Assembly: GCF_029889805.1 (NCBI RefSeq)
Contig: NZ_JARANT010000004.1
Span: 1-55,088, forward strand
From: Halorubrum sp. Boch-26
Lineage (GTDB): Archaea > Halobacteriota > Halobacteria > Halobacteriales > Haloferacaceae
Direction: 5' to 3'
DNA length: 55,088 nt
The position numbers and the translations under genes were made by a program. Positions 1-55,088 of this stretch are shown piece after piece (the first letter of the stretch is position 1; each line of letters starts with the position of its first letter). The notes under the pieces are model-generated. The model was not told the DNA's origin and did no database searches. It saw only the letters and a list, made by a program, of their open reading frames with translations.

Positions 1-959
1 TCCTGGTGGGCGAGCGACTCGCGAGCGGCCGAATCGATCGCGCCCCTCGATTCGGCCTCGACGTCGCGGACGTCGACGCCGGCGTCGACGCGGCCCGGAA
101 CGACGTTCGTCGCGTTCGGCGAGACGGAGAGCGAGCCGACGGTGCCGACCGCGGAGGCGCTCGACTCGTCGACGACCGCGTTCGCGGCCGCCTCCACGTC
201 GAGGACGAACTCGCTCGCGGCCGCGAGCGCGTCGGTCCGGTCGCCCATCGCGGTCGCGCCGGCGTGGTTCGCCTCGCCCTCGAGCGTCACGTCACAGTGA
301 GTGATCCCCGTGATCGTCGTCACGACGCCGGCGTCCGCGCCCGCTTCCTCTAAAACGGTGTCCTGCTCGACGTGGAGTTCGTAGAACGCCGCCCACGTCG
401 CGGGGTCGATCGCGTCGTCGCCGCGGTAGCCGATCCGGTCGAGCGCCTCGCCCAGCGTCTCCCCGTCGGCGTTCTCGTACCCGAGCGCCTCGTCGGCGTT
501 CGTCTCGCCGATCGCCACGCTCGACCCGAGGAGCCCGTTTCCGAACGTCGAACCCTCCTCCTCGGTGAAGCTGACGACGCCGACCGGGCGCGCCGGCTCG
601 ACGCCCGCTTCCCGCATCGCCCGCACCGCTTCCAGCGCGGCGTACGTCCCGAGCGGGCCGTCGAAAATTCCGCCTTCGGGGACGCTGTCGAGGTGGCTCC
701 CGCTCACGACGGGCGCGGCCGCGGGGTCCGCGGAGTCGGGGGTCCACGTGCCGATGACGTTTCCCACCTCGTCGACGGCGACGTCGAGGCCGGCCGCCTC
801 TAGCCGCTCCACGAGCCGGTCGCGGGCGGCTCTGTTCGCCTCGGTTCCGGTCCGGTTCGTTCGCCCGCGCCTCTCCGGGTCGTCGTACTCGACTCGACCG
901 AACGCCGCGTTCGCTTCCAGGTCCGCCCGGAGGCGATCGGCGTCGACTGACAGGTCCAT
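1..959 (-). CDS. Zn-dependent hydantoinase/carbamoylase-family amidase (M20 type), C-terminus beyond window
   Basis: Starts at the ATG at 959 and runs off the left edge, so about 319 N-terminal residues are visible of a family usually near 410. The metal site typical of N-carbamoyl-amino-acid hydrolases and allantoate amidohydrolases is present: GSHLDSVP (His89), IFDGPLG (Asp100), FTEEEGSTFG (Glu133-135) and ELHVEQ (His196), followed by the NHAGATAMGDRTDA segment that opens the lid/dimerisation domain. It should hydrolyse an N-carbamoyl or ureido amide in the cytoplasm. The exact substrate (carbamoyl amino acid, ureidoglycolate, allantoate) cannot be read from this part, and no pyrimidine or purine catabolism neighbour is in view. 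Confidence 0.85.
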   Translation of the reverse strand, partial: MDLSVDADRLRADLEANAAFGRVEYDDPERRGRTNRTGTEANRAARDRLVERLEAAGLDVAVDEVGNVIGTWTPDSADPAAAPVVSGSHLDSVPEGGIFDGPLGTYAALEAVRAMREAGVEPARPVGVVSFTEEEGSTFGNGLLGSSVAIGETNADEALGYENADGETLGEALDRIGYRGDDAIDPATWAAFYELHVEQDTVLEEAGADAGVVTTITGITHCDVTLEGEANHAGATAMGDRTDALAAASEFVLDVEAAANAVVDESSASAVGTVGSLSVSPNATNVVPGRVDAGVDVRDVEAESRGAIDSAARESLAHQ

Positions 960-1089
960 GCGCGGATCGGGGCGCTGCCGGACCAAAACGGTTCGTGGTC
1001 GGGGACGGCGGCGAGGGGGCGGCACGGGCGCGCCCAAACGCTCCGAACGGACCAAAGAGACTTATTGCGCCCGTGAGTGTGTTCGGCCG

Positions 1090-1302
1090 ATGTCCCCGAT
1101 ACTGCTGCAGGAGGCCTTGGCCGGCGGGATCGCCTTCCTGTTCGGTCTGCTGGCGCTGCTCGTACAGCTCGCCATCATCGTCTGGATCTACTCGGACGCG
1201 AAGCAGCGCAGCGACCAGCCCGCGTTCCTCTGGGCTATCGTCGCGTTCCTCGCGCCGCTGCTCGGCCTCGTGCTCTACTTCATTATCGGTCGGAACCGGT
1301 AG
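1090..1302 (+). CDS. Small two-helix membrane protein (PLDc_N-like)
   Basis: A 70-residue protein starting at the ATG at 1090. It has two hydrophobic segments: about residues 8-30, and about 44-65 ending in LYFIIGRNR. Between them lies WIYSDAKQR, a pattern seen in phospholipase D N-terminal-type (PLDc_N) small membrane domains, where a short hairpin sits in the membrane without an enzymatic domain. It is transcribed away from the amidase and converges on the antiporter gene, whose stop lies 4 bp beyond. The function is unknown; membrane anchoring or a partner role is inference. Confidence 0.7.
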   Translation: MSPILLQEALAGGIAFLFGLLALLVQLAIIVWIYSDAKQRSDQPAFLWAIVAFLAPLLGLVLYFIIGRNR

Positions 1303-1306
1303 GCGC

Positions 1307-2338
1307 TCACACCCCCCGCAGGAGGCTCGTTACTCCGACCGTCTCGGCGACCACCCACGCAACGAACAGCAGGTACGCCGCGAGCAGGACGTACGACTCG
1401 CGGCTCGTGAGCGACAGATCCGTCCGGAGCGCCGCGAACAGCAGGACCGTCGCCGCCGTGAGGACGCCGAACATCGGAACGGCCGTCGAGAAGTTCACCT
1501 CTACGCGGCCGACGATGAGCACGCCCAGCGGGATGGCGACGAGAAGGTCGAAGGTGTTCGACCCGAGCACGTTCCCGAGGCTCGTCGATCCGCGACCCTC
1601 CTGTGCGGTCCGGAGGCTCACCAGCGTGTCGGGGAGGCTCGTCGCCGCCGCGACGATCGTGACCCCCGCGAGGAACTCCGGGATCCCGAACGTCGTGCCG
1701 AGAGATTCGACGGACGCGACCAGCCGCTCGACGGTCACCACGATGACGAGCAGCCCGGCGGCGAGTCTGCCCCACTCCCTGCGGATGTCGACCCCGTCCC
1801 GGACCGTCTCGATGTCGGCGTCGCCGACGTCCTGATACTGGATGAATAAGTAGAGCCCGTACAGGGCCAGCGGGATGAGCGCGAGCGGCCGGGTCAGCTC
1901 TCCCGAGATCGTCTCCGCGGGGACCGGAACGTAGATGACCGCGAGCGAGAACGTCACGATCAGCGCCGCGACGGCGATCATGTAGAACTGCGCCTCCTTG
2001 TACACGATCGTCCGGCTGGACTCTAGGGGGCCGTCGGCGCCGAACCCCGACAGCGCGGGAATGACGAGCACGTTGAAGATGGCGGAACCGACGAGCGCGC
2101 CCACGCCCATATCGAAGACGCCGACGAGGGCGGTGACGAGCACGCTCACCAGCTCGGGAAAGCTCGACCCGACGGCGACGACGATCGACCCCTGTACGAC
2201 TGCCGGTAACCCGTAGTACGCCGAGAGCTTCTCCGCGGCCTCTTCGAGCCAGCCGCTGCCGATCCAGATGGCGGCGGTCGCGACGAGGATCACCGCGATG
2301 TCGATGATCGGAGAGTTCGGGAGGACGTCTCCGAGCAC
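1307..2338 (-). CDS. Calcium/sodium antiporter, CaCA superfamily (YrbG-like)
   Basis: A 343-residue polytopic membrane protein with about ten hydrophobic helices and the two alpha-repeats that define Ca2+/cation exchangers: GSSFPELVSVL near residues 57-67 and AATSLPDTLVSL near 230-242. The first keeps the canonical Glu (Glu62); the second has Asp in the equivalent place, which is common in this family. It should exchange Ca2+ (or another divalent cation) for Na+ or H+ across the cytoplasmic membrane. The reading frame opens with GTG at 2338, only 4 bp downstream of the malQ stop at 2343, so it may be co-transcribed with the glucan genes, although a functional link is not obvious. Confidence 0.88.
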   Translation of the reverse strand: MLGDVLPNSPIIDIAVILVATAAIWIGSGWLEEAAEKLSAYYGLPAVVQGSIVVAVGSSFPELVSVLVTALVGVFDMGVGALVGSAIFNVLVIPALSGFGADGPLESSRTIVYKEAQFYMIAVAALIVTFSLAVIYVPVPAETISGELTRPLALIPLALYGLYLFIQYQDVGDADIETVRDGVDIRREWGRLAAGLLVIVVTVERLVASVESLGTTFGIPEFLAGVTIVAAATSLPDTLVSLRTAQEGRGSTSLGNVLGSNTFDLLVAIPLGVLIVGRVEVNFSTAVPMFGVLTAATVLLFAALRTDLSLTSRESYVLLAAYLLFVAWVVAETVGVTSLLRGV

Positions 2339-2342
2339 CGGT

Positions 2343-3833
2343 TTACCTCACGTGTCGCCCGGCGAACTCCCACAGGCGGTCGGCGATGGCGTCGTCGAAC
2401 TGGTCCCGCGTCACGCGCCACTCCCAGTTGCCGTCGACGGTCCCGGGCTCGTTGAACCGCGACTCGCTGCCGAGCCCGAGCAGGTCCTGTACCGTCGTCA
2501 TCGCGAGCACCGCTTCCGAATCCCACACCTCGTCGATGATCTCCCACTCGACTCCGCGGTCGCCCTCGGCGCCGACGTTGTACCGGAAGCAGTCGCGCTG
2601 CCGCTCGGGGAGGTCCTCGAAGTAGCCGACCCACGTGTCCGTGTCGTGGGTCGACGTGTATCCGACGACGCCCTCGGGGTAGTGCATCGGCTGGTACTCG
2701 TTACCCTCCTGACACCAGTCGGCGTACTGCGGGACGCGCATCCCCGGGAAGCCGAACTCGGCCATCAGCTCGTCCATCGCCGGCTCCTCGAAGCCGAGGT
2801 CCTCGGCGATGAAGGGCGCCTGCCCCAGCTCGCGCTCGACCGTCTCGAACAGGTCACGCCCCGGGCCCTCCCGCCACTCGCCGGCGGCCGGGTCGTCGCG
2901 GTCGGCCGGGATCGCCCAGTACTTCACGAACCCGAGGAAGTGGTCGAGCCGCGCCACGTCGGCGAGGTCGAACAGCCGCCGGAACCGGGCGATCCACCAG
3001 TCGTAGTCGCGCTCGGCGAGCCGCTCCCAGTCGTAGACGGGGTTCCCCCAGCGCTGGCCGTCGTCGCCCGGATTCGGCGGGACGCCGGCAACCGCCGTGG
3101 GCCGGTTCGACCCGTCGAGACGAAACGCCTCCGGGTTCGCCCACACGTCCGCCGAGTCGAGCGCGACGTAGATCGGCACGTCGCCGACGATCGAGACGCC
3201 CTCCTCGGCCGCGACCGCGCGGAGCTCGCGCCACTGCCGGTCGAACGTCAACTGGACGAACTCGCGGAACCGGACCTCCGTCGCGTGTCGCTCGCGGGCC
3301 TCCGCGAGCGCCTCGGACTCGCGCGTCCGGAGCGGCTCCGGCCACTCGACCCACATCCCCTCGGGACGGGAGTCGGAGAGCGCCCGGAACAGCGCGTAGT
3401 CGGCGAGCCAGGGCTCGCGCTCGCGGAACGCGTCGAGCTCTGACGCCGCCCCCTCACCCGCTTCCGCGTCGAACCGCTCGAACGCGGTCCGCAACAGCGG
3501 CAGCTTGTACTCTCGTACCGCGCCGTAATCGACTCGGTCGTCGGGAAAGTCGGGGACGGGTTCGAGCTCGGACTCGTCGAGCCAGCCGTCGGCGACGAGC
3601 CCGTCGAGGTCGATCAGGAGCGGGTTGCCGGCGAACGCGGAAGGAGACTGGTACGGCGACTCCGCGGCGCCGTCCGTCGTCGGGCCGATCGGGCAGATCT
3701 GCCAGTGGTCGACGTCGCCGTCGCCGAGGAACGAGAGGAACGCCGCGGCGCCGTCGCCGAGGTCGCCGATCCCGTGTCGTCCCGGAAGCGAGGTGACGTG
3801 GCAGAACACGCCGTCGGAGCGATCGAATCGCAT
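2343..3833 (-). CDS. malQ: 4-alpha-glucanotransferase (amylomaltase, GH77)
   Basis: About 496 residues from the ATG at 3833; a GTG 21 bp upstream could add seven residues. It transfers alpha-1,4-glucan segments between oligosaccharides, releasing glucose from maltose or maltotriose. N-terminal landmarks are GVFCHVTSLPGRHGIGDLG and WQICPIGPT. Catalytic landmarks are VARLDHFLGF (nucleophile Asp297), IAEDLGFEEP (acid/base Glu344) and STHDTDTW (Asp397). The length matches bacterial-type MalQ. It is last in a run of three minus-strand glycosidase genes, about 50 bp downstream of the preceding one, consistent with one operon for processing maltodextrins or stored glucan. No secretion signal is present, so it acts in the cytoplasm. 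Confidence 0.93.
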   Translation of the reverse strand: MRFDRSDGVFCHVTSLPGRHGIGDLGDGAAAFLSFLGDGDVDHWQICPIGPTTDGAAESPYQSPSAFAGNPLLIDLDGLVADGWLDESELEPVPDFPDDRVDYGAVREYKLPLLRTAFERFDAEAGEGAASELDAFREREPWLADYALFRALSDSRPEGMWVEWPEPLRTRESEALAEARERHATEVRFREFVQLTFDRQWRELRAVAAEEGVSIVGDVPIYVALDSADVWANPEAFRLDGSNRPTAVAGVPPNPGDDGQRWGNPVYDWERLAERDYDWWIARFRRLFDLADVARLDHFLGFVKYWAIPADRDDPAAGEWREGPGRDLFETVERELGQAPFIAEDLGFEEPAMDELMAEFGFPGMRVPQYADWCQEGNEYQPMHYPEGVVGYTSTHDTDTWVGYFEDLPERQRDCFRYNVGAEGDRGVEWEIIDEVWDSEAVLAMTTVQDLLGLGSESRFNEPGTVDGNWEWRVTRDQFDDAIADRLWEFAGRHVR

Positions 3834-3884
3834 GCGTTCCCCTGCGACCGCCACCGACTCAAGCGTTGCGTCCGCGCCACCGAC

Positions 3885-6500
3885 TCAGTCGTCGCTCGGT
3901 CCGGCTCGCCACACGACCGCGTCCGCGGTTTCGAGCGTGATTGTCGCCGCGTCGTCCCCGGGCGCGGCGCTCGTGTCGGGCGCCGCGATCGCGACGCTCC
4001 AGTCGGCCGAATCGTCGACATTCAAGTCGTCGAGGACGCCCGTCGGCGACAGTTCGACCGGCGTTCCCTCGACGTTGCAGGCGACGAGCAGCGTTTCGTC
4101 GCCCTCCGGGTCGCGCCTGAGCGCCTGATACACCACGGTCCCCTCCGTCGGATGTCGGTAGCCGAACGCCTCGCCGCGCTCCGGTTCGACGTCCGCCCGG
4201 AGCCACGGCCGCGCCTGCCGGAACTCGCGGACGCGTCGGTCGAACGCGGTCCGCGCCTCGCCCTGATCGTCCTCCCACCGGTCCAGAACGAGGTACTCGG
4301 CCACGTCGGCGCTCCACGCGAACGAGAACTCTTTGAGGTCGACGGCGGTGATCCCCTCCGCGGCGGGGTCGGAGTCGCCGGCTCGCTGGTCGTCGTCTCT
4401 CGCCTCACTCGACAGCGGCGTCCCCTGCACGGACAGCAGCTCCGCGGTCAGGTCGAGGTCGTAGTCCGTCGCGTCGACGAGGGCCGCGAGCGTCGTAACG
4501 AACTCCTTCAGTTCCGCCCGCGTCTCGAATCCCAGCGCCTTCAGTCGGGCGAACGCGTCGTGATCGTCGTACGACACCTCGGGGACGTGCCAGTCGATCC
4601 ACGGCGCCTCCTCGGCGACGACCTTCACGTTCCACGTCGGATCGGTGTCGCGGACGAACCCCCACGGCGCGCGGTAGTTCGCGTGGAGGAAGTCCATCGG
4701 GACCCCCGGCATCGCGACGTGGAACCAGACGAGCGCGGCGGGGCTGTCGTACGCCTCGCGGATCGTCTCGGGCGGCGAGTCGGCGAGGTAGGGATTGATC
4801 GGCGCGCCGTCCCAGTCGTCGGTCACCTCGACCTGCGACCCGCGCCGGAGCGTGTCGTGGTTCGCGACGCCGGTGATCCACTGGCTCCCCGTCTCGCCGA
4901 CCTCGCGCATGCGCCACCACTTCGTCGCCCAGAAGGTGAGCAGCGCGGGCCTGTTGTGCGCGAACGTCACTGGCGACCACTGGAACGCGTGCGGATGCTG
5001 GTCGATCAGCGTTCGGTAGGTCGACGCCAGCTCCCAGTCTTCCCGCGGCCACGGCCGCCCGTCCTCGTAGATCATCCACGGGCGGAACTCGGTCCCGGCG
5101 ACCTCGTGGACCACGCGATCCATCTCCGCGAGGAACGCGTCGTCGTGGACCTGTTCGCCCGTCTCCTCGTCGTGGTAGGTGAAGTCCTGCGCGCCGTCGA
5201 TCCGGATCCCGTCGGCGCCGAAGTTCGCCTTGCGCCGATGGAGTTCGAGCAAGATGGCCCGGACGACGGGCTGCCGGTAGTTCAGGTGAAGCCCGTACAT
5301 CCCCGGCCCCTCGAAGAAGGGGTCGGGGAGGAGTTCGGCCGCCCCCGCGTCCGCGTGTCCGAGCGCCACGTCGAAGACGACCCGGATCGGGTCGGGCATC
5401 GCGTGGCAGGCGGCGATGAAGTCGACGAGCTCGTCGGGCCGCCCCGTCTCCAGAATCGCGGGGTTCGCGGCCCCGAGCCCGCTCACTACCACGTCGTACC
5501 CCCAGTTGGTCTGATCGGGGCGCTCGGCGCCGACGGTCACGCGCTCCGCGTCGCGCTCGCGCTCCATTGCGTCGTCGGGCGTCTCGCCGCCGACCCCGCC
5601 GGGGCGCCAGTACCACTGTCGCCCGTACGCCTGCGTGAGCGGCTCGACCGGCATGAGCTGGACCGCGTCGTAGCCGGCGTAGTTGCGCTCGTGGGGCGCG
5701 AGCGGGTCGCCGGCGCGGAGCTTCTCCCCGATCGCTTCGAACCGCTCCGCGAGCGCCGCGAGCGATCCGCGCCCGGTCGACGTGCCGGGGTGGACCTCCA
5801 GCATGCTCGTCGCGGTGTCGACCCGCGGGAGCCCGTCGTCCGCCGTCGTCGGGAGCGCCTCGCCGTCGGTCCCGAGCGACGCGAAGTGGTCGCGGTCGGG
5901 TCGCGTCGCGTCGAGGCGCGGCCAGTCGTACGCCTCGGCGGGGGCGAACGCCCCGAACGGGAGCGAGTACGCGAGGGGGTCGCGAACCGTCTCCCACTCG
6001 CCGTCGCCGTCTGGTCTCCGGTACGCCAGCTGATACAGCGCGCCGAGCCGATCGCGGGTTCCGACCGGGATCCCCTCGACGGCGACCCAGTGGAACTCGC
6101 CGTCGCGCTCGACCGGGAGCCGGTCGACACGGAACGCGGCCTCGCGGAGGTCGTCGCGGCCGGGGTCGACGGAACCCTTCCCGTCGTCATTACCGTCGCC
6201 GGAGAGGGGTGTGAACAGCTCCAGCCGTACGTCGTCGGCGGGGACGCCGGCGTCGACGAGATCGGGTGTCCAGAAGCCGAAGGCGACGCCCTCGGGCGGG
6301 TCGGTCGCCGGATCCGCGCCCTCGCCCCGGATCGGGTCGGCGCCGAGCCGCTCGGCGATCGATCTGGCCGCCTCGAACCGATCCGCTGCCGCGTCTCGGT
6401 CCGCCTGCGCTCGCTCGACGAGCGCGGCGGTTCGATCCGGGAGGACTTCCGGCGATCGATCGTCGGGACCGTCTCCGTCGTCGCCGGGTCCCCCGCTCAT
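3885..6500 (-). CDS. GH13 glycoside hydrolase resembling glucosylglycerol hydrolase
   Basis: 871 residues. A poorly conserved charged N-terminal region (about 1-70) is followed by a beta-domain starting near FGFWTPDLVDAG and then a GH13 barrel. The signatures are unusual but complete: FDVALGHAD (region I), GIRIDGAQDF with nucleophile Asp435, MIYEDGRPW with acid/base Glu479, and VANHDTL with Asp549. Overall length, the LEVHPGT motif near residue 245 and the YDAVQLMPVEPLTQ motif recall cyanobacterial glucosylglycerol hydrolases (GghA) rather than amylases; this is recognition from memory, not an alignment. The start ATG overlaps the stop of the upstream GH13 gene by 4 bp (ATGA), implying translational coupling. 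It may alternatively act on another alpha-glucoside such as sucrose or glucosylglycerate. Confidence 0.72.
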   Translation of the reverse strand: MSGGPGDDGDGPDDRSPEVLPDRTAALVERAQADRDAAADRFEAARSIAERLGADPIRGEGADPATDPPEGVAFGFWTPDLVDAGVPADDVRLELFTPLSGDGNDDGKGSVDPGRDDLREAAFRVDRLPVERDGEFHWVAVEGIPVGTRDRLGALYQLAYRRPDGDGEWETVRDPLAYSLPFGAFAPAEAYDWPRLDATRPDRDHFASLGTDGEALPTTADDGLPRVDTATSMLEVHPGTSTGRGSLAALAERFEAIGEKLRAGDPLAPHERNYAGYDAVQLMPVEPLTQAYGRQWYWRPGGVGGETPDDAMERERDAERVTVGAERPDQTNWGYDVVVSGLGAANPAILETGRPDELVDFIAACHAMPDPIRVVFDVALGHADAGAAELLPDPFFEGPGMYGLHLNYRQPVVRAILLELHRRKANFGADGIRIDGAQDFTYHDEETGEQVHDDAFLAEMDRVVHEVAGTEFRPWMIYEDGRPWPREDWELASTYRTLIDQHPHAFQWSPVTFAHNRPALLTFWATKWWRMREVGETGSQWITGVANHDTLRRGSQVEVTDDWDGAPINPYLADSPPETIREAYDSPAALVWFHVAMPGVPMDFLHANYRAPWGFVRDTDPTWNVKVVAEEAPWIDWHVPEVSYDDHDAFARLKALGFETRAELKEFVTTLAALVDATDYDLDLTAELLSVQGTPLSSEARDDDQRAGDSDPAAEGITAVDLKEFSFAWSADVAEYLVLDRWEDDQGEARTAFDRRVREFRQARPWLRADVEPERGEAFGYRHPTEGTVVYQALRRDPEGDETLLVACNVEGTPVELSPTGVLDDLNVDDSADWSVAIAAPDTSAAPGDDAATITLETADAVVWRAGPSDD

Positions 6501-8674
6501 TCGTCGGGCTCCCGGACGACTGCGACCTCGTCGACGCGGATCCGCTCGGTGCCCTCGCCGTCGGCGACGACGCAGGGCTCGCCGGTGACCAGATCGCGGT
6601 CCGCGTGGTCGGGGTCGACCGCGACGCTCGCCGTCTCGGGCGCGAAGTTGAGGACGACGATCAGCGACTCCGCGCCGTCGCTCCGGCGGAACGCGACCAC
6701 GTCGTCGGGGTGGATGTTCCCGCTGGCGACGATCGGGCGCTCGTCGAGGTCGCCGCTGGCGACGTGGTACCCGACGCGCTCTAAGTCGCCTTCGGGGCCG
6801 AGTGCCGGGTGATCGGCGCGGGTCGCGAGCAGGCGCTCGTAGCGCTCGCGGACCTCCTCACGCGCGTGGTCCCACGCGATCGCGTCGCGGCGGCCGCGCT
6901 GGCCGATCTCCTGGCCGGCGTACACCATCGGCACGCCGGGCAGCGTCATGGTTGCGGCGCCGGCGGCGGCCGCGGCGGCGTCCCCACACTCGACGCGGTA
7001 CCGCGTCTCGTCGTGGTTCTCGATGTACTGGAGGAAGCCGGCGTGGTCGGGGAAGCCGATCTCCGCGCGCTGGTCGATCGCGTCCAACACGGAGGCGGCC
7101 GGCTCGGCGCCGCGGCCGACCTGCCGGAGCTGGAAGTACAGTGTCGCGTCGAAGTGGATGTCGAACATCCCCTCGTGGAAGCCGGGGATGTACGGGATCG
7201 TCTCGTCCATCAGCAGGAACTCGCGATCGATGTCTTTCACCCGGTCGCGGAGCTCGCGCCAGAACGAGTCGGGCACGGCCCACGCCATGTCGCAGCGGAA
7301 CCCGTCCACGAGCGGCGCCCACTCGTCGATCACGTCGAGCAGGAACCGCCGCACGTCGAGGTTCGCGTGGTTCAGGTTCGCGATGAGCTCCCAGTCGAAG
7401 TACGTCCCCGGCTCGCCCGACTCCTGCCACTCGAAGCGATCGCGGAACGGGGAGTCGGGGTTCCGATAGGCGTCCTCGAACCACTCGTGGTCGCGGGCGG
7501 TGTGGTTGGCGACGAAGTCGAACAGCACGCGCATCCCGTGGTCGTGGGCGGTCTCGACGAGCGCCTCGTAGTCGTCGCGGTCGCCGAGGTCGTCGGCCAC
7601 GTCGAAGAAGTCGACGATGTTGTAGCCGTGCGGCTTCCCGTCGTGCCCGAGAACGGGCGTGAGCCACAACGTGTCGACGCCGAGGTCGGCGATCGTCGGG
7701 ATCCGATCCGCGATGGCCTCGAACGCTTCCCCCTCGTCGGCGTCGGCGAACGTCCGAACGTACACCTCGTAGACGGTCGCGTCAGTCGTCCACTCGGGCG
7801 GCTGGTTGAGCCGGACGGTCTCGAAGGCGAGCCCGTCGGCGCCGGTCGGGGCCGTCAGGTCCGGATCGCTCACCTCGTCCGCGTCCGCGGCCGCGAGGTC
7901 GCTCCGTTCGGTCCGCTCGACCGCGATCGCGTCGGCGACGCTTACCCGCTGTTCGCGCCCCGGCTCGCGGGCGACGGCGACCCCGTGGACGCGCAGCCGG
8001 TCGGGGACGGCGTCGGCCGGGATCCGGAGCGCGCGTCCGTCGTCGGTCGTGCTGAGCGCGTCCCGCGGGTTTCGCCGTCCCTCCGCGACCGCCTCCTCGA
8101 CGTCGCGGTCGTCGACGACGAAGGTGACCGCGAGATCGGACGCATCGAGGGTGGACTCGGGGTTCGGCGTCGGCGTCGCCCGGACGATGACTTCGGCGCG
8201 CTCGCCGCCGCCGCTTCCGGCGCCCTCGCCGCCGCCGCTTCCGGCGCCCTCGCCGCCGTTCGCCTCGCGATCTCCGTCTTCTCGCGCCTCCTCGACGGTC
8301 GCGTCCAGTCGGACGCGCGGTCGGCCGACGCCCTCGCGGGCGCGCTCCGCGCCGTAGTCGATCTCGGCGTGATCCGCGTCGCGGTCGCGGATCGCCGTGC
8401 CGCTGCCACCGGCGACGTCCGCGCCCTCGTAGCTCGCCGCGAAGGCGCGGACCGTGAGGAGGTGATCGCTGTCGGGCGCGTCGAGGCCGAGCCGGTACCG
8501 GCCGGGGACGTCAGGCGTGAACGCCGTCACGGACTCTTCGCCGACGGTCGCCTCGCTGTCCGGCGGCGCGTCGGCGACGCGCCACTCGTACGCCGCTTCC
8601 GGGTCCGGGTCCCGCGGTGCCAGCTGGGTCGACTCCCCAGTCGAGAGGAATCGGGGGGGTCCAGGGTGATGCAT
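6497..8674 (-). CDS. Alpha-amylase family protein (GH13), cytoplasmic cyclomaltodextrinase/neopullulanase-like
   Basis: 725 residues. An N-terminal Ig/PKD-like beta region (about 1-80) and a linker-rich region with a Gly-Ser-Glu repeat (about 140-160) precede the catalytic barrel from about 285. All four GH13 regions are intact: FDFVANHTARDH, GFRCDMAW (nucleophile Asp462), LMDETIP (acid/base Glu491) and IENHDETR (Asp555). The C-terminal beta-domain ends near VAVVREPDE. No signal peptide is visible, so it should cleave alpha-1,4 linkages in cytoplasmic maltodextrins or glycogen-like glucan. It is the first gene of the glucan operon on this strand and is divergently transcribed from the GH15 gene across a 111-bp promoter region. 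Confidence 0.88.
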   Translation of the reverse strand: MHHPGPPRFLSTGESTQLAPRDPDPEAAYEWRVADAPPDSEATVGEESVTAFTPDVPGRYRLGLDAPDSDHLLTVRAFAASYEGADVAGGSGTAIRDRDADHAEIDYGAERAREGVGRPRVRLDATVEEAREDGDREANGGEGAGSGGGEGAGSGGGERAEVIVRATPTPNPESTLDASDLAVTFVVDDRDVEEAVAEGRRNPRDALSTTDDGRALRIPADAVPDRLRVHGVAVAREPGREQRVSVADAIAVERTERSDLAAADADEVSDPDLTAPTGADGLAFETVRLNQPPEWTTDATVYEVYVRTFADADEGEAFEAIADRIPTIADLGVDTLWLTPVLGHDGKPHGYNIVDFFDVADDLGDRDDYEALVETAHDHGMRVLFDFVANHTARDHEWFEDAYRNPDSPFRDRFEWQESGEPGTYFDWELIANLNHANLDVRRFLLDVIDEWAPLVDGFRCDMAWAVPDSFWRELRDRVKDIDREFLLMDETIPYIPGFHEGMFDIHFDATLYFQLRQVGRGAEPAASVLDAIDQRAEIGFPDHAGFLQYIENHDETRYRVECGDAAAAAAGAATMTLPGVPMVYAGQEIGQRGRRDAIAWDHAREEVRERYERLLATRADHPALGPEGDLERVGYHVASGDLDERPIVASGNIHPDDVVAFRRSDGAESLIVVLNFAPETASVAVDPDHADRDLVTGEPCVVADGEGTERIRVDEVAVVREPDE
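8201..8248. repeat. Two perfect 24-bp tandem repeats inside the GH13 gene
   Basis: The unit beginning CTCGCCGCCGCCGC occurs at 8201-8224 and 8225-8248, with a third partial copy from 8249. On the coding (minus) strand it encodes the eight-residue unit GAGSGGGE in a flexible linker between the N-terminal beta region and the catalytic part. Because the unit is a multiple of three, copy number can vary without breaking the frame. Confidence 0.85.
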
Positions 8675-8698
8675 GGGGAACCCATCGGCGCCCGGGGT

Positions 8699-8709
8699 CT
8701 TTGTTATTG
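8699..8709 (-). promoter_or_regulatory. Candidate TATA element for the minus-strand glucan operon
   Basis: On the minus strand the sequence reads CAATAACAAAG, an AT-rich island in GC-rich surroundings, centred about 30 bp upstream of the GH13 start at 8674. That spacing places transcription start at or next to the start codon, as expected for a leaderless haloarchaeal mRNA. Confidence 0.4.
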
Positions 8710-8755
8710 CTCTTCGACCATTTCAGTAGCATCGAGCGGTCGCCTCGTTCGTCAA

Positions 8756-8764
8756 GGCTTTTAC
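8756..8764 (+). promoter_or_regulatory. Candidate TATA element for the GH15 gene
   Basis: GGCTTTTAC lies about 25 bp upstream of the ATG at 8786, in the 111-bp region shared with the divergent glucan operon. The spacing predicts a leaderless transcript. A shared regulator acting on both directions is plausible, but no clear operator palindrome was seen. Confidence 0.45.
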
Positions 8765-8785
8765 CGAGGGAATCGCAGGGCGATT

Positions 8786-11700
8786 ATGCGACTGCGAACC
8801 GCTCTCACGGAGCACGAACGTCGGCGCGGCGAGCGCTATCCGGCAGAGCGCCCCACGACCGCCGGCGCGTTCACGGGCGACGACGGCCGCCTGGTCCACG
8901 TCGGCCCCGACGGCGCCGTCCACGACTGTTCGTACTCCCTGTCGGGTGTCGGCGGGGCCGACCGGCTCCGGATGGGGATCACGGCCGGCCGCGGCGTCCG
9001 CTGGTTCGACGACCTCGCGACGACGCGCCAGCACTACGACGGCGACACCCCGCTCGTCGAGACCGAGTACGACGCGGGGCGGTACACGATCCACCAGTAC
9101 GATCTCGTCGTGAGCGACACGCACCTCACCCACGTCGAGCTGCGCGGGGCGCCGCCGGCGGACGCCGAGCTGGTCGCGGCCTGCGCCTTCTCGCCCGACA
9201 TGGTCGAGGGCCGCGTCGGCAACTTGGTCCACCAAGAGGCCGGACCGGAGGACGGGAGCGTCGTCGAGGTGTACCACCGCACCGAACACGACTTCCTCAC
9301 GGCGTCGACCGGGCTCTCGGCGGCGCACGGCCAGCGGCTCCGCACGATCACGGAGCTGCTCGGCGAGGACGAGCACGGCTTCCCTCACCGCGGGGAGATC
9401 GACCAGCGCGAGGACTCGCGGCTCACCCCGGACGTCGTCGTCCGCGCGCCCTTCGAGCGCGACGGGCGGACCGAGCGCGTCACGCTGGCGAGCCGAGCGG
9501 TCGTCGATCGCCGAGAGACGCGGGAGACGGGCGACGACGCGATGGACGCGCTCTCCGACGGCCCCGACCGCCAGCGGCGGATCGAGGAGCTGTCGCGGAT
9601 CGCGACCGCCTACCCCGACGCCGACGACCTCCGCGAGGCGGCCGCGGGCCGGGGGCCGACAGTCCCCGAGGACGTGCCGCGGCGCGGCGTGATCAAGAGC
9701 GACCTCCGCACGCTCACCCTGCTGACCGCCGAGTCCGGCGCCCGGATCGCAGCCCCCGAGTTTGACCCGTTCTACTCGACTTCCGGCGGCTACGGCTACA
9801 CGTGGTTCCGCGACGAGGCGGAGACCGCGACGGCGCTCCTGAGCGCGAGCGAGGAGATCGGCCTCGACGCCGACGAGGAGCTGCTCGCGACCGCGTCGTT
9901 CTTCTGCCGCACGCAGGACGCCGACGGCTCGTGGCCCCACCGCGTCTGGGCCGACTCCGGCAAGGTCGCCCCCGGCTGGGCGAACGCTCGGATCGAGGAC
10001 GCTAACGGGACCGCCGGGCCGAACGATCAGCTCGACCAGCCGGCGTCCGTGGTCGCGTTCCTCGCCCGGCTCCGCCGGACGACCGACCTCCCCGAGGAGT
10101 GGCGCGACCGGATCGACGCGACGATCGCCGACGCGGTCGCCTTCCTCCGCGAGACGACCGAGGACGACGGGCTCCCCCGTCGGTGTCAGAACTGCTGGGA
10201 GAACGCCCTCGGGCGGTTCACCCACACCGGCGCGACGTACCTCCGCGCGTTCGCCGCGGTGGCTCGCGCCCCGGTCGACGACGAGACGCGCGTCGCGGCG
10301 GCCGCGGCGGCGGATGAGGCGCTCGCCGGGCTTGACGACCGCTGGAATCCGGACATCGGTCGGTTCCCGCAGCGCGCGAGCGCGGAGAGCCGCGACGACC
10401 GCGCGGACGCCAGCACGTTCGCGCTCGCGAGCGCGACCGTCGAGTACGCGGCGCTGCGCGAGGAGCGCGCGGACGTCGACGGCGCGGTCACCGACGGTTC
10501 GGGCGCGGCAGTCGCCGCGGCCGACTTCGAGGCGTTCCTCGACAGCGTGCGGACTCACGTCCGGAACTCGATCGAGGCGCTCCACCGGGAGACCGCCGAC
10601 GTCGAGGGCCTCGTCAGGTTCACCGGCGACGACTGGCGCACGGCCGAGCAGGGCGCGGCGAAGGTGTGGTCGATCGCGACGCTGTGGGGCGCGACGGCCG
10701 CAGCCTCGCTGGGCGGGCTCGTTCGCGATCGCGGCGGCGACGCGGATCGGCTGTTCGGCGCGGCCCGCGACCTGTACGCGCTCTGCGAACCCGACGGTCA
10801 CTTCGTCAACGACGCCGGGCTCTTCGCCGAACAGGCGTTCGACGACGGCGACCTCGACAGCGCGACGCCCATCGCGTGGTCGCACGCGCTTCGGATCGAG
10901 GCGACGGTGACGCTCGCGAAGCACGGGGCGCTTCCGGTTCCGCACGACCGACCCACCGGACCGGACGAGGCGCCTCACTGGACCACGGGTCGGAAGTTCG
11001 GCGTCGGTACCCCGGCCGACCACGAGACCGACGACCCGGTCCCGGTCTGGTTCACGCTGACGGAGGGAGCGCTCACCGAGGCCCGATTCCCGCGGATCGA
11101 CGTGATGAACGTCAGGACGTTCGACTTCCTCGTCGCCGATCCGGAGACGGGGTACACGATCCGTACCTTCGACGAGACGAGCCACGTGACGACCACGGAG
11201 ACCGTCGAGCGCCGCACGGTGCCGGCCGCCGACGACGCCCTCGCGTACACGCAGACGGTCCGCGAGACCGGCGACGGCCACGGCCACGAGTGGACGCTCA
11301 CCGTCGAGTACGCCGTGGACACCGACGGCGACGCGATCCTCGCGGACGTCGCGTTCGAGGGCGGCCGCGAGTACGACGTGTACGCCCTCGTCGACACGAC
11401 GATCACGAACGTCGGTACGAACGACCGCGGCGATCGCGTCGGCGACGCCGACGGCTACCACCTCCTCGCGCGCAACGACGACGCGGCCGAGCGACACACG
11501 GGTAAGCTCGTCGACGACGACGGCGACTCCTTCGAGGTCGCGCTCGCGCTCGCCAGCGACGACCGGTTCGAGTGGGCCAGCGTCCTCGCGGCCGGCGGCG
11601 AGGAGGCGGACGCCCTGTTCGGCGAGGGGGAGCGCGGCGATGGCGCCGTCGAGGCGACCGGCAACGTCGTACTCGCCGGGCTCGTCGGCAGCGGGACCGC

Positions 11701-13531
11701 CGTCTCGGACACGGTCGCGCTCGGGTTCGCCGAGAACGCCGACACCGCGGCCGCGCTCGGCGAGGCCCGCGGCGCCGTCTCGCGGGGCTTCGAGGACGTC
11801 GCCGCGTCGTACGTCACGTCGTGGCGCGACTGGCTGGCCGGCCGCGAGTTCCCCGACTCGGTGACCGGCGACGCGGAGTTGGAGACCCAGTACCGCTTCG
11901 CGCTGATGACGCTCGCGGCCGTCGAGGACAAGCGTCACGACGGGGCGGGAATCGCCAGCCCGTCGGTGCCGTGGGGCGAGACCGAGTACGCGGCCGAGGA
12001 CCGCGGCTACGGCTACAACTTCGTTTGGTCGCGCGACCTCTATCAGGTGTTCACCGCGCTGATCGAGGTCGGCGAGGTCGAGCGCGGCGCGAACGCGCTC
12101 GCGTACCTCTACAACACCCAGCAGGACGCCGACGGCTTCCTCCCGCAGAACACCTACATCGACGGCCGAACCCGGTGGGGCGGCGAGCAGATGGACAACA
12201 TCGCGTTCCCGTCTGTGATGGCGTGGCAGCTGTACGAACACGGGACCGCGCCGGCCGACGCCGACTACACCTACGACCAGGTCCGGCGCTCGCTCGGCTA
12301 TATCGCGGCTCACGGCCCGGAGACGGCACAGGAGCGCTGGGAGGAGGAGGCCGGCTTCTCGCCGTCGAGCATCGCCGCCGAGGTCGCGGGGCTCGTCTGC
12401 GGCGCCGCCCTCGCGCTCGCGGAGGCGGACCGGATCGAGTCCGGTGGCAGCCCGGCGGGAGGCTCGCGCGACGAGCCCGCTCCCGACGAGCTCCGCGCCG
12501 ACGCGCTCGCGTGGCTCGGGCTCGCTGACGACTGGGCCGCGCGCGTCGAGGAGTGGTGCGCGACGTCGACGGGGACCGAGCGCTACGGCGAGACACCGTA
12601 TTACCTCCGTATCACCGCCGACGGGGACCCCGAGTCCGGGCGCCCGCGGACGATCGCCAACGACGGGCCGACCTACGACGAACGGGAGATCGTCGACGGC
12701 GGCTTCCTCGAACTCGTCCGGCTCGGCGTGAAGCCCGCCGACGACGAGACGATTCGGAACTCCGTCTCCGTCGTCGACGACTCGATCCGTGTCGACACGC
12801 CGTACGGCCCCGGGTGGTACCGCTACGTCGGCGACGCCTACGGCGAGATCGCCGCCGGCGACCCGGGCGCGCCGTGGGCCGGCACCGGCGACGGTCGCGG
12901 GCGCCTGTGGCCGATCTTCACCGGCGAGCGCGGCGAGTACGAGCTCCGAGCCCGCGCCGACGGCCCCGACGCCTTCGGCGGCACCGACGAGGACGCGCTC
13001 GAACCCGACGCCCTCTTGGAGACGATGGCCGGCTTCGGCAACTCCGGGCGGATGCTCCCCGAGCAGGTGTGGGACCGCGAGCACCCGACCGACTACGGCT
13101 GGGAGTTCGGCGAGGGCACCGGGGGGGCGACCCCGCTCGCGTGGACGATGGCCGGCTACATCCGGCTCGCCCACGGCGTCGACGCCGGCGAGCCGGTCGA
13201 GACGCCGTCGGTCGTCCGCGAGCGATACGTGGAGCGCGACCGCCCCGCGAGCCCCGATCTCACCGCCGCCGTCGAGTACGCGGGCGACGATTTGATCGTC
13301 TCGGGCGAGACCGACGGCGATGCGGTCGCGGTGTACGCCGCCGGCGGCTCCACGCTGGTGGAACCCGAAGACGGCGAGTACGAGGTCCGGCTCGACGCCG
13401 ACCTCGACGCCGACACGGTCGTCGCCGCGGCGGCGACCACCGACGCCGCGGCCGGTAACGGCGACGACGCGGACGCCGCCCTCGCCGACTTCGTCGACGC
13501 CGGAACGTCGATCGAGCGGCTCCGGCTGTAA
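8786..13531 (+). CDS. Double-module GH15 glucoamylase (glucan 1,4-alpha-glucosidase)
   Basis: 1581 residues from the ATG at 8786; the frame is open far upstream but the true start is fixed by the promoter and by the family-like N-terminus. Module one (about 1-720) has a beta-domain and an alpha/alpha-barrel with YTWFRDEAE, NCWENALG (Glu472) and RTAEQGAAKVW (Glu621). Module two (about 730-1490) starts with a bacterial-glucoamylase N-domain (FGVGTPADHE) and has YNFVWSRDLYQV, QERWEEEAGFSPS (Glu1186/1187) and RMLPEQVWD (Glu1426). Here the WEE and PEQVWD glutamates match the acid and base of bacterial glucoamylases. A small C-terminal beta-domain follows. It should release glucose from non-reducing ends of alpha-glucans. 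No secretion signal was seen. Confidence 0.88.
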   Translation: MRLRTALTEHERRRGERYPAERPTTAGAFTGDDGRLVHVGPDGAVHDCSYSLSGVGGADRLRMGITAGRGVRWFDDLATTRQHYDGDTPLVETEYDAGRYTIHQYDLVVSDTHLTHVELRGAPPADAELVAACAFSPDMVEGRVGNLVHQEAGPEDGSVVEVYHRTEHDFLTASTGLSAAHGQRLRTITELLGEDEHGFPHRGEIDQREDSRLTPDVVVRAPFERDGRTERVTLASRAVVDRRETRETGDDAMDALSDGPDRQRRIEELSRIATAYPDADDLREAAAGRGPTVPEDVPRRGVIKSDLRTLTLLTAESGARIAAPEFDPFYSTSGGYGYTWFRDEAETATALLSASEEIGLDADEELLATASFFCRTQDADGSWPHRVWADSGKVAPGWANARIEDANGTAGPNDQLDQPASVVAFLARLRRTTDLPEEWRDRIDATIADAVAFLRETTEDDGLPRRCQNCWENALGRFTHTGATYLRAFAAVARAPVDDETRVAAAAAADEALAGLDDRWNPDIGRFPQRASAESRDDRADASTFALASATVEYAALREERADVDGAVTDGSGAAVAAADFEAFLDSVRTHVRNSIEALHRETADVEGLVRFTGDDWRTAEQGAAKVWSIATLWGATAAASLGGLVRDRGGDADRLFGAARDLYALCEPDGHFVNDAGLFAEQAFDDGDLDSATPIAWSHALRIEATVTLAKHGALPVPHDRPTGPDEAPHWTTGRKFGVGTPADHETDDPVPVWFTLTEGALTEARFPRIDVMNVRTFDFLVADPETGYTIRTFDETSHVTTTETVERRTVPAADDALAYTQTVRETGDGHGHEWTLTVEYAVDTDGDAILADVAFEGGREYDVYALVDTTITNVGTNDRGDRVGDADGYHLLARNDDAAERHTGKLVDDDGDSFEVALALASDDRFEWASVLAAGGEEADALFGEGERGDGAVEATGNVVLAGLVGSGTAVSDTVALGFAENADTAAALGEARGAVSRGFEDVAASYVTSWRDWLAGREFPDSVTGDAELETQYRFALMTLAAVEDKRHDGAGIASPSVPWGETEYAAEDRGYGYNFVWSRDLYQVFTALIEVGEVERGANALAYLYNTQQDADGFLPQNTYIDGRTRWGGEQMDNIAFPSVMAWQLYEHGTAPADADYTYDQVRRSLGYIAAHGPETAQERWEEEAGFSPSSIAAEVAGLVCGAALALAEADRIESGGSPAGGSRDEPAPDELRADALAWLGLADDWAARVEEWCATSTGTERYGETPYYLRITADGDPESGRPRTIANDGPTYDEREIVDGGFLELVRLGVKPADDETIRNSVSVVDDSIRVDTPYGPGWYRYVGDAYGEIAAGDPGAPWAGTGDGRGRLWPIFTGERGEYELRARADGPDAFGGTDEDALEPDALLETMAGFGNSGRMLPEQVWDREHPTDYGWEFGEGTGGATPLAWTMAGYIRLAHGVDAGEPVETPSVVRERYVERDRPASPDLTAAVEYAGDDLIVSGETDGDAVAVYAAGGSTLVEPEDGEYEVRLDADLDADTVVAAAATTDAAAGNGDDADAALADFVDAGTSIERLRL

Positions 13532-13540
13532 CGGGTCCCC

Positions 13541-13553
13541 GCCCCTTTTACTT
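13541..13553 (+). terminator. Possible T-rich terminator after the GH15 gene
   Basis: The stop codon at 13529-13531 is followed by GGGTCCCCGCCCCTTTTACTT, a short T-run in GC-rich DNA like archaeal termination sites. No stable hairpin is required or seen. The opposing gene ends at 13559, so this spacer must serve both directions. Confidence 0.3.
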
Positions 13554-13558
13554 AGCAG

Positions 13559-14002
13559 TCAGCCGAGCGCGGTCACGTCGACCTCGCGGGACTCGTTATC
13601 GACCTCGATCTCCACCGCGTCGACGACCGCCTCCCGGACGCGCTCGCGCCACGATTCGACCGCCTCGGCGTGGCGCTCCCGCCGCGTCTCGACGTCGGCG
13701 TCGGGGTGTGTCGCCGCCGTCTCGTCGACTTCGGGGTACGCGGGGACCTCAGTGACAAGGTCTCGGGGGTCGACGTGGATCGGGACCGCGGAGCCGTCAG
13801 CGCCATCGCCCGTACCGCCGTCGGGCGCGTCCGCGTCGACCGCGTGCAGTCGGGCGCGCATCCGCCCCGAAAACGGCGGCGTCACGCGGAGGACGACCTC
13901 GCGGTCGCTCCGGAGGGTCGCTTCGAGCGCACTCGCGACGTCCTCGCGGTGGACCGCGATCGACCGGATCCGCTCGGGGCCGTCAGCCGGACCGTCAGTC
14001 AT
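13559..14002 (-). CDS. Conserved-looking haloarchaeal protein of unknown function
   Basis: 147 residues from the ATG at 14002; an upstream GTG would add two. I do not recognise a family. The N-terminal half, with IAVHREDVASALEATL and a strand REVVLRVTPPFSGRMRARLH, looks like a compact alpha/beta fold. A Gly/Asp-rich loop follows, then a helix with ERHAEAVESWRERVREAV that ends just before the C-terminus. No cysteines, membrane segments or catalytic motifs stand out. Its start overlaps the end of the MutS-type gene by 8 bp, so the two are almost certainly translated from one message, suggesting an accessory role to that ATPase. Confidence 0.7.
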   Translation of the reverse strand: MTDGPADGPERIRSIAVHREDVASALEATLRSDREVVLRVTPPFSGRMRARLHAVDADAPDGGTGDGADGSAVPIHVDPRDLVTEVPAYPEVDETAATHPDADVETRRERHAEAVESWRERVREAVVDAVEIEVDNESREVDVTALG

Positions 14003-15872
14003 CGCCACCCGTCCACTCCGCGTCCGAGAGGGTGCGCTGGACGGCCTCCTCGCCGACGGCGCCGGCGAGGTGCTCGAAGCCGGCGCGGACGCCGCGGTCC
14101 TTCGCGTTCGCGACGAGCCGGGACACGATAAACTCCGGCGTCGACTTGCCGACCGTCCCGAAGCGCGGCTGGTAGTCGACGCGCAGTTCGAGGTCGTTCG
14201 TGAGCCCCTCCGCGAAGATCCCGTCGATCCGGGCGGCCTCGGGGAGCGGGCTCAGGTCCTCCGCGAGGTGCGTGACGTACACCCCGAGCGCGCCCCGATC
14301 GACGGTGAGCGTCACGAGCCCGTTCAGCAGGTCCGCGGCCCGTCCCGGCTCCGTGATCGCCTCGAACTCGTCGACGAGCATCAGCGTCCGCCCGTCCTCG
14401 ACCAGCGGCGGGACCACCGACTTCAGCGTCGACTCCAACACCCCGGCGTTGAACGAGGCGTGCCGGCGATGGAAGACGATCCGGTCGAACGCGCCGACCT
14501 CCGCCGACTCGGCCGGCACCGGGAGCCCCATCGACGCGAGCAGCGCGACCGCGCAGACGGTTTCGAGAAGCGTCGTCTTCCCGCCCGAGTTCGCCCCCGT
14601 GAGCACGCTCACGCGGTCGCCGGTCGGCGGCGCGTCGGCCCTCGCGACGCCCGCGTCGTCCGCGAGCGTGTGGCTCCCGACCGCGTACGACACCGGCTGC
14701 ACCTCGCCGGCGATGAAGGGGTTTCGGGCGTTTCGCACCGCGATCCCGTCGTCGACGAGGGTCGGCCGCACGAGGTCGTAGGCGGCCGCGAACCGCGCGA
14801 GCGAGAGCAGGAACGCGGCGTCCGAGACGACGGCGACCGCTCGGGCGACGTCGCCGCGCTCTCCGCCCCCGCCTTCGCCGTCTCGGTTTTCGTCCTCGCC
14901 GTCACCGTCCTCGCCGTCCCCGCCTTTCCCCGTTCCCACGCCGCCGATCCGCTCGCGGATGTCGGCGGCGACCGTCTCCTCCCGCTCGGCGACCGCCGCT
15001 TCGAGCTCCGCCACGAGGTCGCGGAGGGTGGCCGAGACGAAGTCGGCGGCGTCGAGCGCGTCGTCCGGCGCGACCGAGCGCACCGTCGCCGGGTCGACCC
15101 CGGTCTCGCTCGCGACGTGGTCGACCGTCGCGGCTTCAAGCGCCTCGAAGTCCCGCAGCGAGCCGTCTCGGACCGAATCGAGCACGTCGAACGCGGAGTT
15201 CGCCAGCTCCTCGGCCGCGTCACGCTGATCGCGGAGGCGGTCCAACTCCTCGTCGGCGCCGCGGGCGATCTCGAACTCTCCGTCGCCGCCGACGCTCGTC
15301 GGGTCTATCGGGCCGCGCACGTCCGCGAGGGCGTCGGCCGCGTCTCGCAAGGCCGCCGCCTCCAACTCGCCGACGGCCTCGAACGGGCCGGTGTCGAGCC
15401 CCGCCTCCCGCAGCGCGAGGGCGGTCTCGACGGCCGCCAGATCGGACCCCTCGGCCTCGTCGTACGCGTCGAACGCCTCGGTCACCCGTTCCCGGTCGGC
15501 CCCGGCGAGCCCCTCCCACGCGTCCCGCGCGGCGACCACGCTGTCGAGTCGGGCCTCGACCGCATCCCGGTCGGTGAGCGGCGTCAACACCCGGATCCGG
15601 TCGGCGGCGTGGGCCGTCACGGCGTGGCCGGCGGCCAGCGAGAGCAGGTCGTCGTACACCGAGCGAGTGTCCCCCGTCGCGAGGACGTCCATGCCAGCCT
15701 CTCCGTTGGCGCGGCGGAGGATCCGGGTGGCTCGCCCGCGATGGAGCCCGGCATCGACGAGCGCCCGGACGTCGGCCGCCTCGATAGCCTCGACCGCTCG
15801 CGAGGTCCCCAGCGCCGAGACGAGCCGTTCGCTCGTCTTCGGGCCGATCCCCCAGTAGTCCTCGAGTCGCAT
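13995..15872 (-). CDS. MutS-family ATPase with N-terminal helix-hairpin-helix
   Basis: 625 residues from the ATG at 15872 (MRLEDYWGIG); longer in-frame extensions lack support. Residues about 1-60 form helix-hairpin-helix DNA-binding motifs (GIGPKTSERLVSAL, DAGLHRGRATRIL). A helical core with lever/clamp character follows, interrupted near 310-340 by a low-complexity Gly/Asp/Glu linker. The C-terminal MutS ATPase has Walker A GANSGGKTT and Walker B LMLVDEFEAITEPG. No mismatch-recognition domain I is present, so this is not a classical MutS1; it fits archaeal MutS2/MutS5-like proteins proposed to act on branched or recombining DNA. It is followed by an overlapping small gene. Haloarchaea typically annotate it as a MutS-related protein. 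Confidence 0.82.
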   Translation of the reverse strand: MRLEDYWGIGPKTSERLVSALGTSRAVEAIEAADVRALVDAGLHRGRATRILRRANGEAGMDVLATGDTRSVYDDLLSLAAGHAVTAHAADRIRVLTPLTDRDAVEARLDSVVAARDAWEGLAGADRERVTEAFDAYDEAEGSDLAAVETALALREAGLDTGPFEAVGELEAAALRDAADALADVRGPIDPTSVGGDGEFEIARGADEELDRLRDQRDAAEELANSAFDVLDSVRDGSLRDFEALEAATVDHVASETGVDPATVRSVAPDDALDAADFVSATLRDLVAELEAAVAEREETVAADIRERIGGVGTGKGGDGEDGDGEDENRDGEGGGGERGDVARAVAVVSDAAFLLSLARFAAAYDLVRPTLVDDGIAVRNARNPFIAGEVQPVSYAVGSHTLADDAGVARADAPPTGDRVSVLTGANSGGKTTLLETVCAVALLASMGLPVPAESAEVGAFDRIVFHRRHASFNAGVLESTLKSVVPPLVEDGRTLMLVDEFEAITEPGRAADLLNGLVTLTVDRGALGVYVTHLAEDLSPLPEAARIDGIFAEGLTNDLELRVDYQPRFGTVGKSTPEFIVSRLVANAKDRGVRAGFEHLAGAVGEEAVQRTLSDAEWTGGDD

Positions 15873-15975
15873 ATGACGACGTATCGGCGCGGCGTCTTGG
15901 CGTTTTCGTCGGGAGGCCGATCCCGCGGCGTCTCCGGCCGCCAGCGTCAAACCCCGCCGGTCGCTACGGCAGTCC

Positions 15976-16650
15976 ATGGCGACGGAACTCGCGGACGGAG
16001 TGTGGCGGTTCGAGCTGCGCGGCGTCAGCGCCTACCTCGTCGACGACGACGTGCCCACGCTGGTCGACGCGGGGACGCCGTGGGACGAGGCGACGGTCCG
16101 AGACGGGCTCGCCGCCGCCGGCGTCGACCTCGCGGATATCGGGCGGGTGCTGCTCACCCACTACGACCTCGACCACGTCGGGACGCTGGCGGCGCTGACG
16201 CCCGAGCTCGACGCCACCGTGTACACCGGCGCGTTCGACGCGGCGATCCTTCGGGGCGAGCGGTCGCCGCCGCTGCGGAACCACAAGGGGGCGTTCCAGC
16301 GGCTCGCCGGGGTGTTCACGACGCTGCCCGACCTCGAGGTCAAGGCGGTCTCGGACGGCGAGCGCCTCGGCTCCTTTACGGCCTATCACACGCCGGGTCA
16401 CACCCCGGGCCACGTCGCGTACGTGAGCAAGGAAGTCGGCGTCGCGCTGCTCGGCGACCTCGTCTCCGAGTCCGACGGCGTGCTCGACCCTTCGGAGTGG
16501 CTCATCAGCTACGACACGGACGCGGTGCTGGAGAGTATTCGAGACCTGTCGGACCGCGCCCCACCCTTCGAGGTCGCCTGCGTCGGTCACGGCGACCCCC
16601 TCACGTCGAGGGGAAGCGAGGCGCTCGCGGCGCTCGCGAAGCGGATCTGA
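15976..16650 (+). CDS. MBL-fold metallo-hydrolase
   Basis: 224 residues with the metallo-beta-lactamase fold. The metal motif is THYDLDHVG (HxDxDH, with Tyr after the first His), then HTPGHTPGHVAY, LLGDLVSE and a C-terminal VGHGDPLTS. These supply the His/Asp ligands of a binuclear site. Such proteins hydrolyse thioesters, phosphodiesters or lactones; the substrate cannot be assigned from sequence. It is divergent from the MutS-type gene (103 bp apart) and convergent with the acyl-CoA dehydrogenase (32 bp). The neighbouring acyl-CoA enzymes make a glyoxalase II-like or acyl-thioesterase role possible, but that is speculation. Confidence 0.85.
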   Translation: MATELADGVWRFELRGVSAYLVDDDVPTLVDAGTPWDEATVRDGLAAAGVDLADIGRVLLTHYDLDHVGTLAALTPELDATVYTGAFDAAILRGERSPPLRNHKGAFQRLAGVFTTLPDLEVKAVSDGERLGSFTAYHTPGHTPGHVAYVSKEVGVALLGDLVSESDGVLDPSEWLISYDTDAVLESIRDLSDRAPPFEVACVGHGDPLTSRGSEALAALAKRI

Positions 16651-16682
16651 ATCGTAAAGCGGAACGCCCCCGAGACCCCGAC

Positions 16683-17831
16683 CTACCGCGACTGCCGGTA
16701 AATCAGGTTCCGCTGGATGTCGTTCGCGCCCTCGTAGATCACCGGGATACGCACGTCGCGGTAGACCCGGGCGATCCGGCGGTCGGCGAGGATCGAGCGT
16801 CCCCCGTGGAGCTTCATCCCCTTCTCGGCGCAGTCGGTCGCGACCTCGGTGGACTTGGTCTTCGCCAGCGCGGCCCAGTAGCCGGCGTTCTGGTTATCTG
16901 CGACCTTCTCGCAGGCGCGCCAGTTGAGCGCGCGCGCCGACTCGAAGCCGATCCGCATATCCGAGAGGGTGTGCTGGACCGCCTGGAACTCGTTGACGGT
17001 GCGTCCGAAGGCGTTGCGGCCGTGGACGAACTCCTCGGCCTCCTCGATGGCGGCGGCGGCGAGTCCGAGCCCGTGCCCGCCGACCACGATTCGACCGTGG
17101 TTGAAGAAGTCCGCGAGGACGTAGAAGCCGCCGCCTTCGCTACCGACGACGTTCTCCTCGGGGACGAAGCAGTCCTCGAAGACGATGTGCCCCTGCTTGG
17201 AGGCTCGCATCCCCATCTTCTCCGGGATGTGCTCCGCCTCGTACCCCTCCGAGTCAGTCTCGACGATGAACAGCGTGTAGTTCGAGTAGCGGTCGTCGCT
17301 CTCGCCGGTCTTCGCGTAGACGGTGAGCCAGTCGGCCTCGACCGCGTTGCCGACCCAGTACTTCTCCCCGGTGAGCTCGTATCCGCCCTCGACTTTCTCG
17401 GCCTTCGTCGTCATTCCAGCGAGGTCCGAGCCGGTCTCGGGCTCCGAGACGGCGAGCCCCGATATCTGGTCGTTCGCCGCGACGGGCCGGAGGTACTCCT
17501 CCTTCTGCTCGTCGGTGCCGTACTGCTCGACCATCTCGGCGCCGAAGCTCGCGAGCTGGAGGGTGAGCGCGATGCCGGCGTCGGCGCGGTAGAACTCCTC
17601 CGCGATCGCGAGGACCTGTGCGAGGTCGAACCCCTTCCCGCCGTACTCCTCGCCGATGTCCTGCGCGACGAGCCCGGCGTCCATCCCGGCCTCCAGTATC
17701 TCCCACGGGTACTCCCCCGACTCGTAGTACGCCTCGGCGTTCGGTGCGATGTGCTCATCGGCGAACTCGCGGGCCTCGGTCTTCACCTCGCGCGCGTGCT
17801 CCGGCACGACGCTGTCGTCGAGTAGGTCCAT
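16683..17831 (-). CDS. Acyl-CoA dehydrogenase
   Basis: 382 residues, the normal length of the family, from the ATG at 17831. It is an FAD enzyme that oxidises acyl-CoA to the trans-2-enoyl-CoA and passes electrons to ETF. Visible landmarks are the substrate/FAD region SGLAVSEPETGSD, the GEKYWVGNA strand, MRIGFESARALNWRAC in the helical domain, and the catalytic base motif VIYEGANDIQRNLI with Glu367. Chain-length preference cannot be read. The upstream gene on the same strand is an adenylate-forming ligase, so a ligase-dehydrogenase pairing for acid activation and oxidation is possible, though the ACAD gene has its own candidate TATA (around 17855). Confidence 0.93.
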   Translation of the reverse strand: MDLLDDSVVPEHAREVKTEAREFADEHIAPNAEAYYESGEYPWEILEAGMDAGLVAQDIGEEYGGKGFDLAQVLAIAEEFYRADAGIALTLQLASFGAEMVEQYGTDEQKEEYLRPVAANDQISGLAVSEPETGSDLAGMTTKAEKVEGGYELTGEKYWVGNAVEADWLTVYAKTGESDDRYSNYTLFIVETDSEGYEAEHIPEKMGMRASKQGHIVFEDCFVPEENVVGSEGGGFYVLADFFNHGRIVVGGHGLGLAAAAIEEAEEFVHGRNAFGRTVNEFQAVQHTLSDMRIGFESARALNWRACEKVADNQNAGYWAALAKTKSTEVATDCAEKGMKLHGGRSILADRRIARVYRDVRIPVIYEGANDIQRNLIYRQSR

Positions 17832-17892
17832 GTCCTGTCCGCGGGCTCCGCGGTCAAAACGTCCGTGGAACAACGAGAAACAGCGGGAGAGT

Positions 17893-19743
17893 TTATTTTT
17901 CGGTCCGCGTCTCTTCAGCGTCGGTAACATCGCCGCCGCTCTCGTCGGTAACCTCGTCGCCGCTCCCGTCACCGTGGTCGGCGGCGTTATGATCGGGATC
18001 GTCCTCTGGGTTGTCAGCGGGTCCCTCGTCTGCGTCACCGGGGTCGCCGTCGGCATTACCACCGGCGTCATCTCCCGCGGAGTCGACATCGGCTGCGTCT
18101 TCGCCCTCGTCGTCCCCGTCAGCTTCGACGTCGGGGGGATCGGTCGGGTTCGCGGGCCGGAAGCCCGCCGTCTCCAGTTCGGACTCCGAGCCGCCGTTCA
18201 GCTCGTGACCGCGCTCCTGCAGCACCTCCCGCGCGGCCTCCCGGTCGACCGTGCCCGAGACGGTCCGCGGGAGCTCGTCGACGAGCGCGAGCGTTTTCGG
18301 GACCTTGAACCCGGTGAGCCGCTCCCGGAGGAACGAGGAGAGAGCCGACTCGTCCACCGTCCCCTCCGTTCGGTCGCCGACCGCGAGCAGCGCGCCGACC
18401 CGCTCGCCCCACACCTCGTCGTCGAGGCCGACGACGGCGACGTCCTCGATCTCGTCGAACCCGCGGAGCACGTCCGTCACCTCGCCGGGTTCGACGTTCT
18501 CGCCGCCGGTGATGATCCGGTCGTCGAGGCGGTTGACCACGTAGAGGTAGCCGTCCTCGTCGACCCGTCCCACGTCGCCGGTGTGGAGGCCGTGCGGACC
18601 GAACGCCGAGCGGTCCAGTTCGATGTCCGCTTCGTCGTCGGCGTCGGGCGAACGCTCGAGATACCCCGGCGTCACCGTCGGGCCGTCGACGACGATCTCC
18701 CCCGTCTCGCCGGTCTCGACCGGCGCGCCGCCCTCGTCGACGACCGTCACGTCGGTGCCGAACAGGGGTCGACCGACCGTGCCGAGCCGACTCTTCGTCT
18801 GTCGCGGGGTCGCGGTCGCGATCTGCGAGGCCGACTCGGTCATTCCGTAGGTGGGATACACCGGGACCGAGTAGTCGCGACAGCGCTCCAGCAGCTCGTC
18901 CGGCGCCGGCGCGCCCCCGAGCAGGACCACGCGGAGCGTGTCCGAGAGGGTGCCGCGCCTGTCGAGCATCCGCTCGAGCATCGTCGGCACGAGCGAGACG
19001 CCGGTCACGTCGTACGTGTCGAGGTCGTCGGCGGTGCCGCCGGCGTCGAACCCCTCCCGGAGCACGAGCGTCGTCCCGTACAGCGCAGAGCGGTAGACCG
19101 GCGCGAGCCCGCCCATGTGGTGGAGGGAGAGAGAGACGAGCCAGCGGTCGCCGGGGTCGACTCCGAGCCGGAACGCGGAGGCGACCGCGGAGCTGTACAC
19201 GTTGCCCGCGGTGAGCGGGACCGGCTTGGGCTCTCCCGTCGTCCCCGAGGTGAAGAGGATACAGAGGTGATCGGAGAACTCCCACTCGGGCGGCTCGACC
19301 GGCGCCGGTTCGACGTCGTGGACGGCGGTGACGGTCGCGTCGGTCGGGTCGTCGACGGAGAACACGGGCGTATCCGCGGTCCCGTCGACGGCCGCCAGCG
19401 CGTCGTCCTCGGTGGGCTCCGCGCAGACGACGGCCGAGAGATCCGCTCGCTCGATCCGTGCCGAGAGCTCTCTCGGCGTGAGCTCCTGCCCGAGCGGGAC
19501 GAACGTTGCCCCGATTCGCATCGCCGCGTGGACCAAACCGACGGTTCCGACGTACGGCGGGGTGATCACGCCGAGTCTGTCGCTCGACTCGATCCCGTGG
19601 GCGACGAGACGCCCGGCCGTCTCAGAGACGAGCCGGTCGAGGTCCGTGTACGTCCACGTTTCGCCGTCCTCGGCCCGTATGAGCGCCGCGTCGTCCGGCG
19701 AGGCGGCGACCCGCTGTGAGAGCCAGTCGCGCACGGGGGTCAC
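17893..19743 (-). CDS. menE: Adenylate-forming acyl-CoA ligase, probably o-succinylbenzoate-CoA ligase (MenE-like)
   Basis: 616 residues starting at GTG 19743. The ANL-superfamily signatures are present: LFTSGTTGEPKP (P-loop, about residue 163), YPTYGMTESASQIA (A5), LHTGDVGRVDEDGYLYVVNRLDDRIITGGENV (A7/A8) and LPRTVSGTVDREAA with the region of the catalytic Lys. The enzyme adenylates a carboxylate and loads CoA. The short ANL core and the presence of isochorismate synthase in the same window favour MenE of menaquinone synthesis, but a general acyl-CoA synthetase cannot be excluded. The last 100 or so residues (about 515-616) are a highly acidic Asp/Gly/Glu-rich tail that is not part of the family fold. 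Confidence 0.75.
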   Translation of the reverse strand: MTPVRDWLSQRVAASPDDAALIRAEDGETWTYTDLDRLVSETAGRLVAHGIESSDRLGVITPPYVGTVGLVHAAMRIGATFVPLGQELTPRELSARIERADLSAVVCAEPTEDDALAAVDGTADTPVFSVDDPTDATVTAVHDVEPAPVEPPEWEFSDHLCILFTSGTTGEPKPVPLTAGNVYSSAVASAFRLGVDPGDRWLVSLSLHHMGGLAPVYRSALYGTTLVLREGFDAGGTADDLDTYDVTGVSLVPTMLERMLDRRGTLSDTLRVVLLGGAPAPDELLERCRDYSVPVYPTYGMTESASQIATATPRQTKSRLGTVGRPLFGTDVTVVDEGGAPVETGETGEIVVDGPTVTPGYLERSPDADDEADIELDRSAFGPHGLHTGDVGRVDEDGYLYVVNRLDDRIITGGENVEPGEVTDVLRGFDEIEDVAVVGLDDEVWGERVGALLAVGDRTEGTVDESALSSFLRERLTGFKVPKTLALVDELPRTVSGTVDREAAREVLQERGHELNGGSESELETAGFRPANPTDPPDVEADGDDEGEDAADVDSAGDDAGGNADGDPGDADEGPADNPEDDPDHNAADHGDGSGDEVTDESGGDVTDAEETRTEK

Positions 19744-19761
19744 CCCCGGCGCGGGGGCGAC

Positions 19762-20196
19762 TCACTCATCGTCCGAGTGTCGAACGGTGAGTACCGGCAC
19801 GTCCGACGTCCGGACCACCCGTTCCGTGACGCTGCCGAGAAGGTACCGGTCGAGGCCCTTCCGGCCGTGCGTCCCCATCACGACTATGTCGATGCCGTGC
19901 TCGTCGACGTAGTCACGGATCGAGCGGTACGCGGTTCCCGCGGCGACCGTCGTCTCGCAGTCCACGCCCGCGCGCTCGGCGGCGTCCGCGACCCGCCGCG
20001 TAGCCTCCCTGCCCTCGGATTCGAGGGCGTCGACGACGACCTCGGCGCCGGCCTCGAGCGTCGAGTACGCCGCGCCGTCGACGACGTACAGCGCGTGAAG
20101 CGTGGCGTCGTACCGCCCGGCGAGGTCGATCGCGTGCTCGATGGCGGCGTCGGATGCAGGGCTGCCGTCGGTCGGAACGAGGATCTGCGAGTACAT
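19762..20196 (-). CDS. Universal stress protein (UspA family)
   Basis: 144 residues, single UspA domain. It opens with the family hallmark ILVPTDGSPASDAA and closes with MGTHGRKGLDRYLLGSVTERVV, which fits the G-x2-G-x9-G-S ATP-binding pattern, so it is probably of the nucleotide-binding class. It ends 18 bp upstream of the menE-like gene on the same strand, so read-through is likely. UspA proteins modulate stress survival; no specific partner is evident. Confidence 0.93.
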   Translation of the reverse strand: MYSQILVPTDGSPASDAAIEHAIDLAGRYDATLHALYVVDGAAYSTLEAGAEVVVDALESEGREATRRVADAAERAGVDCETTVAAGTAYRSIRDYVDEHGIDIVVMGTHGRKGLDRYLLGSVTERVVRTSDVPVLTVRHSDDE

Positions 20197-20222
20197 CTTA
20201 CGACTCGATACGCTCGGTACCG

Positions 20223-20231
20223 ATTAAAAAC
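20223..20231 (-). promoter_or_regulatory. TATA element of the universal stress protein gene
   Basis: On the minus strand the sequence reads GTTTTTAAT, centred about 31 bp upstream of the start at 20196, the best AT-rich hexamer in the spacer and at the right archaeal distance for a near-leaderless mRNA. Confidence 0.45.
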
Positions 20232-20340
20232 CCGATCACGACGGATCGTTCTCGGAACGATCGCACGACTGCACTGTGACAAGGAACTCCCCCGCGAGCC
20301 TAATCGCACCGCGAAAACGCCGTCGAGGCCCGCCTCGTCG

Positions 20341-21297
20341 CTAGCGAAAGCCCATCGCTTCGATCTGCTCTTGGTACCGGTTGCGGATGGTGACCTCGGT
20401 CACCTGCGCGACGTCGGCGACTTCGCGCTGGGTCTTCTTCTCGTTGCAGAGCAGCGAGGCGGCGTAGATCGCGGCGGCGGCGAAGCCGGTCGGCGACTTG
20501 CCGGAGAGCAGCCCCTGCTCGGCGGAGACGTCGATGATCTCCGTCGCCTTCGACTGGACCTCCTCGCTCAGCTCTAGGGAAGACGCGAAGCGCGGGACGA
20601 ACTGTTTGGGGTCGACGGGCTTCAGTTCTAACCCGAGCTCCTGAGAAATATAACGGTACGTCCGGCCGATCTCCTTCTGTGGTACCCGCGAGACGTCGGC
20701 GACCTCGTCGAGCGAGCGGGGGATTCCCTCCTGTCGGCAGGCGGCGTACAGCGCGGCGGTGGAGACGCCCTCGATCGACCGGCCTCGAATCAGGTCCTCG
20801 TTCAACGCTCGTCGATAGATGACGGAGGCAACTTCGCGTACCGACCGGGGAACGCCGAGCGCGCTCGCCATGCGGTCGATCTCCGAAAGCGCGAACTGGA
20901 GGTTGCGCTCGCCCGCGTCCTTCGTGCGGATCCGCTCTTGCCACTTGCGCAGCCGGTGCATCTGCGACCGCTTCTCGGAGGAGAGCGACCGTCCGTACGC
21001 GTCCTTGTCCTTCCAGTCGATCGTCGTCGTCAGCCCCTTGTCGTGCATCGTCTCGGTGATGGGGGCCCCGACGCGCGACTTCGACTGCCGCTCGGAGTGG
21101 TTGAACGCTCGCCACTCCGGCCCGCGGTCGATGTTCCGCTCGTCTAACACCAGCCCGCAGTCCTCACACACGAGTTCCTGATCGGCGTCCGTGACGATCT
21201 CTTCCGACTCGCACTCCGGGCAGGAGAGCGTTTCCGTCTCGTCCGACTCTCGCTCTGTGTTCCGCTCCTGTTGGCGCTGGCGGCTCGGACGTTCCAT
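20341..21297 (-). CDS. tfb: Transcription initiation factor IIB (TFB)
   Basis: 318 residues from the ATG at 21297. An N-terminal zinc ribbon uses Cys26, Cys29, Cys44 and Cys47. Next comes the B-reader/linker segment ([19 protein letters not shown]) and two cyclin-like repeats (about 125-215 and 220-310), the second carrying the helix-turn-helix [18 protein letters not shown] that contacts the BRE. It bridges TBP-bound promoter DNA and RNA polymerase. Haloarchaea encode several TFB paralogues; which one this is cannot be said from one sequence. It stands alone with its own strong TATA. Confidence 0.95.
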
Positions 21298-21319
21298 TAT
21301 AAGGTTTCTGGTTATTGCC

Positions 21320-21331
21320 GCATTTAAACCT
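21320..21331 (-). promoter_or_regulatory. TATA/BRE of the tfb gene
   Basis: The minus strand reads AAGGTTTAAATG, with TTTAAA 26-31 bp upstream of the tfb ATG at 21297. It is a canonical archaeal core promoter with a purine-rich BRE-like stretch just 5'. Confidence 0.55.
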
Positions 21332-21558
21332 TTGTCCCGGATCCGCCGGCGTCGTCGGCCCGTCCCGTTTCCGCGCAACTGGACTCAAACGAATTTTCAA
21401 GCGCTCAGGAGCTCGTTTACGTTATCGTTTCGTCACCGCTGCCGCGTTCTCAGACAGCGAGAACACCGCGTGTCGAACACGAAACGTGACCGCCGTGGCG
21501 GGTCACATTTCCGGCGAGGCGCTCGCACCGATCTATTACCATCAAACATTCACAAAGA

Positions 21559-21580
21559 CTTTTGTATAACTATAACATAT
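21559..21580 (+). promoter_or_regulatory. AT-rich promoter of the METTL5-like operon
   Basis: ACTTTTGTATAAC and the following TATAACATAT form a 22-bp AT-rich stretch ending 9 bp before the ATG at 21589. The TTGTATA part sits about 25 bp upstream of the start, predicting a leaderless message. Confidence 0.5.
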
Positions 21581-21588
21581 TAGCGGTC

Positions 21589-21990
21589 ATGAGCACGACG
21601 CAGTCCGACGCGATCGAGGGGACGCTCCGCGGCTGTCGACCCGCGGAGATCGATCCGATCGTCATCGACGCCGCCGACCTCGACAGCACCGCGCCCGAGC
21701 ACCTCCGCGATCTCAAGGCCGAGCTCTCGGCCCGCGGCTACCAGCCGGCGACGCTGTCGGTCGAAGCCCGTTTCGACTGCGAGGACACGCTCGCGACCCA
21801 GCGCGAGGCCGACCGACTCCGCGAGTTCGTCCGCGCCGCGTCGTTCCTCGGTGCCGGTCGGATCGAGGTCCACCTCGGCGAGGTCTCGGACTCGAACGCC
21901 GCGGAACCGGCGCTGTCGGCGCTGGCCGAGCGCGCCAGCCGCGAGGGGGTCGAGCTCGTTCGGGCCGACGCCGACGCGACCAAGGCCTGA
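21589..21990 (+). CDS. Haloarchaeal protein of unknown function, co-transcribed with a METTL5-like methylase
   Basis: 133 residues from ATG 21589, chosen because the promoter ends just before it. The sequence alternates predicted strands and helices (PIVIDAADLD, RGYQPATLSVEARFDCEDTLATQREADRL, AGRIEVHLGEVS, REGVELVRADADA), giving an alpha/beta fold. There is one Cys, no membrane segment and no known catalytic motif. Its stop is 3 bp before the methylase start, so they form a tight two-gene unit. A role as partner or regulator of the methylase is inference; I do not recognise the family. Confidence 0.75.
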   Translation: MSTTQSDAIEGTLRGCRPAEIDPIVIDAADLDSTAPEHLRDLKAELSARGYQPATLSVEARFDCEDTLATQREADRLREFVRAASFLGAGRIEVHLGEVSDSNAAEPALSALAERASREGVELVRADADATKA

Positions 21991-21993
21991 CGG

Positions 21994-22617
21994 ATGGCGT
22001 CGAAGCGCTCGCTCGCGACGAAGCTCGGCGTCGTCGCCGGGTTCGAGAACCCCCGTCTCGCCCTCGAACAGTATCCGACGCCGCCCGAGCTCGCCGCCCA
22101 CGTCGTCCACCTCGCGGACCTCCACGGCGACGTCGACGGCCGGACCGTCCTCGATCTCGGAACCGGAACGGGGATGCTCGCGCTCGCCGCCGCCCTGCGC
22201 GGTCCCGCCCGCGTCTTCGGCGTCGAGCTCGACCGCGACGCGTTGAGCACCGCGACCGCCAACCAGCGCCGGGTGGCCGCGAGCGCTCCCGTCCACTGGG
22301 TCCAGGCCGACGCGACCCGACTCCCGCTTCACGTTCCGGACCCCGTGACGGTCGTCATGAATCCCCCGTTCGGCGCGCAGGACGGAAACCGGAACGCGGA
22401 CCGCGGATTTCTGTCGACGGCGAGCCGCGTCGCGACCGTCTCCTACTCGGTCCACAACGCGGGGAGCCGGGAGTTCGTGGAGGCGTTCGCGGCCGATAAC
22501 GGCGGTGAGGTGACCCACGCGTTCGCGGCCGACTTCGAGATCGACGCCCAGTTCGATCACCACGAGGACGCGTCGCGCGACATCGACGCCGAGGTGTACC
22601 GGATCGAGTGGGCGTGA
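21994..22617 (+). CDS. METTL5-like rRNA N6-adenine methyltransferase
   Basis: 207 residues, close to archaeal and eukaryotic METTL5. The N-terminal LEQYPTPPELAAHVV segment, the SAM-binding motif DLGTGTGML (54-62), the acidic ribose-binding ELDRDAL and the catalytic NPPF at 123-126 mark an N6-adenine amino-methylase. METTL5 methylates the 18S rRNA adenosine in the decoding region and needs TRMT112 in eukaryotes; an archaeal small-subunit rRNA target is inferred by homology. The gene ends 2 bp from the convergent rhomboid gene. Confidence 0.87.
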   Translation: MASKRSLATKLGVVAGFENPRLALEQYPTPPELAAHVVHLADLHGDVDGRTVLDLGTGTGMLALAAALRGPARVFGVELDRDALSTATANQRRVAASAPVHWVQADATRLPLHVPDPVTVVMNPPFGAQDGNRNADRGFLSTASRVATVSYSVHNAGSREFVEAFAADNGGEVTHAFAADFEIDAQFDHHEDASRDIDAEVYRIEWA

Positions 22618-22619
22618 GC

Positions 22620-24497
22620 TTATTGGCGCCCCTCGTACCGCTCCCGCGTCGCGATCCGCACCCGCGTCTCTCCGCGCTCCGCGAAGACGGCGTCCGCCTC
22701 GCGGACGAACGCGACCCCGCGTAGCGTCACCGTCTCGTTGGCTGCGGGGATCGCCGCCCGCTCGGTCTCGCCCGCATAGGCGGCGCGTAGCTCGAACCCG
22801 CCCCCTACGGCCGCGACCGTGACGTTGCGTCCGTCGATCCGCGGCTCCGCCCGCGCCGGCTCGCTCGTGAACAGCGTCGAGCGCGTTTCGTTTCGAACAG
22901 CGTCGACTCGGTACGTCGCCCCGCCGTTCGCCGCCACCCATCCCACTCGTTGGACCCAGACGGTCTCTCGCCACCCGGTCCCCCCCACGTCGACGGCGCG
23001 GTAGCCCCAGAAGGCGAGGTTCCCGCGCGACACCGCCGTGGTCCAGATCTCCCGGTCCGCGTTCTTCACGATCACCCCCGAGGTGTTGACGCTCGTCGAC
23101 CGACCGAACGCCTCGACGTCGACGACGTTCACCGTCTGGTCCTCGACGTTCTCCGCGTACGTCACCCGGTATCCCTCGACCTCGATCGGGTCGCCCGGCA
23201 GGTCGCCGTCGTCGACGACGACGAGGTTCGGGACCACTCCCGGCCCGGCGACGACCGCCAGCGCCGACGCGAGCAGCAGGAGCCCGACCGCGGCCGGCGT
23301 GGCGGATCGGATCGCCCCGCGGATCGTCTCGGGCTCCGGGACGGCCAGATCGTGACGAAACGGCTCGTCTCGCCCCGCGACCGCGAGGGCGACGACCGCT
23401 GCGAGGACAGCCAGCAGCCCGAACCCCAGCGCCCGATACAGCTCGTACCGCTCGTTCCCGAGGTACCAGTACACGGCCCAGAGACGGCGGGAGGCGCCGA
23501 AGAGGAGGATGGCTCCGAACGCGACGAGCGCGGTCGTTCGCCGGTCGTCCGTGGCGACCGCGAATTCGGTGTCGCCGTCACCGTCGACCGCCCTCCGTTC
23601 TCGCCGACGGACGAGCCACAACGCGGCGAGAACCCCCCCGATGAGCCCGAGCGCGTGGCCTTGGATCGCGACGTTCGCCCACCCCGGCGGCCCGTAGGCG
23701 CCGCTCGCTCCGGCGGTGACGACCGGGTTCCGGAGGGTCTCGTAGGCGACGTTCACCAGCGTCGCGCCCGTGAGCGCCGCGATCGTTCCGACGGGATGGA
23801 AGACGAGCGCGAACCCCCACAACGCGAAGACGACCCCCGAGAACCCGATCACCGGTCCGAGCGCGAACAGCGACGCGATGACGCCGAACAGCGCCATCGA
23901 CCCCGGCACGATCGCAACCGCGCGGACGTACGGGTTCTCGGCGAGCGAGCGAGCGTCCGCCCCCGACGCGGCCGCCGAGAGCGACGAGAGCGTCGGGAGC
24001 CGGAGGTCGGAACCGACGGCGGCGAGCCCTTCGGACCGAACCCGTCGCAGCGACGCGCGCGAGGGCAGTGCCCCCCGGAGCGTCCCCGTCTCGTCGTCCA
24101 CGTCCCGACCCCTCGGGAAGTGCCCGTAGGCGTACTCGGCGATCCCCCCGGCGACGAGCGTCGACAGGAGGTTCCCCGTGATGTGTCCTCGGTCGGCGTG
24201 TGCGAAGCTCGACCAGAGGAGCCCCTCCGGGTAGAGGTACGACCACGACCGGAACGGGATCACCACCGGCCGACTCGGGTTCTCCAAGCCGCTCTGGACG
24301 AAGAGGTACACCCCGACCACGCCGGCGACGGCGACGAGCGTCCCCCACGGCACGCCGAGCAGGAGACGCGAGCGGAGCGCGCGGGTCCACGCGCCGCTCG
24401 GTCGGTCGATCCCGTAGACGACCGCGAGCGCCACGGCGACGAGCGCGCCGCCGACGGCGAGGTGGGCGGCGTCGGACGTCAGCGCCTCCGCGACCAT
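22620..24497 (-). CDS. Rhomboid-family intramembrane serine protease with large C-terminal region
   Basis: 625 residues. The membrane core (about 15-300) carries the rhomboid dyad: GFSGVVFAL with Ser220 and IQGHALGLIGG with His281. WSSFAHADRGHITGNLL is the usual His/Asn helix preceding the active-site helices. Two further hydrophobic segments (about 325-420) follow, then a beta-rich soluble region of some 210 residues to the C-terminus, which should face outside the cell. Rhomboids cleave transmembrane substrates such as signal or surface proteins. The extra domain could select substrates. Starts at ATG 24497, 83 bp after UPF0058 on the same strand. Confidence 0.87.
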   Translation of the reverse strand: MVAEALTSDAAHLAVGGALVAVALAVVYGIDRPSGAWTRALRSRLLLGVPWGTLVAVAGVVGVYLFVQSGLENPSRPVVIPFRSWSYLYPEGLLWSSFAHADRGHITGNLLSTLVAGGIAEYAYGHFPRGRDVDDETGTLRGALPSRASLRRVRSEGLAAVGSDLRLPTLSSLSAAASGADARSLAENPYVRAVAIVPGSMALFGVIASLFALGPVIGFSGVVFALWGFALVFHPVGTIAALTGATLVNVAYETLRNPVVTAGASGAYGPPGWANVAIQGHALGLIGGVLAALWLVRRRERRAVDGDGDTEFAVATDDRRTTALVAFGAILLFGASRRLWAVYWYLGNERYELYRALGFGLLAVLAAVVALAVAGRDEPFRHDLAVPEPETIRGAIRSATPAAVGLLLLASALAVVAGPGVVPNLVVVDDGDLPGDPIEVEGYRVTYAENVEDQTVNVVDVEAFGRSTSVNTSGVIVKNADREIWTTAVSRGNLAFWGYRAVDVGGTGWRETVWVQRVGWVAANGGATYRVDAVRNETRSTLFTSEPARAEPRIDGRNVTVAAVGGGFELRAAYAGETERAAIPAANETVTLRGVAFVREADAVFAERGETRVRIATRERYEGRQ

Positions 24498-24580
24498 GTG
24501 GGAGAAGGAGCGGTCGACCGCATATCAATCCGCGGGTCGCGGGGGCCGAAGGCGTCCACCGTCCCGGCGCGACGGCGTCC

Positions 24581-24859
24581 TCAGATCTTGCTCTCGGCGT
24601 CGTCCGCGAGCTCCTCCATCCGCTTGCCGACGCGGCCGGCGGGCGAGAACTCGTCCTCGCTCATCGCGTTCGCCAGCGCGTTGCCGAGCACGAACACGGC
24701 GTGTTTGTGCTCGCTCTTCGACTTGTGGACGTGCGACGGGTCGACTTCCAGCTCGTCGTACGGGTCGAACAGCGAGCCGTCGACGGTTTCGTGCGAACGG
24801 AAGTGCTCCATGATCGTCACCATCTGTTCGTGGAGTTCGAGGAGTTCGTCTTTGTGCAT
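24581..24859 (-). CDS. UPF0058 family protein
   Basis: 92 residues, matching the archaeal UPF0058 family in length and pattern: MHKDELLELHEQMVTIMEHF, a VHKSKSEHKHAVFVLGNAL core and a GKRMEELA helix. It is an all-helical small soluble protein whose function is not established. Downstream of the ribbon-helix-helix gene and upstream of the rhomboid on the same strand; the gap of about 117 bp to the former makes separate transcription possible. Confidence 0.88.
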   Translation of the reverse strand: MHKDELLELHEQMVTIMEHFRSHETVDGSLFDPYDELEVDPSHVHKSKSEHKHAVFVLGNALANAMSEDEFSPAGRVGKRMEELADDAESKI

Positions 24860-24976
24860 GCCCCGTGATACGGGCCGTAGTCCCTTTAAGCGTTGTTGAG
24901 GGGTATACGCACGGCTCGCGGGCGGTCATCGAACGTGAACGAACAGGAGGCGGGAGTCGCGAGGTCGGCCGCCGGC

Positions 24977-25195
24977 TCAGAACACGTACTCGTCTTCGTG
25001 TCCCATCATGCCTTCGTCCTCGAACCCGCCGGAGTCGTCATCGTCGTCTCGCGGACCGCTCGTCTTAAACGCCTTAATTCCCGTCGACAGGAGCTCCTCC
25101 ACCGCCTCTTCCCGGTTGAGGAACTCCCCTTCCTCGACCATCTGGGCGATCTGCATCTCCAGATGCTCCGGCACGGTTATCTCTACTCGTGGCAT
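24977..25195 (-). CDS. Small ribbon-helix-helix DNA-binding protein
   Basis: 72 residues from ATG 25195. Residues 1-45 fit the ribbon-helix-helix fold: strand PRVEITVP, helix A with EHLEMQIAQMVEEG, and helix B with REEAVEELLSTGIKAF. An acidic tail (DDDDDSGG) follows. Such dimers bind DNA through the N-terminal strand and usually act as repressors, sometimes of their own gene. The intergenic region upstream is AT-rich and a likely target. No toxin-like partner is adjacent. Confidence 0.8.
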   Translation of the reverse strand: MPRVEITVPEHLEMQIAQMVEEGEFLNREEAVEELLSTGIKAFKTSGPRDDDDDSGGFEDEGMMGHEDEYVF

Positions 25196-25219
25196 TTCCT
25201 GCCCGGGAGTAATGGCAAT

Positions 25220-25232
25220 GGGTATATAAATG
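25220..25232 (-). promoter_or_regulatory. TATA element of the ribbon-helix-helix gene
   Basis: The minus strand reads ATTTATATACCC, a perfect archaeal TATA, centred about 30 bp upstream of the ATG at 25195. Confidence 0.6.
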
Positions 25233-25259
25233 TGGCGTCGGAGATACGAGTATGAGAAA

Positions 25260-25467
25260 GCTCTCCCCGGCAATTTTGAAAATCGAGTTTAAAAATTTGG
25301 AAGTATATCTTTAATATATAAACATTCTCGTCGTCCAGCGACACGTCCCACCGCGCTCGGGCCTTCTCTTCTCGAACAGCGACATCCGCTGAGAGTGAAG
25401 CACCTGCCGTACCGGGAGCGCGATACGGAGCGATACGCATACGTGGGCACGAGCCCAACCTCGGTAC
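25260..25467. other. AT-rich intergenic region and possible 5' leader
   Basis: The 272-bp spacer between divergent genes has no ORF. Positions about 25270-25327 are markedly AT-rich, with AAATTTGG and TTTAATATATAAAC, unlike the roughly 65-70% GC surroundings. TTAATATATAA near 25312-25322 could be the TATA for the oxidoreductase gene at 25468, which would leave a transcribed leader of roughly 120 nt. Direct near-repeats GGAGCGCGATACGG and GGAGCGATACGC lie at 25416-25440. No known riboswitch was recognised. Confidence 0.4.
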
Positions 25468-26118
25468 ATGACCGGATCCGGCGCCCCGGACGCTGCGGCC
25501 GAGACCGACGCCGACGCCGAAACCGCTGCCGAGGATCTCACGGGACTCTACCGAGAGTACGGTGACGACCGACTCCCTCCGGGCCAGCGCGAGACCGACC
25601 GCTTTCCGGTGCTTTCGAAGAGCGGGACGCCCTCGTGGGACCCGGAGACGTTCGCGTTCGATGTCTGGGGCGCCGTCGACGAGCCCCTCGCGTACTCCTT
25701 GTCGGAGTTCCGCGAGCTCCCGGCCGTCACCCAGCGACAGGACTTCCACTGCGTCACGGGATGGAGCAAGTTCGACTGCGCGTTCACCGGCGTCGAGTTC
25801 GCGGAGATCGCCGACCGAGCCGGAATCGGCGACGACGTCGAGCACGTCCTCTTTCACGCGCTCGACGGCTATACCACGAACCTCTCGCTCGACGAGTGTA
25901 CCCGCGACGGCGTCCTGTTCGCGTACGGCTACGACGACGGCGACCTCCCGGCGGACCACGGCGGCCCGATCAGGGTCGTCACCCCGCACAAGTACGCGTA
26001 CAAGGGTTCCAAGTGGGTCTCGGGGGTGGAGTTCCTCACGGAGAAAGAGCTCGGCTACTGGGAGAAGCGCGGGTACAGCGACACCGCAAATCCGTGGAAC
26101 GAGGAGCGGTACTGCTGA
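25468..26118 (+). CDS. Molybdopterin-dependent oxidoreductase (sulfite-oxidase/YedY-type domain)
   Basis: 216 residues consisting of little more than the SUOX-type molybdopterin domain. HCVTGWSKFDC supplies Cys95, the expected Mo-ligand cysteine. HALDGYTTNLSLDE, HGGPIRVVTPHKYAYKGSKWV and the C-terminal WEKRGYSDTANPWNEERY are hallmarks of this family. It lacks a Tat signal and the C-terminal Mo-cofactor dimerisation domain of true sulfite oxidases, so it is probably a cytoplasmic single-domain enzyme acting on an unknown substrate. The first 30 residues are acidic and disordered. Confidence 0.85.
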   Translation: MTGSGAPDAAAETDADAETAAEDLTGLYREYGDDRLPPGQRETDRFPVLSKSGTPSWDPETFAFDVWGAVDEPLAYSLSEFRELPAVTQRQDFHCVTGWSKFDCAFTGVEFAEIADRAGIGDDVEHVLFHALDGYTTNLSLDECTRDGVLFAYGYDDGDLPADHGGPIRVVTPHKYAYKGSKWVSGVEFLTEKELGYWEKRGYSDTANPWNEERYC

Positions 26119-26185
26119 CGATCGGCGCCCGCCTCGACCCCCGCGATAGTCAGGATAAAGGGGCCGCGGTACCCAGTCACGTGTA

Positions 26186-27547
26186 ATGGAACGGGCGCGT
26201 TCGACGTCGGCTCCGCCCCTCGTCAGCCGCACGACCCCGATCGACGCGCCCTCGTTCGCGGCCGCCTTCGATGCCCTTTCGTCGCCGCGGACGACGTGGT
26301 GCGCCCCGGACGACGCCCTCGTGCTCGGGAGCGGTGCGGCCGCGACCCTCACCGCGAGCGGCCCGGGGCGGTTCGCCGAAATCCGGAGCGCCGCGGCCGA
26401 CCTCTTTGACTCCGGCGACGTCCACGCCGGCACCGAGGCCGCCCGCCCGAGGGTCTTCGGCGGCTTCGCCTTCCACGAGGGGGCGTGCGACGGCGACCCG
26501 TGGGGGCCCTTCCCCGAAGCGCGCTTCGTGCTCCCGCGCGTCCAACTCACGTTTGCGGACAACGGCACGTGGCTCACGGTGAACGCGGCCGGGTCGGACG
26601 TCGACGTCGACGCGGTCGAGGATCGGCTCGGCGAGGAGTCCGAGCGCCTCACCGCGATCGACGGCGGCGCGGCCGACCCGCCGCGCCCCGGCATCGTCGA
26701 AACGCGTCGGACCACGAGCCGCGAGGCGTGGCGCGAGAGCGTCGAGGCCGCGGTCGACCGCATCCGCGGCGGCGACCTGCGGAAGGTCGTGCTGGCGCAG
26801 GCCTTAGAGGCGGATCTGGCGACGCAGTTCCCCCGATCCGCGACGCTGGAGCGCCTCGCGGGAAAGTACCCGCACTGTCACCGGTACTTCTTCGAACCGG
26901 ACGAGAGCGGGAGCGCCTTCTTCGGCGCGACCCCGGAGCGGCTCGTCTCGCTGCGCGGGCGGACCGTGGAGACCGACGCGCTCGCGGGGACCACCGGTCG
27001 GGGAGAGACTCCCGAGGAGGACGAGTGGCTCGCCCAAGAGCTGCTCGAGGACTCGAAGAACGTCCACGAACACGAGCTCGTCGCCGACACCGTCCGCGAG
27101 CAGCTGGAGCCGTTCGCGGCCTCGGTCTCCGCCGGGGACCGCCGCGTCCGTCGGCTCGCGACGGTCCAACACCTCCACACGCCGATCACGGCCGAGCTCC
27201 GCGACGACCGCCACGTGCTCGACCTCGTCGAGGCGTTACACCCGACTCCCGCCGTCGGCGGGCTCCCGCCGGACCGCGCCTTGGAGACGATCCACGAGAC
27301 GGAGCCGTTCGACCGCGGCTGGTACGCCGCCCCGGTCGGATGGATCGACGCCGCCGGCAACGGCGCGTTCGCGGTCGCGATCCGCTCGGCGGTCGCGACG
27401 CCCCGGCGAGCGACCCTCTTCGCGGGCGTCGGGCTCGTCGCCGACTCGGACCCCGACCGCGAGTGGGACGAGATCCAGCTCAAGTACCGACCTATCCTCG
27501 ACGAACTGGAGGCGGGAAACGGGGGGGCTGGCTCGGCGGACGACTGA
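26186..27547 (+). CDS. menF: Isochorismate synthase
   Basis: 453 residues, chorismate-binding family. Key segments are KVVLAQALEA, FFGATPERLVSLRG, DALAGTTGRGETPEED, SKNVHEHELV, VQHLHTPI and TPAVGGLPPDRA, ending with AGVGLVADSDPDREWDEIQLK. These match isochorismate synthases rather than anthranilate synthase component I. The product feeds menaquinone synthesis (haloarchaea use menaquinone). The MenE-like ligase lies 6 kb away on the other strand, and menD/menB are not in view. A frame-internal start cannot be excluded, but the N-terminus at 26186 is consistent with the family length. Confidence 0.9.
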   Translation: MERARSTSAPPLVSRTTPIDAPSFAAAFDALSSPRTTWCAPDDALVLGSGAAATLTASGPGRFAEIRSAAADLFDSGDVHAGTEAARPRVFGGFAFHEGACDGDPWGPFPEARFVLPRVQLTFADNGTWLTVNAAGSDVDVDAVEDRLGEESERLTAIDGGAADPPRPGIVETRRTTSREAWRESVEAAVDRIRGGDLRKVVLAQALEADLATQFPRSATLERLAGKYPHCHRYFFEPDESGSAFFGATPERLVSLRGRTVETDALAGTTGRGETPEEDEWLAQELLEDSKNVHEHELVADTVREQLEPFAASVSAGDRRVRRLATVQHLHTPITAELRDDRHVLDLVEALHPTPAVGGLPPDRALETIHETEPFDRGWYAAPVGWIDAAGNGAFAVAIRSAVATPRRATLFAGVGLVADSDPDREWDEIQLKYRPILDELEAGNGGAGSADD

Positions 27548-27567
27548 CGGTTAGCGATCCCCGCCGA

Positions 27568-28308
27568 CTACTGGAACATCTTCAGCGGCTCCGCCTGCGA
27601 GCTCTCCTCGGTGGCCTGTTGCATCCGCTCGGCGAAGGCCCGTTTCGCATCCCGGATCTCGGTCGCCTGGTCGACGAGTCCGTCGGTCGGCGTCTCCGTG
27701 CCCGCGATCGGATCGATCCCGTTCTTGATGAGAATACGCGCGGCCTCGGGGTCGGGGAACTTCGGGTCCGACTCGACGACGAGGCCGACCGCGTCGCGGC
27801 CGCGTTCCAGCGACTCCGCGAGCATCGCGCCCGTGGGTCCCGAGATGAGCCCGGCCTCGGGCGGGTCCTCCACCTCGGCGCGGTCGAGCCGATCGCCGCC
27901 CTCGCCGGTCGCTATGCCGTAGATCGCCGGCGGCGCCTCTCCCTTCTCGCGGCCGAGCCCGGAGAGGTAGACCGGAAACACGGCGGTCTCCGCGAACCAG
28001 CTCTCCAGGCAGCCCGCGACTTCGGTCGCGGCGCCGGGGTTCACCGGCACGTCGCTCCGGAGCGCGACGAGGTCGCGTTCCGCGTCGGCGTACAGCCGGA
28101 CGGGCGTCGTCAGCGCCCGGTCGTCCTCGCGGTAGACGGCCACCCGCGGGAGCCCGTCGCAGTGGACGTTCGCGTAGTGGTCCATCTCGTGCGCCTCGAT
28201 CATGTGGTCGGTCGCGATCTTGCCGACGAGACCGACGCCCGGGAACCCTTCCACCAGCGTCGGCTCGTTCAGGGATAGCTCGTCGTCGATGACGGAGATT
28301 CGTGCCAT
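27568..28308 (-). CDS. PAC2 family proteasome-assembly-chaperone-like protein
   Basis: 246 residues. The PAC2 hallmark EGFPGVGLVGKIATDHMIE is at 19-37, followed by the alternating strands and helices of the family (GLPRVAVYREDD, PVYLSGLGREKGE, ISGPTGAMLAESLERG). Archaeal PAC2 proteins are homologues of eukaryotic proteasome assembly chaperones PAC1/PAC2 and are thought to bind the C-terminal HbYX motif pocket of the 20S proteasome; this one ends in EPLKMFQ. Convergent with isochorismate synthase, 20 bp apart. Confidence 0.92.
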   Translation of the reverse strand: MARISVIDDELSLNEPTLVEGFPGVGLVGKIATDHMIEAHEMDHYANVHCDGLPRVAVYREDDRALTTPVRLYADAERDLVALRSDVPVNPGAATEVAGCLESWFAETAVFPVYLSGLGREKGEAPPAIYGIATGEGGDRLDRAEVEDPPEAGLISGPTGAMLAESLERGRDAVGLVVESDPKFPDPEAARILIKNGIDPIAGTETPTDGLVDQATEIRDAKRAFAERMQQATEESSQAEPLKMFQ

Positions 28309-28431
28309 ACGTCCGCGTACTCCGGGTAGCGACCTAAAGGTGGGGCGCGAGGGGAGGCCAATGACTCAGAGGGAACGACCGCGCCGCCCCCGTCCCGAAA
28401 CCGACTAACGGGCCGACGCGAAAGGGAAGCC

Positions 28432-29382
28432 ATGAATCCGTTAGCGCGGTACGAGCCGCTCGTCGACGACGCGGCGGCGTTCCGCGCGGCCTGCGATCGG
28501 CCGCTGCCGTCGGTCGTCCGCGTGAACGAGATGGCGGCCTCGCCGGCCCGCGTCCGCGAGGCCTTCGACGAGGAGGGCGTCGCCTACGAAGCCGTGGAGT
28601 GGCACGACGGCCTCTTCAGGCTGCCAGACGGGAACCCCGGCGGCAACTGGCCGTACGTTCACGGCTGGACCCACGGGCAGGAGGAGGTGTCCGTACTCCC
28701 CGGACTCGCGCTCGATCCGCGGCCGGGCGAGCGGGTCTGGGACGCCTGCGCGGCGCCCGGCAGCAAGACCACCCAGATCGCGGACGCGATGGACGACGAG
28801 GGGACCGTCGTCGCCAACGACAACAACCTCGGGCGGCTCTCCGCGCTCCGCCACAACGCCGAGCGCCTCGGGATCACGAACGCTATCGTCACGAACCAGG
28901 ACGCGCGCAACTTCTCGACGAAGCCGCTCGCGTTCGACGAGTTCGACCGCGCCCTCGTCGACGCCCCGTGTTCCTGTGAGGGAACCTGCCGAAAGAACCC
29001 GGACGTCGTCGACCAGTGGACGCTCGACCACGTCCACGGCGTCGCCGGGATCCAGAAGGGAATCTTGGCGCGCGCCGTGCAGGCGACTCGCCCCGGCGGG
29101 ACCGTCGTCTACTCCACCTGCACGTTCGCGCCCGAGGAGAACGAGGCGGTCCTCGACCACGTCCTGGAGGCGGAGGACTGCGAGATCGTCGCGTTCGACC
29201 TCCCGCTCGACGCGGCCCCCGGCGTGACGGAGTGGGAAGGGGAGACCTACGACGAGTCGGTGACGCGCGCGAACCGGATCTATCCCCATCACAACGACAC
29301 GGGCGGGTTCTTCTGCGCGAAGCTTCGCGTCGGTGGGGAGGCCGGGGACGGTACGGGAGACGACGAGGAGGTGGCCGCATGA
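28432..29382 (+). CDS. RsmB/NOP-type RNA cytosine-C5 methyltransferase
   Basis: 316 residues. After an N-terminal VRVNEM region, the SAM site WDACAAPGSKTTQIAD and VANDNNLGRLSAL lead to the two catalytic cysteines typical of m5C RNA methylases: DAPCSCEGTC (Cys180) and YSTCTFAPEE (Cys230). It modifies tRNA or rRNA cytosine; the target cannot be read directly. It ends soon after the Rossmann fold without the C-terminal PUA-like domain of RsmF-type enzymes. The next gene, overlapping by 4 bp (ATGA), encodes a PUA-like protein, so the two may work together as a split enzyme. Confidence 0.92.
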   Translation: MNPLARYEPLVDDAAAFRAACDRPLPSVVRVNEMAASPARVREAFDEEGVAYEAVEWHDGLFRLPDGNPGGNWPYVHGWTHGQEEVSVLPGLALDPRPGERVWDACAAPGSKTTQIADAMDDEGTVVANDNNLGRLSALRHNAERLGITNAIVTNQDARNFSTKPLAFDEFDRALVDAPCSCEGTCRKNPDVVDQWTLDHVHGVAGIQKGILARAVQATRPGGTVVYSTCTFAPEENEAVLDHVLEAEDCEIVAFDLPLDAAPGVTEWEGETYDESVTRANRIYPHHNDTGGFFCAKLRVGGEAGDGTGDDEEVAA

Positions 29383-29924
29383 GCGACGACGCGGACTCCG
29401 ACGACGCCCCGACCAACGACGGCCAGCAGTTCGACCGGCTCCCGGAGACCCCCGACGACCGCGAGGTCGAGGGGCGAGCGAGCAGACGGGAGGTGCTCGA
29501 CTGGTTCGAGGAGCGGTTCGGTATCGACGCGGGCGTCTTTGAGGGGTACAGCTTCTGGGAGAAGGGCGCGGGGAAGGTCTGGATATTCAACGGCGAGGCG
29601 ACCGATCCCAGCGAGGTGGAAGCGATCGGGATGACTTTCCTCCGGACTCGACAGGAGCACTGGAAGCCGACGAGCCGGGCGGCCACTCGATTCGGGTATC
29701 ACGCGACGAAGAACGTCATCGAACTGGACCCAGAGCAGGCCGCCACCTTTGCCGCCGGCGACGACCAGGACCTCCCCGAGTGGGACGGCGATTGGGGGTA
29801 TCTGATCGCGACCCACGAGATCGCCGGCGAGTCGGCGCCGATCGGCGTGGGGCTGTACCTCTACGACGAACTGCGCTCAGTGGTACCGAAGGGGAGCCGC
29901 GCGGACCTGCCGGTCGTGGCGTAA
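29379..29924 (+). CDS. PUA-like protein coupled to the RNA methyltransferase (DUF7122-like)
   Basis: 181 residues from ATG 29379, which overlaps the methylase stop. The first 35 residues are acidic. REVLDWFEERFGID and KVWIFNG resemble the segment preceding the PUA module of NOP2/RsmF enzymes. GMTFLRTRQEHWKPTSRAA and PIGVGLYLYDELRSVVPKG match the conserved strands of the methyltransferase PUA domain. It most likely gives RNA-binding capacity to the preceding enzyme. Assignment rests on recognised motifs and gene order rather than an alignment. Confidence 0.82.
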   Translation: MSDDADSDDAPTNDGQQFDRLPETPDDREVEGRASRREVLDWFEERFGIDAGVFEGYSFWEKGAGKVWIFNGEATDPSEVEAIGMTFLRTRQEHWKPTSRAATRFGYHATKNVIELDPEQAATFAAGDDQDLPEWDGDWGYLIATHEIAGESAPIGVGLYLYDELRSVVPKGSRADLPVVA

Positions 29925-30002
29925 GCGGCTGTCGTCGGCTTCGATAAAATGTCGATCCGTCGGAGCGCTGCCCACTGGCGGCGCTTCACCCGGCCGTAGG
30001 CC

Positions 30003-30260
30003 TCAGATCGACGTGTCCTTCGGCGGCTTGGTGGCGAGGTTGCTGATCCCGTACGCCGCCAGCAGCAGCAGTCCGAGCAGGATGGTGTACGACCGGACGC
30101 TGAGACTGATCAGCGTCTCGTGGACGACCTGTCCTTCCCCCGTCACCGGATGGGGCGCTCCAGCGACGATCTCCAACAGCCCCATCCCGACCGTGCCGAT
30201 CAGGATGAGCGCTCCGCCGCCGTACAGTCCGACTCGTTCCATTGTAGTGAGTTCGCTCAT
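30003..30260 (-). CDS. Small two-helix membrane protein next to DoxX
   Basis: 85 residues with hydrophobic segments near 10-31 and 57-76, separated by a polar loop with HPVTGEGQVVHETLISL. No recognised family. It starts 13 bp after the DoxX stop on the same strand, so it is co-transcribed and may be a subunit or partner of that membrane protein. Confidence 0.72.
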   Translation of the reverse strand: MSELTTMERVGLYGGGALILIGTVGMGLLEIVAGAPHPVTGEGQVVHETLISLSVRSYTILLGLLLLAAYGISNLATKPPKDTSI

Positions 30261-30273
30261 TGTTGTCTCCTCG

Positions 30274-30807
30274 TTAGCCGATGAAGTACCGCAACCGCGG
30301 ATTGTTCTTGACGATCGATGTCTCCGCGAGGTAGGCGTCGACGCCGAGTACGCGCCCGGCGCCGAGCGTGGCGATCATCGCGAAGATCAACAGCCCCAGC
30401 AGGTCACCGGTGATCACGCCGTGAGCCCAGCCGCCGGTCTCGCCGTTGATGAAGTAGAAGAACGTCATCAGGAACGCGCCGAAGAACGCGGCGAGCCGCG
30501 TCAGCGCGCCGAGGATCAGCCCCAGCCCGATCAGGGTCTGCCCGAGCGGGACCATGATGTTGGTGAACGACAACAGGATCCCGTCTGAGAACAGCGTGAC
30601 TATCGGGCCGAGGCTCGTCTGTGCCGCGGCCCCGCCGACGAACCAGCTCGCGTCGAACGGCCACGCGAGGAACTTGTCGAGCCCCGCGTGCAGGAACCAC
30701 CAGCCGACGATCAGTCGCATCACGACGAGCCAGTAGGCGAACCGCGACTCGTCGACCGGGAACGATACGTCTCTGCCTAGCAGCTGCGTTTGGATATTCG
30801 TACTCAT
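30274..30807 (-). CDS. DoxX family membrane protein
   Basis: 177 residues with four or five hydrophobic helices. The DoxX features are MRLIVGWWFLHAGLDKFLAWPF near the N-terminus, MVPLGQTLIGLGLILGALTR and GAFLMTFFYFINGE in the middle, and the final LGAGRVLGVDAYL. DoxX/DoxD proteins form membrane parts of thiosulfate:quinone oxidoreductases or related quinone-linked systems, but many members are uncharacterised. It heads a two-gene unit with a small membrane protein. Confidence 0.85.
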   Translation of the reverse strand: MSTNIQTQLLGRDVSFPVDESRFAYWLVVMRLIVGWWFLHAGLDKFLAWPFDASWFVGGAAAQTSLGPIVTLFSDGILLSFTNIMVPLGQTLIGLGLILGALTRLAAFFGAFLMTFFYFINGETGGWAHGVITGDLLGLLIFAMIATLGAGRVLGVDAYLAETSIVKNNPRLRYFIG

Positions 30808-30837
30808 GAGTGTCCTCAGTCGGATGATTCGCTTATT

Positions 30838-30851
30838 ATGATATATAAATC
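30838..30851 (-). promoter_or_regulatory. TATA element of the DoxX gene pair
   Basis: The minus strand reads GGATTTATATATCA. The TTTATATA centre is about 38 bp upstream of the start at 30807, implying a short leader of roughly ten bases. Confidence 0.5.
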
Positions 30852-30891
30852 CATCTTCATTGTCAACTACGAGTAATGTGCGAGTACCGCT

Positions 30892-32406
30892 CTACTCTTT
30901 CCGTTTCACCGTCCCGCCCCCGAGGCCCTCCCACTCGACCCGGTACCCGAGCGCCGAGAGGATCGCGCTCGCGTCGTCGACTCCGTACCCGTCGAGCGTC
31001 ACCTCGACATCGGACAGCGCTGCTCCGTCCGCGATCTCGTCACCGACCCGGTCGAGGACCGCGGGCCGGACCAGCGTCCGACCCACGAGCTCGTGCTCGG
31101 GAAACGGGCCGTCCTTTACCGCCGCCTCGCTCACGCCGTGTCGATCGGCGAGGTCGCTCAGCGGAAGCACGTCGTCGTCCGGATCGAAGGCCGCCGGGAG
31201 GGCGGCGGCGGCGTCCGCGACGAACTCGGCCTCGTACTCGCGGAGCACGTCGACGATATCTTTCACGCGGACGGTACCGGAGTACGTCACGACGCGGTGG
31301 TCGCGCGCGGCGATCTCCTCGCCGACGCCGAGGTTCTCGTCGACCGCGACCAGCAGGTCCACGTCCTCCACGTCGGCGAGCTGGCCGAGCTTCTTCGCGA
31401 CGTATTCGGGGGTCCAAAAGCCCATCACCTCGAAGAACAGCCGGAAGTCGGCGTGCTCGTAATCGAACGCGAAGTCGGGGATCATCACCCGCGTCCCGGT
31501 TTCGAGCGGCTCCGGCTCCCGGACGAGCGTCCAGTCGAAGTCGAGCCCGCGGAACCGCCCGGCGAAGTCGGCCTCGACCCCGCTGTCGAAGTCGGGCTCC
31601 GCGACCGGTTCGACGCCCGGAACGGTCACGTCGCCGTCGGAGAGGCGCATGGTGCGCTCGCGCCCGCGGTCGTCGATGGTCGCCGACAGCCTCCACTCCG
31701 CCGACTCCGCGACGGTGCGGAGCAGTCGGGCGAAGGCGGTCCCGTAGCGACGGGTGCGCGAGAACAGTGCGTTCGGGCCGGTGACGACCAGTTCGCGACC
31801 TTCTGGCGTCTTCTCCAGCTCGTACATCAGCCGGAGGCGCTTGACCGCCGAGACGAGTCGCCTCGGGTCGTTCGATCGGATCCGAACCTCGGTGGCGTCG
31901 AAGAGGGCGGTCTGCGCCAGAGAGAGGTCGTACTGCGCTAAGAGGGAGTCAGGGTCCCACCGCACGTCGGCGTCGACGAGGACTTCGTTGACGTCGCGGT
32001 CCGCGTACAGCGACGATTCCACGACCCCCGGGTCGATCCCGAGCGCGTCGGCGGCGCGGTCGACTGCGGTCTCGCGCTCCGATTCGCTGGCGACGCCGAG
32101 CGCCTCCGCCGCCTCGAACGCGGCGCGGCGGACGCGGCTCGGCGGGACCGGCGCTCGCGTCTCGAAGACGCACTCGCGCTCGACGAGCGCCGCGAGCCCG
32201 CGAACGAGCTTGAAGTCGCCGCCGGCGTCGGCGGCGTCGGCCTCCAGCGCCGCCAGCGCGTCGTCGAGGTCGCCGCGGCGCTCCCCGACGTGAGACTCGA
32301 AGGTCCCGAGCACCCGCGCCGCGAGCGGGCGGTGCTCGCGGCTCGCGAATCGCGGGCGGTATCCCCCGCCGGCCCGGGAGACGCGCAGGAGGTCCTTGCG
32401 TAACAC
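30892..32406 (-). CDS. DUF790 family nuclease-like protein (Bax1-like)
   Basis: 504 residues, full length for DUF790. Landmarks are MLRKDLLRVSRAGGGYRPRF at the N-terminus, a helical middle with RDVNEVLVDADVRWDP, and a C-terminal restriction-endonuclease-like part with MIPDFAFDYEHADFRLFFEVMGFWTPEYVAKKL. There, PDF and FEVMGFWT supply acidic metal ligands. In other archaea this family (Bax1) binds the XPB helicase and acts as a structure-specific nuclease in repair. Usually its gene abuts the XPB/Rad25-like helicase gene; here the neighbours are elp3 (divergent) and DoxX, and no XPB is present within the window. Confidence 0.87.
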   Translation of the reverse strand: MLRKDLLRVSRAGGGYRPRFASREHRPLAARVLGTFESHVGERRGDLDDALAALEADAADAGGDFKLVRGLAALVERECVFETRAPVPPSRVRRAAFEAAEALGVASESERETAVDRAADALGIDPGVVESSLYADRDVNEVLVDADVRWDPDSLLAQYDLSLAQTALFDATEVRIRSNDPRRLVSAVKRLRLMYELEKTPEGRELVVTGPNALFSRTRRYGTAFARLLRTVAESAEWRLSATIDDRGRERTMRLSDGDVTVPGVEPVAEPDFDSGVEADFAGRFRGLDFDWTLVREPEPLETGTRVMIPDFAFDYEHADFRLFFEVMGFWTPEYVAKKLGQLADVEDVDLLVAVDENLGVGEEIAARDHRVVTYSGTVRVKDIVDVLREYEAEFVADAAAALPAAFDPDDDVLPLSDLADRHGVSEAAVKDGPFPEHELVGRTLVRPAVLDRVGDEIADGAALSDVEVTLDGYGVDDASAILSALGYRVEWEGLGGGTVKRKE

Positions 32407-32461
32407 GGCGACGGCTACGCGAGCGCCGGCCTAAAACCGGCCGGTTCGCGCGGTGCGACAC

Positions 32462-32470
32462 CCTTAACTC
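32462..32470 (+). promoter_or_regulatory. Candidate TATA element of elp3
   Basis: CCTTAACTC is centred about 28 bp upstream of the ATG at 32494, the right spacing for a leaderless elp3 transcript. Confidence 0.35.
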
Positions 32471-32493
32471 CGAAACCCGTCGATCGGAGCGTA

Positions 32494-34236
32494 ATGAGTA
32501 CCGACGCGGCGAGTGACGCGGACGCCGGCAGTGAGGGCGACGGCGAGGGCGGGTCGGACGGCGACGAGCCCGAGGCCTTCGTCCGCACCTGCGAGCACCT
32601 CGTCGACCGGATCCTCGCGGGCGAGATCGACCGCGACGACCTCGAGTCCGCCAAGCTCGACGCCTGCTCGGAGTTCGGTTCGCCGAAGGTTCCGAAGAAC
32701 ACCGAGATCCTCGATCACGCGCCCTCTGAGGCCCGCGACGACGTGATCGAAGTGGTCCAGCGGAAGCCGGTCCGGACCGCCTCCGGCGTCTCGCCGGTCG
32801 CGATCATGACCTCGCCGAAGCTCTGCCCCCATGGGAAGTGTCTCTACTGTCCCGGCGGGCCGGCCTCAGAGTTCTCCTCGGCGCAGTCGTACACGGGCCA
32901 CGAGCCCGCCGCGGCCCGCGGGGAGCAGAACGATTACGACCCGTACGGGCAGGTCACCCTCCGGCTCGAACAGCTCCGGAAGATCGGCCACCCGGTCGAC
33001 AAGGTGGAGCTGATCCTCATGGGCGGGACGATGACCGCGCGCTCGCACGACTACCAGGAGTGGTTCGTGAAGCGCGCGCTGCAGGCGATGAACGACTACG
33101 ACCTCGACAAGGAACCCGAACCCGCCGAGGAGGAGTCGTTCGCGCCGGCTCCCGCGGAGACCTCGTTCGAGTACCTCGAAGACGTGATCGCGGAGAACGA
33201 GACGAACGCGATCCGGAACATCGGGACGACGTTCGAGACGAAGCCCGACTGGTGTGACCCCGAGCAGATCGACCGCATGCTCGATCTCGGGGGGACCAAG
33301 GTGGAGGTCGGCGTCCAGACCACCTACGAGCGGATCAACCGCGAGATGCACCGCGGGCACGGCAACGAGGCCTCCCGCAGCGCCAACCGCCGCCTGCGCG
33401 ACGCCGCGTTCAAGGTCGGGTTCCACATGATGCCCGGCCAGCCGGGGATGACGCGGGAGATGTGCGTCGAGGACTTCCGGCAGCTGTTCGAGAACCCCGA
33501 CTGGCGCCCGGACTACCTCAAGATCTACCCGACGCTCGTCGTCGAGGGGACTCGGGTGTACGACCGGTGGCGACGGGACTCGTTCGAGCCGCTCTCCAAC
33601 GAGGAGGCGGCCGACGTCGTCGCCGAGGCGATGGACCAGATCCCGAAGTACACGCGGCTCCAGCGCGTCCAGCGCGACATCCCCGCCGACTTTATCGAGG
33701 GCGGCGTCTGGAAGTCGAACCTCCGGCAGCTCGCCGACCAGCGGGCCGAGGAGAAGGGGATCGTCCAGCGCGACATCCGCGCCCGCGAGGTCGGCCACAA
33801 CGACGCCGACCCGGACCCGGACGACGTCGAGCTCGACGTGGTGACTTACGAGGCCGGCGGCGGGACGGAGCATTTCATCTCCTTCGAGGACCCCGTCCGC
33901 GACCTGCTCGTCGGCTTCTGTCGCCTGCGGTTCCCCTCGTTCGCGCCCGACCAGCCCGGCGCGCCCGGGTCCGAGGACGACGCGATCCGGCGCGAGCTGG
34001 AGGACGCGGCGCTGATCCGCGAACTGCACGTGTACGGCACCGAGGTCGCCATCGGCGGCGACGGCGACTGGCAACACCGGGGATACGGCACGAAGCTCCT
34101 CGAACACGCCGAACAAATGGCCCGCGACGCCGGCTATCGGAAGATGGCCGTCATCTCCGGGATCGGGGCCCGAGAGTACTACCGGAACAAGCTCGGCTAC
34201 CACCAAGACGGGCCGTACGTGTCGAAGCGGCTTTGA
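32494..34236 (+). CDS. elp3: tRNA U34 carboxymethyltransferase Elp3 (radical SAM + GNAT)
   Basis: 580 residues. A short acidic N-terminus is followed by the radical SAM domain with CPHGKCLYC (Cys111, Cys116, Cys119 for the 4Fe-4S cluster), LMGGTMTARS, VEVGVQTTYERI and FHMMPGQPGMT. The C-terminal GNAT acetyl-CoA domain (about 430-580) has QHRGYGTKLLEHAE and ISGIGAREYYRNKLGY. It forms cm5U34 in tRNA from acetyl-CoA. The normal C-terminus GPYVSKRL is intact, even though an insertion element begins immediately after the stop codon. Confidence 0.96.
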   Translation: MSTDAASDADAGSEGDGEGGSDGDEPEAFVRTCEHLVDRILAGEIDRDDLESAKLDACSEFGSPKVPKNTEILDHAPSEARDDVIEVVQRKPVRTASGVSPVAIMTSPKLCPHGKCLYCPGGPASEFSSAQSYTGHEPAAARGEQNDYDPYGQVTLRLEQLRKIGHPVDKVELILMGGTMTARSHDYQEWFVKRALQAMNDYDLDKEPEPAEEESFAPAPAETSFEYLEDVIAENETNAIRNIGTTFETKPDWCDPEQIDRMLDLGGTKVEVGVQTTYERINREMHRGHGNEASRSANRRLRDAAFKVGFHMMPGQPGMTREMCVEDFRQLFENPDWRPDYLKIYPTLVVEGTRVYDRWRRDSFEPLSNEEAADVVAEAMDQIPKYTRLQRVQRDIPADFIEGGVWKSNLRQLADQRAEEKGIVQRDIRAREVGHNDADPDPDDVELDVVTYEAGGGTEHFISFEDPVRDLLVGFCRLRFPSFAPDQPGAPGSEDDAIRRELEDAALIRELHVYGTEVAIGGDGDWQHRGYGTKLLEHAEQMARDAGYRKMAVISGIGAREYYRNKLGYHQDGPYVSKRL

Positions 34237-35526
<1,290 letters not shown>

Positions 35527-35549
35527 TACAAATGTAATTAGGTGTGTTA

Positions 35550-35561
35550 TCTTAAATATAT
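35550..35561 (-). promoter_or_regulatory. TATA element of tnpB
   Basis: The minus strand reads CATATATTTAAG, centred about 29 bp upstream of the ATG at 35526. Confidence 0.55.
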
Positions 35562-35736
35562 GTTGGAATATCAGGCCGTGCTATCGTCGGTGGCCCGTGT
35601 CATTGACTGTCGGACTCATCCCCGTCCTGAAGGGCGGGGCTTTCTCCTTGTACTTCCGTAACCGCCTCCGGTGCGACCACTCGGTCGACCGTCACCACAA
35701 CGACATCCCTTTTTCCGGGCCGCCTGTTGGGACGGT

Positions 35737-37938
35737 ATGGACCAGAAGCGGGAGCTGTCGAGCATCGACCTCGCGGCCCTCGTCACCGAGCTCAATCGGT
35801 ACGAGGGCGCGAAGGTCGACAAGGCGTACCTCTACGACGACGACCTGCTCCGGCTGAAGCTCCGCGACTTCGACCGCGGCCGCGTCGAGCTCATGATCGA
35901 GGTCGGGGACACCAAACGCGCCCACGTCGCGGACGCCGAGCACGTCGCGGACGCCCCCGGCCGCCCGCCGAACTTCGCGAAGATGCTCAGAAACCGGATG
36001 TCCGGCGCCGACTTCGCGGGCGTCGAGCAGTACGAGTTCGACCGGATCCTCACCTTCGAGTTCGAGCGCGAGGACGAGAACACGACGCTCGTCGCCGAGC
36101 TGTTCGGCCAGGGCAACGTCGCCGCGCTCGACGAGACCGGCGAAGTCGTCGGGTCGCTGTCGACCGTCCGGCTCAAGTCTCGGACGGTCGCGCCCGGCTC
36201 GCAGTACGAGTACCCCGCCTCGCGGCTCAATCCCCTCGACGTGAGCCTCGGCGGGTTTAAACGACACATGCGCGAGTCCGACAGCGACGTTGTGCGGACC
36301 CTCGCCACGCAGCTCAACCTCGGCGGGCTCTACGCCGAGGAGGTGTGTACCCGCGCCGGCGTCGAGAAGGAGACGCCCATCGACGAGGCGACCGACGACC
36401 AGCTCCGCGCGCTCCACGAGGCGCTCGAACGGATCGGCGACCGGCTCCGCTCCGGCGACATCGATCCCCGAGTGTACGAGGAGCAGCTGGGCGGCGAGGG
36501 AGGCGGGTCCGACGCCGACCGCGATCCCCGCGTCGTCGACGTTACGCCCTTCCCGCTCTCCGAGCACGAGGGGCTCCCGAGCGTCGGCTTCGACTCGTTC
36601 AACGCCGCCGTCGACGAGTACTTCTACCGGCTCGGAGGCGAGGAGACCGACGCGGGCGAGGCCCCGGCGGACGCCAGCGCGTCTCGGCCGGAGTTCGAAG
36701 AGGAGATCGCCAAACAGGAGCGCATCATCGAGCAACAGCAAGGGGCGATCGAGGGGTTCGAAGAGCAGGCCGAGGCGGAGCGCCAGCGCGCGGAGCTGCT
36801 GTACGCGAACTACGACCTCGTCGACGAGGTGCTCTCGACGGTTCGGGACGCCCGCGAGAACGAGGTCCCGTGGGACGAGATCGCCGAGACCCTCGACGCG
36901 GGCGCGGAACGGGGTATCCCGGCCGCGGAGGCCGTCGTCGACGTCGACGGCGGCGAGGGGACGGTGACGGTCGGGCTCGACGCCGAGAGCGACGACGACG
37001 GCGACTCGGTCAGGATCGAACTCAACGCGGACGACGGCGTCGAGGTCAACGCCGACCGGCTGTATCGGGAGGCGAAGCGGATCGAGGGGAAAAAGGAGGG
37101 CGCGATGGAGGCGATCGAGTCGACTCGCCGCGAGTTGGAGGCGGTCAAAGAGCGCAAGGCGGAGTGGGAAGCGAAGGAAGCGGCCGACGACGAGACCGGC
37201 GGAGGCGACGGCGCCGACGGCGGAGACGGAGACGAGGAGGAGTACGAGACCGACTGGCTCTCGCGCCCGTCGGTCCCGATCCGGAGCCCCGACGACTGGT
37301 ACGACCGCTTCCGGTGGTTCCACACCTCGACGGGTTACCTCGTCATCGGCGGGCGCAACGCCGACCAGAACGAGGAGCTCGTCAAGAAGTACATGGGCAA
37401 ACACGACCGGTTCTTCCACACGCAGGCGCACGGGGGGCCGGTGACACTGCTGAAGGCGTCGGGCCCCTCCGAGTCGGCCGATCCCGTCGACTTCGCCGAG
37501 GAGACGCTGCGGGAGGCCGCGCAGTTCGCCGTCTCCTACTCCTCGGACTGGAAGGACGGCCGCGGCGCGGGCGACGCGTACATGGTCGAGCCCGATCAGG
37601 TCTCGAAGACCCCCGAGAGCGGCGAGTACATCGAGAAGGGGAGCTTCGTGATCCGCGGCGACCGAACCTACTTCGAGGACGTGCCCTGCCGGATCGCCGT
37701 CGGCGTCCAGTGTGAGCCGGTCACGCAGGCCATCGGCGGGCCGCCGTCGGCGATCGTCGACCGCGCGGCGACGAGCGTCACCTTCGAACCGGGGATGTAC
37801 GCGCAGAACGACGCCGCGATGATGGCCTACCGGACGCTGAAAGAGCGGTTCGCCGACCAGTCGTTCGTCCGGAAGGTCGCGAGCGCGGACCAGCTCCAGG
37901 AGTTCATTCCGGCGGGCGGATCGGACATCGTCGACTAA
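35737..37938 (+). CDS. rqcH: Ribosome rescue protein RqcH (NFACT family)
   Basis: 733 residues from ATG 35737. The order is NFACT-N (about 1-190, SIDLAALVTELNRYEGAKVDKAYLY and ADAPGRPPNFAKMLRNRM), a helix-hairpin-helix part (LYAEEVCTRAGVE), two coiled-coil helices (about 325-385 and 450-485), and NFACT-R (about 525-640, with SPDDWYDRFRWFHTSTGYLVIGGRNADQNEELV). A C-terminal domain follows. It binds obstructed large ribosomal subunits and recruits tRNA for C-terminal alanine tailing. An Asp/Glu/Gly-rich insert near 488-505 is a halophile-type linker. It lies downstream of the insertion element, which separates it from elp3. Confidence 0.93.
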   Translation: MDQKRELSSIDLAALVTELNRYEGAKVDKAYLYDDDLLRLKLRDFDRGRVELMIEVGDTKRAHVADAEHVADAPGRPPNFAKMLRNRMSGADFAGVEQYEFDRILTFEFEREDENTTLVAELFGQGNVAALDETGEVVGSLSTVRLKSRTVAPGSQYEYPASRLNPLDVSLGGFKRHMRESDSDVVRTLATQLNLGGLYAEEVCTRAGVEKETPIDEATDDQLRALHEALERIGDRLRSGDIDPRVYEEQLGGEGGGSDADRDPRVVDVTPFPLSEHEGLPSVGFDSFNAAVDEYFYRLGGEETDAGEAPADASASRPEFEEEIAKQERIIEQQQGAIEGFEEQAEAERQRAELLYANYDLVDEVLSTVRDARENEVPWDEIAETLDAGAERGIPAAEAVVDVDGGEGTVTVGLDAESDDDGDSVRIELNADDGVEVNADRLYREAKRIEGKKEGAMEAIESTRRELEAVKERKAEWEAKEAADDETGGGDGADGGDGDEEEYETDWLSRPSVPIRSPDDWYDRFRWFHTSTGYLVIGGRNADQNEELVKKYMGKHDRFFHTQAHGGPVTLLKASGPSESADPVDFAEETLREAAQFAVSYSSDWKDGRGAGDAYMVEPDQVSKTPESGEYIEKGSFVIRGDRTYFEDVPCRIAVGVQCEPVTQAIGGPPSAIVDRAATSVTFEPGMYAQNDAAMMAYRTLKERFADQSFVRKVASADQLQEFIPAGGSDIVD

Positions 37939-38010
37939 GGGGCCCGCAGATCGCCGCCGCGCCCGCCGCCGGAGCGCGACCCTTTCATGCCTCCGCGCCC
38001 GATTCCGCCC

Positions 38011-38394
38011 ATGAGCTTCGAGGCGCTCCCCGACGGCTGGCGGGTGTGGAACGAGGAGCCGAGCGGACGCGCCATCCTCGTCTACCGTCCGGACGTGTTC
38101 GACGGCGACGACCTCCCGGCCGAGTGCCTGCCGACGATCTACCTCACGAACGGCGCGCGAACGGCCCGCCCCGGATCGGGGCAGTACGCGACCGACGAGT
38201 GGCACGTCGTCCTCTTCTTGGAACCCGAGGTCGAGGCGGTCTCGGAGACCCGCGACGACCGCGAAGCCGGCTCGGCCGCGGCGGTCGAGATCGCGGAGCG
38301 GTTCGCCGCCGGCGACGTGGACTACCGCGCCGCCTACCAAGTGCCGCGCGAGGCCTACTTCGAGCGGTTAGACGAGTGTGTCGACGGGGAGTGA
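38011..38394 (+). CDS. DUF5820 family protein
   Basis: 127 residues from ATG 38011; an upstream ATG at 37987 would add eight less typical residues. The sequence MSFEALPDGWRVWNEEPSG, IYLTNGARTARPG and WHVVLFLEPEVE matches a small haloarchaeal alpha/beta family of unknown function (recognised as DUF5820). No catalytic motif is visible. It begins 72 bp after rqcH on the same strand, so co-transcription is possible. Confidence 0.82.
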   Translation: MSFEALPDGWRVWNEEPSGRAILVYRPDVFDGDDLPAECLPTIYLTNGARTARPGSGQYATDEWHVVLFLEPEVEAVSETRDDREAGSAAAVEIAERFAAGDVDYRAAYQVPREAYFERLDECVDGE

Positions 38395-38507
38395 TCGGGG
38401 TGTCGACGACGAGTGAGCGAGGCGAGCCGGTCGGCCGGTCTTCCGATACCGATCCGTATTCGTGGATATATTTTCTGTCGAAACTCCCGATAGCACCACG
38501 AACACGA

Positions 38508-38519
38508 GGATTTTTATCG
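38508..38519 (+). promoter_or_regulatory. TATA element of purF
   Basis: GGATTTTTATCG is centred about 28 bp upstream of the ATG at 38543. It decides the start: the upstream in-frame ATG at 38462 would lie before the promoter. Confidence 0.55.
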
Positions 38520-38542
38520 CCTCACGCCCCATCCTCGCGTAC

Positions 38543-40042
38543 ATGAACGCCGGTGGGGATAACACCGCTGACGAGCCGCGAGAGAAGTGCGGCGTCGTCG
38601 GCATCTCGCTCGCTGACCGCGAGGCCGCACGGCCGCTGTACTACGCGCTGTACGCGCTCCAACACCGCGGCCAGGAGTCCGCGGGGATCGTCACGCACGA
38701 CGGGTTCCAACAGCACAGCCACGTCGAGCGCGGGCTCGTTGGCGACGCGTTCGAGAAGGGCGATCTGGAGTCGCTGTCGGGCGGGACCGGAATCGGTCAC
38801 GTCCGGTACCCGACCGCCGGTAGCCTCGACAAGAGCTGCGCGCAGCCGTTCTCGGTCTCTTTTAAGTCCGGCTCGCTCGGGCTCTCGCACAACGGGAACC
38901 TCGTGAACGCCGGCGAGGTACGCGAGGAGTTGGCCGCGGCCGGCCACGCGTTCACCTCCGACGGCGACACCGAGGTGATCGCCCACGACCTCGCGCGCAA
39001 CCTCCTCGAAGAGGACCTCGTGCGCGCCGTCAAACACACGATGAACCGCATCCACGGCTCCTACTCGCTGGCGATCACCCACGACGACACCGTCCTCGGC
39101 GTGCGCGACCCCCTCGGGAACCGTCCGCTGTGTCTCGGGAAGGTCGACGGCGGTTACGTGCTCGCCAGCGAGTCGGCCGCCATCGACACCCTCGACGGGG
39201 AGCTCATCCGAGACGTACGCCCGGGTGAGCTCGTCGTCCTCGATCCCGACGGGTCGGGGTACGACACCTACCAGCTCGTCGAGCGCGAGTCGACCGCCCA
39301 CTGCTTCTTCGAGCACGTCTACTTCGCGCGCCCCGACTCCGTCATCGACGAGAACCTCGTGTACGAAGTCCGCCGCAAACTCGGCCGCAAGCTCTGGAAG
39401 GAGTCCGGCGTCGAGTCGGACGTGGTGATGCCGGTGCCCGACTCCGGGCGGGCGTTCGCCTCCGGCTACGCCGATGCCGCCGGCGAGACGACCGCGGACG
39501 GCGAGCCTCGTCCGGAGGGCGACGCCGGCATCGAGTTCGCCGAGGGGCTGATGAAGAACCGGTACGTCGGGCGCACGTTCATCATGCCGACGCAGGACGA
39601 GCGCGAGCGCGCGGTCAGGCTGAAGCTCAACCCGATCCGATCGACCGTGGAGGGGAAGTCGGTCACTATCATCGACGACTCCATCGTCCGCGGGACGACC
39701 TCGACCCAGCTGGTCGATCTCGTCCGCGAGGCGGGCGCCGAGGAGGTCCACCTCCGGATCGGCGCGCCGGCTATCCTCGCTCCCTGTTACTTCGGCATCG
39801 ACATGGCGACCCGTGAGGAGCTGATCGCCGCGGACGCCTCGACCGAGGAGATACGTCAGGAAGTCGGCGCCGACTCCCTGTCGTACCTCTCGATCGACGC
39901 CGTCGCCGAGTCGCTCGGCGAGAGCCGCGCTGACCTCTGTCTCGGCTGCGTCACCGGCGAGTACCCCTTCGACGTGGAGGGGGAGGAACGCGACCGCGAC
40001 CTCGACGCCGTCACGTCCGATCCCACGCCGGCGGACGACTGA
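38543..40042 (+). CDS. purF: Amidophosphoribosyltransferase
   Basis: 499 residues from ATG 38543. It carries out the first step of purine synthesis: glutamine-dependent formation of phosphoribosylamine from PRPP. The glutaminase nucleophile is Cys16 in REKCGVVGIS, so a 15-residue propeptide must be removed. LQHRGQESAGIVTHDG and GHVRYPTAGS belong to the Ntn-hydrolase domain. The PRPP motif VTIIDDSIVRGTTSTQLV is near residue 373-390. CCFGIDMA-like (CYFGIDMATREEL) and CLGCVTGEYP near the C-terminus resemble cysteine positions of the Fe-S form. No other pur gene is adjacent. Confidence 0.95.
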   Translation: MNAGGDNTADEPREKCGVVGISLADREAARPLYYALYALQHRGQESAGIVTHDGFQQHSHVERGLVGDAFEKGDLESLSGGTGIGHVRYPTAGSLDKSCAQPFSVSFKSGSLGLSHNGNLVNAGEVREELAAAGHAFTSDGDTEVIAHDLARNLLEEDLVRAVKHTMNRIHGSYSLAITHDDTVLGVRDPLGNRPLCLGKVDGGYVLASESAAIDTLDGELIRDVRPGELVVLDPDGSGYDTYQLVERESTAHCFFEHVYFARPDSVIDENLVYEVRRKLGRKLWKESGVESDVVMPVPDSGRAFASGYADAAGETTADGEPRPEGDAGIEFAEGLMKNRYVGRTFIMPTQDERERAVRLKLNPIRSTVEGKSVTIIDDSIVRGTTSTQLVDLVREAGAEEVHLRIGAPAILAPCYFGIDMATREELIAADASTEEIRQEVGADSLSYLSIDAVAESLGESRADLCLGCVTGEYPFDVEGEERDRDLDAVTSDPTPADD

Positions 40043-40088
40043 TCCGGTCGCCGACTCGCGTTCTCGCACCGTGAGCCCAGAATCGGGA

Positions 40089-40097
40089 ATTTAAATA
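40089..40097 (+). promoter_or_regulatory. TATA element of the halocyanin gene
   Basis: ATTTAAATA is centred about 28 bp upstream of the ATG at 40121; a perfect archaeal TATA indicating a leaderless, probably strong transcript. Confidence 0.6.
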
Positions 40098-40120
40098 CGC
40101 CCACGCCGGGAGGTACGCGT

Positions 40121-40816
40121 ATGACATCCGACGCCGACGACGCGACGGTGAGTCGCCGCGGGCTGTTCCGGGCGGGCGCCGCGGGCGCTGCCGCCGCGAC
40201 CGGCCTCGCCACCGGATCCGGAACCGTCGCCGCCCAGTACGGCGGCTATCTGGACGACGTGGATAACTACGACGGCACTCACGACTACACCGGCCAAGAC
40301 GAGGTCACGGTCACCGTCGGCGCGGTCAACGGGCTCAGATTCGGCCCGGCGGCGATCCTGATCGACCCCGGGACGACCGTCGTCTGGGAGTGGACCGGCG
40401 AGGGCGGCGCGCACAACGTCGTCGCCGAGGACGAGACCTTCGACAGCGGCGATCCGATCACGGAGGAGGGAACCACCTTCGAGTACACGTTCGACGACGC
40501 CGCCGAGGGCGACACGTTCAATTACTACTGTGTTCCGCACAAGGCGGTCGGCATGAAGGGCGCCGTCGCCATCGGCTCCGTCGACGACGACCTCGTCCAG
40601 CCGGACGCGGGCGGGAGCGACGGCGACGGCGGGAGCGACGGCGGGAGCGACGGCGGCGACGGCGGGAGCGACGGCGGCGACGGCGAAAGCGACGGCGGTG
40701 GTCGCACCCTCAGCGCGGGCGACATCGGCGCGCTCGCGCTCGGCTTCGGCTTCGCCGGGGCGCTGCTCGTCCCCCTGTTCTACGCGGCCCATCAGATGGC
40801 GAACGACGAGGAGTAG
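40121..40816 (+). CDS. Halocyanin-like type I copper protein, Tat-exported and membrane-anchored
   Basis: 231 residues. A Tat signal (SRRGLFRAGAAG, cleavage probably after about residue 38) is followed by a plastocyanin-like domain (about 58-153). Copper ligands are His98 (GGAHNVV) and Cys137, His140 and Met145 in YYCVPHKAVGMKG. A Gly/Ser/Asp-repeat linker (about 165-193) leads to a single C-terminal transmembrane helix (about 203-225, ALALGFGFAGALLVPLFYAAH). It should carry electrons at the outer face of the membrane. Its partner oxidase or reductase is not in the window. Confidence 0.93.
   Translation: MTSDADDATVSRRGLFRAGAAGAAAATGLATGSGTVAAQYGGYLDDVDNYDGTHDYTGQDEVTVTVGAVNGLRFGPAAILIDPGTTVVWEWTGEGGAHNVVAEDETFDSGDPITEEGTTFEYTFDDAAEGDTFNYYCVPHKAVGMKGAVAIGSVDDDLVQPDAGGSDGDGGSDGGSDGGDGGSDGGDGESDGGGRTLSAGDIGALALGFGFAGALLVPLFYAAHQMANDEE
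40611..40700. repeat. Imperfect GGGAGCGACGGC repeats in the halocyanin linker
   Basis: Repeated units of GGGAGCGACGGCGGCGAC and shortened versions encode GSDGGDG-type runs between the copper domain and the membrane helix. All copies keep the frame; length variation between strains would be expected. Confidence 0.8.
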
Positions 40817-40831
40817 GGTAGCCGACGGGGC

Positions 40832-41386
40832 TCACCGACCGCTTTTTCGAGCCGCACCGACGCCGAACCGCGACCGCAGCGCGACGACGATCGCCGCCAG
40901 CCACAGGGCTGCTTCGAGGAAAAAGGAGGGACTTCCGGCGTAGAACAGCGCGAACTCGCCCGGCGGGATCGCGAGCGGATCGGAGCGCGTGAGCACCGGC
41001 CACGCGAGGAACAGCGCGTCGCCCGCCCGCCCGTTCACGGTCATGTGGAGTGCGTCGAGCGCGAGGTGTGACCCCCAGCCGACCGCGAGCGCGAGCCCGT
41101 GTCGGTGCTTCACGACGACGGCGGCCGCGAGCGGAAGGAGCAGCGCGGAGTGGCCGACCGACTGGTACACATCGAAGACCCCGAGCGCACCCAGCGGCTT
41201 GTCCACGACGTCTGAGAGGGCTGCGCCGGCGACGAGCCATCCGGTCGAGAGTGCGGGCGGAAACGCCGGTGTGCCCCTGAGTCCGGAAACGCCTCGCGGG
41301 CGGCCCGACAGCCACCCGATACCGGCGGCGACGAGGAGGTGGGTCGCGAACAGCACACCGGTCCGTACGCTCGGCGGCGGCTTCAA
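40832..41386 (-). CDS. Membrane-bound metal-dependent hydrolase-like protein (YdjM/DUF457 type)
   Basis: 184 residues with about five hydrophobic segments. Conserved polar motifs of this family lie at membrane edges: VAGAALSDVVDKPLG, VGHSALLLPLA and GWGSHLALDALH. They could bind a metal through His and Asp. The family is loosely annotated as metal-dependent hydrolases; no activity is established for this kind of member. Convergent with halocyanin and 26 bp downstream of the next minus-strand gene, so possibly co-transcribed with it. Confidence 0.8.
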   Translation of the reverse strand: MKPPPSVRTGVLFATHLLVAAGIGWLSGRPRGVSGLRGTPAFPPALSTGWLVAGAALSDVVDKPLGALGVFDVYQSVGHSALLLPLAAAVVVKHRHGLALAVGWGSHLALDALHMTVNGRAGDALFLAWPVLTRSDPLAIPPGEFALFYAGSPSFFLEAALWLAAIVVALRSRFGVGAARKSGR

Positions 41387-41412
41387 GCTTCGTCGTGGTC
41401 GTCGCGGGCGCC

Positions 41413-41973
41413 TCAGAACGCGTGGTACAGCATGACGTACACACCGACACCCATCGTGAAGGAGACCAGCCAGAGGACGGCGGCGACGAAGCCGACCTGC
41501 GCGTGGCGAGTGCGGTACAGATCCTCATACGGGCGAGTCGCAGCCAGCAGGAGGGCGTGGAAGACGAACGGGAGACAGACGATCGCGAGCAGGATGTGGA
41601 CCCCGAGGAAGGGGAGATAGAGGTAGGTGTAGACGGCCTCGGGGCCGGGAAACGCGGTCGTGCCGACGTGGATCAGCCGGTAGAGGTAGGCCCCGAGGAA
41701 GGCGGTGAAGAGCGCGAACGACGTCAGCATGAACGCCCGGTGGCGGCGCACGTTCCCGCGAGAGATGGCGCGCCACCCGAGGAGGATGGTGGCGATCGCG
41801 ATGACTGAGACGGCCGCGTTGAAGTGCGGGATCGCGGCGAGGACGGCGTCGCTCGCGCGGGGGAGGAGAGCGCCCGGGATCGCACCGCCGACGGCGCCGA
41901 ACACCACGGCGAGCGCGACGACGGAGGAGGCGGCGGTCAAAAGCGGGACGTTCTCGCGGGCCCACTCGGACAT
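41413..41973 (-). CDS. DUF420 family membrane protein
   Basis: 186 residues from ATG 41973 (MSEWARENVPLL); an ATG at 41994 is an equally possible start. About five transmembrane segments contain conserved His residues: AAIPHFNAAVSVIA, RRHRAFMLTSFALF, RLIHVGTT, HILLAIVCLPFVFHALLLA and RTRHAQVGFVAAVLWLVSFTMG. The His pattern resembles DUF420 proteins (YozB-like) near haem-copper oxidase biogenesis genes, suggesting haem or quinone contact. The exact role is unknown. Confidence 0.85.
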   Translation of the reverse strand: MSEWARENVPLLTAASSVVALAVVFGAVGGAIPGALLPRASDAVLAAIPHFNAAVSVIAIATILLGWRAISRGNVRRHRAFMLTSFALFTAFLGAYLYRLIHVGTTAFPGPEAVYTYLYLPFLGVHILLAIVCLPFVFHALLLAATRPYEDLYRTRHAQVGFVAAVLWLVSFTMGVGVYVMLYHAF

Positions 41974-42089
41974 GACCCGACGGAGGGGCGCCATCCCCAA
42001 ACGCGTGCCGGTTTCGGCGGTCCGGGGCGCGGTCCGTTCGGCCCCGCCGCCCGATGTCACTCTTCGGCACGCCACTGTCGAATGGAAGG

Positions 42090-42099
42090 GCTTTTAATT
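42090..42099 (+). promoter_or_regulatory. Promoter element of tRNA-Leu
   Basis: GCTTTTAATT lies about 45 bp upstream of the mature tRNA 5' end, fitting a TATA box with a short 5' leader removed by RNase P. Confidence 0.5.
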
Positions 42100-42138
42100 G
42101 GGGGAAGGGTACGTGAGGACGCGACAGGACACCCGCGG

Positions 42139-42223
42139 GCGTGGGTAGCCAAGCCAGGCCAACGGCGCAGCGTTGAGGGCGCTGTCCTGTAGAGGTCCGC
42201 CGGTTCAAATCCGGTCCCACGCA
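42139..42223 (+). tRNA. tRNA-Leu (anticodon GAG)
   Basis: 85 nt, foldable by eye. The acceptor stem GCGTGGG pairs with CCCACGC at 42216-42222, leaving discriminator A at 42223. The D arm is GCC/GGC. The anticodon stem CAGCG/CGCTG has loop TTGAGGG, with GAG at 42175-42177 reading CTC and CTT. The long variable arm (about 14 nt, TCCTGTAGAGGTCC) is class II, as in Leu and Ser tRNAs. The T arm contains TTCAAAT. CCA is not encoded and no intron is present. Confidence 0.95.
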
Positions 42224-42553
42224 TCGCTCGGCGGCACACCCGCCACACCGATGCACGGTGTTGTCTCTACGACAGCACCCACGCACAATTCCTTTCGACT
42301 GCTACATGCTGAGTGGTCGCTCCGTAATAGGTCCTGAGACGGTGGACACTTCGAAAGCCCCACCCAACCGCGACCGCCGCCTCACGGCTCCCCAGCCTCG
42401 CCGGACCGGCGGCCCGCTCCGAGGGGCGCGCCACCGCCCCATTCACTTATAACTGACATCGTCGGCGCCACGCTCCGACGCACGTCTCGACAGTCGGTCA
42501 CCGCTCGCGCGAACTGCCACCCTTTTTGTTCCGGCCTGCCGGAGTACGGCGTA
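42224..42553. other. 330-bp spacer with a hairpin and a possible dispersed-repeat segment
   Basis: No gene-like frame is convincing. It contains a 9-bp hairpin at 42257-42279 (GGTGTTGTC, loop TCTAC, GACAGCACC with one G-T pair). A C-rich block at 42350-42440 starts CTTCGAAAGCCCCACCC and continues through CACGGCTCCCCAGCC, with a texture unlike coding DNA. An AT-rich piece, CACTTATAACTGAC, lies near 42443-42456. I have the impression that similar CTTCGAAAGCCCC blocks occur between genes of related haloarchaea, but that has to be searched. Confidence 0.4.
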
Positions 42554-44437
42554 ATGAGCGAGGACGCGACCCCCGAGTACGACCACGAGGAGCTGGGGCT
42601 CGTCGCCGGGCTGGAGATCCACCAGCAGCTCGACACGGAGACGAAGCTGTTCTGCGACTCCCCGACCGTCGAGCGCGACCCGGACGAGGCCGACCGCGAG
42701 ATCGCCCGCCGGCTCCACCCGACGAAGAGCGAGCTCGGCGAGCTCGACGACGCCGCGATGGAGGAGAGCCGGGTCGACCGCGAGTTCACCTACCTCGCGT
42801 ACGACACCACCTGTCTCGTCGAGGAGGACGACGAGCCGCCCCGGCGCGTCGACGACGAGGCGCTCTCCGTCGCCCTCCAGATCGCCGACCTGCTCGACGT
42901 CTCGGTCGTCGATCAGGCGCACGTGATGCGGAAGCTCGTCATCGACGGGTCGAACACCTCCGGCTTCCAGCGCTCGATCCTGCTCGGGCAGCGCGGAGAG
43001 ATCGAGACGAGCGAGGGGACGGTGTCGATCGTCGACCTCATGCTGGAGGAGGAGTCGGCCAAGCGCGTCGAGGAGACCGAGGAGGGCGTCGTCTACTCGC
43101 TGGACCGCCTCGGCGTCCCCCTCGTCGAGATCGGGACCGGGCCGGACATTCGGAGCCCCGAGGGGGCCCGCGAGGCGGCCGCGCGCATCGGGATGCTGCT
43201 CCGGTCGACCGGAGCGGTCAAGCGCGGGCTCGGCACGATCCGGCAGGACGTCAACGTCTCCATCGCCGACGGCGCCCGCGTCGAGGTGAAGGGCGTCCAA
43301 GACCTGCAGGGGATCGAAGACATCGTGCGCGGCGAGGTCGGTCGACAGGCCGAACTGCTCGCGATCCGCGACGAACTCCGCGAGCGCGACGCGAGCGTCG
43401 GCGACGTTGCGGACGTGACCGACGCCTTCGCCGACACCGACTCCGGGGTCATCCGCGGCGCGCTCGACTCGGGCGGGAAGGTGACGGCTGTCCCCCTCTT
43501 CGGCTTCGACGGGCTCGTCGGGCGCGAGATCCAGTCGGACCGTCGGCTCGGCACGGAGCTCTCGGACCACGCGAAGCGCCACGGCGCCGGCGGCATCTTC
43601 CACACCGACGAGCTGCCGGCGTACGGCGTCACGGACGAGGAGGTCGCGACCCTCCGCGAGGCGGTCGGCGCCGGCCCGGAAGACGCGGTCGCCATCGTCG
43701 CCGCCGACCCGGAGACGGCCGACCTCGCGATCGAGGCCGCCGCCGACCGCGCCGGGACCGCGATCGAGGGCGTCCCGGAGGAGACCCGCGACGCCAACGA
43801 GGACGGGACCACCCGCTACCTCCGCCCGCTCCCCGGCGCGGCGCGGATGTACCCGGAGACGGACGTGCCGCCGGTCGAACCCGACCCGTCCGACGTGGAG
43901 CGTCCCGAACTCCTCGACGAGAAGACCGACCGTTACGTCGACGCGTTCGGGCTCGACCGCGGGCTCGCCGAGCAGGTCGCGTTCGGGCGTCGCTTCCCGC
44001 TGTTCGAGACCGCGGTCGACCGCGGCGTCGATCCCACCTTCGCGGCCTCGACGCTGGAGTCGACGACGACGGAGATCCGCCGCGAGGGGGCGCCCGTCGA
44101 GAACCTGAGCGACGATCGCTTCCTCGAGCTGTTCGCCCTCGTCGAGGACGGCGACCTCGCGAAGGAAGGGGTCCCCGAGGTGCTGACGACGCTCGCGGAG
44201 AACCCCGATCTTACGGCCGCGGAGGCGGTCGAGGAGGCGGGCCTCTCCGGCGTGAGTGAGGCGGAAGTGCGCGAAGCGGTCGTCGAGGTCGTCGAGCGCA
44301 ACGCCGACCAGATCGACGAAGAGGGGATGGGCGCGTTCTCGGGGCTGATGGGCGAGGCCATGGGTGCGCTTCGCGGGAAGGCCGACGGCGAGGTCGTTTC
44401 CGACGTGCTCCGCGAGGAGATCGGGAAGCGGTCGTAG
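42554..44437 (+). CDS. gatE: Glu-tRNA(Gln) amidotransferase subunit E
   Basis: 627 residues, standard archaeal GatE length. The catalytic cradle (LGLVAGLEIHQQLDTETKLFC, VMRKLVIDGSNTSGFQRS, GVPLVEIGTGPDIRSPEGARE, GLGTIRQDVNVSI) is followed by an AspRS-like GAD insertion (about 290-410, with FGFDGLVGREIQ and GGIFHTDELP). A C-terminal helical/YqeY-type tail binds tRNA. With GatD it converts Glu-tRNA(Gln) to Gln-tRNA(Gln). GatD is not adjacent. The nearby tRNA is Leu, not Gln. Confidence 0.95.
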   Translation: MSEDATPEYDHEELGLVAGLEIHQQLDTETKLFCDSPTVERDPDEADREIARRLHPTKSELGELDDAAMEESRVDREFTYLAYDTTCLVEEDDEPPRRVDDEALSVALQIADLLDVSVVDQAHVMRKLVIDGSNTSGFQRSILLGQRGEIETSEGTVSIVDLMLEEESAKRVEETEEGVVYSLDRLGVPLVEIGTGPDIRSPEGAREAAARIGMLLRSTGAVKRGLGTIRQDVNVSIADGARVEVKGVQDLQGIEDIVRGEVGRQAELLAIRDELRERDASVGDVADVTDAFADTDSGVIRGALDSGGKVTAVPLFGFDGLVGREIQSDRRLGTELSDHAKRHGAGGIFHTDELPAYGVTDEEVATLREAVGAGPEDAVAIVAADPETADLAIEAAADRAGTAIEGVPEETRDANEDGTTRYLRPLPGAARMYPETDVPPVEPDPSDVERPELLDEKTDRYVDAFGLDRGLAEQVAFGRRFPLFETAVDRGVDPTFAASTLESTTTEIRREGAPVENLSDDRFLELFALVEDGDLAKEGVPEVLTTLAENPDLTAAEAVEEAGLSGVSEAEVREAVVEVVERNADQIDEEGMGAFSGLMGEAMGALRGKADGEVVSDVLREEIGKRS

Positions 44438-44506
44438 CGCTTCTCCGGTCGGTCAGGCCTGTTCTTTACGTGTCGGGGCGTCCTCCCTCGACCTGAGAGG
44501 AATTCG

Positions 44507-44998
44507 ATGGCGGACCAGTCTGCCGACCAGTCGGACGAGCAATCCGCCGGCCAAACGGCCGGCGATCGCATCTTCGACACGACGAACCGGTTCATCCGCG
44601 GCGTCGAACTCGCCGCCGCGGCGCTTTTCGCCCTCCTGTTCGGTATCGGCGTCGTCGACCTCGCGATCCAGATCGTCGAGTCCGTTCCGACCGGTGCGAT
44701 CACCGACCCGAACGTCGTCATCGGGTTCATCGAGACCGGGCTGCTGTTGCTGATAATCGTCGAGGTGTACGAGACCGTCGTCGCGTACATCGAACAGAGC
44801 AACACCCGCCGGATCGTCAGGCTCGTTATTTACACCGGCGTCATCGCGATGGTCCGGAAGGTGATTATCTATCGGACCTCGGAGTACGGCTCCGCGCAGG
44901 ACGCGCTGTTCGCCGCGGTGTCGTACACCATCGTCATCCTGGGACTGGTCGCGTTGCTGTACGTCGAGCGGTCGGTGGGGACCGTGCTCGACCCGTGA
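44507..44998 (+). CDS. PsiE family membrane protein
   Basis: 163 residues. After a polar N-terminus of about 25 residues come four hydrophobic helices (about 33-57, 72-95, 108-124 and 131-152). The conserved core FIETGLLLLIIVEVYETVVAYIE and IYTGVIAMVRKVII matches phosphate-starvation-inducible PsiE-type proteins. Their activity is unknown. It starts 70 bp after gatE and ends 12 bp from the convergent Lrp-type gene. Confidence 0.82.
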   Translation: MADQSADQSDEQSAGQTAGDRIFDTTNRFIRGVELAAAALFALLFGIGVVDLAIQIVESVPTGAITDPNVVIGFIETGLLLLIIVEVYETVVAYIEQSNTRRIVRLVIYTGVIAMVRKVIIYRTSEYGSAQDALFAAVSYTIVILGLVALLYVERSVGTVLDP

Positions 44999-45010
44999 TC
45001 GGTCCGCCGA

Positions 45011-45493
45011 CTACTCCGTCAGCTCCGCGAGCAGCGTGTCGAGCTCGTAGGTCGCCGGCGCGCGCGGCTCGTCGCGCAGCGTGGCGATCGTGAACGTCGA
45101 GTTCGTGCGCTCGACCTCCGGGATCGCCTCGAAATCGCTGATCAGGCGTTCGACGGTGTCCGACGAGGAGAGGCGTGCGAGCACGACGAAGTCGGTCTCG
45201 CCCATGGTGAAGAACGCCTCCGTGACCCCCTCGACCGCGAGCAGCTCCTCCGCGAACTCCTCGTAGGGCCCCTCGTAGCCGGCGAGCACCTCGACGATGA
45301 CGGTGACGCCGAGCCCGAGCGCCTCGTGGTCGAGGTCGTACAGGTCGTTCTCGATCACGCCGTCCTCGCGGAGGTTGTTGAGCCGGTAGTGGATCGTCGA
45401 CACCGGAATGTCCGTCTCCTCGTGGAGCCGCTCGGGACTCCCGGTGCCCAAGTCCGATATCGCCTTCAACAGCCGCACGTCGCGCTCGTCCAT
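45011..45493 (-). CDS. Lrp/AsnC family transcriptional regulator
   Basis: 160 residues. An N-terminal winged helix-turn-helix (RLLKAISDLGTGSPERLHEET, then IPVSTIHYRLNNLREDGVI) is followed by a ligand-binding AsnC/RAM-type domain (about 60-145, GLGVTVIVEVLAG, VEGVTEAFFTMGETDFVVLARL). Such proteins usually sense amino acids as dimers or octamers. It is divergent from a DMT exporter with only 182 bp between them, so control of that exporter and of itself is a reasonable hypothesis. Confidence 0.92.
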   Translation of the reverse strand: MDERDVRLLKAISDLGTGSPERLHEETDIPVSTIHYRLNNLREDGVIENDLYDLDHEALGLGVTVIVEVLAGYEGPYEEFAEELLAVEGVTEAFFTMGETDFVVLARLSSSDTVERLISDFEAIPEVERTNSTFTIATLRDEPRAPATYELDTLLAELTE

Positions 45494-45518
45494 ACCCGCC
45501 CTTCGCGTGAGGGATTAT

Positions 45519-45529
45519 TGTATATTTCG
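45519..45529 (-). promoter_or_regulatory. TATA element of the Lrp-type gene
   Basis: The minus strand reads CGAAATATACA, centred about 31 bp upstream of the start at 45493. Confidence 0.5.
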
Positions 45530-45637
45530 ACCGACACAGTTGCATTCGACTCCAAGAACGGGGCCCGTTTCGGGACCGAATTGCAGTTCATTTGTATGTG
45601 TGGTTGTTCATTTTAAATCTGGCGAGTTATGGAAGAA

Positions 45638-45648
45638 TACTTTAACTG
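45638..45648 (+). promoter_or_regulatory. Candidate TATA element of the DMT transporter gene
   Basis: TACTTTAACTG lies about 33 bp upstream of the ATG at 45676. An additional AT-rich stretch, CATTTTAAATC, is at 45609-45619. Both lie in the spacer shared with the regulator gene. Confidence 0.4.
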
Positions 45649-45675
45649 CCTCGAACATCTTCGAAGTAACACTCA

Positions 45676-46632
45676 ATGAAGTTACGGAATATGATTTCTA
45701 CTCCGGAATCAGTCGTCGCCGCGTTCGTCCTCCTCGCGACTCTGTGGGGTACCTCCTTCGTCGCCATCGAGGCCGGGCTGCACTACTTCCCGCCGCTGCT
45801 CTTCGCCGGCGTCCGGTACGCGGTCGCCGGGGCGATCGTGTTGGGGATCGCCGCGGTCGCGTCCGGTCGGACGATTCCTCGCGGTCGAGACGAGTGGCTC
45901 GGCGTCGCCGTCGCGGGAACCTTCGTGATCGCCGCGTACCACGGTCTGTTGTACGTCGGTGAGATCCACATCTCCGGGGCGGTCGCCGCCGTGGTCGTGA
46001 GCCTCGTGCCGGTGTTGACCGCGGTGTTCGCCTCCCTTCTCCTCCCGGGCGAGCGGCTCGGCCCCGTCGAGATCGGCGGGTTCGCACTCGGAGTCCTCGG
46101 CGTGGTCGTGATCGCCGACCCGACGGGGACTGGGATCGGCAACTCAGCCCTGCTCGGCGTCGCGCTCGCGTTCGCCGGCGCCGTCGCCTTCTCGCTCGGC
46201 GCGGTCCTGCTGCGACCGCTCCGGACCGATCTCCCGATCGCCGCCCTACAGGGGTGGGCGATGGTGCTCGGCGCCGGGCTCCTGTTCGTCGGCGCCGCCC
46301 TGTTCGGCGAGTCGCCGGCGGCGATCGTGTGGAACCGAACCGCGATGGCGTCGTTAGCGTACCTCACCCTGCTGTCCGGCGTCCTCGCGTTCCTGATCTA
46401 CTTCGCGCTGCTCGACGCGGTCGGCCCCGCACAGCTCCACCTCGTCGGATACGCCGAGCCGGTCGTCGCCGCGGTCGGGAGCTGGGTCCTGTTCGGCAGC
46501 CTGATCGAGGGGGAGGCGATACTCGGCTTCCTCGCGATCCTCGCCGGCTTCGTCGCGCTCGAACGCCGCGAGATCGCCGCGTACGTCGGATTCGACGCGT
46601 ATCACTGGCCCGCGCTGATCGGGCGGAAGTAA
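45676..46632 (+). CDS. EamA/DMT-family transporter
   Basis: 318 residues from ATG 45676 (an ATG at 45691 is an alternative). Ten hydrophobic helices form two EamA repeats: the first begins VVAAFVLLATLWGTSFVAIEAG, the second from about residue 155 (NSALLGVALAFAGAVAFSLGAVLLRPL). GYAEPVVAAVGSWVLFGSLIEGEAILGF is typical of drug/metabolite exporters of the RhaT/EamA type. The transported compound, perhaps an amino acid, cannot be read, but the divergent Lrp-type regulator supports amino-acid export. Confidence 0.9.
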   Translation: MKLRNMISTPESVVAAFVLLATLWGTSFVAIEAGLHYFPPLLFAGVRYAVAGAIVLGIAAVASGRTIPRGRDEWLGVAVAGTFVIAAYHGLLYVGEIHISGAVAAVVVSLVPVLTAVFASLLLPGERLGPVEIGGFALGVLGVVVIADPTGTGIGNSALLGVALAFAGAVAFSLGAVLLRPLRTDLPIAALQGWAMVLGAGLLFVGAALFGESPAAIVWNRTAMASLAYLTLLSGVLAFLIYFALLDAVGPAQLHLVGYAEPVVAAVGSWVLFGSLIEGEAILGFLAILAGFVALERREIAAYVGFDAYHWPALIGRK

Positions 46633-46648
46633 GGGCTTCCCGGGCCGC

Positions 46649-47221
46649 TCAGCCCTCGACGTCAGCGGTCACCCCCGCACGGAGGTCGCGGCCGAGGTAG
46701 TGGCCGAGCAGCGCGACGACGAGGCCGAGTCCACCGCCGACGGCGAGCAGGGGGAGCCCCCACTGCTGGAGGTAATCGATGCCGATCGGGAGGAAGCCGA
46801 CGCCGAGGACGTTCATCACGGCGACGGTCGCCCCCGCCCCGGCGCCGGCGAGACCGGTCTCGACGTACCGCCGAGATGAGAGGGCCAGCCCGATGAGGAA
46901 CGCCGCGAGGAACACGCCTCCGGCGGAACCGATCGTCCCGCCGATGAGGGGGATCGCACCGCCGACGAACACGCCTGCGGCGACCGCGACGAGCGAGAGC
47001 GCGAACGCCTTCGCGGAGAACCAGCGACCGCTCGCCCCGATCCGGCCCCCGTCGTCGCCCGCGGTGGCGGCCCGACCGGAGGCGTCGCTCGCCGCGATGT
47101 CGCCCCCGGTGTCGTCCGACGATGAGGACGATTCGCCCTCGGCGAGGTCGTCGTCGAGGAGGTCGTCGAGGTCGTCCAACGGGTCGCCGTCGGACGACCC
47201 CCGCTCCTTGGAGGGTTGCAT
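46649..47221 (-). CDS. Hypothetical membrane protein with acidic N-terminus
   Basis: 190 residues from ATG 47221; upstream extension is non-conserved in character. Residues 1-70 are disordered and very acidic (DPLDDLDDLLDDD). The rest has four or five hydrophobic helices rich in Gly and Ala (FALSLVAVAAGVFVGGAIPLIGG, VFLAAFLIGLALSSRR, ETGLAGAGAGATVAVMNVLG, LPLLAVGGGLGLVVALLGHYLG). I do not recognise a family with certainty. It is 138 bp downstream of the 2Fe-2S protein gene and convergent with the DMT transporter. Confidence 0.72.
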   Translation of the reverse strand: MQPSKERGSSDGDPLDDLDDLLDDDLAEGESSSSSDDTGGDIAASDASGRAATAGDDGGRIGASGRWFSAKAFALSLVAVAAGVFVGGAIPLIGGTIGSAGGVFLAAFLIGLALSSRRYVETGLAGAGAGATVAVMNVLGVGFLPIGIDYLQQWGLPLLAVGGGLGLVVALLGHYLGRDLRAGVTADVEG

Positions 47222-47359
47222 ACCGGAGCGTTCGCCCCTGAGACCTTGTGTCTTGTGCCCACGAGGGACGGCGTCGCCGTCACGCGGGCTCGCTTTCACC
47301 GGAAACGAGGTGTCTCGGCGGCGAGCGACCGCCACGCGGGAGCCGCCGCTCTCTCGCCC

Positions 47360-47707
47360 TCAGTCGCCTCCGGCGGACTCGCGCGATCCCCACACCCGCT
47401 TGTCGACGAGCTCGACGGTCATCGGACCCCTGACGGTTACCCGGCAGGAGAGCCGCGGATAGCCGAAGCGGGCCGCGAGCCGGTCGTGCCAGTGGTCTGG
47501 CGGCGGACCATCGCGGATCCGGACGCCGCAGGTGGCACAGAGCCCGCGTCCGCCGCAGTTCAGCCGACGGGTCGCGGCCGCGTACGGCGACAGGTCGACG
47601 TCGAGGAGGACGCGCCGGAGGTTCCGCCCCGGTTCGACGGACAGCTCGGTGCGCTCGTCGCCGTCGACGACGACCACCGAGACGGTCTCCGCGATCGGAT
47701 CGGTCAT
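47360..47707 (-). CDS. 2Fe-2S ferredoxin-like protein
   Basis: 115 residues, a beta-grasp 2Fe-2S domain. Cluster ligands are Cys51, Cys57, Cys60 and Cys88 (CGGRGLCATC, then PRLSCRV), spacing CX5CX2CX27C. This differs from the CX4CX2C of the abundant haloarchaeal plant-type ferredoxin. It is an electron carrier or a small module of an oxidoreductase; its partner is not adjacent. No signal peptide is present. Confidence 0.88.
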   Translation of the reverse strand: MTDPIAETVSVVVVDGDERTELSVEPGRNLRRVLLDVDLSPYAAATRRLNCGGRGLCATCGVRIRDGPPPDHWHDRLAARFGYPRLSCRVTVRGPMTVELVDKRVWGSRESAGGD

Positions 47708-47844
47708 TCGACGACCGGAGCGTGGTGTTCCGGAGGCATAGATGTGCGCCCGAGTCGACCGGCTTTCGCGGGCGATCCGGTCGGTCTCGACGCTGGCGGC
47801 TCCGACCCGGAACGGCTTTGCACGCCCGCGCCGACCCCGTCGGC

Positions 47845-48831
47845 ATGGACACGCGTCGCGCGCTGCTCGACGCCTTGGAAGACGGTCCGGTCTCGGGCCC
47901 GGCCCTCGCCGCGGAGCTCGGCGTCTCGCGGGCGGCGGTGTGGAAGGCGGTCGAGGCGCTCCGCGAGGAGGGGTTCGCGGTCGAATCGACGCCGAACGGG
48001 TACGTCGCGCCGGCTGTCCCCGCCTACTGCGCGGCCGGGATCGAGTTCGGACTCGACACCCCGTACCGGGTGGAGTACCACGAGAGCCTCCCGTCGACGA
48101 ACGACCGCGCCCGCGAGCTGGCGACCGGGGGCGCCGCGGACGTCGCCGTCGTCGCCGACGAGCAGACCGGGGGACGTGGACGGCTATCTCGCGAGTGGGT
48201 CGCGCCGAGCGGCGGCGTCTGGCTCTCGCTCGTCACGCGCCCGACGGTCCCGGCGGCCCGGGCGCCCCTGTTCACCCTCGCGGCGGCGGTCGCGACGGTC
48301 GACGCCTGCCGCGAGGCCGGCGTCGACGCGCACATCAAGTGGCCGAACGACGTGTTGGTGGGAAGCGAGGCGGAGGGTGAACACGCGAGTGGAAGCGATC
48401 GCTCGGGACGCGGCGGCCGCAAGCTCGCCGGGATCCTCACCGAGATGGAGGGCGAGGCCGATCGGGTGTCGTGGCTCGTCGTCGGCGTCGGCGTCAACGC
48501 GAACCTCGACCCCGAGACGCTCCCCGCGGGCGCCACCTCCCTACGCGCCGAGATCGGCGCGGATACCGATAGACGGCGCTTCGCGGCGACGCTCCTCGAA
48601 CGGTTCGCGGCGCTCGCGGAGACGGCCGACCGCTCCGACCGGATCCTCTCCGCGTGGCGAGATCGGGCGAGCACGCTCGGCCGGCGGGTGCGGGTGGAGA
48701 CGCCGACCGAGTCCGTCGTGGGGACCGCGGTCGACGTCGAGTCGCCGGGTGCGCTCGTGATCGACACCGGAGGCGGAGCGCGGCGCGTCCACGCCGGGGA
48801 CTGCGAGCACCTCCGCGACGCCGAGGAGTGA
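47845..48831 (+). CDS. birA: Biotin--[acetyl-CoA-carboxylase] ligase / BirA with HTH domain
   Basis: 328 residues from ATG 47845. An N-terminal winged helix-turn-helix (1-55, GPALAAELGVSRAAVWKAVEAL) is joined to the catalytic domain. LPSTNDRARELA and GGRGRLSREW (biotinyl-AMP loop, about 109-118) come first, then IKWPNDVLVG (165-174), RKLAGILTE and VVGVGVNAN, with a C-terminal SH3-like domain (about 275-325). It biotinylates carboxylase subunits; the HTH suggests it also represses biotin genes, as in bacteria. An Asp/Ser/Gly insert (about 177-191) is a local expansion. Confidence 0.95.
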   Translation: MDTRRALLDALEDGPVSGPALAAELGVSRAAVWKAVEALREEGFAVESTPNGYVAPAVPAYCAAGIEFGLDTPYRVEYHESLPSTNDRARELATGGAADVAVVADEQTGGRGRLSREWVAPSGGVWLSLVTRPTVPAARAPLFTLAAAVATVDACREAGVDAHIKWPNDVLVGSEAEGEHASGSDRSGRGGRKLAGILTEMEGEADRVSWLVVGVGVNANLDPETLPAGATSLRAEIGADTDRRRFAATLLERFAALAETADRSDRILSAWRDRASTLGRRVRVETPTESVVGTAVDVESPGALVIDTGGGARRVHAGDCEHLRDAEE

Positions 48832-48872
48832 CCGCGGCGGGTCGAGCGCGGGCGGGCGGCGTATCGCCTCGG

Positions 48873-49415
48873 CTACGTCTGACCCGTCGCCTCCGACTCT
48901 CCGTCGTCAGTCGCCCCTTCACCGGTCGTCGTTCCCTCGGCGGCGGTCTCCTCGGCGCGCGCCTTCGGCGGGGCGTCGCCGTCGATCCGGACTGTCAGGA
49001 CGGGAACAGCCGAACCGCGGACGACTTTCTCCGCGACGCTCCCGAGCAGCAGCCGGTTGATCCCGCCGCGGCCGTGGGTCCCCATCACGATGAGGTCGCA
49101 GTCGCTGTCCTCGGCGTATCGGATGATCTCGCCGCTGGGCGAGCCCTCGACGACCGCCGTCTCCACGTCGACGCCGGTCCCCTCGGCCAGCTCCTCGACC
49201 CCCTCTACGGCCTCTGCGGCGTCGCCCCGTAGCAGCTCGCTGACGCCCTCCCAGGAGGCCTCCATCGGCATCCCCGCGTAGCTCGCCGTGTCGACCACGT
49301 GGATCGCGTGGACCGCCGCGCCGTGGACCGCGGCGAGGTCGAACGCGTGCACGACCGCGCGATGCCCCTCGGCCGAGCCGTCGGTCGGGACCAAGATGCG
49401 GTTGTAAAGTGACAT
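48873..49415 (-). CDS. Universal stress protein (UspA family)
   Basis: 180 residues from ATG 49415. The UspA domain (1-145) opens ILVPTDGSAEGHRAVVHAFDLA and ends MGTHGRGGINRLLLGSVAEKVVRGS, which keeps the G-x2-G-x9-G-S ATP motif. A disordered acidic and Thr/Gly-rich tail of about 30 residues follows. It resembles the protein at 19762-20196, but the two are distinct paralogues. It has its own AT-rich promoter (GAGTTATG near 49450). Confidence 0.93.
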   Translation of the reverse strand: MSLYNRILVPTDGSAEGHRAVVHAFDLAAVHGAAVHAIHVVDTASYAGMPMEASWEGVSELLRGDAAEAVEGVEELAEGTGVDVETAVVEGSPSGEIIRYAEDSDCDLIVMGTHGRGGINRLLLGSVAEKVVRGSAVPVLTVRIDGDAPPKARAEETAAEGTTTGEGATDDGESEATGQT

Positions 49416-49496
49416 TTGTTTACATGCTCCATGATTCCACGGTCGCATAACTCTTTGCAGGCCTTGCCGGTTCTTCGCGGCGGTCCGTCTGAGGCG

Positions 49497-49507
49497 CGCG
49501 CTTAAGC
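49497..49507 (+). promoter_or_regulatory. Candidate TATA element of the DUF5789-like gene
   Basis: GCGCTTAAGCC is centred about 28 bp upstream of ATG 49530. Confidence 0.35.
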
Positions 49508-49529
49508 CGCTCCGACGCGTCTTTCGCTC

Positions 49530-49787
49530 ATGAGTACCGAAATTCACCTATCCCGAGTCGAGAGCGAGTTCGAGGACTACTCCTTCCCGGCGACTCGGAG
49601 CGAGCTCGCCGAGTCGTGCGCGGGGACCACCGCGCTGTTCGCCGACGGCGACGCCGATCTCGGAGAGCTGCTCGCCGAGATCGATCAGGAGCGGTTCGAG
49701 AGCCCCGAAGACGCCTTTGCCGCGCTCCAGAACGTCCTGCCGATTGAGGCGGTCGGCGAGCCGGGGCAGTCCGACGGCGACGCCTGA
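49530..49787 (+). CDS. Small haloarchaeal protein, DUF5789/DUF2795-like
   Basis: 85 residues. The pattern DYSFPATRSELAESCAG, ADLGELLAEIDQERFESPEDAFAAL and the following NVLP resembles the short helical domain of DUF5789/DUF2795 proteins. That domain is found in small halophile proteins of unknown function. It is independent of the neighbours: divergent from the stress protein and 115 bp before ychF, which has its own TATA. Confidence 0.7.
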   Translation: MSTEIHLSRVESEFEDYSFPATRSELAESCAGTTALFADGDADLGELLAEIDQERFESPEDAFAALQNVLPIEAVGEPGQSDGDA

Positions 49788-49869
49788 CCGACTCAGTCGT
49801 CCTCGTCGCCTGACCGGCTCCGAAATCTCGTCCTTCGTCACCTGTACGCACGCCACGGCGCGTCTCGCA

Positions 49870-49880
49870 TCGCTTTTTAC
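49870..49880 (+). promoter_or_regulatory. TATA element of ychF
   Basis: TCGCTTTTTAC is centred about 28 bp upstream of ATG 49903, predicting a leaderless transcript. Confidence 0.5.
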
Positions 49881-49902
49881 CGCGGGTCGCGCACTGCTGG
49901 TA

Positions 49903-51105
49903 ATGAGTTATCGGATCGGCCTCGTCGGCAAACCCTCCGTGGGGAAGTCGACGTTTTTCAACGCCGCGACGATGAACGACGTGCCCGAGGGCGCGTACCC
50001 GTTCACCACGATCGACCCGACCGTCGGCGAGGCGTACGTCCGCGTCGACTGCGCCGCGCCCGAGTTCGACGAGACCTGCACGCCGAGCGTCGGGGTCTGC
50101 CGCGAGGGGACCCGCTTCGTCCCGGTGAAGCTCGTCGATGTCGCCGGACTCGTTCCGGGCGCCCACGAGGGGCGCGGGCTGGGCAACCAGTTCCTCACCG
50201 ACCTCAACGAGACCGACGTGTTGATCCACGTCGTCGACTTCTCGGGGAAGACCGACATCGAGGGCGAGACCACCGAGGGCCACGACCCGCGCGAGGACAT
50301 CGACTTCCTCGAGGAGGAGCTCGACGAGTGGTACCTCGACGTGCTCCGGAAGGGGATCGAGAAGTTCGAGACCCGCTACCACGGGTCGGAGGCCGCCATC
50401 GAGGCGGAGCTCGCCGAGCAGATGTCGGCGTTCGGGATCGACAAGGACCGGATGAAGCGGGTGATCCTCGCGGAGGGGCTCGACCTCGACCCCGAGACGT
50501 GGGACGACGCCGACGAGGCGTCGCTCGCCCGCGAGATACGCAAGCGCACGAAGCCGATGGTCGTCGCCGCCAACAAGATGGACACCCCGGAGGCGCAGGC
50601 GAACTGGGAGGCGATCACGACGGATCCCGACTACGAGCACCTCTCGTTCGTCCCCGCGAGCGCCCACGCCGAGAAGGCGCTCAAGAACGCGAACGAGGCC
50701 GGCGTCGTCGACTACACGCCCGGCGAGAGCGATTTCGACGTCGTCGGCGACGTCTCCGGTGAGCAGGCGGCCGGCCTCGACCGGATCGGCGAGTTCGTCG
50801 CCGACTACGACGGCACCGGCGTGCAGGGCGCGCTGGAGGCGGCCGTCTTCGACGTGCTCGGCTGCATCGCCGTCTTCCCCGGCTCCGCGAACGGGAGCAA
50901 AGACGAGAAGGGCGTCTTCCGCGACTGCTTCATCCTCCCCGGCGGGTCGACGACGGAGGACTTCGCGTTCCACATCCACTCGGACATCGGCGAGGGGCTC
51001 CTCCACGGCACCGACTGTCGGAGCGGCCGGCAGGTCGGGACCGACCACGCGCTCGCCCACCGCGACGTGATCGAACTGGTCTCGACGAAGCAGGCGGCGC
51101 CGTAG
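49903..51105 (+). CDS. ychF: YchF/OLA1-type nucleotide-binding protein of the Obg family
   Basis: 400 residues from ATG 49903. The G-domain motifs are GKPSVGKSTFF (P-loop, 9-19), YPFTTIDPTVG (G2), LVDVAGLVPGAHEGRGLGNQFL (G3) and AANKMD (G4). A coiled region (about 125-190) and a C-terminal TGS-like domain (about 320-395, with CIAVFPGS, GGSTTEDFAFHIHSDI and RSGRQVGTDHALAHRDVIEL) follow. It is an ancient ribosome-associated P-loop protein; archaeal members follow the Obg-related fold. Convergent with the AOR-type gene, 14 bp apart. Confidence 0.94.
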   Translation: MSYRIGLVGKPSVGKSTFFNAATMNDVPEGAYPFTTIDPTVGEAYVRVDCAAPEFDETCTPSVGVCREGTRFVPVKLVDVAGLVPGAHEGRGLGNQFLTDLNETDVLIHVVDFSGKTDIEGETTEGHDPREDIDFLEEELDEWYLDVLRKGIEKFETRYHGSEAAIEAELAEQMSAFGIDKDRMKRVILAEGLDLDPETWDDADEASLAREIRKRTKPMVVAANKMDTPEAQANWEAITTDPDYEHLSFVPASAHAEKALKNANEAGVVDYTPGESDFDVVGDVSGEQAAGLDRIGEFVADYDGTGVQGALEAAVFDVLGCIAVFPGSANGSKDEKGVFRDCFILPGGSTTEDFAFHIHSDIGEGLLHGTDCRSGRQVGTDHALAHRDVIELVSTKQAAP

Positions 51106-51119
51106 TCGCCCGGCGCTCT

Positions 51120-53006
51120 TTACAAACTGTCGCCGTCGGTGTCGGGGCCCTCCGCCGCGGACCCGACCGGCGTCGCCGCGTCCGGTAGGTGGGACAGCCC
51201 GAGTCGATCGAGCAGCCGCGCCGTCGGCCGACCCTCCCCGTCCCAGCCCCGGTGCTCGTAGTACCGGTCGAGCAGGGTCTCGAACGACGCGGGATCGAGC
51301 CCGTCGCCGCCCCGGTCGCCGGACGCTCCGCCGTCGCGCTCGCGGTCCGCTCCGCTCTCGGTGTTCCTCGTCAGCGCCTCAGGGAGGCGGTCGTCGGCCC
51401 GCGTGAACCCCTCGCGGAGGTTGAACAGCCGCGTGAGCGTCCAGGTGCGCTCGCCGAGCAGCCGGAGGTCGTCGGGGTCACGCTCGTCGCCGAGCGCCGC
51501 GAACCACTCGGCGGCGGCCGCCGGACCGAAGCTCTCGGCGAGGAAGTCGTCGCCGACGAGACACCACAGCGCGGCGCGGCGGTCCTGCTCGTCGGCGACG
51601 GCCGCGGCGCGCTCGGCCGGGCTCCACCCGGGCGCGGCCACCGCCTCGGTCTCGACCGGGCGAGCCCGCCGGTGACACCCGCCCCGGTCGCTCGTCGCGA
51701 ACGCGAGCGCCATCGTCTCGGCCCCGCGCGGGTCGTACGAGCCCAGCTCCATACCCTTCACCGTCGGGACGAGATCCGCGCCGCCGAACCGATCGGCCGC
51801 GGACTCGACGCCGTCCGCGAGCGCGTCGCCGAGGGGCGTCGAGCGCGAGGCGATCTCCTCGATCAGCGTCCGGGCCGCGGAGTCGTCGCCGAAGGCGAGT
51901 TTCCGGTCGATCCCGTGATCGGTGGGGTCGATCAGCCCGGCCTCGCTCGCGCGGACCGCCCACGCGACCGCGTTGCCCGCGGAGATCACGTCGATCCCGA
52001 GCCGGTCGCAGACGTCGCCGAGCGCCGCCACGGCGTCGAAGTCGTCGATCCCGAGCCCCGCGCCGAGCGCGATCGGGGTGCCCCCGCGGGGGACGGTCTC
52101 GTCCGGGTCGGAACCTCCACCCGAGCGGTCTCCGCCGCCCGCTCGAATCCGGAACCCGCCGGGGACAGCCTCGTCCGAGCGTTCGCGCCCCGCGGCGCGT
52201 TCGCTCGCGCGCTCGACGCCGAGGTTCTCGGCCCCCTCGAACCGGCGCGCCTGCCAGCCCCGGGTCGGGAGCACGCCCGTCTCGTCGGCGAAGGAGACCG
52301 TTTCGAGGGTGTCGCCCGCGGCGAGCCACCGCCCGGCGTCGCTGTCGGCGAACTCCCCCTCGTCGCGCTCGCGGAGCTCCCGGAGCGCCGGCGGCGTCTC
52401 GGGCGGCGGATCGCGGGCGACGACCGCCTTCAGGTTCTTCGACCCCATCACGGCGCCCGCGCCGCCGCGGCCGGCGTGGTGGTCGCCGCCGTCGGAGGCG
52501 ATCGTCGCGTAGCGCACGCCCGCCTCGCCGGCGGGGCCGACGCAGGCGACCGCGCTATCCGGGAACCGCGCGTCGGTCTCGGCGGCGTCGAGCCCGCGGA
52601 GGTCTCCGGCCGGCTCGATCGTCGCCTCCCCGCCGGCGAGCGAGAGCGCGACGGGAGCGTCGGCCGCGCCCTCGACCACCATGCCGAGGTGGTCGCCGAG
52701 CGAGCCCGCCAGCCGGCTCGCGAACGACCCGCCGCCGTACGAGTCGAGGAACGCCCCGGTGAGCGGCGACTTCGTGACGGCGGCGTAGCGCGGCTCGCCG
52801 GGGAGGTGCCCCGTCAGCGGGCCGACGAGGAACGCGAGCCGGTTCGCCGGCGCCTCCGGGTCGACGCCGGGCTCCATCTCGTAGCAGTAGCGCGCCCCGA
52901 GCCCCTTCCCCCCGACGTACCGCGCGAGCCACTCCTCGGGGACCGGCTCGCTACGCACGCGGCCGGCGGAGAGGTCGACGCGGAGGGCCCGGTCGGGGAC
53001 GGTCAT
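51120..53006 (-). CDS. Aldehyde ferredoxin oxidoreductase family protein lacking the CxxCxxxC motif
   Basis: 628 residues from ATG 53006. The N-terminal AOR domain is clear: VGGKGLGARYCYEMEPG, RLAFLVGPLTG, AVTKSPLTGAFLDSYGGGSFA and HAGRGGAGAVMGSKNLKAVV (pterin binding). After LPTRGWQARRFEGAENL, however, the family's CxxCxxxC segment is replaced by a Gly/Asp/Ser-rich stretch. Only five cysteines remain in the whole protein and none is arranged as a 4Fe-4S site, although the distal Cys region (ALWCLVGDDF) is kept. LGIDDFDAVAALGDVCDRLGIDVISAGN and GSYDPRGAETMALAFATSDRGGCH are normal. It probably still binds a W/Mo pterin, but electron transfer must differ. Substrate unknown. Confidence 0.85.
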   Translation of the reverse strand: MTVPDRALRVDLSAGRVRSEPVPEEWLARYVGGKGLGARYCYEMEPGVDPEAPANRLAFLVGPLTGHLPGEPRYAAVTKSPLTGAFLDSYGGGSFASRLAGSLGDHLGMVVEGAADAPVALSLAGGEATIEPAGDLRGLDAAETDARFPDSAVACVGPAGEAGVRYATIASDGGDHHAGRGGAGAVMGSKNLKAVVARDPPPETPPALRELRERDEGEFADSDAGRWLAAGDTLETVSFADETGVLPTRGWQARRFEGAENLGVERASERAAGRERSDEAVPGGFRIRAGGGDRSGGGSDPDETVPRGGTPIALGAGLGIDDFDAVAALGDVCDRLGIDVISAGNAVAWAVRASEAGLIDPTDHGIDRKLAFGDDSAARTLIEEIASRSTPLGDALADGVESAADRFGGADLVPTVKGMELGSYDPRGAETMALAFATSDRGGCHRRARPVETEAVAAPGWSPAERAAAVADEQDRRAALWCLVGDDFLAESFGPAAAAEWFAALGDERDPDDLRLLGERTWTLTRLFNLREGFTRADDRLPEALTRNTESGADRERDGGASGDRGGDGLDPASFETLLDRYYEHRGWDGEGRPTARLLDRLGLSHLPDAATPVGSAAEGPDTDGDSL

Positions 53007-53029
53007 CGTGCATACGGTCGCGCGCGGAC

Positions 53030-53040
53030 GGGATTAAATC
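53030..53040 (-). promoter_or_regulatory. TATA element of the AOR-type gene
   Basis: The minus strand reads GATTTAATCCC, centred about 29 bp upstream of the start at 53006, in the 140-bp spacer divergent with the yqeC-like gene. Confidence 0.5.
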
Positions 53041-53146
53041 ACACGCCGCCGCGAGGGTGCGCCTCGTCGCCGACGCGGAGCCGACCGGAGCTCGACGCGG
53101 TGCCCCGTCCCGACCGACGGCCTTTCGCCCTTGGCCCCTCATATTG

Positions 53147-53896
53147 ATGAGCATGAACGACGTCGTCGACGCGCTCGACGCGGCCGCGGGAACGACCTGT
53201 CTCGTCGGCGCCGGTGGAAAGAAGACCACACTGTACGCGCTCGCCGCCCGGCTCGACCGGGCCGTGCTCACGTCGACGGTCCGGATCCCGATCTTCGACC
53301 GCGAGGTCGCCGAAGTCCGGGCGACCGACGACCCGGTCGGCGAACTCGACGGGACCGCGGCGAACGGCGGCGAGGGAGACGCGTTTCCCCTCGGACTGGT
53401 CCCGGAGCGCGAGCGCGACGATCGGTATCGGGGGTACGACCCGGCCGTCGTCGACGATATCGCGGCCGCGCACGACGGTCCGGTGCTCGTGAAGGCGGAC
53501 GGCGCCCGAACGCGCCTTTTTAAGTCCCCGAACGAGCGCGAGCCGCAGATCCCGTCGGGCGCGGACCGCGTCGTACCGGTGGCGAGCGTCGGCGCGGTCG
53601 GCGAACCGCTGGCCGAGGAGACGGTTCACCGCCCCGAACGCGTGGCCGCGATCACCGACGCCGAACTCGGCGACGAGATCACCCCGGAACTGGTCGGGCG
53701 CGTGCTCGCCGACGAGCTGGGCGGCTTCAAAGACGTGCCGCCGGACGCGACGGCGATTCCACTTATAAACGCGGTCGACGACGCCGGCGACGAGGCGGTC
53801 GCACGGGAGGTCGCGCAGGTCGTGCACGAGCGCGCCGACGTCCCCCGAGTCGTGCTCGCGCGGATGATCGCCGGCGAGGTCGTCGACGTGGTGTGA
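53147..53896 (+). CDS. yqeC: YqeC-like protein (selenium/molybdenum hydroxylase accessory)
   Basis: 249 residues from ATG 53147. A P-loop, LVGAGGKKTTLYALA, is at the N-terminus. VLTSTVRIPIFD, VLVKADGARTRLFKSPNEREPQIP, VPVASVGAVGEPLAEETVHRPE and ATAIPLINAVDD match the putative accessory proteins of selenium-dependent molybdenum hydroxylases (YqeC). Their activity is unproven. Divergent from the AOR-type gene, which suggests a role in molybdo- or tungsto-enzyme maturation. No selD, yqeB or hydroxylase gene is in view. Confidence 0.83.
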   Translation: MSMNDVVDALDAAAGTTCLVGAGGKKTTLYALAARLDRAVLTSTVRIPIFDREVAEVRATDDPVGELDGTAANGGEGDAFPLGLVPERERDDRYRGYDPAVVDDIAAAHDGPVLVKADGARTRLFKSPNEREPQIPSGADRVVPVASVGAVGEPLAEETVHRPERVAAITDAELGDEITPELVGRVLADELGGFKDVPPDATAIPLINAVDDAGDEAVAREVAQVVHERADVPRVVLARMIAGEVVDVV

Positions 53897-53904
53897 ATAT
53901 AAGA
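53894..53904 (+). promoter_or_regulatory. TATA element of the HPr-enzyme I operon
   Basis: TGAATATAAGA overlaps the yqeC stop and is centred about 28 bp upstream of ATG 53927, indicating separate, leaderless transcription of the PTS genes. Confidence 0.5.
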
Positions 53905-53926
53905 CCGCTCGCGGTCCACTGCCGCC

Positions 53927-54253
53927 ATGGAGCGAACCGTGACGGTGGTTCCGGAGGCGGGACTCCACGCGCGCCCGGCCTCGAAGCTGGTACAGACGGC
54001 GAACGGGTTCGACGCCGACGTGTCGATCGGTCGCGCGGACGACGGCGACGACGGGCTGGTCCGCGCCGACAGCATGCTCTCGGTGAGCGGACTGAACGTC
54101 GCTCACGGCGAGTCGGTCCGCGTCGTCGCCGAGGGGCCCGAGGAGGCCGCCGCGCTCGACGCGGTCTGCGACCTGTTGACGAGCGAGGTCGAGGGGACGG
54201 GGGACGAGAGCGACGGAGGCGGGACCGACGCCGACGAGGGTGAGTCGGAGTGA
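53927..54253 (+). CDS. ptsH: Phosphocarrier protein HPr
   Basis: 108 residues. The HPr fold is complete over residues 1-87. The phosphorylated His14 lies in GLHARPASKL and a Ser at position 49 in ADSMLSVSGL corresponds to the regulatory serine site of Gram-positive HPr. An acidic disordered tail of about 20 residues follows. It accepts phosphate from enzyme I and passes it to EIIA components or to dihydroxyacetone kinase subunits. Its stop overlaps the enzyme I start. Confidence 0.94.
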   Translation: MERTVTVVPEAGLHARPASKLVQTANGFDADVSIGRADDGDDGLVRADSMLSVSGLNVAHGESVRVVAEGPEEAAALDAVCDLLTSEVEGTGDESDGGGTDADEGESE

Positions 54254-55088
54254 CGACCCTCACCGGCGTCGGGAGCACGCCGCTGTCGGGCGTCGGCGCG
54301 GCGCGCTGGTACCGGCCCGAGGCGGACCTGACGCTCCCCGACCGACCGGACCCCGCCGCGGTCGACGCGGCCGCCGAACTGACGCGGTTCGAGAGCGCCC
54401 GCGACGAGGCGCGCGAGGCGATCCGACGCGCCCGCGACCGGACTGCGGAACGCGTCGGCGAGGACGAGGCGGCGGTGTTCGACGCGCACGAGGGGTTCCT
54501 CGACGACCCGGAGCTGGTCGGCGATATCGAGGACGCGATCGGCGACGGGACCCCCGCCGAACACGCCGTTCACGACCGGTTCGCGGCCGCGATCGAGCAG
54601 TTCGAAGCGCTCGACGGTCCCATGGCCGAGCGGGCCGACGACCTGCGCGACGTCCGCGACCGCCTGCTCCGTGCCCTCTTGAACGTCGACGCGCTCAGCG
54701 ACCTCGGCGGCCTCCCGGACGGTACCGTGGTGCTGGCCGAGCGGCTCACGCCGAGCGACACGGCGGAACTGGACCCGGACGCGGTCGCCGGGATCGCCAC
54801 CGTCGCGGGCGGACGGACCGCCCACGCGGCGATCATCGCGCGCTCCCTGTCGATTCCGGCGGTCGTCGGCGTCGGCGAGACGCTTCGCGAGGTCGCCGAC
54901 GGCACCGAACTGCTCGTCGACGGGGTCGATGGGCGAGTCGTCGTCGACCCCGACGCGTCGGCGCGCACGACCGCCGAGGGCGACGCGACGCCGGCCGTCA
55001 CCGAACGCGTCGCGACCCACGACGGCCGGTCGGTCGAGGTTGCCGCGAACGTCGGGAGCGCCGCGGGACTCTCTGGCGCCGCCGACCG
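54250..55088 (+). CDS. ptsI: PEP-protein phosphotransferase (enzyme I), N-terminal part
   Basis: The start is GTG 54250, overlapping the ptsH stop (GTGA), and the gene runs off the right edge; about 279 residues are visible of a family near 570. The N-terminal HPr-binding helical domain (about 33-145) is followed by the swivelling phosphohistidine domain with GGRTAHAAIIARSLSIPAVVG, His192 being the PEP-phosphorylated residue. The PEP-binding barrel lies outside the window. With HPr it forms the general PTS part; the sugar- or dihydroxyacetone-specific part must be elsewhere or downstream. Confidence 0.93.
   Translation, partial: MTTLTGVGSTPLSGVGAARWYRPEADLTLPDRPDPAAVDAAAELTRFESARDEAREAIRRARDRTAERVGEDEAAVFDAHEGFLDDPELVGDIEDAIGDGTPAEHAVHDRFAAAIEQFEALDGPMAERADDLRDVRDRLLRALLNVDALSDLGGLPDGTVVLAERLTPSDTAELDPDAVAGIATVAGGRTAHAAIIARSLSIPAVVGVGETLREVADGTELLVDGVDGRVVVDPDASARTTAEGDATPAVTERVATHDGRSVEVAANVGSAAGLSGAAD

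Follow-up and report, generated by a model that had tools for sequence, protein, structure and literature searches.

A haloarchaeal clade of AOR-family proteins without Fe4S4 ligands, and its association with YqeC and formate dehydrogenase

The AOR-like gene and its product

The window, which is the whole stretch of 55,088 nucleotides that was analysed, comes from a 2.76-Mb haloarchaeal draft genome whose closest named relatives are Halorubrum species (82–86% protein identity). Near one end it carries a gene for a cluster-less protein of the aldehyde ferredoxin oxidoreductase (AOR) family, here called AOR-like, and divergently from it a gene for a protein of the YqeC family (Table 1). The AOR-like frame begins with an ATG and is open over its full length, with no internal stops. 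Both domains of the product are matched far above the cut-offs, AFOR_N with 198 bits (E 2e-58) and AFOR_C with 293.5 bits (E 3e-87), and a domain search at E 0.001 returned the AFOR domains only, with no FdhD-NarQ domain (PF02634) and no DNA-binding or sensor domain. The protein thus has both domains of the AOR/WOR family (PF02730 and PF01314) to which Pyrococcus furiosus AOR (1AOR) belongs, and also the whole fold. The AF2 model, built on a 69-row alignment, has a pLDDT of 91.1 and a pTM of 0.92, and it superimposes on 1AOR with a Z-score of 47.8 and an rmsd of 2.2 over 579 residues at 32% identity. All of the nearest solved structures belong to AOR-family enzymes (Z 37.7–48.9). By descent and by fold AOR-like is a member of the AOR superfamily. 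The dN/dS values against five relatives are 0.21–0.28, which shows that the gene is under purifying selection and therefore functional. The same genome has two further AOR-family genes, and both of their proteins retain all four cluster cysteines.

Table 1. Positions of the two genes and of the residues discussed in the text, in coordinates of the window; Pfu, P. furiosus AOR.
Feature	Position	Strand	Support
AOR-like, cluster-less AOR-family protein, 628 aa	51120..53006	-	AFOR_N and AFOR_C; AF2 model; fold match to 1AOR
YqeC, divergent neighbour of AOR-like	53150..53896	+	TIGR03172, 156 bits; 76/76 co-occurrence; model pLDDT 94
Y90 for Asn93, other Mg-carbonyl position	52737..52739	-	81/81
H176-H177 for Arg182-Ala183	52476..52481	-	H 81/81, H/Q 81/81; HH also in Cys-bearing sister group
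Lost CxxCxxxC site, D278-E-A-V281-P-G-G-F285 (C288/C291/C295 to D/V/F)	52152..52175	-	81-orthologue alignment
Gly/Asp/Ser-rich low-complexity stretch, residues 290–303	52098..52139	-	Most orthologues without it; low pLDDT
R307-G308-G309 for Glu311-Tyr312-Glu313, catalytic Glu lost	52080..52088	-	R 80/81, G 81/81, A/G/S 81/81
Retained first pterin motif, D334-R-L-G-I-D339 (Pfu D338–D343)	51990..52007	-	338 D/N 81/81, 343 D 81/81
Retained C444-H445 (Pfu C447-His448)	51672..51677	-	81/81
Second pterin motif in its rebuilt form, distal Cys lost, W481-C-L-V-G-D486 (Pfu D489-x-x-G-L-C494)	51549..51566	-	W and D 80/80 aligned

Lost cluster ligands and a rebuilt pocket

Known AOR/WOR enzymes contain a bis-metallopterin, with a Mg that Asn93 and Ala183 bind through their backbone carbonyls and an Fe4S4 cluster alongside, and the second shell is made up of Glu313, His448, Tyr427 and Thr243, as summarised in a 2025 review (PMC12096430). 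When AOR-like is aligned to P. furiosus AOR, the cluster ligands C288, C291, C295 and C494 become D278 (codon at 52173–52175), V281 (52164–52166), F285 (52152–52154) and D486 (51549–51551). An earlier note on this DNA had claimed that the 4Fe-4S cysteine motif is replaced, and this is borne out well beyond the single protein, as all four ligand cysteines are absent in 81 of 81 aligned orthologues. The interval it gave, 52060–52260, includes the first three ligand positions, and the distal one lies outside it. In the orthologues position 288 is mostly D/E/G/N and 291 mostly V/I, 295 is F or Y in all 81, and 494 is D in all 80 that align there. Seven additional orthologues agree on the loss in a second alignment, where the loop is offset by a few columns. 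A sequencing error or frameshift, which the earlier note had kept in mind, or a decaying pseudogene, has virtually no chance of being the explanation. Nothing was found in support of it, and it is refuted by the orthologue alignment, since the absence of the cysteines, the invariant F/Y and D and the low dN/dS do not fit with chance or with an error in a frame that is open throughout.

The same note took a Gly/Asp/Ser-rich stretch to be what replaces the motif. The stretch is there, but it is a lineage-specific insertion found mostly in Halorubrum and a few others, with a short turn in most orthologues, and it is poorly modelled (block pLDDT 48 at about residues 291–300, below 50 at 293–298). 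The conserved replacement of CxxCxxxC is instead D-x-x-V-P-G-G-F. Judging from the alignment, a replacement cluster held by other cysteines is improbable: only C155, C333 and C444 are invariant (81/81), they form no CxxC pattern, and these positions are also cysteines in many cluster-bearing AORs. The statement that all known AORs have a four-cysteine Fe4S4 site needs a footnote, because WOR4 and WOR5/ASOR of P. furiosus also deviate from this set; WOR4 keeps an Fe3S4 cluster with one Cys changed to Gly, and WOR5 an Fe4S4 cluster on three Cys and one Asp (PMC12096430), whereas in AOR-like all four ligands are gone. We found no account of a cluster-less AOR clade or of a complete ligand loss in the literature searched, and as many subscription papers lay outside the search such an absence is unproven.

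The pocket around the former cluster is partly kept and partly new. Beside the first pterin motif and His448, AOR-like shares with the P. furiosus enzyme the GRGG loop, the Tyr427 and Thr243 positions and, in most orthologues, Arg76. Of the catalytic pair, His448 is retained and Glu313 has become A/G/S, and Glu311 and Tyr312 are gone with it. The DxxGLC sequence, which we take to be the second pterin motif in 1AOR, is W(S/C)LV(A/G)D in the orthologues and is followed by another D (DDF end). Both residues at the Mg positions have changed as well, which is not decisive for the Mg itself since it is bound through backbone carbonyls. The earlier view of the pterin motifs as intact thus holds for the first motif and not for the second. 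Going by the sequence, the protein may perhaps not bind a bis-pterin, as the second motif is lost. There is hardly any variation at the new pocket residues, which implies a rebuilt site and not decay. The combined changes of N93 to Y, R182-A183 to HH and E311-Y312-E313 to R-G-A/G/S, together with the second pterin motif, make the known aldehyde-oxidation chemistry unlikely. Furthermore, as two defining features of AOR enzymes are missing, the annotation "aldehyde ferredoxin oxidoreductase" is unsuitable.

In a tree of AORs (trait columns excluded, midpoint root, quick search) the cluster-less proteins are all found on one side of one branch with an SH-aLRT of 100. The loss, which the earlier note had thought might define a clade, clearly does so, and it has a single origin. 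The sister group is a haloarchaeal subfamily (L105–L110) that keeps all four cysteines, Glu311 and Glu313, and that has Tyr93, the His-His pair, an aromatic residue at 489 and mostly D495 in common with AOR-like, at 42–47% identity in genome searches. The neighbours examined for these sister genes are of transport and catabolic types, such as a polyamine-type ABC transporter, an agmatinase-like protein and an aldehyde dehydrogenase. An aldehyde-oxidising role for AOR-like like that of the sister group is unlikely with the catalytic Glu gone. Two further genomes, matched by E-value, have the cysteine-bearing sister only, and both are without YqeC. An AOR from another family of the phylum, which is placed outside both groups (L118:5756-7594, + strand), has Tyr93, Trp489 and the four cysteines and resembles an evolutionary intermediate. 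Read most economically, the pocket was remodelled first, with a single loss of the cluster and the Glu afterwards. In a Thorarchaeota AOR (L102) the first cluster Cys is an Asp, giving three Cys and one Asp, a ligand set like that described for WOR5.

Association with YqeC and formate dehydrogenase

Among 155 genomes of the order, YqeC is present in all 76 with AOR-like as compared to 21 of the 79 without (p=3.6e-25). Counted by genus, the only level at which kinship was corrected for, the figures are 27/27 and 6/25 (p=2e-9). The two genes are at most 8 kb apart in 53 of 77 cases, and in other genera yqeC is either divergent, immediately upstream of AOR-like or separated from it by one gene. 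The YqeC model matches the folds of FtsY/Ffh (Z up to 12.7), MeaB (about 10.9) and UreG (about 10.4), which predicts a SIMIBI P-loop NTPase; the match indicates the fold class only and not membership, since the Foldseek TM-scores are moderate (0.3–0.46). A search of the YqeC sequence against the PDB gave no useful match. MeaB serves in the delivery of cobalamin and UreG in that of nickel, and by analogy the fold of YqeC would fit one half of a cofactor-delivery pair. In C. difficile the deletion of yqeC gave no clear phenotype (PMC11448449).

YqeC (TIGR03172) and a MobA-like gene are shared with the maturation set of selenium-dependent molybdenum hydroxylases. Unlike in that set, SelD is mostly absent and there is no link to Mo-hydroxylases. 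SelD is above the cut-off in only 12 of the 155 genomes, typically next to a separate YqeC copy, and it is missing from 66 of the 76 AOR-like genomes, the window's own included, while MoCoBD_2 was found in 32/76 genomes with AOR-like and 38/79 without (p=0.52). Both links were therefore rejected. Some genomes of one genus, probably Haloarcula (G062, G112, G118, G147, G152, G176, G181, G194), have two YqeC copies, one by SelD and the other by AOR-like, which suggests that YqeC also acts outside the selenium trait.

Formate dehydrogenase (FDH) is found in 70 of the 76 genomes with AOR-like and in 39 of the 79 without (p=2e-9), and its association with YqeC is stronger still, 90/97 as compared to 19/58 (p=2e-15). 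The link between AOR-like and FDH is strong but not absolute, since 20 genomes have FDH and YqeC without AOR-like, and six have AOR-like without an FDH over the cut-off. Within Halorubrum, all 19 carriers tested have both YqeC and FDH. Of the six genomes without AOR-like, three have neither, one has no YqeC and an FDH of another clade only, and the remaining two, one of them 84% complete, have both. In a tree of 38 FDHs the sampled enzymes from YqeC-less genomes form one separate clade (SH-aLRT 99). Those linked to AOR-like fall into at least two other clades, with proteins of about 712 aa in one and with a fused NuoG-like N-terminus in another.

FdhD is the usual sulfurtransferase and chaperone for the FDH cofactor and binds Mo-bisPGD. 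FDH alpha is above the cut-off in 109 of the 155 genomes, yet FdhD was detected in none of them: PF02634 gave 0/155, and TIGR00129 gave nothing over the cut-off in 59 haloarchaeal genomes, although both models give matches in other archaea.

FDH alpha, counted as cluster representatives above the TIGR01591 cut-off, neighbours AOR-like in 29 of 65 loci and in 16 of 26 genus-level groups, and YqeC is near AOR-like in 34 of the 65; these counts from neighbour clustering are approximate since the genes were called by a simple codon-usage method. Other neighbours are MobA, a TorD-type chaperone and Fe-S and NrfD-like FDH subunits, in several arrangements, and Haloarcula loci add MoaA and a MOT1-type permease. 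The neighbouring FDH has the FDH Cys-His signature, where an F420-dependent FDH has X, presumably selenocysteine, and then His. In the genome of the window FDH is on a contig (C92) other than that of AOR-like, and at that locus (L130:1-12000) the alpha gene clusters with MoaC, formate-tetrahydrofolate ligase and GcvT, which suggests that this FDH serves C1 metabolism.

A possible role in cofactor supply

As AOR-like always occurs with YqeC and usually with FDH, it probably aids the supply of cofactor to FDH, and a context of YqeC, FDH, MobA and MoaA without FdhD points in the same direction. We tentatively favour a redox-silent protein of AOR fold that acts together with YqeC in supplying Mo/W cofactor to FDH. 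An AOR paralogue would have abandoned electron transfer and aldehyde oxidation and been recruited, together with YqeC, for the supply or maturation of the FDH Mo/W-pterin. The fold, in which the first pterin motif is unaltered and the second has been remodelled, may hold the Mo/W-pterin, or a precursor of it, inside a sheltered pocket, which we propose to be redox-silent because V/F/D have taken the place of the cluster ligands. It is conceivable that the YqeC NTPase gates the loading or release of the cofactor, as UreG or MeaB might suggest, and that the cofactor then passes, with MobA, to apo-FDH. That the cofactor is bound and handed over, that NTP hydrolysis has a part in this and that FDH is the client is what we infer. 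Such a job would resemble that of FdhD, although AOR-like has no FdhD domain match. A more far-reaching version, which we regard as rather unlikely, is that AOR-like and YqeC form a new kind of FDH maturase that replaces FdhD, an oxidoreductase turned carrier, possibly with sulfuration through the invariant Cys by His448.

The main rival, somewhat unlikely in our judgement, is an active Mo/W enzyme with a new and probably non-redox or two-electron chemistry on formate or C1 compounds, for which YqeC would be the cofactor-loading NTPase. The rebuilt pocket (Y90, H176-H177, W481, D486-D487 and C444-H445-R446-R447) is nearly invariant in an active-site-like manner, with the positions of Thr243, Tyr427 and His448 kept. 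Furthermore, FDH, formate-tetrahydrofolate ligase and GcvT are found together in the window's genome, and the co-occurrence with YqeC is stricter than that with FDH. On the other hand, such an enzyme would have to work without Glu311, Tyr312 and Glu313 and with no cluster left to reoxidise the metal, and the neighbours are mostly genes for cofactor synthesis and FDH, among which a common substrate gene was not found. The absence of FDH over the cut-off in six AOR-like genomes would be easier to explain by a store or sensor that buffers or reports the level of Mo/W cofactor, and not by a dedicated FDH maturase. A redox-silent AOR fold and the linkage to MoaA, MobA and a MOT1-type permease in Haloarcula would suit this as well, but the protein matched no DNA-binding or sensor domain and its association is with FDH and not with Mo-hydroxylases, which makes this alternative quite improbable.

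The earlier note had left two consequences side by side, a non-redox role, which is supported here, and direct electron transfer from the pterin to another acceptor, which is less likely than a non-catalytic role, given a rebuilt second pterin motif and the loss of Glu313, Glu311 and Tyr312. If electron transfer were retained, a partner, for example FDH or its Fe-S subunits, would accept electrons straight from the cluster-less pterin, and the kept fold, several kept pocket residues and the Fe-S subunit genes nearby in some genera are compatible with it. We consider it very unlikely, given the loss of the catalytic Glu, the replacement of the cluster cysteines and the surrounding pterin residues, and the diverse architecture of the linked FDHs, which is ill-suited to a fixed partner.

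A supply role for AOR-like and YqeC would bear on two stated gaps, the maturation of FDH in organisms without fdhD (PMC10609526) and the role of YqeC (PMC11448449). A large clade that is without the cluster and the catalytic Glu, and in which the fold is under selection, would also be an example of a metalloenzyme that has become something else.

Some other genes recur at these loci. In the window yqeC adjoins the HPr gene and the beginning of the PtsI gene (PTS; 53927–55086), and these are kept together in several Halorubrum genomes. A DUF7124 protein (L062:7767-8552, + strand; a cluster of 18 loci) is located directly 3' of AOR-like in Haloarcula, Natronococcus, Halolamina and others. At about ten loci the FDH alpha of about 712 aa is found near an unannotated protein of 190–240 aa, with no Pfam match for one example (L082:10021-10593, - strand) and no NCBIfam match for another (L130:5715-6440, + strand), and this protein is a candidate FDH accessory protein.
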